The notes under the pieces are model-generated. The model was not told the origin of the DNA, did no database searches, and saw nothing but the letters and a program-made list of their open reading frames with translations. Below are positions 1 to 64,000 of a stretch of 64,000 bases of DNA, one piece after another (within the stretch, counting starts at the first letter, position 1; each line of letters opens with the position of its first letter). The stretch covers positions 1 through 64,000 of the forward strand of contig NZ_SULJ01000001.1 of the NCBI RefSeq assembly GCF_007115105.1, in the 5' to 3' direction. Source of the stretch: Clostridium sp. HBUAS56010 (GTDB lineage: Bacteria; Bacillota; Clostridia; Lachnospirales; Lachnospiraceae). The translations under genes and the position numbers were made by a program.

Positions 1-214
1 GCTCAATAAGTTCCTTTTGTTCCGATGTAAGATTGTCTTTCTCTTTAAAAGAACCACTATTATTGGCTTGCTGAATCCATTTGTCTAGCAAGGAGGAGGC
101 AATATCATATTCTCGGATAATGTCACACTTACGTTTTCCATTATTATATAATTGTACTACTTGGTTCTTGAATTCGTCCGTATAGGTACGGCGAGGGCGT
201 CTTTCAACAGTCAT
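1..214 (-). CDS. IS3-family transposase OrfA, partial
   Basis: This is the N-terminal part of a small helix-turn-helix transposase subunit; the rest lies left of the window. The visible 71 residues start MTVERRPRRTYTDEFKNQ and contain the typical OrfA pattern of a basic start, a TDEFKxQVVxLY helix and a recognition helix with the motif REYDIASSLLDKWI. In IS3-family elements OrfA binds the terminal repeats and is joined to OrfB by programmed frameshifting. The start is the ATG at 214, preceded by an AGGAGCTAAGCCC leader. The family is clear; the exact IS is not. Confidence 0.8.
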   Translation of the reverse strand, partial: MTVERRPRRTYTDEFKNQVVQLYNNGKRKCDIIREYDIASSLLDKWIQQANNSGSFKEKDNLTSEQKELIE

Positions 215-272
215 GGGCTTAGCTCCTTTTACTTTATAATTATATTTTACATGCCCTTATGATAACTGTCCA
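1..272 (-). mobile_element. end of an IS3-family insertion sequence
   Basis: Upstream of the OrfA start the sequence runs about 55 bp to a plausible outer end beginning TGGACAGTTATC when read on the minus strand, a form seen at ends of some IS3-family elements. The other end is outside the window, so the inverted repeat and target duplication cannot be checked. The boundary at 272 is a guess from sequence character. Confidence 0.4.
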
Positions 273-303
273 ATTAATTGTAGCCTATCCAATTTTTCAA
301 GTA

Positions 304-690
304 TCCTTAAAGGAGAATTGAAACGGGTAAAGGAATATTTGATAAGGACACAATGTCCCTTTCAAACAAATATCTTCTAAACTTACATCGTGTAATGTTA
401 GAAAGGTTCCAGAAGAACCCTTCAAACTTTTAGGAAGCAACAAGTTGTTACCTCGTAACTTGCATGTAATAATTAGGAAGGTTCTCAAAGAACCTTGCAA
501 ACTTTTGGTAAGCAACAAACTGTTACCTACCAACTGTAGGAATGGACACAATGTCCTTACCTAACTTGATGAAATTTATTGACACTTAAACTATAGGATT
601 TTTCTAAACATTCAAAACGAAGGATTGGTTAGGTTCAAATTGAACCCTACTAAGATTTTAGGAAGTTGCAACTTGCAACCTCGTAACTTT
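304..690. repeat. tandem degenerate hairpin repeat block
   Basis: This non-coding block holds about ten short inverted repeats with tiny loops. Clear ones are GGACA-CAA-TGTCC at 346-358 and again at 544-556, GGTTC-5-GAACC at 405-419, AAGGTTCT-CAA-AGAACCTT at 478-496, GGTTCAA-A-TTGAACC at 632-646 and GTTGCAA-C-TTGCAAC at 665-679. A nested one lies at 375-403. Three diverged units (about 403-470, 478-540, 630-690) share the order GGTT hairpin, an AAnnTTTT linker, a second hairpin, then ACCT. The arms differ between units but stay complementary. No protein-like reading frame is convincing. Confidence 0.7.
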
Positions 691-789
691 GCTTGTTACT
701 TATTAAATTATATATCTTGTGTGATCTAACAGAAACATAGTATTCACCTTTAAAGGGGAAAACGTAATACCAGGAGAAAATATTCCCTG

Positions 790-815
790 ATTCACCTCTA
801 TGCAATAGAGTGAAT
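790..815. other. stem-loop
   Basis: ATTCA-c-CTCTAT and ATAGAG-TGAAT form an 11-bp stem with one bulged C and a GCA loop. It sits between the hairpin repeat block and the nested structure at 858-939, continuing the inverted-repeat theme of this intergenic stretch. Confidence 0.55.
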
Positions 816-857
816 GTTAAATCGTTAGTATTTTGTTTTCGTTAAATAATGTTATTA

Positions 858-939
858 TCTGCCAAATGGGTACATGAAACTGTTCCACGACTTCACACCT
901 TGGGAAAGTCGTTGTGTACCTATTTGTCACCTTGGCAGA
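858..939. other. nested long stem-loop (possible structured RNA)
   Basis: Three concentric stems are visible: TCTGCCAA (858-865) with TTGGCAGA (932-939), GGGTACA with TGTACCT, and CACGACTT with AAAGTCGT. No run of T follows, so it is not a simple intrinsic terminator. It could be an RNA leader or the end of a longer structured transcript; direction is unknown. Confidence 0.5.
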
Positions 940-1001
940 TTTACAAACTCCATTGTGATATACTTATATAAAATTTAAATCATCAATTGAAAGGGAATAA
1001 A

Positions 1002-1181
1002 ATGGAAAAGTTTTTGAATATTGTTGGTGGAGTTTCTGTTGTTTTCATAGCAATTACTGCAATATGTTATCGGAACAGTGAAAAATATCCTCTTATCGGT
1101 TTGATAGTAGCGATTCTATTACTTTTAATTACAGCAATTAAAATATTCCGAAACAAAAGAAAAAAGAGATTTCAGATTTGA
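1002..1181 (+). CDS. small two-helix membrane protein, unknown
   Basis: This 59-residue protein starts at the ATG at 1002, preceded by AAAGGGA with good spacing; an upstream in-frame TTG at 987 is less likely. Two hydrophobic segments (about residues 7-24 and 31-49) are separated by a short polar turn, RNSEKYP, and followed by a basic tail, RNKRKKR. It is probably an inner-membrane protein with both ends inside. No family is recognised. It lies alone between structured non-coding DNA and the 26-bp direct repeats. Confidence 0.6.
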   Translation: MEKFLNIVGGVSVVFIAITAICYRNSEKYPLIGLIVAILLLLITAIKIFRNKRKKRFQI

Positions 1182-1314
1182 GCGTAGCGAAAATAGGGGT
1201 CTTATATGACTATATATTCTATATGATAGTGGAGTGTATTTTTTGCTACGCCAAAACGGGGTATACTTTCACATTTTTACCCAAAGTATGCTACGCCAAA
1301 ACGGGGTATACTTT
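1182..1314. repeat. 26-bp direct repeats and partner inverted repeat
   Basis: Two identical 26-bp copies, beginning TGCTACGCCAAAACGGGG, lie at 1244-1269 and 1289-1314. The GCTACGC of the first copy is complementary to GCGTAGC at 1182-1188; adjoining A and T runs extend the stem to about 14 bp around a 40-nt loop. The repeats sit just upstream of the YdjM-like gene, so they could be regulatory sites; only the repetition is seen. Confidence 0.6.
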
Positions 1315-1442
1315 TGAAAAAGCAATTTTAGAAGGAGGAATTTAAGAGGTTTGAGATTACAGAATCCCCAAAATATCAGATACAATAAAGTTTGAAAATA
1401 TATGAACAAGGGTGTAAAATATAAAAAAAGGGGTGCTTTAAT

Positions 1443-2045
1443 ATGATGGGGAAAACACATATTTTTATAGGTATGGCTTCGGCTCTTGCTATATCAGTTC
1501 CTAGCACAGGAGATGAGTGTTTGGCTGCAATAATGGGCGGAGCAGTGGGAGGAATAATTAGCGATATAGATATTCGATCAAATTCATATTGTAGAGATGC
1601 TTTATATGCAAGATTCATAACGGCTGGAATTGTATTGTTTTCATTTATTATTAATTTTTTTGTGGGTGGAGAAATATGGAGAAGTATCATCAACACTAAT
1701 TATGTTCGTTTATCTATTGGTATAAGTACCTTTTTGATGTTATGCTTGTTTGGTGTTTTTCAAAATCACAGAGAATTTACTCATTCTCTGATTGCATTAG
1801 TTTTATTCACTGTTTCAGTTGGATTATTTTGTTATCCAATAGCAGTTCCATTTGTAATTGGTTTTTTGTCTCATCTTTTATTAGATATTTTAAATAAAAA
1901 ACCTATAAGATTATTATTTCCTAAGGACAAAGGTATATGTCTGAAGTTATGTTATTCTAATAAAATAGCAGATAAAGTTTTTATGGTACTTGGAATTGTG
2001 GGAACTATTTTTGCTTTATCATACTCATGTTTTAGAATTTTCTGA
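1443..2045 (+). CDS. membrane-bound metal-dependent hydrolase, YdjM/DUF457-like
   Basis: This is a 200-residue multi-spanning membrane protein. The N-terminal MGKTHIFIGMA, the internal HREFTHSLI and the later HLLLDILNKKPIRLLFP fit the LexA-regulated YdjM/DUF457 family, in which the His residues are thought to coordinate metal. Hydrophobic segments occur near residues 25-40, 55-75, 85-105, 115-150 and 180-198. The ATG at 1443 follows AAAAAGGGG; a second ATG at 1446 is equally possible. Relatives are often SOS-controlled or carried on phages, which fits the LexA-like gene nearby. Biochemical role is unproven. Confidence 0.75.
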   Translation: MMGKTHIFIGMASALAISVPSTGDECLAAIMGGAVGGIISDIDIRSNSYCRDALYARFITAGIVLFSFIINFFVGGEIWRSIINTNYVRLSIGISTFLMLCLFGVFQNHREFTHSLIALVLFTVSVGLFCYPIAVPFVIGFLSHLLLDILNKKPIRLLFPKDKGICLKLCYSNKIADKVFMVLGIVGTIFALSYSCFRIF

Positions 2046-2091
2046 CAGTGTTTATGTAATTTTATTTTACAACAGTATTATAATTTGAAAC

Positions 2092-2130
2092 ACAAAAAGC
2101 ACACCCATTAATTTAATAATGAGTCTGCTT
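2092..2130 (-). terminator. intrinsic terminator of the large RNA
   Basis: Read on the minus strand, AAGCAGACTCATTA pairs with TAATGGGTGTGCTT around a short TTAAAT loop and is followed by a T run. It closes the transcript that begins near 2712. The complementary arms are long with few mismatches. Confidence 0.8.
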
Positions 2131-2712
2131 CTTATCGGAGAGTATTACTTCCCTTATTAACGCCGCTCTCCCTTAGTTCAAAGGGCGCCCCTAATCTTCC
2201 GGGATTTTAATCCAAGTACTTGATTTTGCCGTGCAAACTCACAAGGTTTCTTGCTCACTTGAATTAAAAGATTTTGTATGGAATCATGCACGCTAGATTA
2301 TTACCATACCATATTGACGATTTTGATTGATTATAACCATAGGCTCAACCATAAACCTACCCACCCATACGATCATATTCTATATCCATATTGTTTGGTT
2401 AATCTTAATATAGATATTTTATTGATATAATGCTCATTTTTTATTATACGATTCAGGAAGTTAGCATCTTTCTCTCAACTGGTATTATTGGCCTCACAGT
2501 TGGCTTTGAATCATAGTTTGACCGAGACTTTTGTCGATTTCATCTTATGATTATTGGCATCACGGTATATCGGTCATGATACCGTTTCACCTTTAACAAA
2601 GAGTAAAATATATGGAAGATTGTCGAACTCCCAAGACACTGTCCGGTCATATGCTATGCTCTCAGCCACCCAACGCTGAAAGCAATCTTGCCTACTTCCG
2701 AACTCATGTTCT
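2093..2712 (-). ncRNA. large structured non-coding RNA (about 620 nt; ROOL/GOLLD-like candidate)
   Basis: A perfect promoter at its 5' end and a strong terminator at its 3' end bracket about 620 nt without a credible reading frame on either strand. Many helices can be drawn on the minus strand: GAAC-atga-GTTC near the 5' end, GGCAAGATTG with CAATCTTCC, ACGGTAT with ATACCGT, TGACCGA with TCGGTCA, CAACTG with CAGTTG, GTATGG with CCATAC, CCCTT with AAGGG, and GGAGAG with CTCTCC. Size, ornate folding, a mobile-element location and an SOS-type box recall the phage-associated ROOL and GOLLD classes. I cannot match it to either consensus by eye, so the class is inferred. Confidence 0.7.
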
Positions 2713-2718
2713 GTATGA

Positions 2719-2747
2719 ATTATATCGAACATATGTGCTATTGTCAA
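2719..2747 (-). promoter_or_regulatory. consensus sigma-A promoter overlapped by a LexA-type box
   Basis: TTGACA (2747-2742) and TATAAT (2724-2719) are both perfect and separated by 17 bp. The spacer contains CGAACATATGTGCT (2726-2739 on the plus strand), one or two bases from the Gram-positive LexA operator CGAACRNRYGTTCG. It drives the large RNA leftward. A repressor bound here would block polymerase. Confidence 0.8.
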
Positions 2748-2959
2748 GCGTTTTACGAAAAGAGATTTAATTAATTTTTCTTCCTATATGATATTGGATT
2801 TGCAGTTCATTGTTCCCCATAATATCAATCATATCATTCAAAATTTGCCCCAATTTCCGCTTAAAATGTCTTAGGTGTAAACTTGTAAGGGTGTGACATT
2901 AGAAGTCCATATTAGCCTTTAAAACGCATTGTAGATACATTGGGATATGTTATGCCGAC

Positions 2960-4626
2960 GTGGTAAATTTACCCGCTCGGATATCTGAATCTTAAATTTA
3001 AGACGCAGATACCAGATCAGCATTTTCTATTTGATAAGTCAGTATTCAGTTTTTCGTTTTAGAGTGATAAAATAGTTTTTCACCCGCGGGGGATAAACCT
3101 ATAGTTTTCTCAATTCTGCGTAAAAGGTGCTTACCTGATAAGCACGAGGTTCCAATGGAACTTGGTGTCTTCTCCAGACGGAGAACACTCCTCTTGTCAA
3201 TCCAGATGGAGCACACTTTCCCAACTTTGGGAAGATGTACACTTCACGAAATTTCACTCCCAAAATTGGGGGATTGATTTTACTATTGCCTTGAAAGGCA
3301 TCTGCCATAACATCAAACACATCACATAATCACCCTTAATTTGCCCCTGTAACCTCTTGCCCTGACAACTCTCCACCTACACGCTTAAACGTCCATATGA
3401 GACAAATAAACACCTTGTACAGTCGGTGTAATGTAGTTATAATTCAGCCGAATTTACGGCTCTATTGCTCATATCATTTCCTATGCTCATATCATTTCCT
3501 ATTAAATGGGATTCTCTGACCTCGTGGTAAATTTACCACAAAGACATTCCCCAACGCAGAATCATGGAGTTTGGAAAGAAGATAAGCCTTTGGTAAATTT
3601 ACCAAACCCTATATCTAATGTTGACACTACAAAAAAGTTGGCTCAAAAGTTAGGAATGTAACTACTAACAATCTGTTTTATTTACCAATCTGGTAAACGA
3701 TTAGATGGAGTAACGGTTCGTGACTTCATCAACTAACGAATTTCTCCGTCAGTACTTTCCAATTTGGGAACTACTGAACCACTCGTACAAAATTTACGAG
3801 AGAATACCCTCCGACAAAGTCGTTCAGAACGACTACAATTTTGTTGTGCATCAGATGCACACCTTGATTAGCGCCCACCATTTGGTGGCAAGTAGATTCC
3901 TTAAAAATCAATGCTCCCAGATCGGGGAGTAGTAGACGGACGGACTTTCCCATTGGTAGGCTGAGTGAACAATCGGAAATTTCCGATACTTGAATAAATT
4001 TCGCCATCCAGATCTGGACTGCAAGCTGTTCCTGGTTTGCCAAGACCGAATTATTCGGTTTTGCCTTAAATCTGTGTACACGGTGTCAACTGTCTCAAAT
4101 TAGCGACGGTTCCCCGCGGGATACTGGTAAGAATCAGCATAGTTTTCGAAGAATACGCTATATGCTCGAGGTGTGGCTCTTGCCCACACGTTCACGAAGT
4201 CCCCAAATGGGATATTGTACTGTGACGACTGCTTAGTTCTAAGCAGTGTCCTTCAAAGACCACACACTATCTGTGTATCCTATATTCCGTAAAATGTGGA
4301 ATCCAGTAAGGGGTGTCTGGAATGGATATACCTTTTCACAATGATATATGAGGGGCGGTAAGTTGCCGTATCCCTACAGGGTGTCACAAATTTGAGATAC
4401 CTTTATATAGAAGTCTCGTCAAAAATGGTGTGTCATATTTGACCCTCCTTTAGAGGACTCGGAACTTTTTCCGACTGCTGCAACTTCGGTTCAAACCGAA
4501 ATCGGTACAGATTCCCTTTGAAGGGAAATCGTGAATAGGGTATCACCTAAAATGGTGGATACCCCTTACTTTTACCAGTGTACTTATGGGTACGTTGGTA
4601 AATCTCATTGTGCACATGTGCACAGT
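2960..4626. repeat. array of short sequence-diverse inverted repeats
   Basis: About 1.7 kb between two divergent promoters contain no convincing gene but dozens of short near-perfect inverted repeats. Checked examples are TTTGGTAAATTTACCAAA (3589-3606), GTGGTAAATTTACCAC (3524-3539), GTGCTTA-5-TAAGCAC (3127-3145), TTTACCA-ATC-TGGTAAA (3681-3697), GTCGTTC-A-GAACGAC (3819-3833), GTGCATC-A-GATGCAC (3846-3860), CCACCA-TT-TGGTGG (3875-3888), ATCGGAAATTTCCGAT (3972-3987), ACTGCTTAG-TT-CTAAGCAGT (4228-4247), TTCGGTT-CA-AACCGAA (4485-4500) and TGTGCACATGTGCACA (4609-4624). Most differ in sequence; a GGTAAATTTACC core recurs at 2962, 3526 and 3591. Confidence 0.8.
3467..3502. repeat. 18-bp perfect tandem duplication
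   Basis: The unit GCTCATATCATTTCCTAT occurs twice with no gap (3467-3484 and 3485-3502), inside the inverted-repeat array. It looks like a recent slippage product; no function is evident. Confidence 0.85.
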
Positions 4627-4680
4627 GAACCTGTACTTTCTGATACGGGTTGGTTTTGATTAATATGGCTTCAAAAAACT

Positions 4681-4720
4681 AGTACATATGTTTGCTTTTT
4701 TACTATGGTCATGCTATAAT
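4681..4720 (+). promoter_or_regulatory. promoter of the lexA-like gene with LexA-type box
   Basis: TTGCTT (4692-4697) and TATAAT (4715-4720) are 17 bp apart. The -35 element is overlapped by AGTACATATGTTTG (4681-4694), which shares the ACATATGT core with the box in front of the large RNA. This suggests autoregulation of the LexA paralogue and co-regulation of the RNA. Confidence 0.7.
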
Positions 4721-4756
4721 GGGTGAAGTATGAATCCAATGAAAGAAGGTGAATCC

Positions 4757-5380
4757 GTGCAAAAGAAACTGACAAATAAGCAAAAGGCAGTACTAGATTA
4801 TCTTAGGAATTATATTAGCGGGAAAGGATATCCGCCTACAATACGTGAGATTGCTTCTGAAATAGGGGCAAAATCTCCCTCCACAGCACAAATGTATTTG
4901 GAAACATTAATAGAAAAAGGTTACATTGAACGTGATCCTACAAAGCCTCGAGCTATTACGATTGTAGATGCAGAGCATAACAGTATGGCATCAAATGATA
5001 ATTGGTTTATTGATATTCCTGTGTTGGGTTCAATTTCAGATGAAAAGTCTTTTTTTTCGCAAGAAAATATTAAGGATTATTTTTCGGCTCCAACAGAGGC
5101 AGTGAGAGATAAGGATTGCTTTATGCTTATTGCAAAAGGAAGCAGCATGGAGAAGGCTGCAATATATGACGGTGACAGGGTAATTGCGTCAAGACAATCG
5201 AATGCTGAAGATGGCGATATAGTGATTGCATTGATAGGAGATATGGCTACAGTAAAACGATTCTATAAGGAAGATAATGGTTATCGCCTTCAGCCAGAAA
5301 ATGATTCAATGGAACCCATCATATTGAATAAAGCAACAATTTTAGGTCGGGTGGTAGGAGTCGTTCGTGATATGCGATAG
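4757..5380 (+). CDS. lexA: LexA-like repressor lacking the Ala-Gly cleavage site
   Basis: This 207-residue protein is LexA-like throughout: a winged HTH (KQKAVLDYLRNYISGKGYPPTIREIA, then ekGYIERDPTKPRAI) and an S24 peptidase domain with the Ser of GSSM and the Lys of ATVKRFY. Aligned by eye to Bacillus LexA, IPVLGSISDEKSFF replaces IPIIGKVTAGLPIT, so the scissile Ala-Gly is Asp-Glu. Self-cleavage should therefore fail. The GTG at 4757 is preferred: GAAGGTG precedes it, whereas the in-frame ATG at 4730 would sit only about 3 nt from the transcript start. It probably binds the two ACATATGT boxes at 2726-2739 and 4681-4694. Confidence 0.85.
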   Translation: MQKKLTNKQKAVLDYLRNYISGKGYPPTIREIASEIGAKSPSTAQMYLETLIEKGYIERDPTKPRAITIVDAEHNSMASNDNWFIDIPVLGSISDEKSFFSQENIKDYFSAPTEAVRDKDCFMLIAKGSSMEKAAIYDGDRVIASRQSNAEDGDIVIALIGDMATVKRFYKEDNGYRLQPENDSMEPIILNKATILGRVVGVVRDMR

Positions 5381-5908
5381 AGGAAAAGAGGTTATTATAA
5401 GAAAGTTTGAAATTATTGGAATTTATCGTTGACAATACCTGAAACAGGTGGTAATATTTAAAAAGAACATACGTTCTAGTTTTTGAGGTGAATATGAGAA
5501 GTATCCACACAAAAAAAGAAAGCCAATGCTTGGCGGCATCAGCTTTTGAGTAAGGTAACATTGGCGTGTTATCTTACAATATGTAATAAAAACTGCACAG
5601 ACAAAGCTGTACATAAGAATTTAGTCATTCATATTATAGCAGATACTTTCTAAAAAGTAAAGTCTACGGATAATTCAATCCGGCAGTTTCCAACACATTG
5701 ATTTTTTACAACTGAATAATGCTTTATTGCTCTATGCCTAATATCTGAATAAAATCTGTCTTTTATTACGATTCGTTTTAATTGTCAGAAAATATAAAGA
5801 TAGCATAGGTGCTATTTGTGTGCTACTGATATCGAATGATACCAGGTCTATTAAGCATACTCATTCTTTGGAATTCAATCAATATAAGATGAAAGGAGAT
5901 AAGAAAAT
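5381..5908. other. 528-bp intergenic stretch with stem-loops
   Basis: No gene is visible. Stem-loops are GCCAA-TGC-TTGGC (5522-5534) and GTAAG-g-TAAC with GTTA-t-CTTAC (5550-5577). Neither is followed by a long T run, so either could be a weak terminator or part of the inverted-repeat theme seen elsewhere. Nothing else stands out. Confidence 0.5.
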
Positions 5909-6184
5909 TTGGAGTCATCTAATCTACAACTGTATGATTTTAAGATACTGCGTGTGGTAAATGCGTTGGGGAGGGATTCCCCTGACAATGCAATTACTCT
6001 CGTAGAAATAGAAGAGGCCTTACCGAAAGTAGGTAGAAAATCGCATATGTCTACATATAAATATGTCCGCAAACTTGCAGATAATGGTTATTTGAATCGT
6101 GGTTTCTGCGATGGGCTGATTATTACATACTACATCAGTGATAAGGGGCAAGAGTTTTTGAAAAATGTTTGTGAAGGTAAATAA
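5909..6184 (+). CDS. small winged-helix DNA-binding protein
   Basis: The 91 residues resemble a MarR/PadR-type winged helix: an N-terminal helix with [15 protein letters not shown], a turn, a recognition region [19 protein letters not shown], and a beta wing [18 protein letters not shown]. Translation starts at a TTG (5909) after AAAGGAGATAAG, as no ATG fits. It heads the cold-shock gene run and may be a transcriptional switch of the element. A precise family is not assigned. Confidence 0.65.
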
Positions 6185-6213
6185 AGTTTTATTTAGAAAA
6201 AGGAGGATTTTTA

Positions 6214-6429
6214 ATGGATTCAGGAATTGTCAAATGGTTTAACGCAATGAAAGGTTTTGGTTTCATTACAAGAGAAGATGGAACAGATTTGTTTGTACAT
6301 CATTCGGATCTCAATATCACTGGTTACAGAACTCTTAATGAAGGCCAACGAGTGGAATTTAATTCAGTCACTACTAAAAAGGGAAATCAGGCAGTAAATG
6401 TTTTCTGCTGGGAGTTTGCACCGCAGTAG
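6214..6429 (+). CDS. cold-shock protein, CspA family
   Basis: A 71-residue single cold-shock domain of normal family length. RNP1 is [10 protein letters not shown] and RNP2 is DLFVHHSD, with the usual IVKWFN start and a C-terminal KKGNQAVNV. Such proteins bind single-stranded RNA or DNA and melt secondary structure. AGGAGG precedes the ATG. It is followed closely by a second cold-shock gene, and the element is unusually rich in structured nucleic acid, which makes an RNA-chaperone role attractive but unproven. Confidence 0.9.
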
Positions 6430-6475
6430 AAAATGTATCTATATTAATCAAACAAAAATTAAGGAGGATTTTACA

Positions 6476-6859
6476 ATGATTAACGGAATTATTAAGTGGT
6501 TTGATGCTAAGAAAGGCTTTGGATTTGTGATGGAAGAGTTTAACCCCTCAAAGGAGTATTTTCTTCATATTAAGAATTTAGAACTGCCTGAAGGTGAACG
6601 TGTCGACATTGGTCGTGCTGTTGAATTTGAAACCGCTACCAATGAAAAAGGCGAAATGGCTGTTAATGCCAAGCTGACAGGTTTTAGCCTAAAGAAACTT
6701 AGAAGAATCTGGGGAGAAAGAAATTGCTCCGTCTCATCTGGCAGAAATGCAAATGGAACTATTGGCTACAAAATTATTGACAAGGAAAATAATCAATCCT
6801 TACTTGGAGATGATTACAATTTAACATTACCAGAAGTTGAATGTTATTACTACGCATAA
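6476..6859 (+). CDS. cold-shock-domain protein with C-terminal extension
   Basis: The 127-residue product begins MINGIIKWFDAKKGFGFV, a cold-shock domain with RNP1 KGFGFVME and a degenerate RNP2 (EYFLHIKN). After about residue 70 it continues with about 55 residues unlike the CspA family (KKLRRIWGERN, then a Ser/Asn-rich stretch). The ATG at 6476 follows AAGGAGG. Divergence of RNP2 suggests altered nucleic-acid preference. The tail has no recognised domain. Confidence 0.8.
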   Translation: MINGIIKWFDAKKGFGFVMEEFNPSKEYFLHIKNLELPEGERVDIGRAVEFETATNEKGEMAVNAKLTGFSLKKLRRIWGERNCSVSSGRNANGTIGYKIIDKENNQSLLGDDYNLTLPEVECYYYA

Positions 6860-6890
6860 ATAAAAATCAAAAATAAAAGGAGAAAACACA

Positions 6891-7541
6891 ATGAAAGCAG
6901 TAAAAATTACAGGAGTAGAATTACAGGAATTATTAAAGAAGTCCGCTGGCGGTATCTATGTTGGACGAGGATTTGAGAACTTTATCAAAAAGTCTTCTAT
7001 TGAAGTTTTAGACGAGGAATTAAAGTTGATTTGTGATGATTGCACAACTGTTACATTACCTGTCTACAACGGAAATATTTATGTCAATTTTGCGGTTGCT
7101 GCGGAAGATGATACTGAAGATACTGTTTATGAAGTATGGGAAGGTAATGCTTATTTTGATTATGTATTTGAGATTTTGAATACGGTGATCGCTTTCAATA
7201 TTAACGAGAAACCTTTTGTTTTATCCCCTGTTCAGTTTAAGTCATTGGTGGAATATGTTCCTGTTTATGGCATTGAATACAATGTGTCAAGCGTAGATTC
7301 CTATGGTCTAAGTGTTGATATGAATAATTGCACTTTATATGTCGAAATCAAGAAGAAGGAAATTGAAATTAACACGAGAAGAGGGGCAGAAGTAACAATT
7401 GATATGGACATTGTGGATTCAATTCAGAATCTTACCGAGGAATATGGCTATGTATGCTACGCTATTGACCTTGATGGTTCGGCTCGTTTGGAGATAACCC
7501 CAGCGAAGAAGTTTAGCTTTATTGGCGAATTGAGATATTGA
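6891..7541 (+). CDS. hypothetical protein, 216 residues
   Basis: This soluble acidic protein is rich in beta-type alternation, with no signal peptide, membrane segment or motif I recognise. AAAGGAG lies 9 nt before the ATG. It follows the two cold-shock genes in the same direction and is probably cotranscribed with them. No function is proposed. Confidence 0.65.
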   Translation: MKAVKITGVELQELLKKSAGGIYVGRGFENFIKKSSIEVLDEELKLICDDCTTVTLPVYNGNIYVNFAVAAEDDTEDTVYEVWEGNAYFDYVFEILNTVIAFNINEKPFVLSPVQFKSLVEYVPVYGIEYNVSSVDSYGLSVDMNNCTLYVEIKKKEIEINTRRGAEVTIDMDIVDSIQNLTEEYGYVCYAIDLDGSARLEITPAKKFSFIGELRY

Positions 7542-7611
7542 AAACTTGTAGGAAAGGCGACTGCTTGAAAAATAGCACTCGTCCAAACTTAAAAATAAGG
7601 GAGAAGAACAC

Positions 7612-8025
7612 ATGAATACAGCAGAATTATTACAGGCATTAAAGGAAAATAACGATAAGTGTGGCATGTACCAGATCCATCTTAATTCAGGTAATTTTGA
7701 AGATACAGGCAGAAGAAACCACGGTGTAGAATTTAGCGATATTTACTTTACTACTTGTGGAACTATAGGAGCAAATATACTTTCCTTTGGCAATATGAAT
7801 AGAAAGCCTATCAGTAAAAAAGAAGATGGAACACCGCTTTATCCAATGGATAGTAGTAATACTCTTTACATTTATCTTGACGAAATTGAAGAGATTGAGG
7901 ATTTAAAAGATTATGATGATTGGTTTGAGACGGCGGTGTCGAGAGTAATTAATGTTTATATGCGTCCGGAAGGTGGTAATCCAGATGGAAACAGGGATGT
8001 TGTTACAATCGGGTTTATGAAATAA
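7612..8025 (+). CDS. hypothetical protein, 137 residues
   Basis: An acidic soluble protein with a strong GGGAG site before its ATG. A central region reads FSDIYFTTCGTIGANI, and the middle is rich in Asp and Glu (YLDEIEEIEDLKDYDDW). No family is recognised. It sits in a same-strand run of small accessory genes, the usual layout of early regions of phage-like elements. Confidence 0.65.
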   Translation: MNTAELLQALKENNDKCGMYQIHLNSGNFEDTGRRNHGVEFSDIYFTTCGTIGANILSFGNMNRKPISKKEDGTPLYPMDSSNTLYIYLDEIEEIEDLKDYDDWFETAVSRVINVYMRPEGGNPDGNRDVVTIGFMK

Positions 8026-8089
8026 AAGAAAATATCATTAAGGACGGTGCGATGATGCCGTCCCCTAAAAGAAAAGGAGAAAATATAAT

Positions 8090-8587
8090 ATGGAAAAAAT
8101 GTTATTAAGCAAATATGATTCAGAAAGTCTTCTGAGAGGAGATACAGTAATTCACGATGATTTCATCAGCAGAAGGGATTTTATCAACCAGACAGGAATC
8201 TTTGTTACACCGAGTTACTTTGATTCTATTTACGATGATTTTAAAGAGAGTGGCACATCAGTAGAAGAATTTGTAGAAAACTATGAAGAGAAATACTCAA
8301 ATTGTATTATAAATGCAGCTATGAATGAAACATTTAAGTATGAGGTTTTTGATGAGGATTTAAGCTGTCTTGGAGACTATGAAAGTACGTTTGAGCCAAA
8401 TATTTGGGAAATAATTGATAGTCTGGTGAGAACAATTAATTGGGAACGAGAGAAAAAATGGAAACAGCAAGAAGAGTACATGAACGTTATCAATCAGGCA
8501 ATGGACATAAATGGAAAAATGTTAAAAATGCTGAAAGGTGAATCTATGGAAGTTGCTGAAAAGGAATCTTGTTCACTGCCACAATAA
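8090..8587 (+). CDS. hypothetical protein, 165 residues
   Basis: A strongly acidic, probably alpha-helical protein. The C-terminal third (about residues 115-155) is Glu/Lys/Gln-rich and could form a short coiled coil. AAAGGAG precedes the ATG at a normal distance. A GGACGG-10-CCGTCC stem-loop lies in the gap upstream (8041-8062), and a related GGGGACGG sequence follows the gene, suggesting a repeated intergenic module. Function unknown. Confidence 0.65.
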   Translation: MEKMLLSKYDSESLLRGDTVIHDDFISRRDFINQTGIFVTPSYFDSIYDDFKESGTSVEEFVENYEEKYSNCIINAAMNETFKYEVFDEDLSCLGDYESTFEPNIWEIIDSLVRTINWEREKKWKQQEEYMNVINQAMDINGKMLKMLKGESMEVAEKESCSLPQ

Positions 8588-8645
8588 CAAAGTTAAAAAC
8601 TGGGGACGGTTCGATTATGTTCAGTCCTCTAAATAGAAAGGAAAT

Positions 8646-8846
8646 ATGATTATGAAAATAAAGACTGTGTTATGCCTTGTACAGTTAATATCCTTGGGTC
8701 TGTTGGACTGTAGCATTATTGTAAATGGTGCTTCTTTGCGTCAAAAGGTAATTGCTTTGGTTTTACATATCCCGGCTGCAATACTGGCAAATAAGACGAT
8801 TCGTGAGATGGAAGCAGAAATTAAACAGAGGAGAGAGGAAAAATAA
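8646..8846 (+). CDS. small membrane protein, 66 residues
   Basis: Two hydrophobic stretches (about residues 8-25 and 33-48) are followed by a charged tail, EMEAEIKQRREEK, so a two-helix membrane protein is likely. GAAAGG precedes the ATG at 8646; ATG 8652 is an alternative start. Its stop is directly followed by the ATG of the next gene at 8847, which implies translational coupling. No family recognised. Confidence 0.6.
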   Translation: MIMKIKTVLCLVQLISLGLLDCSIIVNGASLRQKVIALVLHIPAAILANKTIREMEAEIKQRREEK

Positions 8847-9359
8847 ATGATAAATTATAGAATTCTTGAAGAAGGAAGAGAAAGATCTATTGGCCCGGTT
8901 GGGAATGTTACATTGTCTCTGGAAGTAACAGAAATTGGTACTATAGACAGTTTTTCTGTTGATGAAGCTACAAAACAGAGAATTGTTTCAATCATTGAAG
9001 ATATGCGTGGTGGAGTTTGTGAGGGAATCTTCCTTATAGCAAAATATGAAGATGATTCCTATGTTGAATGTGTAGGTGCATTACTAGGGGAAGAAGATGA
9101 AGCATTTTTAGACGGAGCAGAGGTGGATTACTGCATCGCCTGTGACGTTGCACATCATGAACTTTCTACAGAAGAGAAATGGAGTGCAATTATTGAATAT
9201 GCCAACAGACACAATCTCATGGATAGCATTATTGATTTGATTTATTTCTATGATGGCAGAATAAATGCAAGTATGTATGGTGATGTGCTTAGAAAATTAT
9301 TTAAGTGGGTTGCTATGGCGAAAAGTCGGAAGAAGGGGGTAGAATACGATGTCATGTAA
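8847..9359 (+). CDS. hypothetical acidic protein, 170 residues
   Basis: The ATG directly follows the TAA of the previous gene, and its own 3' end overlaps the next gene by 11 bp, so three genes form a coupled unit. The central part is very acidic (EEDEAFLDGAEVD). A Cys-x-x-Cys-x-x-x-x-His-His pattern (IACDVAHHE) could bind metal but is not diagnostic. No domain assigned. Confidence 0.65.
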   Translation: MINYRILEEGRERSIGPVGNVTLSLEVTEIGTIDSFSVDEATKQRIVSIIEDMRGGVCEGIFLIAKYEDDSYVECVGALLGEEDEAFLDGAEVDYCIACDVAHHELSTEEKWSAIIEYANRHNLMDSIIDLIYFYDGRINASMYGDVLRKLFKWVAMAKSRKKGVEYDVM

Positions 9360-9561
9360 AGATTGTAGGAATTTATTTGATTTAATGGAGTGTGGAGATA
9401 TAAACAAAGTTTCTTGTGAAACACACTCATTCCATATTGAAGAGCCAAAGGAATGCAAAGGGTATTTAAAGGCAACCTGCAAGGATAAAAAGAAAATTGA
9501 AAAGAATATACGAATTGTCACAGAAATGTATCTGGCAGATCAGGAAGAAGACTTGGAATAA
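9349..9561 (+). CDS. small Cys-rich protein, 70 residues
   Basis: Starting within the end of the preceding gene, it has Cys at positions 3, 6, 15, 23, 36 and 44, with an opening CKDC knuckle that suggests zinc binding. The C-terminal half is Lys-rich, then acidic. The site AGAAGGGGG precedes the ATG. Such small zinc-ribbon-like proteins are common in Clostridial phages; the role is unknown. Confidence 0.6.
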   Translation: MSCKDCRNLFDLMECGDINKVSCETHSFHIEEPKECKGYLKATCKDKKKIEKNIRIVTEMYLADQEEDLE

Positions 9562-9596
9562 ATTATAGAGGAGTGACTTTTGAAAGAATCAAAGCC

Positions 9597-9813
9597 TAAA
9601 GTACGTGCTTGGCAGCACTCCTTCTTTTCGCAACAAGTTGCTCAAAGTGATTTATATTTAACCTTTCCATTTTTGAACGAATCAATACCCTAGTATTAAT
9701 ATATATACATAGGGAAATGAATTGTTCAAATTTGGAATAAAGTAATTAGAAATAGTTGTGTTTGAGGGTGGAACACCCGAAAACAAGGAGTGCTTTAGCA
9801 CGTACTTAGAGAT
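9597..9813. ncRNA. multibranched structured element (possible RNA)
   Basis: The ends pair over about 165 nt: AAGTACGTGCT...AGCACTCCTT near 9599-9623 is complementary to AAGGAGTGCTTTAGCACGTACTT near 9786-9808. Inside are GCAACAAGTTGC (loop AA), a long arm of CCATTTTTGAACGAAT with ATTGTTCAAATTTGG capped by CCCTA/TAGGG, and GGGTG-GAA-CACCC. Together they make a closed four-way-junction-like fold. The two flanks can also form local hairpins, as in a switch. It lies between a gene end and a TTG-started gene, so it could be a leader, an attenuator or a free RNA. Confidence 0.55.
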
Positions 9814-9843
9814 TTAAAACACACAAACAAGGAGAATTAAGGA

Positions 9844-10023
9844 TTGTATACCACAAGAGGTAAGAAATATATCTATGCTGTTAATTTCGCAAATGAGTTA
9901 ATCCAAAAGGGTTATCGTTGTATTGAAACTGGAATTAATCCCACAACCAATAAATGTTACTGGGTGTTTGATTATAATGACGTTCAACCATATTATGATG
10001 GAAAGTTAAAATCGAAAACGTAA
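9844..10023 (+). CDS. small DUF5659-like protein, 59 residues
   Basis: Translation from TTG at 9844, 8 nt after AAGGAG, gives LYTTRGKKYIYAVNFANELI and then a GYRCIETGINPTTNKCYWVFDY stretch. The pattern 'YTT..k.....L...G.rci....n..n...yvF' matches small DUF5659-type phage proteins as I remember them. No ATG or GTG is available. It is the first gene after the structured element at 9.6-9.8 kb. Function unknown. Confidence 0.6.
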   Translation: MYTTRGKKYIYAVNFANELIQKGYRCIETGINPTTNKCYWVFDYNDVQPYYDGKLKSKT

Positions 10024-10049
10024 GAAAATAGAATCGAGGTAAAAGTAAA

Positions 10050-11246
10050 ATATTAGAGCTAAATAAAGAATATACATATTCACAGATTTGCGAGAGTCTT
10101 GGTTGGGATAAAAAGGAAGGTAATTCAAAGATATCACAAATTCGTACTATAGAAACTGCATATGAATTTTACCACCCTATTAATAGGAAAACTCATAAAA
10201 ATAAAAAGAGTTACATATTCACAAAAAAAGTATGTGAAATCGAGTTAGTCGATGGACGCATAAAAAATGGGGCTAAATCCGCATTCCCGAAAGATGAATT
10301 TGATTATCTTCTTAATTGCCTTTTAAAGAAGGGGATTGAGAAAAATAAATACTTCTATAGAGATGGCATGTTTCCGGTTTATATATCAAATACTGTAATT
10401 TATGGTGAATTTGGATTTGATTATTATGGATTATTAAATACCATCAAAAAGCCCGATGACGATATTGATTGTGTTATTTTTAAGAACCTGTTTCAGCAGA
10501 TAGTTCTGCAATCTGTAAAAAGTAATACCATTACAAAAATATGTAAAAAATTTGGTTATAGCAAAAATTCCATGCCAAAAGGAATCCTTCGCAATGAGCA
10601 TAGATTCAGTAAATCCACAAAAAGTATTGTTCCTATACCAGATGATGGGTTGCTTGAGGAATACGATAATTATGCTAATCAATTTATTAAAAATTGTGGA
10701 TTTAATGACATTACAAATGTTGTGGATTTTGGATTATATAACGATATGTTGAAATATATAAAAGAAAAATTTGAACAAAGGAAACTCTATGCAGTAAAAA
10801 AACTCAATAAAATATCTCTCCCTGAGGATACATATAAGGAAGTGCTTAGTTTTCAAGCCGATACAGAAACTAAAGAAAAATACCAAAAACACTTTAAAGA
10901 AATTATTCTGGACTGTGTGGAAAAATCCGTAGTAAATAGAATTAACGAAGCGAAAGAATATTCATTTAAACTCAATAATAAGCAAAAGAATATTCTAAAA
11001 GACTACTTTGAACAATTGTCAAGTAGAAAATTGCAAGCTTGCAATACCACTGATAGTGATTTGGTTACTAACAATTCCTCGAAATTTGAACGGAATGATG
11101 ATACATCAGATATGGATAAATTATTTGACGGTAAATCATTATGGGGAGAGCCTGATTTAATGGAGAATGACTTTGCTATTGAGGAAATATTAGATATGCC
11201 TGAGATGAGCGACCCATATACAACTAATGATTTAGAAAAACAATAA
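10050..11246 (+). CDS. unknown 398-residue protein, predicted AUA start
   Basis: The frame is open from a stop at about 10029 and reads naturally from codon 10050: (M)LELNKEYTYSQICESLGW, an N-terminus typical of phage proteins with a small HTH-like head. That codon is ATA, 9 nt after GAGGT. The first in-frame ATG (10368) would lose 106 well-formed residues and has no ribosome site. The middle is Lys-rich and helical; the last 80 residues are acidic (SDMDKLFDGKSLWGEPD) with several Leu/Met patches, like an interaction tail. No enzymatic motif is recognised. Confidence 0.65.
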   Translation: MLELNKEYTYSQICESLGWDKKEGNSKISQIRTIETAYEFYHPINRKTHKNKKSYIFTKKVCEIELVDGRIKNGAKSAFPKDEFDYLLNCLLKKGIEKNKYFYRDGMFPVYISNTVIYGEFGFDYYGLLNTIKKPDDDIDCVIFKNLFQQIVLQSVKSNTITKICKKFGYSKNSMPKGILRNEHRFSKSTKSIVPIPDDGLLEEYDNYANQFIKNCGFNDITNVVDFGLYNDMLKYIKEKFEQRKLYAVKKLNKISLPEDTYKEVLSFQADTETKEKYQKHFKEIILDCVEKSVVNRINEAKEYSFKLNNKQKNILKDYFEQLSSRKLQACNTTDSDLVTNNSSKFERNDDTSDMDKLFDGKSLWGEPDLMENDFAIEEILDMPEMSDPYTTNDLEKQ

Positions 11247-11294
11247 ATAAACTGAGTTCGTAAATACCTTGTTGAACAATGAGAGGAGATAAAA

Positions 11295-11711
11295 ATGGAT
11301 GTGGTATATGCCAATGAGTGGCAAGACTGCTATAGGATTATAGATGGTTACTTATTCATTGTAAATAAGTTTATAGAAATGGATGACCTGGGATCAACTT
11401 ACATAATTCCAAAAAATTACTATAAGAAGGTGGCGAAAGGTATTAAGGGTAACTTGTGGATTCTTACTAGACCAGTAAAGCGTTATGGTGGTAGGAGCCA
11501 AGAGGGATTATTAGAGCAAGATGAAGAAAACGGAGAATTTCCCATAGGAACTGTGTTTTATAATGAAACACCAGTAAGAAAAACGGATAACCCATATCAA
11601 TACGATTGCTTTGGAAGAGCTTCTTGGAATTGTTTACATGGGGATTTGGAGTATTGGAAGATTATATCAGAAGAGATTAAAAAAGTTGTAGATCTATATA
11701 AAAGGATATAA
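11295..11711 (+). CDS. hypothetical protein, 138 residues
   Basis: A soluble protein with many aromatic residues (YANEWQDCYRIIDGYLF, later YQYDCFGRASWNCLHGDLEYW). GAGAGGAG precedes the ATG. No domain is recognised. It is in line with the preceding 398-residue gene and may be cotranscribed. Confidence 0.6.
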   Translation: MDVVYANEWQDCYRIIDGYLFIVNKFIEMDDLGSTYIIPKNYYKKVAKGIKGNLWILTRPVKRYGGRSQEGLLEQDEENGEFPIGTVFYNETPVRKTDNPYQYDCFGRASWNCLHGDLEYWKIISEEIKKVVDLYKRI

Positions 11712-11798
11712 CGCTAATTTGTAGTTTCTGACAGAGTAGGCAATTTCTTGTAAGCAAATTATCAAATATTTATTTTAATTATGAAAGGGAAAAATATT

Positions 11799-11993
11799 AT
11801 GTAAAAAAGAAAAAAACAATATACTGAAAATTTATATAGTAAGTTTTCTGCATTACTGGATAGATTCATGGATTCAGACACTATTGAATGGAGTGAAAAA
11901 GAGCCGGTTCTTGATGATTTTAAAGAAATGATTGATTGTAAAAACAAGAATTACATAGTGAAGATTTACTTATGTAATTTTGGGTTAACTTAA
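11799..11993 (+). pseudogene. small gene with ATG immediately followed by TAA
   Basis: After a good GAAAGGGA site, ATG (11799) is followed at once by TAA, yet the same frame then runs 63 codons with a protein-like composition (KRKKQYTENLYSKFSALLDRF, then EWSEKEPVLDDFKEMID). Changing the length of the adenine run would not remove the stop. Either the second codon mutated and the gene is dead, or translation starts at the inner ATG (11868), giving 41 residues without a clear ribosome site. Confidence 0.4.
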
Positions 11994-12009
11994 GAGTCGG
12001 AGGAAAAGA

Positions 12010-12222
12010 ATGAATAATAACGGTTTTATTAAGCGTGGAGAAATTATCGTAACTATGAAAGGTGACGTTTGCTGCACAAATACTAATTGTCAGCATTTGA
12101 ATTGTGTAGGTTGTTGTACGAATGTAAATGCCAAATGTAAATATCAGAACCAGAGAAATGACGCATTGTTGCATTACATGTTTGATGATGATAAGAGTGT
12201 AGAATTTGAAATAAAAATATAA
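12010..12222 (+). CDS. small Cys-rich protein, 70 residues
   Basis: Nine Cys residues cluster between positions 21 and 43 (DVCCTNTNCQHLNCVGCCTN, then AKC), suggesting a compact metal-binding or disulfide-rich core. CGGAGG precedes the ATG at 12010; an inner ATG at residue 16 is also possible. It lies just upstream of clpX. Many small DUF proteins of Clostridia share this look, but I do not identify a family. Confidence 0.6.
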   Translation: MNNNGFIKRGEIIVTMKGDVCCTNTNCQHLNCVGCCTNVNAKCKYQNQRNDALLHYMFDDDKSVEFEIKI

Positions 12223-12275
12223 TGGAACTGATAAAAAATAAAGATTATTCCATTGTAAATTAAGGAGAAAATTAT

Positions 12276-13502
12276 ATGGCAACTAAAAGCACTGAAATAT
12301 GTTTCTTATGTGGTAAGACAAAATTGGAAGTAAAACGTATGTTATCTGGTAAATTTGGCTGTGTTTGTGATGAATGTATATCAGATGCTTATGAAATATT
12401 AGCCAGCGAAGATGAAGAGTCAATTGATTCCAATGTTCAATTGGCTACACCTTCCCAGATTAAGGCTCATCTGGATCAATATGTGATAGGTCAGGACGAT
12501 GCTAAACGAACACTGTCAGTAGCCGTATATAACCATTACAAGCGGTTAAAACAGGATAAGAAGTCAGATGTGGAAATTCAGAAATCCAATATTCTTATGA
12601 TTGGTTCGACTGGCTCTGGTAAGACATATCTGGCTCAGTCTCTTGCAAAATTCCTTGGAGTACCGTTTGCGATAGCAGATGCCACAACGCTTACCCAGGC
12701 TGGATATGTTGGTGAAGATGTAGAGAACATTCTTCTAAGACTTCTTGAAAATTCTGATTATAATGTTCAATTAGCGGAACAGGGAATTGTCTATGTTGAT
12801 GAAATAGATAAGATTGCTCGCAAAGGTGAGAATACCTCTACCACCCGTGACGTATCTGGTGAAGGAGTGCAGCAAGCATTATTAAAAATAATTGAAGGAA
12901 CAGTGTCAAGAGTTCCTTTATCTGGTGGACGTAAACACCCACAAGCTGAATGCGTTGAAATTGACACATCGAAGATATTATTTATTTGTGGTGGAGCTTT
13001 TGACGGAATTGAGAAGATTGTTCATAATGAGTCAAAAAGTAACCCTATTGGTTTTGGTGCTGACATTAAAAGTGTCTGTTTGACCGACACGTTGGATTTA
13101 TCAGAGATTCAGCAACATGATCTTGTAAAATATGGTCTTATGCCTGAATTAATTGGACGTTTACCAATTGTGACAGCATTAAATCCTTTATCTGAAGATG
13201 ATTTACTACGAATACTGGTAGAACCTAAGAATGCCTTAATTAAGCAGTATCAGGAACTAATGGAAATGGATAAAGTGAAGTTGGAATTTGATGAATCAGC
13301 TCTACATAGAGTTGCAGAACTGGCAATTAAAAGAAATATTGGTGCCAGAGGACTGAGAAGTATCCTTGAAAAAGCTATGCAGAAAGTCATGTTTGATATT
13401 CCTGATATGGCAAATGCAAAAAGGGTAGTAATTACGGCTGGTGTTATTGATGAAAAAGAAGTGGCTGTTGTGTATGGAGCCAAAAATAAAAAGATTGCAT
13501 GA
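12276..13502 (+). CDS. clpX: ClpX AAA+ unfoldase encoded by the mobile element
   Basis: A complete 408-residue ClpX. The N-terminal zinc-binding domain has two Cys pairs (CFLCGK, CVCDEC). The AAA+ core has Walker A GSTGSGKT, pore loop GYVGED, Walker [11 protein letters not shown], the RKH loop (GGRKHPQ) and sensor-2 region GARGLRSI. The IGF loop (NPIGFGAD) needed to dock ClpP is present, so it should deliver substrates to host ClpP. Length is near normal. Its location among phage-like genes, not beside clpP, and its AT-rich codons suggest an acquired paralogue that redirects host proteolysis, for example to a repressor. That target is inferred. Confidence 0.92.
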
Positions 13503-13520
13503 AAATAATGGAGGAATTGT

Positions 13521-14231
13521 ATGAACGATAAATTTACAGTGATAAACAATGATAGAGCAGATCAGAAGAAATTAGACCATGTTTATAAGGTGGCAAAACT
13601 AAATGAGTTATGGGACAGACAACGTAGAAATGCTACCTTACAAGCAATTGAAAAAAATAAAGGGAAAGAGTTTGCAGATTTTCTACAAGAGGATTTAATG
13701 AAAATAGCCCTTTGTGGTGTGAAATATATATGCTCTCACCGTGATGTTAAACGAGAAAATACCCAATTAAGTACAGGTTATAAGCAATCTTTGGAAGAGT
13801 CAAAGATACTGTTTCAATTAATTGATGGTATCTTCGCTGTATGTGGGTATTTGCAGTTAAAAAACTTCGTTACCACGTTTCCCATTACAAAGGAATATGA
13901 TGGCGAGAAGTGGGAGTGTAAGGATTATTTCTTTACCATGAATGTTCTTTCAGAGATGGATTGGGATAAGCCAGTTGGTAGAGAAAAAATTTCTGATTTG
14001 TTGTGGGATTATCAGAATGATGATTTGCGACATGTTTATGTTGAGTATACAAGTGCAATGAGCGATATTTACCGTTCCCAGACTGGTAAGGGTATGATGG
14101 AATCATTTTTCGAGAAAGAAGGGATCGGTACACATACTCTGATCCCAGGCAAGAACATTATGAAGGACAATTCGACTGGTGGGATTATGAAAATATGCGA
14201 TAAACCGTCTCATTTAAAGATTGTGAAATAA
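13521..14231 (+). CDS. hypothetical protein, 236 residues
   Basis: This soluble mixed-charge protein begins 18 bp after clpX, with GGAGG before the ATG, and is likely in the same operon. A helical region with aromatic residues (EMDWDKPVGREKISDLLWDY) occupies the centre. No signal, membrane segment or catalytic motif is evident. An adaptor or partner for the neighbouring ClpX is possible from position alone. Confidence 0.65.
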   Translation: MNDKFTVINNDRADQKKLDHVYKVAKLNELWDRQRRNATLQAIEKNKGKEFADFLQEDLMKIALCGVKYICSHRDVKRENTQLSTGYKQSLEESKILFQLIDGIFAVCGYLQLKNFVTTFPITKEYDGEKWECKDYFFTMNVLSEMDWDKPVGREKISDLLWDYQNDDLRHVYVEYTSAMSDIYRSQTGKGMMESFFEKEGIGTHTLIPGKNIMKDNSTGGIMKICDKPSHLKIVK

Positions 14232-14245
14232 AGGAGCATTAGTGT

Positions 14246-14437
14246 ATGAGAGTTTTTATAGTAGTTTTAGTTTTACACGATGAACCATGGAAACAAGGTG
14301 AAGTAATAATAAAAAGCGTGTGTTCAACCAAAGAGAGAGCAGAACAATTTGTTAGAGAATCTTATAAGGGATTCTCTAGGGAATTGTTTGACTTCAATGG
14401 AACACGATTAGAAATTAGAGAATATGGAGTTGTCTAA
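14246..14437 (+). CDS. hypothetical protein, 63 residues
   Basis: A short protein preceded by AAAGGAG. It has a beta-rich start (MRVFIVVLVLHDEPW) and a helix-like middle (TKERAEQFVRESYKGF). It resembles small DUF7336-like proteins that report on activity or state, but the match is only an impression. It is in line with the clpX operon. Confidence 0.55.
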   Translation: MRVFIVVLVLHDEPWKQGEVIIKSVCSTKERAEQFVRESYKGFSRELFDFNGTRLEIREYGVV

Positions 14438-14454
14438 ATATAAGGAGGATACTA

Positions 14455-15171
14455 ATGAACAGCCAAAATGTAACAGCAATTAAAGATACCAACGGGATAT
14501 GTTTTAAATGTTTAAAGAAGCACAATCAAGAGAATGTCCATAAGATACATATTCCATCTGCTGGATATGGTAGTTATTTTGACAATTTATCTACAGAATT
14601 GCAGCTATGTGATTCCTGTTATGCGGAGACTGATTCCGAGTGGTGGGAATTTGAGAGTGTACCATATTGTAATGATGGTGGTAGGTTGTTTAAATATGAT
14701 GATGAAATCCGTGATTATCTGAAACTTTTACTGCTACCAGGACAAGAACTTGTTTGGAATAGATTTGCTTATGGTGCTTGTGCTAACTACAACATGGACG
14801 GTCAAGACTGGATTGATTTTAAACTGGGTGAATTGCCACATAAGAAGTGTAAAGAATATGGATTCTATTCGCCAGATGAAATCAAGGCATATCAGGAGCT
14901 TTTCACTACTTGCCAGTATCCAATGAATGAAATTCATAATGATGGTTCTATAGGCTGTTATTGTCCTTATGGAGCGTCGGGTAAAAAGGATCAGCAGGTA
15001 AGTGGAAACATTTCTAGTCATTGTTATGGTTGTAAGAAATATAAGAAGCGTGAGACACCGATTCTATCAGTAAAATCTAGTGATTGGGAAGATTTAATTC
15101 TTTTCATTAAATATCGTAAAAGGAAAAATTATCTGGAAGAGAAATTTGGAAAGCTGAAATTGGGGATATAG
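14455..15171 (+). CDS. Cys-rich putative zinc-binding protein, 238 residues
   Basis: Paired Cys knuckles occur near residues 18-21 (CFKCLKKH), 50-53 (CDSCY) and toward the C-terminus (CYCPYG and CYGCKKYKKRE), so two zinc sites are likely. The central half is Tyr/Asp-rich. AAGGAGG precedes the ATG. No defined family is recognised. It is the last gene before the RNA polymerase. Confidence 0.6.
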   Translation: MNSQNVTAIKDTNGICFKCLKKHNQENVHKIHIPSAGYGSYFDNLSTELQLCDSCYAETDSEWWEFESVPYCNDGGRLFKYDDEIRDYLKLLLLPGQELVWNRFAYGACANYNMDGQDWIDFKLGELPHKKCKEYGFYSPDEIKAYQELFTTCQYPMNEIHNDGSIGCYCPYGASGKKDQQVSGNISSHCYGCKKYKKRETPILSVKSSDWEDLILFIKYRKRKNYLEEKFGKLKLGI

Positions 15172-15278
15172 GGGGGATACTACATTACCATAAAACTATA
15201 CTTTGCTAGGGAAGAAAATAATTAATGGCCTATGTTTAACTTAGGTCGTCAGGAGAGTTAAGAAGGGAGGCAATAGCC

Positions 15279-18113
15279 ATAGGAACAGATGAACAAAAGC
15301 AGAGTAGTGCTATTAATATTAGGAGCATACAGGCAGCAAGCCTTTATAGATGTAGCAACGGTTATAAATTTAAGATATCTAAGAAAAAAGAGAAACCAAA
15401 ATACAAAGAATCATACTTAGATTTTGGAAACGCAGTTATAAATAACAGTTTGTTTGCGGAATATGTGCGAAGGCATGGTGTGACCGTCAAAAAGCATATT
15501 AGTTTAGATTTTATAATGATTAAATTTGATTTTGGTGTTGAAGAAGATGATTCGGTTGAAGGAGAGTATAAGCCACCTGTTTCAGCAGAGGATCTGAGGA
15601 AGTACTATTATGAGAATGGTGCAGAGATTACTTGGCAAACATATGATTCTGAAACTGGTAAAGTGATTCCTGGTTCTGGGAAGACTATAATATACAGAAT
15701 GTTGATGAGAAGCCCTGGAAAAGCCAAGGAAGGACACTGTATTTTTATCAGAGATGATTTGCTGAATAAAACAAGGAAATATTTAACAATGGGTTTATGG
15801 GATAGAATGGAAAATGTAAAAGGTGCTCAAATTGTAGAGTTATCTGCATACGCTCCATTGATAACGGCCACGGCAATAGACTACATAAATATACCTTTGG
15901 AAAACATATTTGTATTAAAAGATGAAAAGGTGTCTGTATTTAAAAAGGCTGTTGCAGTTGGCGTTAAAGATATTGAATATTTTAGAACTGAAAAAGACTT
16001 TCCCCAATTTGAAGAATATATAAATAAATTTAATCTCACCTTTTATCAAAACAAAGCCAAAAAGAATCCGAATTTAGTAAAGATTGAGCGGACTAAAAAG
16101 GCACTTAAAGAGTACGGTATAGACATAAGTCTTTGTCCGACAAAAAAAGTTAAAGATAAAAAGAAACAGTGTTATGTTGACAGAGGAGATGAACCAGCAA
16201 AAATAACAAATGTTTTATGGGACGGTATGGGACTTGTTGATGATTCAATTTTTCCATCAGACGCAACAGGGTTTATTTACTGTAGAAGTCATTTCTTTAA
16301 ATCTTGTTTATTTAGAGGAAAAATACAAGAATATTTTAAAGATAACTATGGAAAGGAATACGAAACTGCTTATGAAACAGATATGATTGGTCGCAGAATT
16401 AAAGTGACTGACATAAAGGTGATCGTTACAGAAAATTCCTTAAAGTGGATAAAGTTTATAAAATTAATGAGTAAAGACGGATCTCTTGCTAGTGCATTTA
16501 ATTATTATAATGAATTTATGAAAAAGGATGGAGAGCGTTTTGCCATCGTAAAAACAGCGCATACTAGTAAGTGGGGGGATTTACAGAGAAGTTCGTTCCA
16601 GATGAATAATACTTTGCTTACTAGGGATTACAATGTACTACGTGAAATAGCAAAAGAGAGCATCGATTATTGTAATAGCCTAAAATTAAGTGATGAAGCT
16701 TTTTTAAGGCACTTAGACATAACTGGAAGTGCAAAATACAGTATCAATAATATACTCATTGATTTGTATAGAATTAATGACGAGTTTAGATACATGGAAT
16801 ATTTTAAACGCAAGAAAAGAAGTATAATTAACGAATTTAAAGACCAGAGGTTAAAGCTGGGAAAATTATTGCAGCAAGGCGACAATCTTACCATATGTGG
16901 TAATCCTGTTGCAATGTTACGAAAAGTTGTTAGTGAAACGAAAAAAAACTTCCTTGATGAGCAATGTTTTAAGACAATCTCAGATGGTATCCAATGCTAT
17001 ACCACTCGATTTCCTGAAAACGAGTATATTGCTGGGTTCCGATCTCCGCATAACTCGCCTAATAATATTGTGCATTTGGAAAATATTTATCCAGAAAAAA
17101 TTATAAGATATTTCCCAGATCTAAGTGACAATGTAATCATAATTAATGGGATTGGAACTGATGTACAGAGTCGACTTAACGGACAGGATTTAGATACAGA
17201 TTCAATTTTTGCAACGAATCAAAAGGATATAGTCAAATTGGCAAAGAAAGCATATCTTTACTACCCTACAATCGTGAATGATATAAAAACAATTGGTACT
17301 AGCGAATATGATAAAAGTATGGAATCATATGCAATAATGGATTCAAATATATCAAAGGCGCAGTATTCTATAGGGTATGCGAGTAATATTGCTCAGTTGG
17401 CACTAAGTTATTACTTTGATGTAGGGTGCAATAATAGGGATTTGGAAAATATATTTATCATGTGTTCCGTCCTGGCACAGGTAGCCATAGACTCCGCAAA
17501 GAGAAATTTTGAGATAAAGGTTAGCTCTGAATTATCAAGAATATCGAATATGGAATGTATGAAGCGAGAGCCTAGATATCCTGTATTCTATGCAGATGTT
17601 CAAAAGAATAATAACAAGAGAAAAAAAGGTAAAAAGTTGGAAATTAAGAAAATCGATGTTGCTTCTTTCAATTGCCCGATGGATATTCTGTATAAAATTA
17701 TTAATAATGAGATTATTAATCTTACAGAACATAAAGATTTGAACACTAAAATTTATAAGGAAAAAGATGAAGGAGTAAAACCTATCTTTGAGTATGATGA
17801 GAAATTAAATAATAGAAAGCAGTATCCTAAAGTCATAAGCATAGTTAAGGAATATCGTGAAAATGTCCACAAAATTGAAAAATCAAACGATAATTACCAT
17901 GTTAATAGATTGAACGAATTTGAACTTTGTATGAAAAAATTAAAGAATATCACCATTAATAAAAATACCATGGGTGCTTTGATTAATTATTCATTTGCGA
18001 AAGGGAATGAAGACATTAGAGATAGTTTGTTAATTGTGTTATATGATAAGAACAGAGAACAATTTTTGAAGTGTTTTAAAAAAACAGAAAAAACGTCACA
18101 GGAAGTGACCTGA
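15279..18113 (+). CDS. YonO/QDE-1-like single-subunit RNA polymerase, predicted AUA start
   Basis: A 944-residue protein whose catalytic signature is LNGQDLDTDSIF, near residue 630. This is the DxDxD Mg-binding loop of two-barrel RNA polymerases (NADFDGD in multisubunit enzymes, GGDLDGD in RdRPs). It is preceded by a second-barrel-like run, GFRSPHNSPNNIVHLENI, and VIIINGIGTDVQSR. Single-chain members such as SP-beta YonO transcribe late phage genes. The GSGKT near residue 125 lacks ATPase context. A stop codon lies two codons before ATA 15279, and GGGAGG ends 8 nt before it. The first standard start, TTG 15450, would delete 57 plausible residues. It lies before the tail genes, which it may transcribe. 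Confidence 0.75.
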   Translation: MGTDEQKQSSAINIRSIQAASLYRCSNGYKFKISKKKEKPKYKESYLDFGNAVINNSLFAEYVRRHGVTVKKHISLDFIMIKFDFGVEEDDSVEGEYKPPVSAEDLRKYYYENGAEITWQTYDSETGKVIPGSGKTIIYRMLMRSPGKAKEGHCIFIRDDLLNKTRKYLTMGLWDRMENVKGAQIVELSAYAPLITATAIDYINIPLENIFVLKDEKVSVFKKAVAVGVKDIEYFRTEKDFPQFEEYINKFNLTFYQNKAKKNPNLVKIERTKKALKEYGIDISLCPTKKVKDKKKQCYVDRGDEPAKITNVLWDGMGLVDDSIFPSDATGFIYCRSHFFKSCLFRGKIQEYFKDNYGKEYETAYETDMIGRRIKVTDIKVIVTENSLKWIKFIKLMSKDGSLASAFNYYNEFMKKDGERFAIVKTAHTSKWGDLQRSSFQMNNTLLTRDYNVLREIAKESIDYCNSLKLSDEAFLRHLDITGSAKYSINNILIDLYRINDEFRYMEYFKRKKRSIINEFKDQRLKLGKLLQQGDNLTICGNPVAMLRKVVSETKKNFLDEQCFKTISDGIQCYTTRFPENEYIAGFRSPHNSPNNIVHLENIYPEKIIRYFPDLSDNVIIINGIGTDVQSRLNGQDLDTDSIFATNQKDIVKLAKKAYLYYPTIVNDIKTIGTSEYDKSMESYAIMDSNISKAQYSIGYASNIAQLALSYYFDVGCNNRDLENIFIMCSVLAQVAIDSAKRNFEIKVSSELSRISNMECMKREPRYPVFYADVQKNNNKRKKGKKLEIKKIDVASFNCPMDILYKIINNEIINLTEHKDLNTKIYKEKDEGVKPIFEYDEKLNNRKQYPKVISIVKEYRENVHKIEKSNDNYHVNRLNEFELCMKKLKNITINKNTMGALINYSFAKGNEDIRDSLLIVLYDKNREQFLKCFKKTEKTSQEVT

Positions 18114-18158
18114 AACCGTTGTTTTATAAGGCTTTTCAATATTTGTATATGAAGATAG

Positions 18159-18212
18159 GATATGAAAGAAACGTAAGTCGAGTAGTGTCCTTTCTCATAT
18201 AATATTTTTTAT
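18159..18212 (+). terminator. probable terminator after the RNA polymerase gene
   Basis: ATATGAAAG and CTTTCTCATAT form a roughly 10-bp stem with a 20-nt loop, followed by AATATTTTTTAT. It is weaker than a classic terminator but well placed. Confidence 0.5.
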
Positions 18213-18368
18213 ATGCAATTAAATTATAATTACCCATAATGAACTATACTACATAACGGAAGTTTTGTATATGGTAAATATGCACAAAAATAGTGCTTAC
18301 TATTAGTGCAGTTAATTATTTTTCAATTAAAAAGGGATATGCAAATAAAACTGAAAGGTGGTGATCTA

Positions 18369-18566
18369 ATGTCAAATAGTGAATTAAGAAGTATTTATTG
18401 CACACGCTTGGAACGGGAGAAACAAAAATATATTGCAAAGGTAACGGGTATTGACGTAAGTATTTTATCAAAATTCAAATCAGGGAAAATTGATTTGTAC
18501 CCGCATTTATTCGTAAAACTTGAAGCATATCTTTTAGGCAATGAAACAGAATGTCATGAGAAATAA
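18369..18566 (+). CDS. small helix-turn-helix protein, 65 residues
   Basis: The sequence has an XRE-like core: LEREKQKYIAKVTGIDVSIL followed by SKFKSGKIDLYPHLFVKLEAYLL, where 'IAKVTGI..S.LSKFKSGK' is helix-turn-helix. The ATG at 18369 follows AAAGGTGGTGATCTA. As the first gene of the tail segment it could regulate the structural genes. Confidence 0.7.
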   Translation: MSNSELRSIYCTRLEREKQKYIAKVTGIDVSILSKFKSGKIDLYPHLFVKLEAYLLGNETECHEK

Positions 18567-18586
18567 TAATCTGAAAGGGTGATTGC

Positions 18587-18760
18587 TTGAAACTAAACAA
18601 AGGTGATCGTATTAAATATGATGATTCAATTTACATAGTTATGGCGGTTGTTTGGTCTGCTGTTTATTTGCAGTTGGCAAGTGATAATGGGAAAGATTAC
18701 AGTTTTACAATGGAACAGTTACATGAAAACGGATATCGAGATATCGAAATTATAAAATGA
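18587..18760 (+). CDS. hypothetical protein, 57 residues, TTG start
   Basis: Starting at TTG after GAAAGGGTGATTGC, it reads (M)KLNKGDRIKYDDSIYIVMAV and is a compact SH3-like beta protein by appearance, ending YRDIEIIK. It lies between the HTH gene and the 163-residue gene with short spacings. Function unknown. Confidence 0.6.
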   Translation: MKLNKGDRIKYDDSIYIVMAVVWSAVYLQLASDNGKDYSFTMEQLHENGYRDIEIIK

Positions 18761-18776
18761 TGGAGGAAATTAAATT

Positions 18777-19268
18777 ATGGAGAACAATAATGTATATGAT
18801 GTGGAAATGGTAGCTTCGGTATTAGGAGGATTATCAGAAAATGAAAGAGGACTGCTGTTAAGTGCATTAAAAATTGATGCCCTAGTTTTGTCTGCAAACG
18901 ATGATGTTGCACAAGAACATATAGCACATTGGATTGATTCGTATATCCGTGTTATGAGTAATTTAAAGGACGGTTTTATTCACTTTATTGAAAAAATCCA
19001 TTCAGGAAATCCGGTGTATTCATATGATAAAGAAATGGAGAGTTTTAAAAAATTTAGGGAAAGCATTAGCAGAGAAGATAAGGATAAAATTGATTCATTT
19101 TTTACTGAAAATCCAATTAGTGTTCCCCCTGTAGATTTGTGTGATACGTTGGGAAAATCTAGAAGTTTTCAAGATGTCTTAGATGATGTTGCAAAACGTT
19201 ACAATAATGCAGATGAAGATGAACGTAAAAGTATCGTAGCCTTATTCAGTTACCTTTTAGGAAGTTGA
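18777..19268 (+). CDS. hypothetical protein in tail module, 163 residues
   Basis: An acidic, mostly alpha-helical soluble protein (NERGLLLSALKIDALVLSAN, later KRYNNADEDERKSIVALFSY). GGAGG precedes the ATG, and the next gene starts 8 bp after its stop. Position just before a gp10-like gene and the tape measure suggests a head-tail or tail-assembly role, but I see no family signature. Confidence 0.6.
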   Translation: MENNNVYDVEMVASVLGGLSENERGLLLSALKIDALVLSANDDVAQEHIAHWIDSYIRVMSNLKDGFIHFIEKIHSGNPVYSYDKEMESFKKFRESISREDKDKIDSFFTENPISVPPVDLCDTLGKSRSFQDVLDDVAKRYNNADEDERKSIVALFSYLLGS

Positions 19269-19275
19269 TGAACGA

Positions 19276-19758
19276 ATGAAAGATTTAAAGACTAGGCTAA
19301 AAAACCTTGATGTCTCCAAACTTAAAATGAAAAATGGTAAGACAATCGAGGAAGAAATGAAGCGTCATGCTGCAATACTAGCGGACTGTATCCAATATGA
19401 ATTAGATGCAGTCTATAACAGCTATTCTCCGAAATATTACAATCGTACTTTTGGACTTTACAATTCGTTGCACATTGGAGATATGAGAATAGACGTTTCC
19501 TCTAGTGGAACAGATTTATCCATTAAGTTGGAATTTGATGATGGAGCAATACATAAAGGATTAGATGGCTCCGACGCTGACACAGCCATATTAATTAATG
19601 ATGGTTGGCAAACACATGGTAGTTTTGCAGATGTGCCTTATTTTGGATATAGAGAAGCTACTCATTTTATTGAAAATGGAATAAGTGACTATAAAAGAAG
19701 TACAATCAACCCGTTCAATGTTAGATTAACAAAGAATGGAATGTCGGAATTATTTTAG
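19276..19758 (+). CDS. HK97 gp10-like tail completion protein
   Basis: At 160 residues it fits the HK97-gp10/tail-completion family: a helical start, then SPKYYNRTFGLYNSLHIGDM, a beta-rich middle and a C-terminal DVPYFGYREATHFIENGI. Such proteins join the siphophage tail to the neck. It precedes the tape measure by 48 bp, although major tail and chaperone genes normally between them are absent. Assignment is moderate because no highly conserved residue decides it. Confidence 0.55.
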   Translation: MKDLKTRLKNLDVSKLKMKNGKTIEEEMKRHAAILADCIQYELDAVYNSYSPKYYNRTFGLYNSLHIGDMRIDVSSSGTDLSIKLEFDDGAIHKGLDGSDADTAILINDGWQTHGSFADVPYFGYREATHFIENGISDYKRSTINPFNVRLTKNGMSELF

Positions 19759-19806
19759 GAACGAGGGTTGTAAGAGGCCTTCGCTCTTTTCGAATGGAGG
19801 AAATTA

Positions 19807-22800
19807 ATGGGAAGTAGCGCAGAAATTGAATTACTGGCGGGGTTGGATTTATCGGCAAGTGAAAAACAAGTAATTAGTGATATACAAAAATTAAACAAGA
19901 TGATTCTGGCAAGTGGAAAAGGAAACATCAATCTAAAAATAGGCGAGATCGACACGAAACAAGTGAAAGAACTTGAAAGTGTGTTAAATAATATTAACGC
20001 CAGAGTAAGAGTGGGGAGCTCTGTATTTCAGCAGTTTGGATCAACCTTAGAAGATGCCTTTCGTACCTTTACTATGGCGAATATGCTTCAAGACGCTATA
20101 TATAAAGTAGTTGCAGGTGGAAAAGCGTCTGTTGAGACAGTAAAGGACTTAGATGACGCAGCAACATCGTTGAGAATGGCAACAGGCGATTCTTACGAGT
20201 CTGTAAGGCGATTAATGAGCCAGTATAATGATATGGGGCAAACTTTAGGAGCCGTTACGACTGATGTCTCAAATGCCGCTGATGCCTGGTTGCGTCAGGG
20301 ACATACCATTGATAATACGAATAAATTAATTAAAGACTCTATGGTATTAAGCAAGGTATCAAATTTGGATACCGCGGTAAGCACAAAATATCTCACTTCT
20401 GCCATGCAAGGTTATAAAGTGGCGGTTGATGATGTGGCTAGGGTGGTAGACAAACTTTCAGCTGTCGACCTAGAAAGTGCTACTGATGCAGGAGGGCTTG
20501 CCGAGGCTATGTCTAGAACTTCCGAGTCTGCCAATATTGCTGGAATAAGTATGGATAGACTTCTCGGAATGATTGCTACTGTTGGTGAAGTCACACAGAA
20601 ACAAATGTCAAGTATTGGTGAGTCGTATAAAACAATTTTTTCCAGAATGAGGGATATTTCTGATAATAAGTTATCTATTGTTGGAGACGATGGAGAAATA
20701 GAGGATATCTCAAAAGTTGAAATCGTTTTAAATAAACTTGGAATTAAATTACGAGATAGTAATCAAGAGTTTAGAAATTTTCAGATTGTACTAGATGAAG
20801 TGGCTGGCTCTTGGGGGACATATAGCTCAGTACAACAGGCCGCTATTGCAAAGGCATTTAGTGGCGTTCGTCAGCAAGAGAATTTCTTAGTTTTAATGGA
20901 AAATTGGGATAAGGTAAAAGAATATACTGAAGTGGCTGCCAATAGTGCAGGAACCGCAGAGGAAAAGTTTGGATACTACTTGGAAAGTCTGGAAGCAAAA
21001 ACAAATTCTCTGAAAGCCAGTATGGAAGATTTGGCCTCTACTACGATCAGCAAAGAATTATATGCGTCCATATTAGATACTTCTAAATCCGTTGTAGATT
21101 TTACAAATGAAACAGGACTCTTAAAAGGTGCATTGGCTGGACTTGGAACAGCAGGAGCATTATATACATTTCAGCAGTTAGCTTTGCTCATTGGAAAGAC
21201 GGCTCTTGAATTAACAAAGTTTTCCGAAGCGTTGGAAGTAATTAAGACGGTAAATGCAACTTCAAGTATGCAGAAGTTACTTGATTTAACGAGTGGGTTA
21301 AGTGCTTCCCAGACAAAATTATTGCTTTCTACTGCAAATCTTACCAATGCACAAAGAATCCAGATTTTAATAAATCAGGGTTTGACGGAGTCCCAAGCAG
21401 TAACCAAATTATCTACAATGGGGCTTGTTTCTGCTAATGGTTCTGCTGCCGTAGCAACTACATCGCTCACAGGTGCCTTAAAAGGGCTATGGGCTACGTT
21501 AATGGCGAATCCCTTAGTATTGGTGGCAACAGGTGTAACAGCCGGTATAATGGCATTTACGACGTATGAGAACCATATCAAAAAAGTTAAGGAAGAAACC
21601 GCTGAAGCAGCAAGTCAAATAAGATCTTCTATCGATGAAACAATAAATAAGTACAATACTCAAAAAGAAGCCATTGATAGTTTGTCTGGTAGATTTACAG
21701 AGTTATCAAGCGGAGTAGATGATTATGGTAATAACGTATCTCTCACCAATGAACAGATGGACGAATATAACAGCCTTGTTAAAAAGTTGGTTGAAATTAA
21801 TCCGTCTATTGTAAAAGGATACGATGATCAAAATCAAGCTATTGTCAATAAAAACACTGTTTTATCCGAAACAATCAGACTACTTGAAAGAGAAAGACAG
21901 TTAGAGTTAGAGAAAGAAACTTCTTCCGACAAATTGGAAACAGTTGGAGCAGATGCAGTCAATAAAAGGAATGATCTATATGGTATTGGAAGTCCCTATG
22001 ATAAATCGGGTGATCTTAGACTTGATACTGTATCGGGACAGGCTACACGTTTCGGAATTGAAGCTGCAAAGATTTTTAATGATGAATCGGTAAAGGCATT
22101 TTATGATTATACCAACTCACGTCCGTTTGAAAAATTGTATGGTAAAAGTGACTGGCTGAAAACTTTTGGATTTGATGTTGCAGATGAAGACATGGACTTA
22201 GATATACAAGGATTTATGGAAAGAAATATAGGTGTATTTTCTAAGAATATGGACGATATTCTTCAAAAAGCTGGTATCGATCCAAGATCTGAACAAGCAA
22301 GAAGTCTTAAGATGTATGTCCAGGAGTGGCAGACTTTAGACAGTGAATTGAAGTCATTGGACGGTACATATATTGACAGCTATCTCCAAAAGATTCCCCG
22401 GCTAGTAGATGGCTATGGTGAATTGACCGATGCACAAAAATCATTTGTTGATAATTATGTCAAAGATAATTTTAGTGCAGAGGATTTGAAGAATAATGCA
22501 ACAGGTGTTAAGGCTTCAATCATTGGAATGGTTGAAAGTATCTCAGATGATCCTAAAATCAAAAGTGGAATCAATGACTTATTCGCTCTTGATGCAAAGA
22601 ATTTGAATGTCTCTGATTATGCAAAACAGTATAGTGATATTTTAGACCAGATTATTTCTCAGCTTAATTTATCTGATACAGATGCAAATAAATTACGTTT
22701 TAATCTTACGGTTGATACTGATGATCTGATGGAAAAATATAACAATGCCATTGCATCAGCTGAAGGTAAGTTTGGTCAAGATGAAACTAACTTCTTTAAA

Positions 22801-25800
22801 GTTAATAGTATTAATACCACAGAAGAAATAGATAGATGGCTTAAAATTGCACAGGGGGCTAAAACTGCGGAAGAAGCAGAAAAAGCCTATATTGAGCAGA
22901 GTAAGAATGTAGATTTGCCCGTTTCGAAAGAAGATGTTATTGCCAGTATAAATTCAATGTCTGAAGGGTTTGAATCTCTTGATAAGATAATGACCAGTAT
23001 GAAGGATAAAAAACCTTTTGACTATGGATTATTAAATGATAAGAAATTTCAAGATAACTTTGGCGGACTTGGTGAAGCATATACGGATTTCATTGAAACA
23101 GTATCCAATTCTCCAAAAGATGTAAAAGGTGCACAATCCGCTTTTGATAACCTAACTACGACATGGATTGATAGTAAACTTGCCCTAAAAGGTTACACAG
23201 AAGAAAATGCTAATATGATTGCTTCTATGTTGAAGAACATGGGTGTGGCTAATGCTGACGAGGTAGTTGCCAACAGATTGGCAGTTGCACATGAAAAACT
23301 TGCTGCTGAAAAATACTATAACGAAAACGCTTCTGAATCTTTGAGTAATGCTACAATGTCTGAAATTGATGGTTTCGTGAATGAAGGTATTGCAGCCGGT
23401 GTATCTGAACAGGCTATGTCACAGTTAGCTTTAGAAAAGTTATCAGTAAACGATATTAAAATTGATACCGCCAGTGATATTGATCAGGTAATTGCTCTAG
23501 CTAATGCAGCCGGGGCGAGTACGTCAGCATTGGATCAGTTGGCTAGAGCGAAGTCTGCATTTGCCAGCATTAACTCAGCTATTGCCAAAAGTACTGCACA
23601 GTTAGCAAATCCATCATTGGGATCTCCTATAGCTGCTGGACTAACAATGGCTACTGAAATGCTACACAATAACACAATGGCTGAATTAAGTGAAGCACAG
23701 AAGACGCTTGAAGGTATTGCAAACGGTACATTTGATTACGGCATTAAAATTAATGCAGACGATTTCAAAAAGGCTACATACAATGGGCCTAAATCTAGTA
23801 AGGCTGGCGGTAAGGATAAAAAGGAAAAAGATCCTACTCAATTTGACTGGATAAAAGTTCAAGCAGAACAGGCACAGAAGAGTGTTGAAAGAATTCAAGA
23901 CCAGATTAATGATGTTTCAAACTGGAAGCCTAAAAATACTCTAACTGATACTGCTATTTCTGAAATGTCAAAACAGGTGGAAGCGTTACAGGCCGAAGCC
24001 GACGCATATCAGGCCGAAGCTGATTCTTACGGGCTTTCTCCAACTTACATAGATAAAATCAAAAACGGTGCATTAGAAATTGAAGATATCACTGATGAAC
24101 TAGTTGCAAAAAATGTAAAAGGTTATCAAGAAGCATATAACAAAGCTGAAGATTTCCGGGACAAGATTGATGATGTAAAAAAATCTATGAAAGAATTAGC
24201 AAAATCCAGATTAGACAATATCATTAATGATTTTGATAGCCTTGTATCTCTCATGGATAAATATTCTTCCTATAGCAATAGTCTCATTGATTTACAAAAG
24301 GATTTAGGAGAGGAAATTTCTAATGTAGACTACGAAAACTTAATCAATCAGCAAGAAGCTATATACAATGAATTGCAAGGAAAATACGACACATTAAGCA
24401 AAGAATTGTCTAAGGCCGTATCTAGTGGCACAATAAAAGTTGGTACAGATGAATGGCGCAAGTATCGTGAAGAATTAGTTAGCGTAAATTCTGAAATGAA
24501 TGATGCCGTTTCCTCCATGAACGATTTTAGAAAAGCCATGATTGATCTTCCTTTTGAAGAGCTGGAAAGAATTTCTGACGCAACCAGCCGGGCAAATGAC
24601 GAATTAAGCACCATGTTAGAATTGATCGGAAATGATGGTCTTATTAATGGTGGAATGGTGACTTCCAAAGGTCTTACCAGACTAGCATTATTAGGGAAGC
24701 AGTTATCCAATGCTAAACAACAAGCAGCCGACTATGCAGAAGCCATAAATGCTGTCAATGAAATGTATGAAAATGGTTCTCTCACGCAGTCCGAATACAA
24801 CGAAAAGATAAATGAGTATACTTCTGCTCAACAATCCGCTGTTAAAGCCACCAAAGAAGCAAGGGATGCAATATTACAGTTTAGGTATGATGCAATTCAA
24901 GCAGAGATTGACGATTATAATGATTTGATTGCCAAGAAAAAAGAGGCGTTACAAACCGAAAAGGAATATCAAGATTACCTTGAAGAAATCAACGGCAAAC
25001 AGAATGATATTGGAAATCTGCAAAGGAAAATTGACGAGCTGTCATTATCTACTGATAGAAGGGATATTGCTCAAAGATTACAACTTGAAGCAGATATGGT
25101 AAAAGCTAAAGAAGAATTGGCTAAGACACAAGCGGATCATGCTTTTGATAAAACTCTTGAAAGTCTCGATAAACAAGGCGAAGAATATGAGAAAGCCAAG
25201 AATGATGAGCTTGATACCTTGAAAAATAATACCGACGCACAGGAAAAAGTAATTGAAGATTATCTTGGAAAAGTTAAAAAGGATCATAAGATTGTCTATA
25301 ACACTATTACTCAATACGGTGTTGATTATGGCTTAAAAATGACCGATGAACTTACGTCTCCGTGGGAATCTGCCACAAACGCAATGGACACATTCCAGAG
25401 TGCAGTTAGCGATGCTATCGCACAGATTAATATTGATATTGCAAATATTGATTTGTCTAAGCTGACTGAAATGGTAAGCACAATGTCTGGATTTTCTGCC
25501 AATGGTTCGGGAGCATCGTTTGAAGATGTTACTGGTGATGGCACATGGCAAAAGACATCTAAGGGTTGGTGGTATGGTAACTCCAATGATGATTATGTTT
25601 CTGATGGAGTTTATACCATTGGTGGTAAACAGTATAACTTCAACGAAGATGGATATATGAAATCTGGTTGGGATGATAGTACTGATCAGTGGAGATATTT
25701 TGAGCCAGAAAACGGTCAGATGGTTAAATCTACTTGGAGAAAAGGTTCAGATGGTAAAGAATATTACCTTAAATCTGATGGCACGATGGCTACGGACATG

Positions 25801-26286
25801 GCTGTCAAATCAAAGTCTGGTGACGGTTATTACTATTTAGATGACGAGGGGATCTGGGACGGGAATACCCTATCTCATGACGAAGTTAAAGAGAGAAAAA
25901 TCACTGTTGGTTATAAGAATGGTACTCAGAACTCTAAGCCCGGATTAAAATATGTCAATGAAGATGGCCCTGAAATGATAATCACAAAAGATGGGACTCT
26001 TCTTAATTCAGCTGGCGGAGATACTATTTTTCCAAATGATATGGTAGAAAAGTTGTGGAGCATGGCGGATAATCCTATGAATTATATGTTGTCAAATATG
26101 CCGAAGTATGATTACAATGCGATACCTGCAAGCAATCAGACTAAAAACGATATAAAACTTGATGTGCAATTTTATGTCCAGGGTGACGCAAATGAGAATA
26201 CACTGGCTGAATGTAAAAATATGTTAGAGGAATATGGAAAGAATGAGTTTCCGAAATTTGCTCAAAGACAATCTAAAGATATTTAA
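19807..26286 (+). CDS. tape measure protein with C-terminal cell-wall-binding repeats
   Basis: A 2,159-residue tail tape measure. Residues about 90-330 match the TP901 core (VKDLDDAATSLRMATGDSYE, LTSAMQGYKVAVDDVARVVD, SRMRDISDNKLS). A hydrophobic segment near 560-585 precedes long helical and coiled-coil regions (about 1350-1850). Unusually, residues about 1910-2020 carry choline-binding/glucan-binding-like repeats (GWWYGNSNDDYVSDG, WRYFEPENGQMVKSTW, KEYYLKSDGTMATD). The usual rule of about 0.15 nm per residue would give a tail of roughly 300 nm. The repeats may anchor the tail tip to the envelope during injection. GGAGG precedes the ATG. Confidence 0.88.
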   Translation: MGSSAEIELLAGLDLSASEKQVISDIQKLNKMILASGKGNINLKIGEIDTKQVKELESVLNNINARVRVGSSVFQQFGSTLEDAFRTFTMANMLQDAIYKVVAGGKASVETVKDLDDAATSLRMATGDSYESVRRLMSQYNDMGQTLGAVTTDVSNAADAWLRQGHTIDNTNKLIKDSMVLSKVSNLDTAVSTKYLTSAMQGYKVAVDDVARVVDKLSAVDLESATDAGGLAEAMSRTSESANIAGISMDRLLGMIATVGEVTQKQMSSIGESYKTIFSRMRDISDNKLSIVGDDGEIEDISKVEIVLNKLGIKLRDSNQEFRNFQIVLDEVAGSWGTYSSVQQAAIAKAFSGVRQQENFLVLMENWDKVKEYTEVAANSAGTAEEKFGYYLESLEAKTNSLKASMEDLASTTISKELYASILDTSKSVVDFTNETGLLKGALAGLGTAGALYTFQQLALLIGKTALELTKFSEALEVIKTVNATSSMQKLLDLTSGLSASQTKLLLSTANLTNAQRIQILINQGLTESQAVTKLSTMGLVSANGSAAVATTSLTGALKGLWATLMANPLVLVATGVTAGIMAFTTYENHIKKVKEETAEAASQIRSSIDETINKYNTQKEAIDSLSGRFTELSSGVDDYGNNVSLTNEQMDEYNSLVKKLVEINPSIVKGYDDQNQAIVNKNTVLSETIRLLERERQLELEKETSSDKLETVGADAVNKRNDLYGIGSPYDKSGDLRLDTVSGQATRFGIEAAKIFNDESVKAFYDYTNSRPFEKLYGKSDWLKTFGFDVADEDMDLDIQGFMERNIGVFSKNMDDILQKAGIDPRSEQARSLKMYVQEWQTLDSELKSLDGTYIDSYLQKIPRLVDGYGELTDAQKSFVDNYVKDNFSAEDLKNNATGVKASIIGMVESISDDPKIKSGINDLFALDAKNLNVSDYAKQYSDILDQIISQLNLSDTDANKLRFNLTVDTDDLMEKYNNAIASAEGKFGQDETNFFKVNSINTTEEIDRWLKIAQGAKTAEEAEKAYIEQSKNVDLPVSKEDVIASINSMSEGFESLDKIMTSMKDKKPFDYGLLNDKKFQDNFGGLGEAYTDFIETVSNSPKDVKGAQSAFDNLTTTWIDSKLALKGYTEENANMIASMLKNMGVANADEVVANRLAVAHEKLAAEKYYNENASESLSNATMSEIDGFVNEGIAAGVSEQAMSQLALEKLSVNDIKIDTASDIDQVIALANAAGASTSALDQLARAKSAFASINSAIAKSTAQLANPSLGSPIAAGLTMATEMLHNNTMAELSEAQKTLEGIANGTFDYGIKINADDFKKATYNGPKSSKAGGKDKKEKDPTQFDWIKVQAEQAQKSVERIQDQINDVSNWKPKNTLTDTAISEMSKQVEALQAEADAYQAEADSYGLSPTYIDKIKNGALEIEDITDELVAKNVKGYQEAYNKAEDFRDKIDDVKKSMKELAKSRLDNIINDFDSLVSLMDKYSSYSNSLIDLQKDLGEEISNVDYENLINQQEAIYNELQGKYDTLSKELSKAVSSGTIKVGTDEWRKYREELVSVNSEMNDAVSSMNDFRKAMIDLPFEELERISDATSRANDELSTMLELIGNDGLINGGMVTSKGLTRLALLGKQLSNAKQQAADYAEAINAVNEMYENGSLTQSEYNEKINEYTSAQQSAVKATKEARDAILQFRYDAIQAEIDDYNDLIAKKKEALQTEKEYQDYLEEINGKQNDIGNLQRKIDELSLSTDRRDIAQRLQLEADMVKAKEELAKTQADHAFDKTLESLDKQGEEYEKAKNDELDTLKNNTDAQEKVIEDYLGKVKKDHKIVYNTITQYGVDYGLKMTDELTSPWESATNAMDTFQSAVSDAIAQINIDIANIDLSKLTEMVSTMSGFSANGSGASFEDVTGDGTWQKTSKGWWYGNSNDDYVSDGVYTIGGKQYNFNEDGYMKSGWDDSTDQWRYFEPENGQMVKSTWRKGSDGKEYYLKSDGTMATDMAVKSKSGDGYYYLDDEGIWDGNTLSHDEVKERKITVGYKNGTQNSKPGLKYVNEDGPEMIITKDGTLLNSAGGDTIFPNDMVEKLWSMADNPMNYMLSNMPKYDYNAIPASNQTKNDIKLDVQFYVQGDANENTLAECKNMLEEYGKNEFPKFAQRQSKDI

Positions 26287-26346
26287 TGAAGGGGGGATTC
26301 GTAACTGAGTCCCCTATAAAAAGTGAATAGGAAAGGTGATTACATA

Positions 26347-29208
26347 ATGAAATTTAATTTTGACGGATATAACAAACCACAGATTCCGCGGGTATTTCTC
26401 TCATACCCAAATAAGAAGTTAATATGTCAACTAAATGCCAAGAAAAAGAAATCAAATTTCTTAGCAGCTGGCATATCCAGTTTTCAATTTACCATATATC
26501 AGTATCATGAAAATGTCCAAAATGATGGGTTTGACGATATTTCAGTCGGTAAATATATATGGCTAGAGGATAACGGCTGGTATCGAATCACGGATATTAA
26601 ACGCACAGATAATGGACAAAATCCATATCTTGAAGTTGTTTGCTATGATTTGGCTTACGAATTAAAGCAGACATACCTAACTTCGTTTGGCTCCATGGGA
26701 ACCGAAGATGATGAGCAAGGCGGATTAGATCGGTATGCTTTATATGATGCCAGTGACAAATCCCATAGTATTGCTCATATTTTCATGGATAAAAACCCTG
26801 GTTGGAAATTCAAATATATTGATCCAGCCATCTCGAAAAACAGACGTAGTTTTGATAATGATAATGTTGCATCATATAGATTTTTAGTTGATGATGTGGC
26901 TGAAACTTTTGAATGTATATTCACATTTGACAGCAACGATAGGTCTGTAAGCGCATTTAAGGTTGAAAATCTTGGTAAGCAGATTCCGTTAATTATGTCA
27001 TTTCGTAATTTAATTAAGGAATTAAACATATCATGGGACGAAGATGATATTAAGACTAAATTATGCGTTACAGGTGGTAATGATGCAAGTGGAACAGCTT
27101 TATCTATTGCTTCTGTGAATCCAAGTGGAAACAACTACATTACAAATTTCAGTTACTTTTACAATGATATGAGTAAAGCATTGAAAGAGAAACTAGAAGA
27201 ATATTATCAAAAGATGGAAGACAGTAAAGGGCTAATTTCTGCTGCCTTGACTCAATTAAAAATGCTGCAAGATGAATTAGATAGTCTGAATAATAAAATG
27301 CCATCTAATGAATCAAGTACAACATGGCCAGAGTACGGACTTGTTGGATTGAAGGCAAAAGCAAATACATACAAGGAACAGATGTCGGTGTTGACTGACA
27401 AATATAATTCTGATCCAGTAGCCCAGACACAGTACAATAACTATAATACTCTCTGGAATGCGGTAAATAATGAGATTATTGTAAGACAGTCTCAAATCAC
27501 CACTAAAGAAAACCAGATTAAGGCCAAACAAACAGAAGCACAATCATATGTTGTAAAAATTGATGTGGTATTGGGTGAAGAATTGTATAAAGAATTACAG
27601 GCCTATGTTAGAGAAGATGTTTTATGTGATGCTTCATATATCGCAACTTCCACTATGACTGAATCTGAAATTCTGGAAATGAAACAGAACTTGTATAATC
27701 ATGGTGTCGAAGAATTAAATAGGGTTTGTTTCCCTCAATTTGATATGACTGTTAATTCCATAAACTTTCCAGTGTTATTTAAGTATAAGGAGTATACCGA
27801 TGGACTGGAAATAGGAGATATTCTTATAATCAAATATTCTGACGACGATTTCATTAAAGCCAGATTGTTAAGAATGGAAATTGATTGGGAAAACTTTAAG
27901 AATTTCAAACTAACATTTAGCTCTAAGACGAGTCTGACTGATGGCTATTTTTCTCAAATTGAAATGCAGAGAATGGCAGATAAAAATAACACCACTCTGA
28001 AATATAAGACTTCCGGTTGGAATCAAGCGTCTAAACAAGCGAATGAAGCATATTACAACACAAATTTAAAAGACTTTCTGGATTTAAATATGCAACAGAT
28101 ACAAAGCAATGCAACAGATCAAACAGTGACGATTGACAATACAGGTGCATTATTCACTAAGAAAGATGCTACAGAAAAGTTATGGATTACCAATAGGCAG
28201 ATTATGCTATATGATGAGCCGGTAGGAACTAATTTGAAAGAACCGAAAATTGCCATTGGAATGATTGAGGTAAATCAGAATGGAGTTGTTACTAGAGCCT
28301 ATGGTATTGGAGCGAGTCTTTTACTGGGTAAAATTGTAATTGCTGAAAATCTGTATATCCAGAATAAGAATAATACTCTTACCATGGGAGCTGATGGATT
28401 CAAGGCAAAGGCTTTAAATGGATTCAGCGTACAGATTAATCCTGATGATTCTAACAACACGTTCAACATATCAAAAGATGATGAAAAATTCTTTTACATT
28501 GACGGAGAAAGTAAGAAGTTGGTGTTTAGAGGATATGCTGAAATCGACGAGGGTAAAATTGGTGGTTGGGATATCACTAAGAATGCCTTATATTCAGGCA
28601 ATGTAGGTATGAGTTCTGATCCTACCCCTGGTGCCGTTGCTTATTGGGCTGGAAATGCAGATAAGACCAAAGCTCCCTTTAGAGTAACGAATCAAGGGAA
28701 GGTTGCAGCGTCGGATATTGATATTAATGGTGGCTCAATCAAACTTGGAGATAAATTTAGTGTAACAAGAGATGGTAGCTTGAGAGCTTCAGATGGTACA
28801 TTCTCTGGCAAAATTAACTCATCAATTTTTAATAGTGGAGAGATCCATATTGGGGGTGGATTGTTTGACGCAAGTGATGATGGAGTGGATTTTGGCGATT
28901 ACCATGTCAGTGCTGATGGTAGCAATGAATTAGTGTCAAGCAATGGTTGGGTTCGCATCAATTCAAATGAAAGACCTGCTGGTAGCCCTGGAGGTGGATA
29001 TGCTTCATTGCATCTTGGTGGTGCTGGATATGGAGGAGTTACTATAAATGGTAAGGGGGATATTGAATGTGGAGGAATGGAATGTACAGATGTCTTTATT
29101 AAGGACTCTTGGACAGAAGAAATGGGACTTCTGGAAATGCTTAAACAAATTTATGGAAGGCTAAATCAGTTGAGAAACTTCACAAATATGGGCAGTTGGG
29201 ACGATTAA
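26347..29208 (+). CDS. phage tail/baseplate protein with receptor-type C-terminus
   Basis: A 953-residue structural protein. The first 250 residues resemble siphophage distal-tail or tail-endopeptidase proteins (FLSYPNKKLICQLN, GWYRITDIKRTDNGQNPYLEVVCYDLAYEL). A coiled coil spans about 285-420 (LKEKLEEYYQKMEDSKG, QITTKENQIKAKQTEAQ). The C-terminal 330 residues are Gly/Asp-rich beta repeats (GGWDITKNALYSG, FSVTRDGSLRASDGTFSG) like tail-spike modules. The ATG at 26347 follows GAAAGGTGATTA; an in-frame upstream ATG at 26323 lacks a good site. Confidence 0.8.
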   Translation: MKFNFDGYNKPQIPRVFLSYPNKKLICQLNAKKKKSNFLAAGISSFQFTIYQYHENVQNDGFDDISVGKYIWLEDNGWYRITDIKRTDNGQNPYLEVVCYDLAYELKQTYLTSFGSMGTEDDEQGGLDRYALYDASDKSHSIAHIFMDKNPGWKFKYIDPAISKNRRSFDNDNVASYRFLVDDVAETFECIFTFDSNDRSVSAFKVENLGKQIPLIMSFRNLIKELNISWDEDDIKTKLCVTGGNDASGTALSIASVNPSGNNYITNFSYFYNDMSKALKEKLEEYYQKMEDSKGLISAALTQLKMLQDELDSLNNKMPSNESSTTWPEYGLVGLKAKANTYKEQMSVLTDKYNSDPVAQTQYNNYNTLWNAVNNEIIVRQSQITTKENQIKAKQTEAQSYVVKIDVVLGEELYKELQAYVREDVLCDASYIATSTMTESEILEMKQNLYNHGVEELNRVCFPQFDMTVNSINFPVLFKYKEYTDGLEIGDILIIKYSDDDFIKARLLRMEIDWENFKNFKLTFSSKTSLTDGYFSQIEMQRMADKNNTTLKYKTSGWNQASKQANEAYYNTNLKDFLDLNMQQIQSNATDQTVTIDNTGALFTKKDATEKLWITNRQIMLYDEPVGTNLKEPKIAIGMIEVNQNGVVTRAYGIGASLLLGKIVIAENLYIQNKNNTLTMGADGFKAKALNGFSVQINPDDSNNTFNISKDDEKFFYIDGESKKLVFRGYAEIDEGKIGGWDITKNALYSGNVGMSSDPTPGAVAYWAGNADKTKAPFRVTNQGKVAASDIDINGGSIKLGDKFSVTRDGSLRASDGTFSGKINSSIFNSGEIHIGGGLFDASDDGVDFGDYHVSADGSNELVSSNGWVRINSNERPAGSPGGGYASLHLGGAGYGGVTINGKGDIECGGMECTDVFIKDSWTEEMGLLEMLKQIYGRLNQLRNFTNMGSWDD

Positions 29209-29221
29209 TTGCCCATATCCC

Positions 29222-29249
29222 TTGACATTTATAGGCTAATTAATATAAA
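29222..29249 (+). promoter_or_regulatory. promoter for the secreted cell-wall-binding gene
   Basis: TTGACA (29222-29227) and TATAAA (29244-29249) are separated by 16 bp, upstream of the GTG start at 29280. The gene can thus be transcribed by host sigma-A enzyme independently of the tail operon. Confidence 0.6.
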
Positions 29250-29279
29250 CTAATTATATAAAATGTTGGGGGTGAAATT

Positions 29280-29663
29280 GTGAGATTTTTAAAGACTATA
29301 ACTGTAGCTTTAATTATAGGATTGTTGTTACCTTCTACGGTTTTTGCATCTCAAGAGGGAATGAGCGTAGTAAGAGACAGTTCAAAAATGGCAGTATACA
29401 AATATGAGACGGGTATCGAAAATGAATATGGCTTTTCTGATTACTTACAAAATCAATGGAAACAAGTATGGGATAATTGGTACTATTTTGGTGACGATGG
29501 AATATCCAAGCAGAATACTTGGGCTAATATTGAAGGAAAGTGGTACTACTTTGACCAGTGGAGCGTAATGCTTCACGATACAACAACACCTGATGGATAT
29601 CAAGTAAATTCAGATGGTGCATGGGTTAAAGATGGTCAAGTGGTGATTGAAACAGTAAAATAG
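29280..29663 (+). CDS. secreted cell-wall-binding repeat protein, 127 residues
   Basis: A signal peptide is clear: basic MRFLK, a hydrophobic run, and a likely cut after VFA-S (about residue 23). The mature part has three aromatic Trp/Tyr-Gly repeats (DNWYYFGDDGISKQNTWANI, GKWYYFDQWSVMLHDT, GYQVNSDGAWVKDG), the choline/glucan-binding type also seen in the tape measure C-terminus. No catalytic domain is present. It starts at GTG after GGGGGTGAAATT. It may coat the host wall as superinfection exclusion; that is a guess. Confidence 0.75.
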   Translation: MRFLKTITVALIIGLLLPSTVFASQEGMSVVRDSSKMAVYKYETGIENEYGFSDYLQNQWKQVWDNWYYFGDDGISKQNTWANIEGKWYYFDQWSVMLHDTTTPDGYQVNSDGAWVKDGQVVIETVK

Positions 29664-29674
29664 CATGCAATTTG

Positions 29675-29716
29675 AGAAACACTTATCTTAGATTTTAATT
29701 GATAGGTGTTTCTTTA
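29675..29716 (+). terminator. intrinsic terminator
   Basis: AGAAACACTTATC and GATAGGTGTTTCT form a 13-bp stem with one G-T pair around a 13-nt loop, followed by TTTA. It ends the secreted-protein transcript. Confidence 0.75.
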
Positions 29717-29742
29717 GATTAAAAGAGAAGGAGATTAAGAAT

Positions 29743-29943
29743 ATGACAAGAGAAGAAATTGAAAGTAAATGGGAAAATTTAAAATGTCCAGTATGTAGTG
29801 GAGCAATGAGAGAAGAAAGTAAGCAGTATGCTTTATTAAATCAGGAATTCTTTTCTAATGATAGACCTGATAGATATGTATTTGAAACCAGACCATATGT
29901 ATGCGAGGATTGTGGTTGTACCATTTTTAGAAAAGCAAAGTAA
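29743..29943 (+). CDS. zinc-ribbon protein, 66 residues
   Basis: Two CxxC knuckles (CPVCSG at residues 16-19 and CEDCGCTIF near 57-60) define a small zinc ribbon. GAAGGAG precedes the ATG. It is bracketed by terminators, so it is probably expressed alone. Such proteins in Clostridial mobile elements are common and uncharacterised. Confidence 0.65.
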   Translation: MTREEIESKWENLKCPVCSGAMREESKQYALLNQEFFSNDRPDRYVFETRPYVCEDCGCTIFRKAK

Positions 29944-29960
29944 TATTGTAACTATTAACC

Positions 29961-29990
29961 AGAGAGTGGACAATGTTCTGCTCTCTTTTG
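29961..29990 (+). terminator. intrinsic terminator
   Basis: AGAGAG (29961-29966) and CTCTCT (29981-29986) flank a 14-nt loop and are followed by TTTTGTT. It is short but well placed after the zinc-ribbon gene. Confidence 0.55.
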
Positions 29991-30095
29991 TTATGTTCAT
30001 ATCTCCGCCCCATCATAAGAACCTACGTTCCTGTAGAAATATGGAATATTATGGTATATAATTGGAAGTATTACTGATGATAGGGGAATGGGAGT

Positions 30096-30713
30096 ATGAA
30101 GATCGATTTAAGTAAAACACAAAAATATCTCAACTGGTTGTCTACAAAATTATTTTTAGATAATATTGCAGAAAAGTCTAAAACTAGAATTATAAATAGA
30201 GGTATGGTATATTGGTGCCATTTTGGTTATAATATTGGGAGTGAGTTAAGTAAAAGCAATCCTCGTCCATGCGTTATTATACAAAAAGAAGAATATAATA
30301 AAAAGTCACCAAACGTTATAGTTGTTCCTGTTACCCACAGTTTCGCTAATCTATCTTGTATTGTTCCGTTAGAGACTAGAAAAAATGAATCTGGAGATTT
30401 GATTTTAGATGGTTATGTTAATGTTTCTAATATTATGTGTATAAGTAAAGCGAGATTAACCGATCCTATTTGTGAATTAAGTTCAGATGAGGTTAAAAAA
30501 ATTGAATTTGCCATTATGCGTCAGTTAGATATAATGAAGTATTATAAAGATTTAGAAGACAAATTTCAAAAAAGTAAAAAATATATTGTTAAGGCGAATG
30601 ATGAGCTTTATAAACAAAAACAAATATTGAATGAAGTTAAAGGAGTTTTGAGATTAGAAGATAATGAAATCAAACATAACCTAAAAAATATACTTGACAA
30701 ACTAGAGAAATAA
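30096..30713 (+). CDS. MazF/PemK-like protein with coiled-coil extension
   Basis: A 205-residue protein whose residues about 40-145 fit the PemK/MazF fold: RGMVYWCHFGYNIGSEL, NPRPCVIIQKEEYNKKSPNV, VVPVTHSFANL and the closing CISKARLTDPIC. MazF enzymes are mRNA endoribonucleases; the Arg/Pro near RP and the Thr of PVT are conserved. The C-terminal 60 residues are a Lys-rich coiled coil absent from classic MazF. No antitoxin-like gene adjoins it, so it may be a stand-alone phage regulator or find its partner elsewhere. Confidence 0.7.
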   Translation: MKIDLSKTQKYLNWLSTKLFLDNIAEKSKTRIINRGMVYWCHFGYNIGSELSKSNPRPCVIIQKEEYNKKSPNVIVVPVTHSFANLSCIVPLETRKNESGDLILDGYVNVSNIMCISKARLTDPICELSSDEVKKIEFAIMRQLDIMKYYKDLEDKFQKSKKYIVKANDELYKQKQILNEVKGVLRLEDNEIKHNLKNILDKLEK

Positions 30714-30840
30714 TGATAATATCAACTTACAAAAAAGATTTCTTGTTTGTACAAGGAATGATATTCATTAATGTGAATATACTATTATCACAAGAGAGTC
30801 TTGCATATGATATGTGAGAAGAAATAACAATAACCAGAAA

Positions 30841-30986
30841 GGCATTCACTATATAGGTGGGTGTCTTTTTGGCTTTATTGTATGTTAAATATGCTATATC
30901 AGAAATATTTGTAAAAAATTAACAATTAAATTTTATTTCTTAACCAAACCACAAGAGCCACCTACTCACGTAGACTGGCTCTTTTT
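30841..30986 (+). terminator. two intrinsic terminators between the toxin-like gene and xis
   Basis: The first (30841-30872) has GGCA-tt-CAC with TGgGTGtC followed by TTTTT. The second (30954-30986) is stronger: AGAGCCA with TGGCTCT, an inner CTAC/GTAG, then TTTTT. They insulate the integration genes. An ATATTCA/TGAATAT inverted repeat at about 30760-30780 could be an Int or Xis arm site, but nothing proves it. Confidence 0.65.
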
Positions 30987-31025
30987 GCATGTGAAAATAT
31001 AACTAAGAAAGGTAGGAGATAAGCT

Positions 31026-31199
31026 ATAGAAAAAGCGTTACTAAATATCAATGAATTTTGTGAATATTTAGGTGTTAAACAGACAAAAGCGAGAGAATTA
31101 CTACATGAACCCCAAAATGGATTTACAGTGAGGATTGGTAACAGATTGTATGCACACAAAGGGAAACTGGATAAATGGCTACTAAATCAAATAATGTGA
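31026..31199 (+). CDS. xis: excisionase-like DNA-binding protein, predicted AUA start
   Basis: Fifty-seven residues read (M)EKALLNINEFCEYLGVKQTK, then ARELLHEPQNGFTVRIGNRL and YAHKGKLDKWLLNQIM, the HTH_17/Tn916-Xis pattern with a terminal DKWL. The frame's start codon is ATA at 31026, 6-7 nt after GGAG, where relatives have ATG; no ATG, GTG or TTG precedes it in frame. Xis proteins bend DNA next to the attachment site to favour excision. It lies about 100 bp upstream of the integrase, as expected. Confidence 0.75.
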   Translation: MEKALLNINEFCEYLGVKQTKARELLHEPQNGFTVRIGNRLYAHKGKLDKWLLNQIM

Positions 31200-31297
31200 T
31201 GATTGTCGATTGAAAATAAATATCGGGTATGGTAAAATTAGGGGCGAATGTTCTAACAGATATTCTTTCCCCGATTTTACGCAGGAAGGAGGATATA

Positions 31298-32440
31298 TTG
31301 GGTAAATCACTTAAAGGGAAAGAACTTGGTAAAGGCATTTCTCAAAGGAAGGACGGTCTATATCAGGCTAGGTTTGTTAATAGATTTGGTAAAAGACAGA
31401 CGATTTATGGAAAGACATATACCGAAATATCCCAAAAGTTACGAGCTGAACAGTATGAAGACGAAAAACAAACTAATGTTGTTAAAAAGGATATTACTCT
31501 TGATGAATGGTATCAAATATGGCTAAACACTTGTAAGAAGAATTGTAGAAATTCATCAAAGGAATCTTACGCCACTCATTATAAACGGATTAAGGAAGAT
31601 CTTGGATGGAGAAAATTAGTATCACTGAACCTCATCAACATGCAAGAGGCCATAAATAAATTAAATTCAGATAATGAGCGAAGCAACTCGAAGAAAATAT
31701 TAGTAGATATGCTTAACAAAGCATTGGATAGTGATTTGGTTACTAAAAATGTTGCAAAGCAAATCAATACCGTTATAACCAAAGAAGAAAAAGGGGAAAA
31801 ACGGGTACTAACAAGAGACGAAACCGATAAATTTCTTTTAATGGCAGAAGGACGATTTTACAATAATCTCTTTATACTTGCACTTGAAACGGGTATGCGA
31901 ATAGGCGAATTATGCGCCTTGCAATGGTCTGATGTTAATTTGAAAAACAAATTTATCAATGTTCAGCATACACTCTGTTACTTTAGCAAAAATGGTAAAT
32001 ACTTATTTGAGATGCACGATACCAAGACCGTTAATGGTAAAAGGATTATTCCACTAACTGCAAAAGCTATCATGGCTTTAAAAAGGCAGAAGGCTCAGAA
32101 ACAAGAAATTGTTTTTGCTGGGAAAAGTGCACTAGAAGGTTATGAAAATCTTGTGTTTGTTACGAAAAACAATCAGCCAACACAGTTGTTTCTTGTTAAG
32201 GAGTGCATGAGTTTGATCATAAAAAGTATTCAAAAAGAAGATGCTAGATTTAAACATTTTACACCACATACATTCAGACATACATTTGCAACTAGAGCTA
32301 TTGAAAATGGAATACAGCCAAAAACACTTCAGCATATACTTGGACATGGCACATTAAAAATGACAATGGACTTATATTGTCATGTGACAGAGGACACTTT
32401 ATTTACAGAAATGGAGAAAATGGAACAGAAGCGTGCATAA
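31298..32440 (+). CDS. int: tyrosine-family integrase
   Basis: A 380-residue Tn916/phage-type integrase: an arm-binding AP2-like start (GKSLKGKELGKGISQRKDGL), a SAM-like core-binding domain (TLDEWYQIWLNTCKKN) and a catalytic domain with Arg in LETGMRIGEL, HxxR in FTPHTFRHTFAT, His in LQHILGHGTL and Tyr in MDLYCHV. The start is TTG at 31298, directly after AAGGAGGATATA; the upstream frame lacks family similarity. It ends 90 bp before pyrE, so the right attachment site should lie in 32,440-32,530. Confidence 0.92.
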   Translation: MGKSLKGKELGKGISQRKDGLYQARFVNRFGKRQTIYGKTYTEISQKLRAEQYEDEKQTNVVKKDITLDEWYQIWLNTCKKNCRNSSKESYATHYKRIKEDLGWRKLVSLNLINMQEAINKLNSDNERSNSKKILVDMLNKALDSDLVTKNVAKQINTVITKEEKGEKRVLTRDETDKFLLMAEGRFYNNLFILALETGMRIGELCALQWSDVNLKNKFINVQHTLCYFSKNGKYLFEMHDTKTVNGKRIIPLTAKAIMALKRQKAQKQEIVFAGKSALEGYENLVFVTKNNQPTQLFLVKECMSLIIKSIQKEDARFKHFTPHTFRHTFATRAIENGIQPKTLQHILGHGTLKMTMDLYCHVTEDTLFTEMEKMEQKRA

Positions 32441-32530
32441 ATCCAAAATGGTGTAAAAATGGTGTAGTAGAGCAGATTCAACATAGATAGAAACGCTAGA
32501 GAGCGCATAAAATAAGGAGAAAATGATAAA

Positions 32531-33208
32531 ATGGAACAGTATAAGCAGGAATTTATTGAATTTATGGTAGACAGCAAGGTCCTTAAATTTGGTGATTTTA
32601 CGCTGAAAAGCGGAAGAAAATCCCCCTTTTTTATGAACGCAGGTTCTTATGTAACAGGAGCGCAGCTAAAAAGGCTGGGAGAATATTATGCGAAAGCCAT
32701 TCACGATAATTTTGGTGACGATTTTGATGTCTTATTCGGACCGGCATACAAAGGAATTCCGTTAAGCGTTGTTACGGCAATTGCTTTTCATGACTTATAT
32801 GGCAAGGAGATCCGTTATTGTTCCAATCGAAAAGAGGAGAAGGATCACGGCGGCGATGCCGGTATCCTTTTAGGAAGCCCTATAAAAGACGGGGACAAAG
32901 TGGTTATCATTGAAGACGTAACGACTTCTGGTAAATCCATTGAAGAGACATTCCCCATTATAAAGGCACAGGGCGATGTGGAAATATTAGGACTTATGGT
33001 TTCTTTGAATCGTATGGAAAAAGGAAAAGGGGACAAAAGTGCTCTTGATGAAATACAGGAAAAGTATGGTTTTAAAGCTTCTGCTATCGTATCCATGGCG
33101 GAGGTAATTGAACATCTGTATAACAAAGAGTACCAGGGAACGGTCATCATTGATGATAAATTAAAAGCTGCAATTGATACTTATTATGAAGTCTATGGAG
33201 TAAGATAA
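32531..33208 (+). CDS. pyrE: orotate phosphoribosyltransferase
   Basis: The 225-residue enzyme joins orotate and PRPP to give OMP in pyrimidine synthesis. The PRPP loop is VVIIEDVTTSGKSI, and FGDFTLKSGRKSPFFMN is the conserved N-terminal orotate-site region. AAGGAG precedes the ATG. In many Lachnospiraceae pyrE follows pyrD; here the integrated element sits directly upstream, so the gene may have been cut from its operon promoter and now rely on local or integrase readthrough transcription. Confidence 0.95.
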   Translation: MEQYKQEFIEFMVDSKVLKFGDFTLKSGRKSPFFMNAGSYVTGAQLKRLGEYYAKAIHDNFGDDFDVLFGPAYKGIPLSVVTAIAFHDLYGKEIRYCSNRKEEKDHGGDAGILLGSPIKDGDKVVIIEDVTTSGKSIEETFPIIKAQGDVEILGLMVSLNRMEKGKGDKSALDEIQEKYGFKASAIVSMAEVIEHLYNKEYQGTVIIDDKLKAAIDTYYEVYGVR

Positions 33209-33220
33209 GGAGTGTCTGAT

Positions 33221-33370
33221 ATGGAAAGAATCTATAAAACCATGAGAAATGCCGGAGCATTAAGTCTGGTTGTGGGAATTGTGATGACAGTTATGGGACT
33301 TACTGTCGGTGTGATGTCAATCATCAATGGATCTGTTCTTCTGAAACGAAAATCAGAAATTACATTTTAA
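33221..33370 (+). CDS. small membrane protein, 49 residues
   Basis: This short gene begins 12 bp after pyrE with AAGGAG before its ATG. The sequence MERIYKTMRNAGALSLVVGI is followed by a long hydrophobic segment and a basic end (LLKRKSEITF), so it is a one- or two-helix membrane protein. It ends just before a terminator, making pyrE plus this gene a short transcript. Confidence 0.7.
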   Translation: MERIYKTMRNAGALSLVVGIVMTVMGLTVGVMSIINGSVLLKRKSEITF

Positions 33371-33386
33371 TATTACTCTTAGAGAA

Positions 33387-33418
33387 GACTGTCAAAAGTG
33401 AAAGTTTTGACGGTTTTT
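33387..33418 (+). terminator. intrinsic terminator
   Basis: GACTGTCAAAA and GTTTTGACGGTT pair around a short loop and run into TTTTTCTC. It ends the pyrE transcript. Confidence 0.7.
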
Positions 33419-33444
33419 CTCGTCTTTCATAAAATGGAGCTGCT

Positions 33445-33936
33445 ATGATTAAAGACGCAACAAAACGGCAGAAAATAGGTTGGGTAATTTTTTTGTTATA
33501 CTTAATCTTTTTGGTGTACTTTCTGTTTTTCTCTGATTATTTTGGAAGAGGAAATCATTCTGAAAGTAATTATTCCTACAATCTGATTCCTTTTCGGGAG
33601 ATACGGCGTTTTATTATTTACAGAAAAGTGGTTGGCTTCCAGGCTTTCTTTCTCAATATTGTAGGGAATATTATTGGGTTTATGCCCTTTGGTTTCTTTT
33701 TGCCTGTTATCAGCCGGAGAAGCCGCCGTTTTTTAAATACAGTGCTGTTGAGTTTCTTATTTACTCTGACCATTGAGACCATTCAGCTTGTATTTAAAGT
33801 AGGAAGTTTTGATGTGGATGATATGATATTGAATACAGCAGGAGGAATCCTTGGCTATATTCTTTATAAAGTGATGCAGCACATAAGAGTAAGGAGGAAA
33901 AGGCGTGAAAAAGCAGAAAAAAGTGTCCTACATTAG
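33445..33936 (+). CDS. VanZ-family membrane protein
   Basis: A 163-residue VanZ-like protein with four hydrophobic helices and the family signature: NLIPFREI, NIVGNIIGFMPFGFFLP, TIETIQLVFKVGSFDVDDMILNT and AGGILGY. The C-terminal tail is strongly basic. VanZ relatives confer low-level teicoplanin resistance in enterococci, but most, like this one, have unknown roles in the envelope. Its 3' end overlaps the next gene by 32 bp, so the two are coupled. Confidence 0.9.
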   Translation: MIKDATKRQKIGWVIFLLYLIFLVYFLFFSDYFGRGNHSESNYSYNLIPFREIRRFIIYRKVVGFQAFFLNIVGNIIGFMPFGFFLPVISRRSRRFLNTVLLSFLFTLTIETIQLVFKVGSFDVDDMILNTAGGILGYILYKVMQHIRVRRKRREKAEKSVLH

Positions 33937-34225
33937 AAAGCCTTTTGCAAAAAGAAGTTTTTTAGCGCTGGGGCTTTCTGTTGCAGCACTGATACTGGGG
34001 ACAATTGGAATTGTAAGCTCTGTTCTTGCAGGAGGGCAGGCGCAGCTTAATGTTGCGGCTGTCTGTTTCTGCAGTATTTTAATTTCCTTTTTTTCCATTG
34101 GCTACGGTGTGCTTTCTTTTTTTGAAAGAGAGAAAAAGTACATCCTGTCCAGGATCGGAATCGGAATCAGTGGATTTTTAATTGTTTTATGGATTGTTCT
34201 CATTATAATAGGAATAAGGAGATAA
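33905..34225 (+). CDS. DUF6142-like membrane protein, 106 residues
   Basis: Translation from GTG at 33905, after AAGGAGGAAAAGGC, gives a protein with a basic start (KKQKKVSYIRKPFAKRSF) and three hydrophobic helices. Size and pattern match a family common in Lachnospiraceae next to VanZ genes, which I recall as DUF6142. It ends 4 bp before the aminopeptidase ATG, so all three form an operon. Confidence 0.7.
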   Translation: MKKQKKVSYIRKPFAKRSFLALGLSVAALILGTIGIVSSVLAGGQAQLNVAAVCFCSILISFFSIGYGVLSFFEREKKYILSRIGIGISGFLIVLWIVLIIIGIRR

Positions 34226-34229
34226 CAGC

Positions 34230-36305
34230 ATGGATTATCGAACAATGTTTCAACAGGAAAATGAAACAATTATGGAACGGTATGAGCTTTCTATGAGCCG
34301 GATCAAAACGATGATCTCGGAACAGACAGTGAAAAAACCGTTCCTTACTTATTTTGAAAAAACAGCTTTGTTTATTCAAATGATTGGAGAGTATCTGGCA
34401 TTTATAGAGTCTGGCAGGCAGAGAAGTGCTTCCTTTAAAGAACTAAAGGCATGGAACCGGAGACTTTATGAAGATATTTTACCGGAAAATTATGAAACCA
34501 GCTACGCAAATCCAGCTTATGCCGTATCAGAACTGGGAGAAGATTACGGACAACTTCTTTGCTATTTATACAAAGAGATCAGGGGGGATATTGTATTTGC
34601 CCATGAGTGGCGGCTTACGGATATTACTATTTTAAATGAGGCATTTATTGAAATCTATAATCTGTTTGAGGAAGATGCGCAGGAAGTTTCCGCAGTAAGA
34701 GAGATTCTATATTGGTTTGTAAGTGACTATACGGACCATACGGTTTCTTTCCGTGTCAGAGAAGGGCTTGATCCGTCTCTTGGTTTTGCAGCAGATATTA
34801 TCCGGAAGCATGATCTGACAGATCTTCGCTATCTATATTATTTTGGGGAATTTATCTCGGATTCAGAACTTAAGGTGGCTGAATTTTTAAATTCTCTTCC
34901 AGAGGAAAAGGTCCGTTTAATGGCTGACACCTACACAGAAGGATACCGCAAAGGATTTCAGGTTATGGGAAGAGATCTGTCTAAAAAGAAATCCGTGCAA
35001 ATTCGTTATGAGCTGGGATTTGAGCGAATGGTTAAGTATGCCATGGAGAATTTTGAGAAAATGGGACTTAGCATTATTCTCTGCCGTGCGGCAGTCTGGA
35101 CAGTGAATACTAATGCAGGAAGAAAAGCCGGTTATTATGGAACCTCTGCAAACAGACAGTATGATTATGATCACCGCTATGACGATGCGCTCTATTTAAA
35201 TAAGGCATTTAAGGACCGAAAAGCAGCGGTGCTGAAAGTGGCTTACGAGACTTACAAAGATCTGGCATTATCTTATGCAGGACCGGCAGTGATTGAAACT
35301 TTCGGAAAAGAAGGGTTTAAGCCTGTGAACAAGGCAGAAGCACTTTCCTATGATGGAAAACAGGAAAAACTGGCTGCCGAGATGTCCAATGAGACTTCGA
35401 GAATTTTGAACCAGTTTGTTCCAGGAGATGAAACCAGTTTTACAATTATTGCATTTCCAGTTCCTGAGATTGGTGAAAAGTTTGAAGAAATTTTTGAAGA
35501 AACCATTGCAATTAACACATTGGATTATGAAAAATACAAAGGACTTCAGCAAATCATCATTGACGTTCTTGATGAAGCCGAGTATGTGGAGGTGACTGGA
35601 AAGGGGAATAATAAGACCCATTTAAAGGTTGCTCTTCATAAATTACAGGACAAGGAAAAAGAAACAAAATTTGAAAACTGTGTGGCTGATGTGAATATTC
35701 CTCTGGGAGAAGTATTTACCTCTCCGGTGCTTTCAGGAACCGAAGGGACACTTTTCGTAAGTACCGTATACATTGCAGATTTTCAGTTTAAAGATCTTAC
35801 AATGACATTTCATGATGGGATGATTACTGATTATTCGTGCAGCAATTTTGAAGATCCAGATCAGGGGAAAGCTCTGATCAAACAGGTGATCTTAAAAAAT
35901 CACGAAACACTCCCCATGGGTGAGTTTGCAATAGGTACGAATACGACTGCATATGTGATGGCGAGAAAGTACGGAATTCTTGATAAACTTCCTATTTTAA
36001 TTGTTGAGAAAATGGGACCTCATTTTGCGGTGGGGGATACCTGCTATAGCTGGGCAGAAGACAGTCCGGTCTATAATCCCAATGGAAAAGAAGTGATTGC
36101 CAGGGATAATGAAGTGTCTCTGCTTAGAAAAGAGGATTTGTCAAAGGCTTATTTCAGCTGCCACACAGACATTACCATCCCATATGCGGAACTGGACCGA
36201 ATTGAAACGGTTACGAAAACAGGAGACCGCGTGGTGATTATTGACGATGGAATGTTTGTTTTAAAAGGAATTGAGGAATTAAATCTACCTCTGTCTGGTA
36301 TTTGA
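34230..36305 (+). CDS. M29-family aminopeptidase
   Basis: A 691-residue protein whose C-terminal half matches the metallo-aminopeptidase M29 family: the Glu of LPMGEFAIGTNTTAYV, HFAVGDTCYSWAEDSPVYNPNGKE, and the metal-binding HTDITIPYAEL. M29 enzymes bind two metal ions and release N-terminal residues in the cytoplasm. The N-terminal 300 residues are a helical extension beyond the usual 410-residue enzyme, as seen in Clostridial versions. ATAAGGAGA precedes the ATG. Confidence 0.85.
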   Translation: MDYRTMFQQENETIMERYELSMSRIKTMISEQTVKKPFLTYFEKTALFIQMIGEYLAFIESGRQRSASFKELKAWNRRLYEDILPENYETSYANPAYAVSELGEDYGQLLCYLYKEIRGDIVFAHEWRLTDITILNEAFIEIYNLFEEDAQEVSAVREILYWFVSDYTDHTVSFRVREGLDPSLGFAADIIRKHDLTDLRYLYYFGEFISDSELKVAEFLNSLPEEKVRLMADTYTEGYRKGFQVMGRDLSKKKSVQIRYELGFERMVKYAMENFEKMGLSIILCRAAVWTVNTNAGRKAGYYGTSANRQYDYDHRYDDALYLNKAFKDRKAAVLKVAYETYKDLALSYAGPAVIETFGKEGFKPVNKAEALSYDGKQEKLAAEMSNETSRILNQFVPGDETSFTIIAFPVPEIGEKFEEIFEETIAINTLDYEKYKGLQQIIIDVLDEAEYVEVTGKGNNKTHLKVALHKLQDKEKETKFENCVADVNIPLGEVFTSPVLSGTEGTLFVSTVYIADFQFKDLTMTFHDGMITDYSCSNFEDPDQGKALIKQVILKNHETLPMGEFAIGTNTTAYVMARKYGILDKLPILIVEKMGPHFAVGDTCYSWAEDSPVYNPNGKEVIARDNEVSLLRKEDLSKAYFSCHTDITIPYAELDRIETVTKTGDRVVIIDDGMFVLKGIEELNLPLSGI

Positions 36306-36367
36306 TGGATAAAGGTTAAGAATCTAGTGCTGAATCATGATTATATTAAGACTTCTTCAAAATTACT

Positions 36368-36393
36368 TAAGAATTTCCATATATTGTCGATAT
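36368..36393 (+). promoter_or_regulatory. sigma-D (FliA)-type promoter of the chemoreceptor
   Basis: TAAG (36368-36371), 14 bp, then GTCGATAT (36386-36393) differs from the flagellar consensus TAAA-N14/15-GCCGATAT at one base in each half. Chemoreceptor genes are classic members of that regulon, so the host is probably motile. Confidence 0.65.
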
Positions 36394-36440
36394 TTGCAGT
36401 GATGATATAAAAGAAGCGTAGATCAGATGGAGGACACTAG

Positions 36441-38255
36441 ATGAAGAACTTAAAGATTGGTAAACGGATTACAGTTGCTTTTGGAATTGTTTTCATTTTG
36501 TTTTTGATTGTTTCCTGTAGTTCATTGTACGGTTTGGTGAATAACAACAGCAAATTTAAAGATTTTTATAACAATGGACACCAGGTTTCCCTTCTTGCTG
36601 TGGAGATGCGGCGTAATATACAGTCTTCAGCAAAAAATGTAAGTTATGCAACTATGAGTCTTGATGTGAACACCACAGCAAAATACATCGATGAGGCAGA
36701 AGCTGATTTTGATAAAATCAATGAAGGAATCCAGTATTTAAAGGAAAACTTCAAGGGAGATCAGGCGCTTGTTGATGATATTGCAAATGCGTTAAAAGAA
36801 GCAGAGCCGGTAAAAGAACAGGTATTTGTACTGGCAAAGGAGAATAAGAGCCGCCAGGCATCCAATCTTTTCTTTGATTCTCTGGAACCATATTTTATTA
36901 CAGTTCAGGAAGATCTGATTAAGGTTAGTGATGGTGCAAAAGCCAATGCGGACAGCGAATTTAAAAAGGCTCAGACGCTCATGACAGTGACGGAAGTAGC
37001 CATTGTAATATTCCAGATTCTTGGTGCTGCTGCCACCATCATACTGGCTTCTGCAATTACAAAAAGTATTGTAAAACCAGTCAAAGAGATTGAGAAGGCT
37101 GCGGAAGAGATGTCAAAAGGAAGCCTCCATGTGGAACTGGGGTATGAGTCTGTAGATGAACTGGGAAGTCTTGCGAATGGTATGAGAAAGACTATTTCCA
37201 ACATCGGAACCATTATTGATGATATTACCCATCTGCTTGGTGCGATGGCAGCCGGAGATTTTGGAGTTGTTTCCAAATGTCATGAGCAGTATATTCTTGA
37301 CTACCAGCCAATTCTGGCAGCGATCCGTAATATCAGAAACAATTTAAGCGATGCCCTTTCAAGAATCAATGAAGCAGCCGATCAGGTTGCCAGCGGATCC
37401 GATCAGGTTTCTTCCGGAGCGCAGGCGCTTTCCCAGGGAGCTACGGAACAGGCATCTTCTATCGAAGAACTTGCTGCGACGATTAATGATATTTCAAATC
37501 AGATCAACAGCAATGCACAGAATGCGAAAGAAGCCAGACGTGAAGCAGAAGAAGCAACAAAGAATGTAACCCAGAGCAATGAAAAGATGGCTGAGATGAA
37601 TCAGGCTATGACCCAGATCAGCGATAAGTCCAATGAGATTGGAAAAATCATTAAAACCATTGAAGATATTGCGTTCCAGACCAATATTCTGGCATTGAAT
37701 GCTGCTGTAGAGGCAGCTCGTGCAGGAGAAGCAGGAAAAGGTTTTGCCGTGGTTGCGGATGAGGTTCGTAATCTTGCCAGCAAATCCGGAGAAGCAGCAA
37801 AGAATACCACTCTCCTCATTGGTGAAAGCATGGAGGCAGTTCAAAATGGAACGAAGATTACGGCAGAAACAGCCAAATCCATGCAGGCAGTTGTAGAAGG
37901 TACCAAGAGAATTAATATGATTATCGAAGAGGTTGCAGGCGCTTCTGATAAACAGGCGGTTGCAGTCGGTCAGGTAACTCAGGGAATTGATCAGATTTCA
38001 AGTGTGGTTCAGACCAACTCCGCTACAGCAGAACAGAGTGCAGCAGCCAGTGAAGAACTGTCTGGACAGGCTCAGATTATGAAGGGGCTTGTGGAGCAGT
38101 TTAAGCTCTATAACGGTGTTGATACTGAAAATACTTTAAGAGACAGCATACAGCCAGATGCTGCTTCTTATGAAGAGGAAGCTGAGGCACCTGCTGTCAA
38201 TATAGATCCGGTTTATTTTGAAGAGAAGCCATCATATGGAGACAGTAAGTATTAA
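36441..38255 (+). CDS. methyl-accepting chemotaxis protein
   Basis: A 604-residue receptor. A short cytoplasmic start is followed by helix 1 (about 10-30), a four-helix-bundle-type sensor (about 35-185), helix 2 (about 187-207), HAMP (about 208-262), a linker with a second HAMP-like stretch, and a signalling domain with the hairpin tip [39 protein letters not shown]. Methylation helices flank the tip. It lacks an obvious CheR-tethering pentapeptide; the tail is acidic. It passes ligand signals to CheA/CheW. The ligand is unknown. Confidence 0.93.
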
Positions 38256-38268
38256 GTCCCTTTAAAAG

Positions 38269-38316
38269 ACACAGGAAATGAAAGAGATAAGAATTCTTTC
38301 ATTTCCTGTGTTTTTG
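38269..38316 (+). terminator. intrinsic terminator of the chemoreceptor gene
   Basis: ACACAGGAAATGAAAGA and TCTTTCATTTCCTGTGT form a perfect 17-bp stem followed by TTTTTGTTTT. Confidence 0.9.
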
Positions 38317-38356
38317 TTTTCTCCCTTTGGTTACACTTAAAATTAAAAGAAAATCA

Positions 38357-38385
38357 TTGACGTGGTAAAGAAAACCTAGTATTAT
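38357..38385 (+). promoter_or_regulatory. promoter of the pur operon
   Basis: TTGACG (38357-38362) and TATTAT (38380-38385) are 17 bp apart; an overlapping TATAAT follows at 38383. The leader to purE is about 105 nt, AT-rich, and shows no purine riboswitch core. Confidence 0.6.
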
Positions 38386-38497
38386 AATTAATAAGCAGTA
38401 ATTGTTTTGAAAGTGTGTTATATTAATTTAATTAATAAGTAATATTACCGCTAATAATGAACTGATATATGTGATAAGAGGAAAAGGAGAATTTACT

Positions 38498-39016
38498 ATG
38501 GCAAAGGTATCAATTGTTATGGGAAGTGATTCAGATATGCCCGTAATGGCGCAGGCAGCAGATATTTTGGAAAAGCTGGGTGTGGAATTTGAGATTACAG
38601 TGATCTCTGCCCACAGAGAGCCGGATATATTTTTTGAATATGCAAAGACAGCAGAAGCAAGGGGTATTAAGGTAATCATTGCAGGTGCAGGAAAAGCAGC
38701 TCATCTGCCAGGTATGTGTGCGGCACTGTTCCCTATGCCGGTCATCGGGATTCCCATGAAAACGTCTGATCTTGGCGGAGTGGATTCTCTTTATTCGATT
38801 GTTCAGATGCCTTCTGGTATTCCGGTTGCAACTGTTGCCATTAACGGAGGAACCAATGCAGGAATATTAGCAGCAAAGATTCTGGCGGCAGGTGATGAAG
38901 ACCTGTTAAAACGATTAAAAGACTATTCTGAGAATTTAAAAAGCGATGTGGTGAAAAAGGCTGAAAAGCTGGATCAGATTGGATATAAGGAATATGCAGC
39001 TCAGATGAAGAAATAA
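38498..39016 (+). CDS. purE: N5-carboxyaminoimidazole ribonucleotide mutase (class I PurE)
   Basis: The 172-residue enzyme converts N5-CAIR to CAIR in purine synthesis. Family marks are [17 protein letters not shown] with the catalytic His, [12 protein letters not shown] and the [18 protein letters not shown] region. The ATG at 38498 follows AAAGGAG; an upstream in-frame ATG at 38471 lacks a site. It heads purE-purM-purN-purD, transcribed together. Confidence 0.95.
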
Positions 39017-39041
39017 ATTACCGGAAGCGGAGGAGAAAACA

Positions 39042-40067
39042 ATGGATTATAAGAATGCCGGAGTAGACATCGAGGCCGGATACCGGTCTGTGGAACTGAT
39101 GAAGAAGCATGTAAAGGAAACTATGCGACCAGAGGTGTTAGGAGGTCTTGGCGGTTTCTCTGGAGCATTTTCCATGTCCGCATTTAAAGATATGGAAAAG
39201 CCGACCCTGGTTTCAGGTACGGATGGAGTGGGGACAAAGCTGAAACTGGCATTTCTCATGGACAGACATGATACAATTGGAATTGACTGTGTAGCTATGT
39301 GTGTGAATGATATTGCCTGCGCAGGAGGGGAACCTTTATTTTTCCTTGATTATATTGCCTGCGGAAAGAATTATCCGGAAAAGATCGCAGAGATTGTCAG
39401 CGGAGTTTCAGAGGGATGCAAACAGGCCGGTGCTGCTTTAATCGGCGGAGAGACAGCGGAGATGCCAGGATTTTATCCAGAAGATGAATATGATCTGGCG
39501 GGTTTTGCCGTAGGAGTAGTCGATGAAAAAGACCTCATTACAGGTGCTTCTTTAGCTCCGGGTAATGTGCTCATTGGCATGGCGTCTTCCGGTGTGCACA
39601 GCAATGGTTTTTCTTTGGTCCGTAAAGTATTTGATGTATCAAAGGAAAGTCTTTCCGTTTATTATGAAGAATTGGGGCAGACTCTTGGAGAAGCGCTGCT
39701 TGTTCCTACAAAAATCTATGTGAATGCACTTAAATCTGTAAAAGAAAGCGGCGTAACCATCAAAGCATGCAGCCACATTACAGGCGGTGGATTCTATGAG
39801 AATATTCCAAGAATGCTTCCGGAAGGAATCTGTGCAGTCATAGAGAAAAACAGCTATGAAGTTCCTGCCATCTTTAAGCTGCTGGCAAAAACCGGCGATA
39901 TTTCCGAAGAGATGATGTACAACACATACAATATGGGAATTGGGATGATTCTGGCTGTAGAGGAAAAAGATGTGGATACTGTCATGGCTGCCATCAGAAA
40001 AGCTGGGGAGACTCCTTATGTAATCGGACGGACACAGGCAGGGGAAAAAGGTGTGACTTTATGCTGA
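39042..40067 (+). CDS. purM: phosphoribosylformylglycinamidine cyclo-ligase
   Basis: This 341-residue enzyme closes the imidazole ring to make AIR with ATP. Motifs include [36 protein letters not shown] and [11 protein letters not shown]. It overlaps purN by 7 bp, so translation is coupled. Confidence 0.96.
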
Positions 40068-40663
40068 AAATAGGCGTGTTTGTTTCCGGAGGAGGAACCA
40101 ATCTGCAGGCCATTTTAGATGCCATAGACAGTGGAAGGATCACCAATACGAGAATAGAGGTTGTTATAAGCAATAACAGGGCTGCATATGGTCTTGAAAG
40201 AGCCAGGAATCATGGGATTAAAGCTGTCTGCATTTCACCAAAGGATTTTGGGGACAGGGAAGAATTTTACCAGGAACTGCTTAAAAAGACAGACGAATAT
40301 TCTCTTGATTTAATTGTTCTTGCAGGTTTTCTGGTTGCAATACCGGAAGAGATGATTAAGAAATACCGGAACCGTATTATTAATATTCATCCCTCCCTTA
40401 TTCCCTCATTTTGTGGAACCGGATATTATGGTCTGAAAGTCCATGAAGCGGCTTTGAAACGGGGAGTGAAGGTAACAGGTGCTACTGTGCATTTCGTAGA
40501 TGAAGGTACGGATACCGGTCCCATTATTCTTCAAAAAGCAGTTGAAGTTCATGAAGGGGATACGCCGGAAGAGCTTCAGAAGCGGGTTATGGAAGAAGCG
40601 GAATGGGTTATTTTACCCCAAGCCATTCAATTGATTGCAAACGGACAGGAGGAGAAGGGATGA
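40061..40663 (+). CDS. purN: phosphoribosylglycinamide formyltransferase
   Basis: This 200-residue enzyme transfers formyl from 10-formyl-THF to GAR. It has [14 protein letters not shown] at the phosphate site, the catalytic Asn-His-Asp set in [13 protein letters not shown] and [10 protein letters not shown], and [13 protein letters not shown]. The ATG lies inside the end of purM, and its own end overlaps purD. Confidence 0.96.
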
Positions 40664-41934
40664 AGATTCTCATCATAGGCGGCGGCGGAAGAGAGCACGC
40701 AATCGCCTGTAAAGTATCGCAGAGCCCTGACGTAGAGAAGATATACTGTGCGCCAGGCAATGCAGGAATTGCGAAAGTGGCGGAGTGTGTGGATATTCAG
40801 GTGATGGATTTTGAAAAACAGATTTCTTTTGCCTTAGAGCATAAAATTGATTTGACCATTATAGGTCCGGATGATCCATTGGTTGCCGGTGCAGTAGATG
40901 CTTTTGAGGCGGCAGGGCTTAGAGCTTTCGGACCCCGCAAGAATGCTGCATGTCTGGAAGGGTCCAAGTCATTTTCCAAAGATCTGATGAAAAAATACGG
41001 CATTCCCACAGCAGGATATGAAACTTTTGATTCTGCAGACGCTGCACTTGCTTACCTTAAGACAGCGAGACTGCCCATTGTGTTAAAAGCAGATGGTCTG
41101 GCTCTTGGAAAAGGAGTGTTGATCTGCAATACCCTTTCTGAGGCGGAAGAAGGAGTCAAAACCCTTATGCTGGATAAGCAGTTTGGTTCCTCTGGAGACA
41201 GAATTGTGGTGGAAGAATTCATGACAGGAAGAGAAGTATCCGTTCTTTCTTTTGTAGATGGAACAACCATTAAGATCATGACATCTGCCCAGGACCATAA
41301 AAGGGCAAAGGATGGAGATGAGGGTCTTAATACGGGCGGAATGGGAACCTTTTCCCCTAGTCCGTTCTATACCAGTGAAGTGGATTCTTTCTGCAAAAAG
41401 CACATCTATGAAGCCACTGTTCGTGCCATGAAAGCGGAAGGAAGAGAATTTAAAGGGATTATATTCTTTGGCCTGATGCTGACAGAGGAAGGACCTAAAG
41501 TGTTGGAATATAATGCCAGATTTGGAGATCCGGAGACGCAGGTGGTGCTTCCAAGGATGAAGAATGATCTGGTTAAGGTGTTTGAAGCATGTATTGACGG
41601 TACTCTGGATCAGATAGATCTGCAGTTTGAAGACAATGCGGCAGTTTGTGTTGTCCTTGCATCTGACGGGTATCCGGAGCACTATGAGAAGGGATTCCCC
41701 ATTAGCGGTCTGTCTGATTTTGATAAAAAAGAGGGATATTACGCTTTTCATGCAGGAAGCAGATTTGATGATGAAGGCAGAATTGTGACAAATGGAGGAA
41801 GGGTCCTTGGAATCACAGCCATTGGAACGGATTTAAAAGAAGCCAGAGCGAATGCTTATGAGGCAGCAGAATGGGTTTCTTTTGAGAATAAATACATGAG
41901 GCATGATATTGGAAAGGCTATTGACGATGTATAA
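40660..41934 (+). CDS. purD: phosphoribosylamine-glycine ligase
   Basis: An ATP-grasp enzyme of 424 residues joining phosphoribosylamine and glycine. It has GGGGREHAIA at the N-terminus, the LKADGLALGKGVLIC ATP-grasp strand, the GGMGTFSPSPF loop and VLEYNARFGDPETQ for metal binding. The ATG at 40660 follows GGAGAAGG and overlaps the purN stop by 4 bp; a longer in-frame start would run deep into purN. It ends the operon. Confidence 0.96.
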   Translation: MKILIIGGGGREHAIACKVSQSPDVEKIYCAPGNAGIAKVAECVDIQVMDFEKQISFALEHKIDLTIIGPDDPLVAGAVDAFEAAGLRAFGPRKNAACLEGSKSFSKDLMKKYGIPTAGYETFDSADAALAYLKTARLPIVLKADGLALGKGVLICNTLSEAEEGVKTLMLDKQFGSSGDRIVVEEFMTGREVSVLSFVDGTTIKIMTSAQDHKRAKDGDEGLNTGGMGTFSPSPFYTSEVDSFCKKHIYEATVRAMKAEGREFKGIIFFGLMLTEEGPKVLEYNARFGDPETQVVLPRMKNDLVKVFEACIDGTLDQIDLQFEDNAAVCVVLASDGYPEHYEKGFPISGLSDFDKKEGYYAFHAGSRFDDEGRIVTNGGRVLGITAIGTDLKEARANAYEAAEWVSFENKYMRHDIGKAIDDV

Positions 41935-41996
41935 AATTACGATGGTTTAAGCTTTCATAAATATGAATGAAATGTGTTTACTTATTTAAAAAATCG

Positions 41997-42025
41997 TTGA
42001 CATGGCTTTCGTTTCATGGTACATT
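41997..42025 (+). promoter_or_regulatory. candidate promoter for an RNA downstream of purD
   Basis: TTGACA (41997-42002) and TACATT (42020-42025) are separated by 17 bp in a gap without coding potential. Confidence 0.5.
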
Positions 42026-42031
42026 ATGTCT

Positions 42032-42362
42032 AATGTATCATGCGTGAAAGCAGAAGATCAGATTGTACTTTTATTGTCCGATGATTTTGTGTATTCTGCA
42101 CTGTTTTACTTTCGGTGCCCTGGTGTCAGGGGTATGATATCAGGAACACTACACATTTGAAAAATAGGAACGGATATCGTGAATGCTGCTGCAAGTCCCG
42201 TCAGGGCAGGCGCATGAATCAGGTTAAAGGTTATTCTTATAGCTATGGCTGGGAATTTTGAAGTGTTTTGTACAGTTAAATAGTACCGGAAGACATCGCA
42301 AAGTAGGGATTACTCCAAGTTGTAATTAAGCCGATATCCAAGTTTTGGATATCGGCTTTTAT
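42032..42362 (+). ncRNA. candidate non-coding RNA, about 330 nt
   Basis: Between purD and the DUF4914 gene, a promoter-like sequence is followed by about 330 nt with no reading frame that ends at a perfect terminator: AAGCCGATATCCA-agtt-TGGATATCGGCTT then TTATAT (42328-42362). Internal stems include CCCTG-gtgt-CAGGG near 42117 and GTCCC-gtc-AGGGC near 42197. A strong hairpin (CATGGTACATTA with TAATGTATCATG, 42015-42043) spans the predicted start. I see no RNase P, SRP, 6S or common riboswitch core. It may be a regulatory RNA or the leader of the next gene. Confidence 0.5.
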
Positions 42363-42553
42363 ATAATAAGATTGCAAAGGGGGTTGATCAATGAATCACA
42401 GCCGTTGATGGAAGGAATGCAGTATGGATTTACCATTAAAAAGGAAAGTAATTCATTTAGAGAATTGGGAGATTTAACTACCTCGTTTTGCCGCAGAACT
42501 ACCCAGGTATAGACGAAAGATGTGCATAAATATGCACAGGAATGGAGGAAAAA

Positions 42554-44428
42554 ATGCTTGAATGTTTAAGAAAATTAAACTTACCAGACTATGTACATGA
42601 AATATTGGATCAATCAAAAGGAGTTATTATTCCCAAGACAAGAGCCGAACTTCTGGAGCTTGCAATGGGAAGTGCAGAGAATAACGAATACAATATCGAA
42701 TATGAGGTAAAAGGCAAGGGGAAAGTACTGGAAGCAGTTGCTACCAGATGCTCTAATGGAATTGTAGTTAACTATATGGAAGACTACATGAGAAGAAGAG
42801 ATCCGAACTGTACCATTATTGCTGATGATAAGCCTACCGATAAACCCAGATATACTGACGTTTATAAAAGCGATTTTGCATCCTTGAGAAAAGAGACATT
42901 TGACTGGTTAAAAGAACAGGAACTTATTTTCTTCCCATTTAAGTCCGGCGGAGTTGAATACGGATATGATTCCATACTGATCTCACCAGTGAATGCAGGA
43001 TTCTTTGCGGCAGCAATGGGTGATCTGCAGGGATTTGAGGATATAGATAATATTACGGAGTTTGATTTAAAGGCTATCGTTTATCTGGCGCCTCCTTTCC
43101 GTCATACCCATTTCAACGGAAAACAGGTTGTTATCCATAACCGTCTGGATGATGTGCATGAAGTATATTCTTATAATTTATATCCGGGCCCAAGTGCAAA
43201 AAAAGGTATTTACGGTGTTCTGTTAAATATCGGAGAAGCAGAAGGCTGGGTGACTGCCCATGCTTCGACAGTAAAAGTGATCACTCCTTATGATAATGAG
43301 ATCGTAATCATGCACGAAGGTGCGTCCGGCGGCGGAAAGAGTGAGATGCACGAAGACATTCACAGGGAGATGGACGGAAGAGCTGTAGTGGGAGTTAACA
43401 CAATTACAGGCGAGAAGAACTATCTTGTATTGAATGATTCCTGTGATCTGATTCCTGTTACAGATGATATGGCTTTATGCCACCCATCAATTCAGAACGA
43501 AAGCAAGAAACTGGTTGTAACGGATGCAGAATCCTCCTGGTTCCTTCGTCTTGATAATATTAAGAGCTACGGATCTTCCCCTCAGTATGAGAAGTTACTG
43601 ATTCAGCCGGAAGAGCCGCTGTTATACCTGAACATGAAAGCGGTTCCTGGTGCAACCAGCCTTCCATGGGAGCACATTATGGATTCCACTGGTAAGCCGT
43701 GTCCAAACCCGCGAGTAATTCTTCCAAGAAGAATGCTTGAGAAGGCAATTGACGGAGCTGTAGAAGTTGATGTAAGAAGTTTTGGTGTGCGTACACCAGC
43801 ATGTACCAGAGAGAATCCATCTTATGGTATTATGGGAATTCTTCATATTCTTCCTCCTGCACTTGCATGGTTATGGCGCCTGGTAGCTCCAAGAGGATAT
43901 AACAATCCCAGTATTATTGATTCCCTTGAGATGACCAGTGAAGGAGTGGGATCTTACTGGCCATTTGCAACAGGGAAAAAGGTAACTCAGGCAAACCTGC
44001 TTCTGGAGCAGATTGTGAATTCCAGCAATACCCGTTATGTTTTGATTCCGAATCAGCATATTGGAGCATATGAAGTTGGATTCATGCCTCAGTGGATTGC
44101 AAGAGAATATATTGCACGTCGCGGAAGTGCAAAGTTTAAACCAGAGCATCTGGTAGAATCACGTTGCTCATTATTAGGATTTGGTCTGGATTCATTAAAG
44201 ATTGACGGACAGTATATCGGAAGAAACTTCTTAAGACCGGAGACACAGCAGGAAGTAGGTCTGGAAGGATACGACGGCGGTGCTAAGATTCTTACTGATT
44301 TCTTTAGAAAAGAACTGGAACAGTATAATACTGAAGATTTAAATCCATTAGGAAGACAGATTATTGAGATGTTTAATCAGGGTGCGACTGTGGAAGACTA
44401 CATGAGCGTTATTCCTATGAGATACTAG
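42554..44428 (+). CDS. DUF4914 family protein with a P-loop (PEPCK-like)
   Basis: At 624 residues this matches the uncharacterised DUF4914 family of Clostridia. The centre carries MHEGASGGGKSEMHEDIHRE, a P-loop resembling that of PEP carboxykinase-type kinases, followed by VLNDSCDLIPVTDDMALCHP. No signal or membrane segment is present. ATG 42554 is preferred because GGAGG lies 7 nt before it; the in-frame ATG at 42542 contains that site. Substrate unknown. Confidence 0.8.
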   Translation: MLECLRKLNLPDYVHEILDQSKGVIIPKTRAELLELAMGSAENNEYNIEYEVKGKGKVLEAVATRCSNGIVVNYMEDYMRRRDPNCTIIADDKPTDKPRYTDVYKSDFASLRKETFDWLKEQELIFFPFKSGGVEYGYDSILISPVNAGFFAAAMGDLQGFEDIDNITEFDLKAIVYLAPPFRHTHFNGKQVVIHNRLDDVHEVYSYNLYPGPSAKKGIYGVLLNIGEAEGWVTAHASTVKVITPYDNEIVIMHEGASGGGKSEMHEDIHREMDGRAVVGVNTITGEKNYLVLNDSCDLIPVTDDMALCHPSIQNESKKLVVTDAESSWFLRLDNIKSYGSSPQYEKLLIQPEEPLLYLNMKAVPGATSLPWEHIMDSTGKPCPNPRVILPRRMLEKAIDGAVEVDVRSFGVRTPACTRENPSYGIMGILHILPPALAWLWRLVAPRGYNNPSIIDSLEMTSEGVGSYWPFATGKKVTQANLLLEQIVNSSNTRYVLIPNQHIGAYEVGFMPQWIAREYIARRGSAKFKPEHLVESRCSLLGFGLDSLKIDGQYIGRNFLRPETQQEVGLEGYDGGAKILTDFFRKELEQYNTEDLNPLGRQIIEMFNQGATVEDYMSVIPMRY

Positions 44429-44439
44429 TTTCAACTGAA

Positions 44440-44468
44440 GAACCTTCCCCTATAGGGAAGGCTTTTTC
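44440..44468 (+). terminator. intrinsic terminator
   Basis: ACCTTCCC-ctata-GGGAAGG, then CTTTTTC, closes the DUF4914 transcript. Confidence 0.8.
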
Positions 44469-44679
44469 AGTTTTTACCAGAGATCCGCCATATGAAATGG
44501 AAAATATGGGGAAAAGAAGCCATAAATTTAAGCATTATTTTTTGTTTGGGTTCATAATAGTTCCATAATGGAAGAATCCAGGGATGAAAAATCCGATCCG
44601 CTCATTGACATTGCCCTCATGGTCAATGGTTATAATGAAGAGGAAATTTTGAATACAGATGGAATAAGAGGTGGTTATG

Positions 44680-45045
44680 ATGGAAAATGAGAATCGGGAA
44701 CAGATTCGTATTGTTCAGGAAACAGTTGCAGGAAGAGAGATCACGCTGGCACATATTATCGGAGGGCCTTTGCCTATTGTATACCGGAAGCTGGGATTGA
44801 ATCCGGATGTGGATTACCGTTCCTCTGCAATCGGTATTATGAACATGACACCTCCGGAATCAGCAGTCATTGCTTCTGATATTGCAGTAAAAAGTGCAAA
44901 TATTTATCTTGGTTTTGCGGACAGGTTCAGCGGAACCCTGATTATAACAGGAGAGATTGCAGAAGTGAATGCAGCGATTACAGAAATCGTTGAGTATTTT
45001 CACAATACATTGGGATATGTTACTTGTCCCATTACAAAGCGGTGA
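44680..45045 (+). CDS. eutS: EutS/PduU-type microcompartment shell protein
   Basis: The 121-residue product is a circularly permuted BMC-domain shell protein: a short N-terminal arm that forms the beta-barrel plug (REQIRIVQETVAGREITLAH), then GIMNMTPPESAVIASDIAVKSANIYLGF and SGTLIITGEIAEVNAAI. These assemble as hexamers in shell facets. GTG 44671, ATG 44677 and ATG 44680 are in frame; spacing from AGAGGTGG favours the last. EutP follows in the same unit. Only EutS-type shell genes are visible here. Confidence 0.85.
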   Translation: MENENREQIRIVQETVAGREITLAHIIGGPLPIVYRKLGLNPDVDYRSSAIGIMNMTPPESAVIASDIAVKSANIYLGFADRFSGTLIITGEIAEVNAAITEIVEYFHNTLGYVTCPITKR

Positions 45046-45049
45046 TCCT

Positions 45050-45547
45050 ATGAAAAAATTGTTTTTATGCGGCAGAAGTGAAGCAGGCAAGACTTCTCTT
45101 ACCCAGGCACTAAAGGGGGAACCAGTGGTTTATCATAAGACTCAGTATGTGAACCACTGGGATATTACTATAGATACGCCAGGTGAATATACCGAGAATA
45201 AAAAACTGTCTCTTCAAGGGCTATGCTGCTTTTCTTATGAGTCAGATGTGATTGGATTGCTTTGCAGTGCCAATGAGCCTTTTAACCTGTTTTCTCCTGG
45301 GATATCTACCGCATGCAACCGGCCTGTTATTGGAATTATCACGAAGATTGATTGTCCGGATGCCAATGTGGCTATGGTTCGCCAGTGGTTAGAGGAAGCG
45401 GGCTGTGAAGCTATTTTTCCAGTCAGCAGTACAACGGGAGAAGGCATTGCAGATCTGCTCCATTACCTGAATGAAGAAAAGAAAGAGATTACATGGGATA
45501 AACTTATGGAAGCGCAGGAAAAAGGGGCAAGAGAGTGGGATTTGTAA
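45050..45547 (+). CDS. eutP: EutP/PduV-like small GTPase-fold protein
   Basis: This 165-residue Ras-like protein starts at ATG 45050, 2 bp after eutS. It has the P-loop GRSEAGKTSL, DTPGEY as G3, and TKID as G4. EutP/PduV proteins associate with microcompartments; PduV has been linked to their positioning and EutP to acetate kinase activity in some bacteria. A 5' extension from 44969 would be antisense to family logic and overlap eutS. Confidence 0.88.
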   Translation: MKKLFLCGRSEAGKTSLTQALKGEPVVYHKTQYVNHWDITIDTPGEYTENKKLSLQGLCCFSYESDVIGLLCSANEPFNLFSPGISTACNRPVIGIITKIDCPDANVAMVRQWLEEAGCEAIFPVSSTTGEGIADLLHYLNEEKKEITWDKLMEAQEKGAREWDL

Positions 45548-45579
45548 CGCGATAAATTTCAAGATGAGAGAGTGGTAAT

Positions 45580-46011
45580 ATGATAGAGAAGAAAGAAAAC
45601 CCGGCAGAAACCCATGACTTTTTTTCCAACCCTCAGGATTGGTCAAAAGACGGAAGAAGACGGGTTGTTAATGTCTCCGTAGCAGGAAGGGAGATTACTC
45701 TGGCACATGTCATTGGTCTTTCTGACCCGGCTGTCTATAAGAATCTGAGTCTGGATATTGGTACGAATAAAGACGTTGATTTCACAGGAATGTCTATTGG
45801 CACCATTAATATGACACCTCCGGAATCTGTGGTTATTGCCGCTGATATTGCAGTAAAAAGCGGTGATGTGGTCATTGGTTTTCTGGATCGGTTTATGGGA
45901 ACCCTGATTTTAACTGGCCCCAGAATCGAAGTAAAGACAGCAACGGAAGAGATTGTGAAATATTTCCGGGAAGAATTAAAGTATAAAACATGCCCAGTTA
46001 CGGAACGGTAG
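45580..46011 (+). CDS. second EutS/PduU-type shell protein
   Basis: A 143-residue paralogue of the shell protein two genes upstream, sharing VAGREITLAHVIGL, INMTPPESVVIAADIAVKSGDVVIGF and GTLILTGPRIEVKTA. It has an N-terminal extension (IEKKENPAETHDFFSNPQDW) that could serve as a cargo or recruitment tag. Two permuted shell genes around one EutP is unusual. Confidence 0.85.
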   Translation: MIEKKENPAETHDFFSNPQDWSKDGRRRVVNVSVAGREITLAHVIGLSDPAVYKNLSLDIGTNKDVDFTGMSIGTINMTPPESVVIAADIAVKSGDVVIGFLDRFMGTLILTGPRIEVKTATEEIVKYFREELKYKTCPVTER

Positions 46012-46064
46012 AACCTAAGAACAATTTCGCTTGTTCTGTAATTAAATGAAAGGGAGGCTGACAG

Positions 46065-46739
46065 ATGAGGCTGACAGAGCGAAATCAAAAAGAAACAGGG
46101 CGGGAATATGCACTCCGAATGCTGAAAGATAACATTATCAGCCTTGATTTGATTCCAGGAACCATGATAAGCGAAAATGAACTGTCTGCGGAGCTGAATT
46201 TATCAAGGACCCCTGTCAGAGAGGCTTTGATTGAGCTTTCTAAAGTTAAAATTGTGGAGATTTATCCTCAAAAGGGCAGTGCAGTGGCTTTTGTTGATTA
46301 TGAGCTGGTGGAAGAAGCCCGTTTTATGCGGGAGGTTCTGGAAAATGCGGTCGTAGAACTTGCATGCAAGATGGCATCCCGGCAGGATATTGAACGGTTA
46401 AGAGAGAATGTAAGACTCCAGGAGTTTTATATGGAAAACCGTTCTCCTGAGAGATTGCTGGAGCTCGATAATGAATTTCACAAAATGCTCTTTCATATCA
46501 CCAGCAAAGATCAGGTATATCATTTGATGGACAGCATAACCATTCATTTTGACAGAATACGAAGTATGTCGCTGTCTGCGGTTAAAGAATTGAAAACAAT
46601 TTCTGATCATAAAGAGATTGTGGAAGCGATCTCTTCAAAGGATGGAGCAGCGGCACAGATGCTGATGGAAAAACATTTATCCAGATATAAGTTTGACGAG
46701 GAAGCCTTGCGCAAAAAATATCCCGGATATTTTAAATAA
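46065..46739 (+). CDS. GntR-family regulator, FadR-type
   Basis: A 224-residue regulator. The winged HTH (ELSAELNLSRTPVREALIELSKVKIVEIYPQKG) is followed by an FCD domain whose metal-binding residues appear in ELDNEFHKMLFHI and SDHKEIVEAI. The next operon's promoter carries a perfect 19-bp palindrome (46888-46906) that fits a FadR-type dimer, so it probably controls uxuA-uxuB in response to a hexuronate. Confidence 0.88.
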   Translation: MRLTERNQKETGREYALRMLKDNIISLDLIPGTMISENELSAELNLSRTPVREALIELSKVKIVEIYPQKGSAVAFVDYELVEEARFMREVLENAVVELACKMASRQDIERLRENVRLQEFYMENRSPERLLELDNEFHKMLFHITSKDQVYHLMDSITIHFDRIRSMSLSAVKELKTISDHKEIVEAISSKDGAAAQMLMEKHLSRYKFDEEALRKKYPGYFK

Positions 46740-46764
46740 TATTTCCCATAATAATAAGCAGATG

Positions 46765-46803
46765 CGGTAATGAGAAGAATATTCTTCTATTACCGTTTTT
46801 TTG
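46765..46803 (+). terminator. intrinsic terminator
   Basis: CGGTAAT-g-AGAAGAAT and ATTCTTCT-ATTACCG form a long stem followed by seven T residues, ending the gntR transcript. Confidence 0.88.
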
Positions 46804-46887
46804 TGTGCCTGATATTGGATTAATTCTTTCTTTGTGCGGTTTAATTGTAAAAATTATGACGATTTGTGAAAAAAAGATTGAAATACT

Positions 46888-46906
46888 AGTATACAAGTTG
46901 TATACT
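46888..46906 (+). promoter_or_regulatory. 19-bp palindromic operator upstream of uxuA
   Basis: AGTATACAAGTTGTATACT is a perfect inverted repeat centred on G 46897, 35 bp before uxuA. Its size suits a GntR dimer; the upstream regulator is the obvious candidate. It overlaps the expected core promoter, implying repression. Confidence 0.7.
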
Positions 46907-46940
46907 TATATCAGATCAAAAAAATTGGAGGAATAAGACC

Positions 46941-48023
46941 ATGAAAATGATTATGCGATGGTTTCCTTATGGAGACGACAGTGTAACATTAAGCCAGATC
47001 CGCCAGATCCCGGGAATCACAGGTGTTGCAACCTGTCTGCCTAAGATTCCAGTAGGAGAAGTCTGGCCGATGGAGGTTCTCGCTGCACTGAAAGAAGAGA
47101 TCAACCAGGCAGGACTTGAGATGGAAGTAATTGAGAGTGTCAATATTCATGAAGACATTAAAAAAGGGCTGCCCTCCAGAGACCGGTACATTGAGTCATA
47201 TCAAAAGACTCTGGAGAATCTGAGCAGGGTTGGAGTAAAATGTCTCTGCTATAATTTCATGCCTGTGATGGACTGGGCAAGAAGTGACCTTGCTTTGGTG
47301 AAAGAAGACGGGAGCAGCGTGATGGCTTACCGTCACGAAGAAGTTCTTAACATGAACCCGGAAAAGATGGCAAAAGCGATGGAAGGAAAGGCGAGGGGAT
47401 ATTCTCTTCCTGGCTGGGAGCCGGAGCGTCTTTCTGCCATGGCAGAAGATATTGAATTTTATCAGAGCATGACAAGGGAACAGTATTGGGATAATATGAA
47501 GTATTTTCTGGATGCAGTCATTCCTTATGCAGAAAAGTATGATATCAAAATGGCAATCCATCCGGATGATCCGCCCTGGCCTCTTTATGGGCTTCCAAAA
47601 GTAATAACAAATGCAGAAAATATAAGAACCTTCCTCTCTCTCAATGACAGTCCTTATAACGGACTGACCTTGTGCTCAGGAAGCCTGGGAAGCGATTTAA
47701 ACAATGACCTTCCAGCAATGATGCGTGAATTTGGAGGACAGAAACGGATTCATTTTGCCCATCTTCGGAATGTGCGTCATGTATCGGAAAAGGACTTTGA
47801 CGAAGCAGCTCATCTTTCTTCCTGCGGAGATCTGGACATGTATGAGATTGTAAAGGCTCTTTATGAGTCGGGATTTGAAGGCTACATCCGTCCGGATCAT
47901 GGCAGAATGATATGGGGAGAGCAGGCGCGTCCGGGTTATGGCCTTTATGACCGTGCCATCGGGGCAAATTACCTGTTAGGATTATGGGAAGCCGTGGAAA
48001 AGTCTCACAAAGGCGGAAGATAG
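46941..48023 (+). CDS. uxuA: mannonate dehydratase
   Basis: A 360-residue xylose-isomerase-like TIM barrel that dehydrates D-mannonate to 2-keto-3-deoxygluconate. Marks include MIMRWFPYGDDSVTL, CYNFMPVMDW, MAIHPDDPPWPLYGLPK with the metal-binding His, FAHLRNV and DHGRMIWGE. Followed by uxuB 12 bp on. The pair degrades glucuronate or galacturonate by the isomerase route. Confidence 0.95.
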   Translation: MKMIMRWFPYGDDSVTLSQIRQIPGITGVATCLPKIPVGEVWPMEVLAALKEEINQAGLEMEVIESVNIHEDIKKGLPSRDRYIESYQKTLENLSRVGVKCLCYNFMPVMDWARSDLALVKEDGSSVMAYRHEEVLNMNPEKMAKAMEGKARGYSLPGWEPERLSAMAEDIEFYQSMTREQYWDNMKYFLDAVIPYAEKYDIKMAIHPDDPPWPLYGLPKVITNAENIRTFLSLNDSPYNGLTLCSGSLGSDLNNDLPAMMREFGGQKRIHFAHLRNVRHVSEKDFDEAAHLSSCGDLDMYEIVKALYESGFEGYIRPDHGRMIWGEQARPGYGLYDRAIGANYLLGLWEAVEKSHKGGR

Positions 48024-48035
48024 GAGGAGATTACT

Positions 48036-49631
48036 ATGAAACTGAATCGGTCTTGTTTTGCCAATAAAGACTCTTTCCAGAAAATTTCCGTAAAATTACC
48101 GGAATTTGACTGGGAGGAAATGAGAAAGAATACAGAAGAATCTCCAAGATGGGTTCATTTTGGAGCAGGAAATATATTCAGAGGATTTATTGCCCAATTG
48201 CAGCAGCAGCTTTTGGAAAATGGAATGGAGCAAAGCGGTATCATTGCAGCGGATACCTTTGATTTTGATATTATTGATCAGATCTATCACCCTTATGATA
48301 ATATGACCATGATGGTTCGTTTAAAGCCAGATGGAACCATGGAAAAAGAGGTGATTGCAAGTGTTGCAAAAGCAGTGAAGGCGTCTGTGAAAGAGAAAGC
48401 AGATTTTGCATACCTTGTCAGAGCGTTTGAAAATCCTTCTCTTCAAATGGCAAGCTTTACGATTACAGAAAAAGGATATGCGCTTACGGATTTAAAAGGG
48501 GAATTATTTCCCGTTGTGAAAAAAGATATGGAAGAAGGTCCGGATCAGGCGGTTCATGCCATGGGAGTGGTTACTTCACTTCTTTTAAAGAGATATCTGG
48601 CAGGAGGACATCCTCTTGCCCTTGTCAGCATGGATAATTGCAGTCACAATGGTGAAAAGCTAAAGATAAGTGTGACTTCCATTGCCCAGGCTTGGGTAGA
48701 TGCCGGATTTGCAGAAGAAGGCTTTAAAGACTGGATTCAAAATGAGACAAAGGTTTCTTTTCCCTGGTCCATGATTGATAAAATCACACCAAGACCTGCA
48801 CCAGTGGTACAAAAAGCTCTGGAGGAGGCTGGAATAGAAGATATGGCTCCTGTCATTACCAGTAAAAACACCTATATTGCTCCTTTTGTAAATGCAGAAG
48901 TGCCTCAATATCTTGTAATTGAAGATCGTTTTCCGGCAGGTCGACCGGCTTTGGAGAAAGCTGGGGTCTACATGACTGACCGGGATACGGTAAATAAAAC
49001 AGAACGCATGAAGGTAACAACCTGCCTCAATCCTCTTCATACGGCTCTGGCTGTATATGGCTGCCTTCTGGGCTATGAAAGCATTGCAGCCGAGATGAAA
49101 GATGAGGACTTAAAGGCTCTCGTGGAACGAATCGGTTATGTGGAGGGAATTCCAGTTGTGACTGATCCTGAAATATTAAGTCCCATGGAATTTATAAAAG
49201 AGGTGATTGAATATCGTCTTCCTAATCCGTTTATTCCGGATACACCTCAAAGGATTGCTACGGATACCAGCCAGAAGATTGCCATCCGTTTTGGAGAAAC
49301 CATAAAAGCTTATTTAGAAGATGAAGCCTTAGATGTCCAGTCTCTGACCGGAATTCCTCTTGCTATCTCAGGCTGGCTCAGATATCTGAACGGTGAAGAT
49401 GACAAAGGGCAGCCAATGGAGATTAGCAGTGATCCTATGTTAGAGGATTTAAAAGAGCAGTTAAGAGGAGAAGATACGCTTTCTTCTATTTTGTCCAATC
49501 CAGTTCTCTTTGGCACTGATCTTGTGCAGGCAGGTCTTTCCGGCAAAATTGAAAAAATGTACAGGCAGATGCTTGCCGGTCCTGGCTCTGTTCGCAAAAC
49601 TTTGCAGGAATTAAGAACGGCTTCTCATTGA
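48036..49631 (+). CDS. uxuB: D-fructuronate reductase (mannitol dehydrogenase family)
   Basis: The 531-residue polyol-type dehydrogenase has the NAD-binding stretch WVHFGAGNIFRGFIAQLQQ, SMDNCSHNGEKL, and the catalytic region MIDKITPRP with PQYLVIEDRFPAGRP and KTERMKVTTCLNPLHTALAVYG. It reduces fructuronate to mannonate for UxuA. GAGGAG precedes the ATG. Confidence 0.92.
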   Translation: MKLNRSCFANKDSFQKISVKLPEFDWEEMRKNTEESPRWVHFGAGNIFRGFIAQLQQQLLENGMEQSGIIAADTFDFDIIDQIYHPYDNMTMMVRLKPDGTMEKEVIASVAKAVKASVKEKADFAYLVRAFENPSLQMASFTITEKGYALTDLKGELFPVVKKDMEEGPDQAVHAMGVVTSLLLKRYLAGGHPLALVSMDNCSHNGEKLKISVTSIAQAWVDAGFAEEGFKDWIQNETKVSFPWSMIDKITPRPAPVVQKALEEAGIEDMAPVITSKNTYIAPFVNAEVPQYLVIEDRFPAGRPALEKAGVYMTDRDTVNKTERMKVTTCLNPLHTALAVYGCLLGYESIAAEMKDEDLKALVERIGYVEGIPVVTDPEILSPMEFIKEVIEYRLPNPFIPDTPQRIATDTSQKIAIRFGETIKAYLEDEALDVQSLTGIPLAISGWLRYLNGEDDKGQPMEISSDPMLEDLKEQLRGEDTLSSILSNPVLFGTDLVQAGLSGKIEKMYRQMLAGPGSVRKTLQELRTASH

Positions 49632-49694
49632 ATTTCGTCCCTTTCTGTGCTAGAATAGAGCCATATTAGGTCATGTTCGAAAGGCAGAGGAATT

Positions 49695-50036
49695 ATGAAT
49701 ATACAGATCTTTGGAACCCGGAAATGCTTCGATACCAAAAAGGCAGAGCGCTACTTCAAGGAACGGGGTGTTAAGTACCAGTTTATTGATATGAAGGAGA
49801 AGGGGCTGAGTAACGGGGAATATCAGAGTGTGAAACAGGCAGCAGGCGGCAGAGATGCCCTGCTTGATGTCAAATGCCGGGATCAGGAGACTGTTTTATT
49901 GATCCGGTATCTTTCTGATGAGGATAAGGATGATAAGATTCTGGAAAACCAGCAGGTGCTGAAGACACCCATTGTGAGAAATGGAAAGTTGGCAACTGTA
50001 GGATATGAGCCTGATACTTGGAAGAATTGGAACTGA
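49695..50036 (+). CDS. ArsC/Spx-family thioredoxin-fold protein
   Basis: The 113 residues show the ArsC-like fold: IQIFGTRKCFDTKKAERYFKERGVKYQFIDM with one Cys at the active-site position, and the cis-Pro segment KTPIVRNGKLATVGYEPDTW. Lacking the CxxC of Spx and the Arg triad of true arsenate reductases, it is a YffB-like member with unknown substrate. It lies between uxuB and kdgF. Confidence 0.8.
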   Translation: MNIQIFGTRKCFDTKKAERYFKERGVKYQFIDMKEKGLSNGEYQSVKQAAGGRDALLDVKCRDQETVLLIRYLSDEDKDDKILENQQVLKTPIVRNGKLATVGYEPDTWKNWN

Positions 50037-50056
50037 TAACAGAGAGGGAGGTTACA

Positions 50057-50401
50057 ATGAAAAAGACAGAGAAAAATCAGAGATGGGTATTTAACAGGGA
50101 TATTGAAGGCGAACAGGCTTCCGAAGGTGTTGTAAGGAAGATTCTTGCTTACTGCGATGGGATGATGTGCGTGGAGAATTATTTTGAAAAAGATGCCATA
50201 GGAAAGCTTCATAATCACCCCCATACGCAGATCACTTATGTGGCAAGCGGAAAGTTTGAGTTTACCATAGGTGATGAAACAAAGGTAGTAGGAGCCGGTG
50301 ATACTCTTTTGAAGCAGGATGGAATTACCCACGGTTGTGTTTGTCTGGAAAAAGGAATTCTTGTGGATATATTTACGCCGATGAGAGAAGACTTTTTATA
50401 G
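50057..50401 (+). CDS. kdgF: KdgF-like cupin (unsaturated uronate ring opening)
   Basis: A 114-residue single cupin. It closely follows KdgF: GVVRKILAYCDGMMCVENYFEKDAIG, the metal site HNHPHTQITYVASGKFEF, and the ending CLEKGILVDIFTPMREDFL. KdgF linearises 4,5-unsaturated uronates from pectin and alginate, feeding the hexuronate route next door. The ATG at 50057 follows GAGGGAGG. Confidence 0.88.
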   Translation: MKKTEKNQRWVFNRDIEGEQASEGVVRKILAYCDGMMCVENYFEKDAIGKLHNHPHTQITYVASGKFEFTIGDETKVVGAGDTLLKQDGITHGCVCLEKGILVDIFTPMREDFL

Positions 50402-50483
50402 GAATAATTTGAATAAATATATTGATAAAAATGGTATAATGTGCTATAAATGAAGCACGTTGTGTGAAAAGGAGGTGTTTTGA

Positions 50484-50645
50484 ATGGCAAAGTATGTGTG
50501 TGAGCCATGCGGTTATGTATATGATCCTGAAGTAGGTGATCCGGATTCCGGAATTGCACCAGGTACTGCATTCGAAGATCTGCCAGAGGACTGGGTTTGT
50601 CCAGTTTGCGGTGTCGGCAAAGATATGTTCGTAGTTGAGGAATAA
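50484..50645 (+). CDS. rubredoxin
   Basis: A 53-residue rubredoxin of normal size. Fe is bound by two knuckles, [18 protein letters not shown] and [13 protein letters not shown]. The aromatic core (Tyr, Trp) and the pattern [15 protein letters not shown] are conserved. It is a one-electron carrier in oxygen or peroxide defence. AAAGGAGG precedes the ATG. It is short, so easy to overlook. Confidence 0.96.
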
Positions 50646-50651
50646 TAAATA

Positions 50652-50703
50652 AAACCTTCAGAAGCTGATGAATTATTAAGAAGCTTTGAAGGTTTTATTT
50701 TTT
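50652..50703. terminator. bidirectional terminator
   Basis: AAACCTTCAgAAGCT and AAGCTTtGAAGGTTT pair across a 14-nt loop with T runs on both strands. It serves the converging rubredoxin and subtilase genes. Confidence 0.8.
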
Positions 50704-50711
50704 ACCCGAAT

Positions 50712-52412
50712 TTATAAATTCAGCAGTCGTTCAAATAGCCGGTTTATTTCCACCTGTCCATATCCCCATATGTTGTTAGGGTAGGAGTAAGCACTGTTTC
50801 TCACAGCTCCGCTTATCATAAGCCTGTTTACATCATTACCGGTTATTCTCAAATAATTTCCCCGGACAATTCCCCATTCAAAAACCATGGCAACGATGCC
50901 GGCGGCATGAGCCGCGGCGGCCCCGGTTCCTGTAGCGGCTCCGTACAGGTTTCCAGGTACTGCACAGGTTATCTGATATCCAGGAGCTGAAATATCTGGT
51001 TTGATCTGACCTGACCGGGAATATCCTCTGCCGGATTCTGGCAGGATGCTATCGCTATTCTGATTATAAGCTGTCACAGTCAGAGGGTGTCTGGCATTTC
51101 CAGGAGAGGTTATTGTGGTGTCCGGATTTGAGTTGAGAAAATAGGTTTCATTTGACAGCATATCTCCGGAAGGAAGCCAGGAATGAAACGAGAATGGTTC
51201 GTTTTCCGGATTTTGTGTGCGCAGATACCAGATTCCCGAAATTGGATTCTCGAACCGGAGAAGAATCAACTGATCACCGGTTTCTTCTTCAAAAATAATA
51301 TTATTCACATAAATGGTTGTTTGGTTAAAAATAAAGCTGAATCTACGGCACTGATGCATAGTCGCAAAAACAGGCTGGGTGGACTCTCTGTTAGGCGATG
51401 AGATATCAATGGCAAGTCTGGCAGGGGAATAAGACCATATTTCCACAGAAAACAATTTGTCGTTGTCTCCGATTCTCAGTTCAATGTCGTTATAATAAGG
51501 AGGAACAGTTGTCGCATTAAAATAATGCCTCCGGTTATTGCCTTCATTTCCTGCGGCTACGGATACGGCATTGCCTGGAAGTAAGGTAAGGTGGTCTAAA
51601 TAGGAACTCAAAGCCCCTCTACCGTCATGTCCGCCCTGGCTGCTTCCCATGGCAATGCAGATAACAAGAGGTCTGTTAACTTTTGCAGCAGCAGCAACTG
51701 AGTACCGCACGCCCAGAATGATGTCAGATTCCTGATAGCAAAGAACAGATTCAGGAACGAATGCAATCGCTTTGGAACTGGCTTTCGCCTCCTTTAATTT
51801 GACAATAATGTATTCTGCCTGCGGAACAACTCCGCTGAAAGACTGTTCTTCGTCCGGTGTGCCTGCAATAATACTGGCAATGGCTGTTCCGTGACCGTTT
51901 AAATCGTTTGTGGGAACAATGGAAAGGGGATTATCGGAGTCTAAGGCAGCATTAATTTCTTCCATGCTGTATTCGGAGCCAAAAGTAAAATTTTGAGGAA
52001 TTGTGCCTGTCTGTATGGTTTGATCCCATATGGAAAGAATTCTGGAAGAACCGTCACTGGATCGGAATGCAGGATGGCGGTAATCCACTCCAGTATCAAT
52101 AACCGCCACAAGAACACCATTACCAAATAAGGCAAGATCTGGATTTTGCTGAACGGCATCAACACCAGACCGTTCTAAACTGATGGTGGAAGCAAGCGTG
52201 AAAAGGGTAGGAAAACTGCTGTAAGAGTATCTTCCCAGATCGCAGGGATTTGAATTGTCTGTGGGAATATGAAGCAAGGAATTTTGTCTTGTTAAATATG
52301 TAATATTATCGCCGGTATCATAACCTGGAGCTAAGGCTGCACTGATCATCAGATCATAATAAGAATTATCCAATATTTTTGACAAAATTATCCCCCCTGC
52401 GTGTTTTAGCAA
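50712..52412 (-). CDS. Csp-like subtilase with catalytic Ser replaced by Gly
   Basis: The 566-residue S8 family protein has the Asp motif LVAVIDTGVDYRHPAF, the His motif NGHGTAIASIIAG and the oxyanion Asn region SVAAGNEGNN, with a jelly-roll-like insert before the last motif. The nucleophile motif, normally GTSxAxxxxAG, is GTGAAAAHAAGIVAM, with a GGG codon for the Ser. It should be inactive, like C. difficile CspC, a germinant-sensing pseudoprotease. It has no signal peptide but may have a short prodomain (first about 80 residues). The spore-germination link is inferred from family. Confidence 0.85.
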   Translation of the reverse strand: MLKHAGGIILSKILDNSYYDLMISAALAPGYDTGDNITYLTRQNSLLHIPTDNSNPCDLGRYSYSSFPTLFTLASTISLERSGVDAVQQNPDLALFGNGVLVAVIDTGVDYRHPAFRSSDGSSRILSIWDQTIQTGTIPQNFTFGSEYSMEEINAALDSDNPLSIVPTNDLNGHGTAIASIIAGTPDEEQSFSGVVPQAEYIIVKLKEAKASSKAIAFVPESVLCYQESDIILGVRYSVAAAAKVNRPLVICIAMGSSQGGHDGRGALSSYLDHLTLLPGNAVSVAAGNEGNNRRHYFNATTVPPYYNDIELRIGDNDKLFSVEIWSYSPARLAIDISSPNRESTQPVFATMHQCRRFSFIFNQTTIYVNNIIFEEETGDQLILLRFENPISGIWYLRTQNPENEPFSFHSWLPSGDMLSNETYFLNSNPDTTITSPGNARHPLTVTAYNQNSDSILPESGRGYSRSGQIKPDISAPGYQITCAVPGNLYGAATGTGAAAAHAAGIVAMVFEWGIVRGNYLRITGNDVNRLMISGAVRNSAYSYPNNIWGYGQVEINRLFERLLNL

Positions 52413-52455
52413 AGCATATGCTATATTTTATGCAGGGAGGGTTTGATTATGCTTG

Positions 52456-53352
52456 CTAGCTGTTGCTTTGTGCAGACGTAGTTGCAGGCACCGGCAGTTG
52501 ATGATCCGGAGTAAAGTTGGACTTGCCTGCTTTTTCCAGATATTCCATAATTCCTTTGGCATCGGCTTCTCCAAGGGCTTTGTAGGATTCTTCTGAGGAA
52601 AGATAGGAGGTTAAATCACTGGTATGGTTTAGAAAACCGTGTTCAATAATAAAGCCGCGGATGCCATACATCTGGGAGTAACGGGGAATGGCATAATAAT
52701 CAGCGGGTGTTCCGTCTGGAAACAGGGTTCCGTTTTGGGAATCCCGAAGAATCAATCCCCGGTTATATAGTCCGATGGTGTTCAACTGGTGAAGAATGGT
52801 ATTAGCTGCTTCCTGGGACTGGAGCGCAAGTTCATTGTTGTAACGGCCGGTCTTCGGTGCCATGGAGCTGACTCCATAAGCATTGGCAGTAGTGCCGTTT
52901 CCCGGTGCAGAATCCACATGCTGGCTGATAAAAAGATCTGCTTTTACAGAAGCTGCAAAGGCGGCTCTTTGCTGTAAGGGAACGGTTGTCTCGGCACTGT
53001 CTTTTGTTAAGTATACAACATACTTTGAATTCTGTTCCAGATACTGTTTGGTATAAGTGGCGATCTTCATGGTAATGACGTCTTCATAATATTTAACACC
53101 GTCATGCTCAAAGTTGCATCCCGTATAATGTCCATCTGATTTTCCATGACCAGGGTCTAATACCACGACAAATTTTGAAGAATTGGAGACGCCAGGTCCA
53201 ATCTCCGGACCTGATATTTTGGAAACAGGAGGAGCAAAAGCCGGTCCTGATTCTGCTTCTGCCCATGCGGCAGCGGAAGCGGCAGTGGAAAGCAGCGCAG
53301 CCAGTAAAAAAACTTTGGCAGAAGCTTTTAAAACATGTTTAAATTTGATCAT
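52456..53352 (-). CDS. secreted N-acetylmuramoyl-L-alanine amidase
   Basis: A 298-residue Amidase_3 protein. The N-terminus is a signal peptide (MIKFKHVLKASAKVFLLAAL with A-x-A cut near residue 30). Zinc ligands appear in VVLDPGHGKSDG, in the Glu of YYEDVITMKIA and in ISQHVDSAPG; the catalytic Glu lies in FIIEHGFLNH. It cleaves the stem peptide from peptidoglycan outside the cell. It is divergent from dus and follows the promoter side of the subtilase. Confidence 0.9.
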   Translation of the reverse strand: MIKFKHVLKASAKVFLLAALLSTAASAAAWAEAESGPAFAPPVSKISGPEIGPGVSNSSKFVVVLDPGHGKSDGHYTGCNFEHDGVKYYEDVITMKIATYTKQYLEQNSKYVVYLTKDSAETTVPLQQRAAFAASVKADLFISQHVDSAPGNGTTANAYGVSSMAPKTGRYNNELALQSQEAANTILHQLNTIGLYNRGLILRDSQNGTLFPDGTPADYYAIPRYSQMYGIRGFIIEHGFLNHTSDLTSYLSSEESYKALGEADAKGIMEYLEKAGKSNFTPDHQLPVPATTSAQSNS

Positions 53353-53493
53353 GACAGATCCTCCAAAATAATAGCATTTTGTCTCATATTATAGCACTTT
53401 GTGGAAGATCTTGTAAATGAGATTCTTTGAAATTTTACTTACTTGTGATAAAATAATCAAACCAGGCAAAACCAGGAAAGAGAGGCACAGAGG

Positions 53494-54429
53494 ATGAAGT
53501 ATTATTTTGCACCGATGGAAGGCATTACGGGATATATTTACCGAAATGCCCATCACAGGATTTTTAAAGAAATTGACGTTTATTTCACTCCTTTTATTGT
53601 TCCAACAAAGAACCGGATCTTTTCTTCCAGAGAGAAGAATGATATTCTCCCAGAACACAATGAAGGATTGCGTATAGTTCCCCAGATTCTTACCAATAAA
53701 GGGGATGATTTCATATGGGCAGCCAGAGAACTTAAAAACTATGGATATAAAGAGGTGAATCTTAATCTGGGCTGTCCCTCTGCTACGGTTGTTTCAAAAG
53801 GAAAGGGAGCTGGATTTCTTGGAGAGCCATATAAGCTGGATGAATTTTTAAAGGAGATATTTTCTGAATCAGATGTGGACATCTCCATTAAAACAAGAAT
53901 AGGAAAAGACGACCCGGAAGAATTTCAGGAACTTATGGAGATTTATAACCGCTATCCGTTAAAGGAACTGATCATCCATCCTAGGGTGCAAAAAGATTTT
54001 TACCGGAATAAACCCAATCTGGATGTGTTTGAACAGGCTATTTCCATTGCTGAATTTCCAGTTTGCTATAATGGAGACCTGTTTCTAAAAGAGGACTGCA
54101 TCACCTTTGGGGCGCGGTTTGAACAGGTGGAACGGCTCATGCTTGGAAGAGGATTAATTACAAATCCGGGGCTTGTGACGGAACTGGTTTCAGAGACGAA
54201 GCTTTCCAAAGAACAGCTTATGAGCTTCCATGATGAGATTGTTTCCGGTTATGAGAAGGTGATCTCAGGTGATCGGAATGTATTGTTTAAAATGAAGGAA
54301 TTATGGGCTTATATGATACAGATGTTCGCTTTTGAAGAGAAGGCAGCAAAAAAAATAAGAAAGTCCCAAAACCTTATGGATTACCGGAAAGCAGTCTCAG
54401 AGCTTTTTACTAATCTGGAATTAAAATAG
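53494..54429 (+). CDS. dus: tRNA-dihydrouridine synthase
   Basis: This 311-residue FMN enzyme reduces uridines of the tRNA D-loop. Marks are YFAPMEGITGYIYRNAHH, the catalytic Cys in NLNLGCPSATVVSKGKGAGFL, VDISIKTRIG, ELIIHPRVQKDFY and LMLGRGLITNPGL for phosphate. It has AGAGGATGAAG near the start at 53494. Confidence 0.92.
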   Translation: MKYYFAPMEGITGYIYRNAHHRIFKEIDVYFTPFIVPTKNRIFSSREKNDILPEHNEGLRIVPQILTNKGDDFIWAARELKNYGYKEVNLNLGCPSATVVSKGKGAGFLGEPYKLDEFLKEIFSESDVDISIKTRIGKDDPEEFQELMEIYNRYPLKELIIHPRVQKDFYRNKPNLDVFEQAISIAEFPVCYNGDLFLKEDCITFGARFEQVERLMLGRGLITNPGLVTELVSETKLSKEQLMSFHDEIVSGYEKVISGDRNVLFKMKELWAYMIQMFAFEEKAAKKIRKSQNLMDYRKAVSELFTNLELK

Positions 54430-54466
54430 AACATTTTGTGTTTCAGAGGTTGAAATTAACTATATC

Positions 54467-54495
54467 TTGTGCTATATTTTTCTAACAAGTATAAT
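54467..54495 (+). promoter_or_regulatory. nrd promoter with NrdR-like box
   Basis: TTGTGC (54467-54472) and TATAAT (54490-54495) are 17 bp apart. The overlapping ACTATATCTTGTGCTATAT resembles one NrdR box; a second copy is not clear. Regulation by NrdR is plausible. Confidence 0.5.
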
Positions 54496-54542
54496 AATAG
54501 TTATTGGTATTAACATTAAAAGATAGAATGGCAGGAAAATAG

Positions 54543-56801
54543 ATGGATAGTAGAGACGGAAAAAAAGAACTTTTAAAACTATTTCACGATGTAGAGAAAA
54601 TTTCAGATGTTCTTGATGGCATTCTGTCTAAGTGGACAGAGCCTTGTTATAGTATGGCTCTGCTTTTGGAAAAGTACGTTTCTTTTATAAAAAAAGAAGG
54701 GACCGTATCAGAGCGGCTTAGAATGCTTACCCAGGCAGCTATAGAGCTGACCACTCAGGAAGCACCAGACTGGGAGTATATCGGGGCGAGGATTTTTATG
54801 CTTGATTTTGATATCCGTTTAGAAAAGGAGCTTCTCCAGCGCAAGGTGGTAAGTTTTTATGATAAGGTACAGTTGCTGACAAAATCAGGGCTTTACGGGG
54901 ATTATATTCTGAAAAATTATAAAAGAGAAGAGATTGAGCGTTATGAAACTTATCTTGATCAAAAAAGAAATCATCTTTTAAATTATTCTGGCCTTGAACT
55001 GCTTTTGAGCCGTTATGTAATTAAAAGTCATGAGAATGTTCCTCTTGAGACACCTCAGGAGATGTTTTTAGGAATCGCCATGCATCTGGCGATGAAGGAA
55101 AAGAAAGATAGAGATGGCTGGGTGAGGCGGTTTTATGATATGTTAAGCACTTTGAAAGTCACCATGGCAACACCAACTCTTTCCAATGCAAGAAAACCCT
55201 ACCACCAGCTTTCATCCTGTTTTATAGACACGGTTCCGGACAGCCTTGATGGAATTTACAGAAGTATTGACAGCTTTGCCAAGGTGAGCAAATTCGGCGG
55301 CGGTATGGGACTCTATTTTGGAAAAGTACGGGCAGCAGGCAGCAGTATCAGAGGGTTTCAGGGAGCGGCAGGCGGCGTGATCCGCTGGATAAAACTGGCG
55401 AATGATACGGCGGTGGCAGTGGACCAGCTTGGTGTGAGGCAGGGAGCGGTTGCGGTCTATCTGGATGCATGGCATAAGGATCTTCCGGAGTTTCTTGCAA
55501 TCAGAACGAACAATGGAGATGACCGGATGAAAGCTCATGACGTTTTCCCGGCAGTCTGCTATCCGAACCTGTTCTGGAAGCTTGCAAAGGAGAATATAGA
55601 AGGAGACTGGTATTTAATGTGTCCTCATGAGATTTTAACAGTAAAAGGCTGGTCTCTTGAAGATTGTTATGGTTCCCTTTGGGAAGAACGGTACCTGGAC
55701 TGTGTAAATGACCTCCGTATTCAAAAAAGAGTGGTGCCAATTAAGGATATTATCCGCCTGGTGCTAAAAAGTGCAGTGGAAACAGGCACGCCATTTGCAT
55801 TTAACAGGGATATTGTGAATGAAGCCAATCCCAATAATCACAGCGGAATTATATACTGCAGCAATCTGTGTACGGAAATAGCTCAGAATATGAGTGGAGT
55901 AGAGGAAGTGGAACAACGCTTTGAGACTGTAGATGGAGAAACGGTAGTGGTAACCGTAACAAAGCCAGGAGATTTTGTGGTCTGCAATCTGGCAAGCCTT
56001 TCTCTTGGCAATATTGACATCAGTAAGCCACAAGAACTGACAGAACTGACCCGGAGTGCAGTGAGAGCTCTTGACAACGTAATTGATTTAAACTTTTTTC
56101 CGGTGCCTTATGCAAAGTTAAATAATCTTCGCTATCGTCCGATTGGTCTTGGAGTCAGCGGATATCATCATATGCTTGCCAAGAACGGGATATCATGGGA
56201 GTCAGAAGAACATCTTCAATTCGCAGACGGTATTTTTGAGATCATTAATTACGCTGCAATTGAGGCGAGCTGTGATTATGCAAAAGAAAAGGGCAGCTAT
56301 GAGAAGTTTGAGGGTAGTGACTGGCAGACTGGTGCTTATTTCTCCAAACGTAATTATAGTTCCCCCAAATGGGAACATTTAAAGAGCAAAGTGGCTGAAA
56401 ACGGCATGAGAAATGGCTGGCTTATTGCCATTGCACCTACCAGCAGTACGAGCATGATTGCAGGGACCACTGCAGGGCTTGATCCGGTTATGAGCCGGTA
56501 TTATCTGGAGGAAAAGAAGAATGGTCTGGTTCCAAGAGTGGCACCTGATCTATCTCCGGAAACCTTCTGGAGGTATAAAAATGCCCATTTCATTGATCAG
56601 ACATGGTCTGTGCGGGCAGCAGGAATCAGACAGAGGCATATTGATCAGGCACAGAGCATGAATCTTTATATTACCAATGATTATACTTTGCGCCAGGTAT
56701 TAAACCTCTACATTCTTGCATGGGAATGTAACGTGAAAACCATCTATTATGTCCGCTCAAAAAGTCTGGAAGTGGAAGAGTGCGAGGTCTGCTCCAGCTA
56801 A
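54543..56801 (+). CDS. nrdE: class I ribonucleotide reductase, large subunit
   Basis: This 752-residue alpha chain reduces ribonucleotides. The C-terminal redox pair is ECEVCSS, the active-site NLCTEI holds the cysteine/Glu set, and LSSCFIDTVPDSLDG carries the first disulfide Cys. SGGxGxx-like FGGGMGLYFGKVRAAGS is present. No clear ATP-cone of 90 residues is visible; the first 100 residues differ. With the beta subunit 44 bp on it forms one operon. The nrdA/nrdE choice is not decided by reading. Confidence 0.9.
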   Translation: MDSRDGKKELLKLFHDVEKISDVLDGILSKWTEPCYSMALLLEKYVSFIKKEGTVSERLRMLTQAAIELTTQEAPDWEYIGARIFMLDFDIRLEKELLQRKVVSFYDKVQLLTKSGLYGDYILKNYKREEIERYETYLDQKRNHLLNYSGLELLLSRYVIKSHENVPLETPQEMFLGIAMHLAMKEKKDRDGWVRRFYDMLSTLKVTMATPTLSNARKPYHQLSSCFIDTVPDSLDGIYRSIDSFAKVSKFGGGMGLYFGKVRAAGSSIRGFQGAAGGVIRWIKLANDTAVAVDQLGVRQGAVAVYLDAWHKDLPEFLAIRTNNGDDRMKAHDVFPAVCYPNLFWKLAKENIEGDWYLMCPHEILTVKGWSLEDCYGSLWEERYLDCVNDLRIQKRVVPIKDIIRLVLKSAVETGTPFAFNRDIVNEANPNNHSGIIYCSNLCTEIAQNMSGVEEVEQRFETVDGETVVVTVTKPGDFVVCNLASLSLGNIDISKPQELTELTRSAVRALDNVIDLNFFPVPYAKLNNLRYRPIGLGVSGYHHMLAKNGISWESEEHLQFADGIFEIINYAAIEASCDYAKEKGSYEKFEGSDWQTGAYFSKRNYSSPKWEHLKSKVAENGMRNGWLIAIAPTSSTSMIAGTTAGLDPVMSRYYLEEKKNGLVPRVAPDLSPETFWRYKNAHFIDQTWSVRAAGIRQRHIDQAQSMNLYITNDYTLRQVLNLYILAWECNVKTIYYVRSKSLEVEECEVCSS

Positions 56802-56845
56802 AAGTGTGTTAAGAGTGAAGAAAGAATCAGAAAGGAGCAGAAACT

Positions 56846-57889
56846 ATGCAGCAGTTAAAAAAAAGACCACTCTTTAATCCTGATGGGGATATTGATGTGA
56901 GACAACGGCGCATGATCAATGGCAACACCACCAATTTAAATGATTTTAACAATATGAAGTATTCCTGGGTCAGTGACTGGTATCGTCAGGCGATGAATAA
57001 TTTTTGGATTCCAGAGGAGATTAACTTATTAAGGGATACCAAGGATTATCCCCTTCTTAGTGAGGCAGAAAGAAGGGCTTATGATAAGATTTTATCTTTT
57101 CTGGTGTTTTTAGACAGCATTCAGACTGCGAATCTTCCTGCGATCGGTGAATATGTAACAGCCAATGAAGTCAATCTGTGTCTGGCAATCCAGACTTTTC
57201 AGGAGGCGGTACATAGCCAGAGCTACAGTTATATGCTGGATACCATCTGCGAACCCCAGACCAGAAATGAAGTGCTTTATCAGTGGAAAAGTGATCCCCA
57301 TCTTCTTGCGAGAAATACTTTTATCGGGAATTTGTATAACGATTTCCAAAAGGATAAAAGTGCCCTTGCGTTTCTAAAGGTGGTAATCGCCAATTATATT
57401 CTGGAAGGAATCTATTTTTACAGTGGATTTATGTTTTTCTATAACCTGGGCCGAAATCATAAAATGACTGGTTCTTCTCAGGAGATTCGCTATATTAACC
57501 GGGATGAGAATACCCACCTGTGGCTGTTCCGCAACATTATCATGGAATTAGAAAAGGAAGAACCCCAACTATTCACCAAGGAACATATTGACACTTACCG
57601 AAACATGATTTTAGAGGGATGCCAGCAGGAAATTGCATGGGGCTGTTATGCGATTGGAGAGGAAGTTCCTGGTCTGACAACACAAATGATCACGGACTAT
57701 ATTAAATACTTAGGAAATCTGCGTTGTACCAGCCTTGGCTGGGAACCCCTTTATGAAGGCCATGATAAAGAACCGGAAAGCATGTCCTGGGTCAGCCAGT
57801 ACAGCAATGCCAATTCGATTAAAACAGATTTTTTTGAAGCGAAAAGTACTGCTTATGCAAAGAGCAGCGCTCTGGTTGATGACCTGTAA
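56846..57889 (+). CDS. nrdF: class I ribonucleotide reductase, small subunit
   Basis: A 347-residue ferritin-like radical protein. Metal ligands are seen as Asp in FLDSIQTANL, Glu and His in FQEAVHSQSYSYMLD, Glu in LEGIYFYSGFMF, and Glu/His in NRDENTHLWLF. The Tyr 4 residues after the His (HSQSY) is at the radical position, so it is a tyrosyl-radical enzyme rather than class Ic. AAGGAG precedes the ATG. Confidence 0.92.
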   Translation: MQQLKKRPLFNPDGDIDVRQRRMINGNTTNLNDFNNMKYSWVSDWYRQAMNNFWIPEEINLLRDTKDYPLLSEAERRAYDKILSFLVFLDSIQTANLPAIGEYVTANEVNLCLAIQTFQEAVHSQSYSYMLDTICEPQTRNEVLYQWKSDPHLLARNTFIGNLYNDFQKDKSALAFLKVVIANYILEGIYFYSGFMFFYNLGRNHKMTGSSQEIRYINRDENTHLWLFRNIIMELEKEEPQLFTKEHIDTYRNMILEGCQQEIAWGCYAIGEEVPGLTTQMITDYIKYLGNLRCTSLGWEPLYEGHDKEPESMSWVSQYSNANSIKTDFFEAKSTAYAKSSALVDDL

Positions 57890-57906
57890 TTGGAAACTCA
57901 CTGACC

Positions 57907-57935
57907 TTGACAAATTTTTTTTTGTGTGTTAGTAT
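57907..57935 (+). promoter_or_regulatory. promoter of tmRNA
   Basis: TTGACA (57907-57912) with TAGTAT (57930-57935) at 17 bp lies about 30 bp before the mature tmRNA 5' end. Confidence 0.6.
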
Positions 57936-57963
57936 AAAAACACTCTAAAAAAGAGCACCAGTC

Positions 57964-58304
57964 GGGGGCAGTACTGGTTTCGACAGGGATCATGAAGCTG
58001 GTGAAGCTATCCGCATGCGATGCGTTAAATGGCAAACTTAAATTTAAACGCTAACAATAATAAATTAGCTTTAGCAGCGTAAGCTGCTTGTCGGCCTTAG
58101 AGCACTCACACTTTAAGATCCCGGCATCGACTATGTGAGAAACGACGTATACAAAGCTTTGAGTATGCGGACGTATGATGAAGCTACTAAAGCTGTCAGG
58201 GTGTCAGTTCCCGGGCAGTGGAGGGAATGTTAATTAACTGACTATGATAGTAGAAGAACAGGGAATTGGTTTTTGGACACGGGTTCAACTCCCGTCTGCT
58301 CCAC
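57964..58304 (+). ncRNA. ssrA: transfer-messenger RNA
   Basis: A one-piece tmRNA. The 5' GGGGGCA pairs with TGCTCC at the 3' end; the T-arm GGGTTCAACTCCCGT is present. The tag frame reads ANLNLNANNNKLALAA after the GCA resume codon, followed by TAA, with the expected ALAA end. It rescues stalled ribosomes and tags the product for ClpXP. The 3' CCA is not encoded. A decayed integrase gene ends 10 bp downstream, which marks it as an integration target. Confidence 0.95.
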
Positions 58305-58309
58305 TCTAA

Positions 58310-58340
58310 AAGTCTAGTAAATACTAGGCTTTTTCTTTTT
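58310..58340 (+). terminator. tmRNA terminator
   Basis: AAGtCTAGT-aaat-ACTAGgCTT then TTTCTTTTT. It overlaps the last codons of the integrase remnant on the minus strand. Confidence 0.75.
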
Positions 58341-58413
58341 GTGTTGCATATCGTGTTGCATAGCTTCGAAACGATCGTTAATTTTAAGGTTGATTTTCTT
58401 AGATTCGTATACG
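58314..58413 (-). pseudogene. tyrosine integrase, C-terminal fragment
   Basis: Read on the minus strand, the frame gives ESKKINLKINDRFEAMQHDM then QHKKKKPSIY and stop, a tail typical of Clostridial integrases that insert at tmRNA. It is cut from the rest of the gene by the IS66 element. It ends 10 bp from tmRNA, so the element that carried it entered at the ssrA 3' end. Confidence 0.7.
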
Positions 58414-58463
58414 GTAAACCATGAGTACGGCCTTAAATAATGACCGCCGATTGGCGGTCTGGT

Positions 58464-60077
58464 TTACACTTCTGTTTTTATTTTACAGATTTCAGGGATC
58501 TGATTCGACCAGGGAAGTAGATCCTTTAGAAAATCCTGACTGGTATCTTCTTGATGTTCCATTAACTCGGTCAGTAGAAACTCAAGATAACGGAACGGGT
58601 TTAGATTGTTTGCCTTTGCTGTTTCAGTAAGGCTATATACGATGGCACTGGCTTTAGCTCCATCAATCGTATCGATCAGGCGCCATGTATGTTTGTGAAC
58701 GCAGAATGTGCGAAGTGCTGCTTCTGTTGCATTGTTATCCAGTGGTAAGTCGCCATCATTTAAGAACTCTTTTAGGTTTTTCTCATGATTGATGCAATAG
58801 TTGATGCCTTCGAGAGTTTTACCCTTTGAAAGACTGTTTTTTTGCTGGACGTCTTTCGCCCACACAAAGAAGGCCTCTACCAGCGGCTTTACGGTGAGTT
58901 GCCTTCCCTGTTTTCTCTGGTCAGGCGATAACTTTGATAATTCATGATCCAGATGATATATAGCTGCGATCTGCTTTAATGCCTGATATGCAATCGTATC
59001 TTTTAAACTTTCCCGCTTATCCTTGGGAATTGCTTTGACCGCTTCGGTAAACCGACGCCTGCCATGGGCCCAGCATCCAGCGAATGTGATATCCGGATTT
59101 TCCCGGTCCAGGGAATCATACACTGCGTATGCATCCGTCACCAGGGTTCCATGAAAGTTCTTTAAGAACTCTCTTGGATGTTCCGTCTTTCGAGTCTTTT
59201 GGTACTCGTAAAGAATGATTGGTGTCTCTTTATAGCATTTGCCGGTGCGATACACCCACATGAAACTCTTGCTGTTTGCAGGACGCCCATCCTTTGTCAC
59301 AAACACGGGAGTCTCATCGGCCTGAAGGATACGAAATGTAAGTAGTTCCTTGTGCAGATAATCAAATATGATTCCCAGGTACCGCTCCGCACACTGGATG
59401 ACCCAGTTTGCAAGAACCTGTTTGGATATATGAATATCGTTGCGTAAATACTCTTTATTGATACGGTCTAATGGCATTCCGTTGACGTATTTTGCATTAT
59501 AAATGCTTGCAACAAGGGATGGGGTTGCAATGCTGTTGCGCAGAAGACTCTTTGGACGGTCAGCTTTTACAATGGTCTGATTGTCCTTGCCTGCATAAAC
59601 TGCCACATGATGTTCCTCAACCGTATAAACAGCTGGCTCAACCCTGACTCTTTTGTATACTTCGTCAGGTAATCGTTTCCAGCCATTGGCACCAAAGATT
59701 TCTGTCAGTTTTTCTTCCGATAGTACATGTGGGATTTCTACAACAGGAAGACCTTCTAAATCTTTTTCCCGTTTGCCAACCTGTTTTTTCTTCTTTGGAG
59801 GAAGTACATCTTCCCCCGCCGGCTCAACAACATAAAGTGTTTCAGTAACGGCCTCAGCTTCATTGAAAATAAAATCCAGATTCAGCTGTCCGTCAATGAC
59901 CTCTAGTTTTTCAGAGGAGCGGCCAAAACGCTGGTTGTTTGCAGCTGCGATCTGCTCAATGAGGCGCTCCATGTTCTGGTTCAATTGTTCCAATTGATCC
60001 TGCATGGATAAAATGATGATCTTCATAGAGTCTGCACTTAAGTGATTTAATTCATCAACCGTATATTTTTTCGCCAT
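58464..60077 (-). CDS. tnpC: IS66 transposase TnpC
   Basis: The 537-residue transposase begins with a leucine-zipper-like helix (DSMKIIILSMQDQLEQLNQN), then RFGRSSEKLEV, typical of IS66. DDE residues are likely Asp in QADETPVFV, Asp in VTDAYAVYDSL and Glu in PLDNNATEAALR. It appears full length without frameshift, so the element may be active. Confidence 0.92.
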   Translation of the reverse strand: MAKKYTVDELNHLSADSMKIIILSMQDQLEQLNQNMERLIEQIAAANNQRFGRSSEKLEVIDGQLNLDFIFNEAEAVTETLYVVEPAGEDVLPPKKKKQVGKREKDLEGLPVVEIPHVLSEEKLTEIFGANGWKRLPDEVYKRVRVEPAVYTVEEHHVAVYAGKDNQTIVKADRPKSLLRNSIATPSLVASIYNAKYVNGMPLDRINKEYLRNDIHISKQVLANWVIQCAERYLGIIFDYLHKELLTFRILQADETPVFVTKDGRPANSKSFMWVYRTGKCYKETPIILYEYQKTRKTEHPREFLKNFHGTLVTDAYAVYDSLDRENPDITFAGCWAHGRRRFTEAVKAIPKDKRESLKDTIAYQALKQIAAIYHLDHELSKLSPDQRKQGRQLTVKPLVEAFFVWAKDVQQKNSLSKGKTLEGINYCINHEKNLKEFLNDGDLPLDNNATEAALRTFCVHKHTWRLIDTIDGAKASAIVYSLTETAKANNLNPFRYLEFLLTELMEHQEDTSQDFLKDLLPWSNQIPEICKIKTEV

Positions 60078-60347
60078 TTTGCTGCTCCTTTTCTGTCATC
60101 TATTATACAATAAATGCAGATAAAAAGCGAACACAAACACCGGTTGCAATGGGCATTTTGACGGTGCATAACTCCTTTTAAAATGGCTGGTTTTCTTAGT
60201 TTTTCAAACCTTTATCCACTTGAATTAGTTTTTCTGGTTTTTTGGATACGACGAATTCACTTTACTATCCGGCACTGGTGGATAACTGGTTTCCTCATAG
60301 GATTCATGCAGAATTTCATTTTTTTATTTTCTGCGAAATGCACAAAA

Positions 60348-60707
60348 CTAAAGCAGTTCTGTGCGATGTACTTCTTTGATGGGCTTCTTTGCAATGACTT
60401 CGATCCCTTCCATTAACCGCTGGTATTGCTCCTGAGAAATTAAAAGTGCTTCTTCTGAAGTTCTGGGCCAATGGAAACCACCAATTTCAAGCCGCTTATA
60501 AAGTAAGAGGAAACCATCACCTTCCCATAGAAGTCCCTTTACCCGGTCTGTTCTTTTTCCACAAAAGAGAAATAAGATATTCTTCTGAAACGGATCAAGA
60601 TTAAAATTATATTTCACAATGGATGCTAACCCATCAATTCCACGGCGTAAGTCCGTATAGCCTGTGGCAAGATATATTTTTTGAAATCCGGATGCATCAT
60701 TGAGCAT
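60348..60707 (-). CDS. tnpB: IS66 accessory protein TnpB (Orf2)
   Basis: At 119 residues from the ATG at 60707 it gives MLNDASGFQKIYLATGYTDL, RRGIDGLASIV, then NILFLFCGKRTDRVKGLLW, the standard IS66 Orf2 pattern. The start overlaps the tnpA stop, as usual for translational coupling in IS66; a longer frame from 60767 is less likely. Confidence 0.9.
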   Translation of the reverse strand: MLNDASGFQKIYLATGYTDLRRGIDGLASIVKYNFNLDPFQKNILFLFCGKRTDRVKGLLWEGDGFLLLYKRLEIGGFHWPRTSEEALLISQEQYQRLMEGIEVIAKKPIKEVHRTELL

Positions 60708-61053
60708 AGGATAATGCTCCAAGCAACCGACGAAGAAATTCAGGCGATGCAGAGTCTGCAATTTCAATCATACATCCGTTTACATGGATTTGAGCAGAAA
60801 CATTTGTAGACTTGGGTTGTTTCACTTTTGACAATGAAGGTACTTCGACGAAACTCGTTGAAAGTTCCACCGGCGCAGCACTGACTTGTTCTGCATATAT
60901 TTCTTCACGCACCCTGCGTTGCCAATAATAAAACTGCTTTTCATCAATCTGGTTTTGTGAGCACCATTGTTTCTTGGATAAACCGCTTGATAAGCATTCC
61001 TTTATGAGCTTGGTCCAATTGGTCAGCCTGATCTCGTGTGTGATCTTGTCCAT
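60697..61053 (-). CDS. tnpA: IS66 accessory protein TnpA
   Basis: This 118-residue protein has a helix-turn-helix start (NWTKLIKECLSSGLSKKQWC, then SQNQIDEKQFYYWQRRVRE) and a C-terminal VNGCMIEIADSASPEFLRRL segment typical of IS66 OrfA. AGGAGG precedes its ATG on the minus strand. Required with TnpB for transposition. Confidence 0.9.
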   Translation of the reverse strand: MDKITHEIRLTNWTKLIKECLSSGLSKKQWCSQNQIDEKQFYYWQRRVREEIYAEQVSAAPVELSTSFVEVPSLSKVKQPKSTNVSAQIHVNGCMIEIADSASPEFLRRLLGALSYAQ

Positions 61054-61135
61054 TCGGTAAACCTCCTTTGACTTTTAGAGGTATTATCGCATGGATGCAG
61101 CTAATTTGCACGGTACTAGCTATTTACCGTATACT

Positions 61136-61366
61136 TAGATTCTTCGCTTATGGTGTTTCAGTATATGGTTTTCATGACATTTTCGGTTGACCAGTCTCCA
61201 CGCTCAATTATGTACTGATCTGGTATACCTATGGTGTGGAGTATTGAGACTCCATAGTGTCTTAAATCGTGAAATCTAAAGCGGGGAATATTAGTAATAT
61301 CCAGAATTAGATAAACATGGAAATTCCCCGAATTCCTGATTTCCTTCGTTTTTGAAAACGTCTGCT
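61136..61366 (-). pseudogene. tyrosine integrase, catalytic fragment
   Basis: The minus strand encodes ILDITNIPRFRFHDLRHYGV, then SILHTIGIPDQYIIERGDWS and TENVMKTIY, followed by TGA (61160-61158). FHDLRH is the HxxR box. A premature stop follows the catalytic Tyr region, and upstream domains are missing, so the gene is dead. It is the other half of the fragment at 58,314-58,413. Confidence 0.7.
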
Positions 61367-61463
61367 GATTTTATGTTGATGGGTGTTTTCTTTTGACAGT
61401 ACATGTTGTGATAATTGCCTTAATATGTTAAAATATGTAACCAGTAAGAAATGGGGAATTGTG

Positions 61464-61772
61464 ATGAATGCCTTAGTAAGAAATAGCATAACTTTTATTT
61501 GTTTTGGGGCGATTTTCATAAGTATATTGATTGTGTTTTTAATTTTAACAGCGTATTTAATACAACACAGTGCTACAGGAGATGTTTATCGTTGGGTTTT
61601 AATGATACTCTTTTCTGTAGCATTGCTTATCATAGGGATATGTCTCTTGATATATTGCAGCAAGATCAAAAAAAGTAAAATACTGATGAGAGGCGCCCAC
61701 CCGGTGTCTCTTTTCTTTTACGTTTTGAATATCATGAATGGGGCAGAACCTGACCTTACATATTCAGAATAA
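61464..61772 (+). CDS. small membrane protein, 102 residues
   Basis: Two strong hydrophobic helices (about residues 8-34 and 47-68) with a positive inside segment CSKIKKSKILMRG. The ATG at 61464 follows AATGGGGAATTGTG; a start at 61383 is less likely. It lies in the decayed island right of the IS66 element. No family recognised. Confidence 0.5.
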   Translation: MNALVRNSITFICFGAIFISILIVFLILTAYLIQHSATGDVYRWVLMILFSVALLIIGICLLIYCSKIKKSKILMRGAHPVSLFFYVLNIMNGAEPDLTYSE

Positions 61773-62111
61773 GGCATATCAGACATAGATAATTTAAATA
61801 TGTCGAGGTACCAGGTCAGAAAATGCAGGATCGGCTTATATATACGCTATATTACAGATAAGGCGAGGGAAGATCTGATAGCATGAGCCTTATTCTTCAT
61901 CGGAGCAGTCATTGATTATTTTTTAGGTATTTGATGCAGCACAAAAATACCATGATATACACAACATATTTAAATAATGCAAGTAACTGAAAAAGTAATG
62001 GAAGAAAAGCAATCATATGAACCTCCAGGTTTTTTCTCTAGTATACAACAGGTTATTTGAAAATGATAGCAGGTTAGACTTTAAGTTTATTTTACAAAAA
62101 TTAGTAAATGC

Positions 62112-62357
62112 GCAAAAGAATCATTTGTTGTCATTGGAAAAGAGGGCACTACGATTGAGGGAAAAGGATTTATACAAAAGTTTTGGGATACTGCCAATTC
62201 ACATTTTGATGAAGTAGTAGATTTGGCGAAAAAAGATTATACTTTTTAAGATATTATAAGGTATTTAGAAGAAAACAATATTTCTCTTGCAGGTGCGGCA
62301 CATGATTTTAGCTGTTCTGAGACGGGGAGAAATTATATGTTTTTTCCTAATTCGTAG
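62112..62357 (+). pseudogene. decayed GyrI/AraC-effector-domain-like gene
   Basis: One frame reads AKESFVVIGKEGTTIEGKGF then IQKFWDTANSHFDEVVDLAK, meets TAA (62247-62249), and continues DIIRYLEENNISLAGAAHDF. The first part matches the start of GyrI-like small-molecule-binding domains. No start codon or complete domain remains. The stretch 61,780-62,110 shows only further scraps. Confidence 0.6.
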
Positions 62358-62566
62358 ATTGTAGATAATAGACCTAATAATTCATTATAAAAAGCATATA
62401 AACTACGAACTATCAGTTTAGGCTATTGTTTTTTTGTACAGTAATTGTGATCCTGTAAATTAGAATTTAACGTATTACCGCACATTGAAAATTAATATTG
62501 ATAGTTAGTGGAATATCCTGTATTATTATAATACAAGAATTTGTGAATGAATTAAGTGAGGTTAAT

Positions 62567-63151
62567 ATGCGAGAAGATATTTTAAATTACTTAATTGAAG
62601 AAGTCGAACATAGGTGTAAATTATCAACTAATCATTTTGGAATGGGATGTTTTTATCATATTCAGGCAGTAGTTAAAAATGCTGAAATATTAGCAGATAG
62701 CTATAATGCGGATAAGGAAGTTATATTAATTGCAGCATGGTTACATGACATTGCTTCTATAACAGATTATAGTTTATATCAGGATCATCATATTCATGGT
62801 GCTGTAATGGCTGAGAATATTCTACAAAAATTTAACTATTCTCCTGATAAAATCAAGCTTATTCAGAAATGTATTAGAAATCATAGGGGTAGTATATTAA
62901 ATTCAAGAGTGACACCGGAGGAATTATGTGTTACTGATGCAGATGCTATTTCTCATTTTGATAATGTCCCAAGTTTATTATATTTAGCCTATGTAAATAA
63001 AAAACTGGATATTAATGAAGGAAGAGAATTTGTAAGAAATAAATTGATAAGGAGTTATGAAAAACTCTCTGATAAGAGCAAAATGCTATACAGAACCAAA
63101 TTTGACCAAGTTATGAATGTTTTGAATTGGTCCTATAACCAAAATTACTAA
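62567..63151 (+). CDS. HD-domain phosphohydrolase-like protein
   Basis: A 194-residue HD protein. The metal set appears as His in YHIQAVVKNAEIL, HD in AAWLHDIASITD, His in QDHHIHGAVMAENIL and CIRNHRGS, and Asp in VTDADAISHFD. The layout resembles small HD hydrolases acting on nucleotides. ATG 62567 follows GTGAGGTTAAT; an upstream in-frame ATG would add a hydrophobic, unlikely leader. Substrate unknown. Confidence 0.8.
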   Translation: MREDILNYLIEEVEHRCKLSTNHFGMGCFYHIQAVVKNAEILADSYNADKEVILIAAWLHDIASITDYSLYQDHHIHGAVMAENILQKFNYSPDKIKLIQKCIRNHRGSILNSRVTPEELCVTDADAISHFDNVPSLLYLAYVNKKLDINEGREFVRNKLIRSYEKLSDKSKMLYRTKFDQVMNVLNWSYNQNY

Positions 63152-63182
63152 ACTATCAGTATTGAACTGGTAGTTTTTTATT
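63152..63182 (+). terminator. intrinsic terminator
   Basis: ACTAtCAGT-attga-ACTGgTAGT followed by TTTTTTATTT, 1 bp after the HD gene stop. Confidence 0.8.
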
Positions 63183-63275
63183 TAGAAATTTAATCAGGAA
63201 AACTGATATTCGATGTAGTACAAAACAAAATGTGAGGGCTTATTTATTAAATTCGCCCATAAAGATAATATAGTG

Positions 63276-63441
63276 GTTAGGGCGTGTCTGAAAACTCATT
63301 GATCCAATCTTCACGTCCCACTTCGCAGTATACTTGCTCCAAATTCAGTTGGCGTAGCCCACTACGCCGCCTTCATCTGGAACAAATCTCCCACGAAGTG
63401 TAACGCACATCTTGAAACAGGCAGTTTTCATACACGCCCTA
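63276..63441. mobile_element. MITE-like element, 166 bp
   Basis: Ends TAGGGCGTGTCTGAAAACT and AGTTTTCATACACGCCCTA are inverted repeats with one mismatch. The interior is non-coding. A small non-autonomous element mobilised by a transposase elsewhere is the simplest reading; a TA target duplication is possible. Confidence 0.65.
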
Positions 63442-63561
63442 GGAAGGTTTTGCTTGTCTGTAGAAAAAAGCAATTATAATAATGGGTTAATTTTTATGGG
63501 GGTTTGAAGTGACATTGACATGTTTATAGGAATGAAAACGAATTGAATAAATGTAAAATTA

Positions 63562-64000
63562 TTAGAAGCTTTGTTCGTAGATAAATGGTATAACCTCTTC
63601 ACGATTAATTTTTAACACGTAAGCAAATTCTTCGCAAAGTGTTTTTTCGGCGTCTTTAAGAAAATCTTCATCAGAAATCTGTAGTTTATTATTTTTGTTA
63701 ATATTTTTTAACTCTTGTTTGTGACTGTGTAAAGTTTTTATCATTTTTATAAGTTCGGAATGGTTACCATCAGCAAGAATCTGACTGTATAATTCTTTGC
63801 GCTTACGATTGTCCTTATTCCAAATGAAATTTTTACCAGACATTTTCTTAACTAGAGAAAAAATTTCATCGGTAGATAGAAGGCTGCGTATTTCAGTTTT
63901 TCTACTGTCTTTTAACGCTGAAACGTATACGGTAGCACCCGTATGATAAACAGGTTTGAGTACATAATATGGACGCATTACTTCATCCATGCACATATCC
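63562..64000 (-). CDS. CarD-family transcriptional regulator, C-terminal part
   Basis: The gene runs off the right edge. The visible 146 residues begin within a CarD/CdnL core (RPYYVLKPVYHTGATVYVS), then RSLLSTDEIFSLVKKMSG and a helical C-terminal domain ending REEVIPFIYEQSF. CarD proteins bind the RNA polymerase beta subunit and stabilise open promoter complexes. The Tudor-like N-terminus is missing from view, so function rests on the C-terminal match. No terminator is obvious downstream. Confidence 0.75.
   Translation of the reverse strand, partial: DMCMDEVMRPYYVLKPVYHTGATVYVSALKDSRKTEIRSLLSTDEIFSLVKKMSGKNFIWNKDNRKRKELYSQILADGNHSELIKMIKTLHSHKQELKNINKNNKLQISDEDFLKDAEKTLCEEFAYVLKINREEVIPFIYEQSF

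Follow-up and report, generated by a model that had tools for sequence, protein, structure and literature searches.

Rows of hairpin-forming units are familiar from integron attC sites, REP/BIME elements and CRISPR arrays, in which the units have a common sequence or common core sites. Hairpins in DNA may also be read by a polymerase: the virion RNA polymerase of phage N4 recognises DNA hairpin promoters, which are few in number and built on a common stem sequence with a 3-nt loop. A further example is provided by the typical telomeres of Streptomyces, where tightly packed, different palindromes fold as DNA hairpins and the bound protein prefers the folded form, according to PMC4513846. Among RNAs, PMC12286853 describes how palindromic loops of ROOL, GOLLD and OLE pair between RNA copies.

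Here, we describe a palindrome-rich locus, array A, at positions 2960-4626 of the window, by which we mean the whole 64,000-nucleotide stretch of DNA analyzed. Like typical Streptomyces telomeres, it is a close packing of different palindromes. Those telomeres are, however, the ends of linear replicons, whereas array A lies in a prophage and the related array B is similarly internal, ~176 kb into a 238-kb contig. The loops differ as well: in Streptomyces they read GCA and are closed by sheared G-A pairing, as against 0-2 nt in 17 of the 23 repeats of array A, a range seen in 34.5% of 2006 host repeats (binomial P 1.3e-4). In contrast to N4 promoters, there are dozens of palindromes with different arms, and no common stem with a 3-nt loop. 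Unlike attC sites, REP/BIME elements and CRISPR arrays, the arms are mostly different and the spacing is irregular (median 39.5 bp centre-to-centre). Self-comparison of arrays A, B and C returned mainly matches of a palindrome with itself, along with GGTAAATTTACC cores and a few short direct matches, rather than the near-identical direct repeats and unique spacers of a CRISPR array. ROOL, GOLLD and OLE are similar in being large structured non-coding loci, but array A has neither an Rfam match nor a strand bias. The first-pass annotation knew of no element like it, and searches of open PMC papers brought up no described counterpart.

The palindrome excess of array A is genuine and far beyond chance, which bears out the dense array that had been proposed. 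Non-overlapping perfect Watson-Crick inverted repeats with loops of 0-8 nt were counted, with 200 dinucleotide shuffles as the control. With arms of at least 6 bp and loops of at most 8 nt, the array holds 23 repeats, compared with 3.1 ± 1.7 in shuffles (maximum 8). The corresponding counts are 30 for arms of at least 5 bp (shuffles 12.2 ± 3.0, maximum 27), 14 for at least 7 bp (mean 0.8, maximum 4) and 7 for at least 8 bp (mean 0.2, maximum 3). A recount over 2941-4640, again with arms of at least 6 bp, gave 23 against 3.4, a number that 0 of 200 shuffles reach. At the same arm length, the 1-kb segments starting at 3001 and 3501 contain 13 and 14 repeats, while the rest of the 64 kb has 0-8. 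For the host baseline, 39 stretches of this contig, 780 kb in all, provided 1443 segments of 1667 bp; their mean is 4.3 and their maximum 11. AT-rich centres occur in 19 of 22 array A palindromes with loops of up to 4 nt, a raw count taken without a control.

The individual repeats, none of which is assigned a strand, extend from one end of the array to the other. The GGTAAATTTACC palindrome at 2962-2973 is the first of three copies of this core, the others starting at 3526 and 3592, and the nested TATCTG...CTTAAATTTAAG...CAGATA is present at 2982-3011, both as annotated; the latter has a homologous hairpin in each of B and D, and in the B copy one double change turns C-G into G-C. Further along are GTGCTTA-5-TAAGCAC (3127-3145; numbers between arms are loop lengths), TTCCCAA-2-TTGGGAA (3218-3233), GTGGTAAATTTACCAC (3524-3539) and TTTGGTAAATTTACCAAA, with 9-bp arms (3589-3606). 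Two adjoining hairpins occupy 3818-3861, namely AGTCGTTC-1-GAACGACT (3818-3834), which has a homologue in array B, and TGTGCATC-1-GATGCACA (3845-3861). CCACCA-2-TGGTGG (3875-3888) is surrounded by 16 bp that are identical in array B; ATCGGAAATTTCCGAT (3972-3987) has homologues in arrays B and D, and ACCGAAT-1-ATTCGGT (4045-4059) in array B. Toward the right end, marked by TGTGCACATGTGCACA (4609-4624), lie ACTGCTTAG-2-CTAAGCAGT, again with 9-bp arms (4228-4247), and at 4485-4527 the pair TTCGGTT-2-AACCGAA (4485-4500) and TTCCCTT-2-AAGGGAA (4512-4527). The palindromes had been called mostly unrelated, and their arms do mostly differ, but not all are unrelated: GGTAAA/TTTACC is found 10 times within array A, and the words AAATTT, GAGTGA, GGCGAA and CCAGAT recur across arrays A-D above expectation. 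The stretch is likely non-coding, as had been stated, in that no ORF of at least 100 aa is listed, although ORFs of 51-90 aa overlap it (the list has a minimum of 50 aa).

The window opens a 965-kb contig of a 3.95-Mb draft genome, probably of a Lacrimispora, which places array A 3 kb from the contig start. We read positions 1 to ~32.5 kb as a prophage truncated at the contig end; its genes include lexA and those for a ClpX-type protein, a tape measure, an integrase, an 887-aa PHROG 8308 protein and a minor tail protein, and the genes beyond it are, by eye, host-type. The array is situated where the first-pass annotation put it, with the promoter of a large RNA (2719-2747, minus strand; TTGACA-17-TATAAT, sigma-70-type, 12/12) on one side and the lexA paralogue of the prophage (4730-5380, plus strand; TIGR00498, 203.9 bits; PF01726 and PF00717) on the other. 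The promoter overlaps what we take to be an SOS-box-like sequence, picked by eye, and, read from 2747 to 2719, points into a structured stretch with better folding on the minus strand (z -4.1, versus -2.2 on the plus strand). Positions 2090-2712 on that strand are probably a large structured RNA, with its perfect sigma-70-type promoter, SOS-box-like sequence and terminator-like end (the last two by eye). Rfam gave no match to this RNA. A segment of 137 nt recurs at 88% identity in a genome of the same genus (L116 4590-4725), where a tRNA lies ~160 nt away.

Several neighboring blocks are found in related elements. The block adjoining array A (2840-2933, no strand) is 75% identical in the L. 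celerecrescens prophage, where it is inverted and inside the array. A second, weaker hairpin stretch at 297-720 (no strand) looks by eye like a pair of hairpins repeated three times in tandem, in degenerate form; when copies 1 and 3 are compared, one hairpin (U1, recentred) shows two pairing-keeping double changes and the other (U2) none. Positions 1161-1385, with two copies of GCTACGCCAAAACGGGGTATACTTT, are 89% identical over 227 bp in the phage that carries D (L255 4360-4585), and 1171-1310 are 92% identical over 142 bp in L. celerecrescens. Next after the 1161-1385-type block, the D phage has an AntA antirepressor gene; of that gene the window seems to keep only a remnant. Positions 760-930, with no listed gene of note, have a 77% identical counterpart in L116 (12335-12165), from a genome of the same genus. 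On the far side of lexA, 5796-5864 has an 81% identical match in L. celerecrescens (L117 11907-11839), upstream of a TubR-like gene there, and a TubR-like wHTH gene is located at 5909-6184; no TubZ was noticed in the window. In the window, the cumulative GC skew changes direction near 4 kb, with array A nearby, although skew also follows gene direction; in the D phage the skew minimum falls at 60-65 kb, as opposed to ~128 kb for D itself.

The 887-aa protein (15450-18113) carries the motif LNGQDLDTDS and falls into PHROG 8308, a group listed as function unknown. It is 53-68% identical in 16 of 21 genome-contig loci, where the names are, in all but one, Lachnospiraceae, Eubacterium, Clostridium or unplaced. 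The protein itself has no clear Pfam or NCBIfam match, and no PDB match at E 0.1. A D phage protein, however, matches both Pfam RdRP (1.8e-6) and the same PHROG 8308, from which we infer that the 887-aa protein is a YonO/RdRP-like polymerase. For the elements bearing A, B and C the polymerase match is direct, whereas for the D element it goes via PHROG 8308 and Pfam RdRP; a direct profile search of the D phage with close polymerases returned nothing. Polymerase loci numbered 33 in viral contigs, found with an alignment query, and 21 in genome contigs, and a scan of viral contigs with a single polymerase protein confirmed none. Other elements provided 20 stretches from the upstream side of the polymerase, several of which end at contig ends, and none of them scores like A or C. 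The promoter sequence of YonO is, in PMC5467207, described as still to be determined.

Three related arrays emerged. Array B, in L. celerecrescens 152B (NZ_JPME01000013.1; L117 16480-15580, minus strand), is a more degenerate homologue of A, located beside an integrase and ~10 kb upstream of the polymerase gene. It has six stretches in common with A at E ≤0.001 (80-100% identity over 16-51 bp), three of them inverted, and its strict repeat count is weak, 5 against 2.2, with 9 of 200 shuffles as high. D, ~0.35 kb in the phage IMG/VR 2524614847_000004, aligns with B at 82% identity over 116 bp and at 79% over 96 bp, and has hairpins in common with A in reshuffled order; its strict count is ordinary (2 versus 1.0; 47 of 200 shuffles as high). 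Array C, distant and dense, lies in a TubZ element of genome G131, from another genus (L095 8550-9260), with a strict count of 9 against 1.6 that 0 of 200 shuffles equal. Its neighbors are tubZ (Pfam) and two genes judged by eye, one TubR-like and one resembling an HTH regulator (the latter with no Pfam or NCBIfam match). Of the fixed 1-kb bins of L117 and L095, none attained z 3.

Searches for additional members were made in several collections. Window 2000-4740 matched, among 397 family genomes, its own and 11 others over 29-63 bp; seven of these 11 match at 2696-2779 and two inside array A. Array B gave one 25-bp match in the same 397 genomes. Since two candidates were scored per genome in both searches, absence among the 397 is weak evidence. 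Against 21 records, array B matched one, in two short stretches. Against phages, array A DNA gave one 40-bp match, outside the array, and array B none; against plasmids, array A gave none and array C one 40-bp match. The lexA-anchored viral contigs provided two loci, neither dense (L014, with 656 bp before lexA, and L015, which was scored only), and TubZ-bearing viral contigs three, with no dense stretch (L199 with 3.1 kb upstream). SPbeta has no comparable array, with at most 12 repeats per 1667 bp, 6 of them with loops of at most 2 nt. A pattern scan picked out eight stretches, seven matching the arrays over the 17-20 bp pattern only and one, L246, over more; of three further scans, two gave L246 alone and one nothing. 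Four viral contigs with polymerase relatives (L169, L148, L166 and L162) reached 50-62 per 800 bp, compared with 59.8 for C and 68.4 for A. Their short inverted repeats are at ~1.6 to 2 times the shuffle level, partly within likely genes, and we left these contigs out as array members by judgement, the repeats being partly genic and the excess wider.

The first-pass annotation held that pairing, rather than sequence, seems conserved. In hand-aligned hairpins of A, B and D, compensation is rare: 38 pair comparisons are one-sided as against 3 double changes that keep pairing, two of which are one event. By type, the one-sided changes that make or break a Watson-Crick pair are 15 G-T, 14 A-C and 9 others. 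The count omits rows S8, U1 and U2 and changes between two unpaired states; the alignments were hand-picked from BLAST matches, which biases them to similar hairpins, and the comparisons are not independent events. Because arm changes are mostly uncompensated, strict conservation of pairing is weakened, as it is by the words common to the arrays. Arms that change without compensation are what the first-pass annotation had named as refuting its proposal, and the homologues go part of the way there.

Folding statistics bear on whether the palindromes act as DNA or as RNA. Local-fold z, scored on base pairs within a span of 40 and given here as plus/minus strand, is -8.7/-8.5 for A, -5.6/-4.8 for B and -8.4/-8.4 for C; a rerun gave -9.1/-7.0 for the right part of A, -4.9/-4.2 for its left part, -4.9/-5.1 for B and -10.0/-10.6 for C. 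Twenty-six random host stretches range from -3.9 to 0.9, and the outside-array control 5400-5900 scores -3.8/-3.4. The large RNA (-2.1/-3.6, rerun -2.2/-4.1) and a tmRNA control (-3.1/-1.2, rerun -2.7/-1.5) each lean to one strand, and the 295-725 stretch is likewise strand-biased (-4.5/-7.6). Values elsewhere are -2.2/-2.5 for block 740-960, -1.4/-0.4 for window 720-1440, -2.1/-0.6 for L117 17960-16500 and -3.3/-5.0 for L116 4400-5330. Among 21 stem interruptions, 4 are G-T, 1 is A-C and 16 are other. As A, B and C show a nearly strand-symmetric excess and no G-U bias, the evidence favors a DNA-level feature—cruciforms or hairpins, or dyad sites—and disfavors the transcribed string of hairpins that had been suggested as one role. 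A transcribed non-coding RNA made of short hairpins, whose loops might be self-complementary and pair RNA copies as in GOLLD, ROOL and OLE, seems unlikely to us, despite several points on its side. Folding is strong (full-fold z -7.1 for 3720-4630), though equal on both strands; a 20-shuffle run gave -14.5 on plus and -6.4 on minus. D leans to the plus strand in RNA-like fashion (-4.5/-2.4), hairpins S3 and S6 show several G-T differences on that strand, the large RNA is next to the array, and symmetric kissing loops with palindromic centres are known in such RNAs, as PMC12286853 recounts. Yet promoter-like matches in 1-6000 are at chance (24 versus 23.7), and the best near the array on the plus strand (10/12, 3416-3443) is inside it. 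Terminator-like sites in 1-6000, some within the array, number 12 against 3.2 in shuffles, a surplus expected where hairpins abound. Rfam at the gathering threshold gave, across the window, no match in array A and none to ROOL, GOLLD or OLE, and at up to E 5 on 1-6000 two chance-level matches over the array, to other families (E 1.0 and 1.3).

Perfect dyads with 0-2 nt centres would equally suit a row of dyad-symmetric protein sites, serving either one phage protein of loose specificity, with a core such as AAATTT, or as a decoy of many regulators' operators. We rate such a row as unlikely, though slightly less so than the RNA. Summed over five array sequences, AAATTT (19 versus 5.5 expected) and GGTAAA (12 versus 3.5) are over-represented, and lexA, integrase or HTH genes are close by, but the arms differ widely. 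The 23 palindromes have 53 near-matches in 780 kb of host DNA (about a fifth of the genome), compared with 29.7 for shuffled arms (six arm shuffles per palindrome). The surplus is carried by only four palindromes (3149, 3681, 4007 and 4512), with no clear operator, and 9 of 16 palindromes of at least 16 bp have no near-match in the 780 kb. The decoy array of the first-pass annotation gains a hint at most. Quite improbable, in our view, is that the palindromes are a mutational by-product, arising where little-constrained DNA, often single-stranded near a replication start, has its imperfect palindromes perfected by template switching. Strand symmetry, the lack of G-U bias, the reordered blocks and the less perfect palindromes of the homologues would all fit such an origin. 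It leaves unexplained, however, the shared words and the hairpins at 80-100% identity in B and D, and in the D phage another long intergenic region shows no excess (L255 2400-4300, z 1.4/0.1).

We tentatively prefer to view the array as a structural cis-acting DNA element in the lysogeny and control region of a large temperate phage with an RdRP-like polymerase. Where the DNA is negatively supercoiled or single-stranded, with replication or phage transcription beginning close by, its palindromes would extrude to form small cruciforms or hairpins in a row. The cruciform or hairpin shape might then be recognized by a factor of the phage or the host, in replication start, segregation or polymerase loading. 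The differing arms, in turn, could keep the array from being lost via recombination between repeats. More ambitiously, and we consider this doubtful, such arrays may represent a new class of cis-element: a sequence-diverse string of DNA hairpins, with shape kept over sequence, that is read by structure as a replication or transcription start or loading site in phages with RdRP-like polymerases. If read by shape, the array would be a control element that keeps its form while its letters change, in a lineage with an unusual polymerase. The locus is simple and testable. Since sequence-based annotation is blind to elements of this kind, others may have been overlooked.
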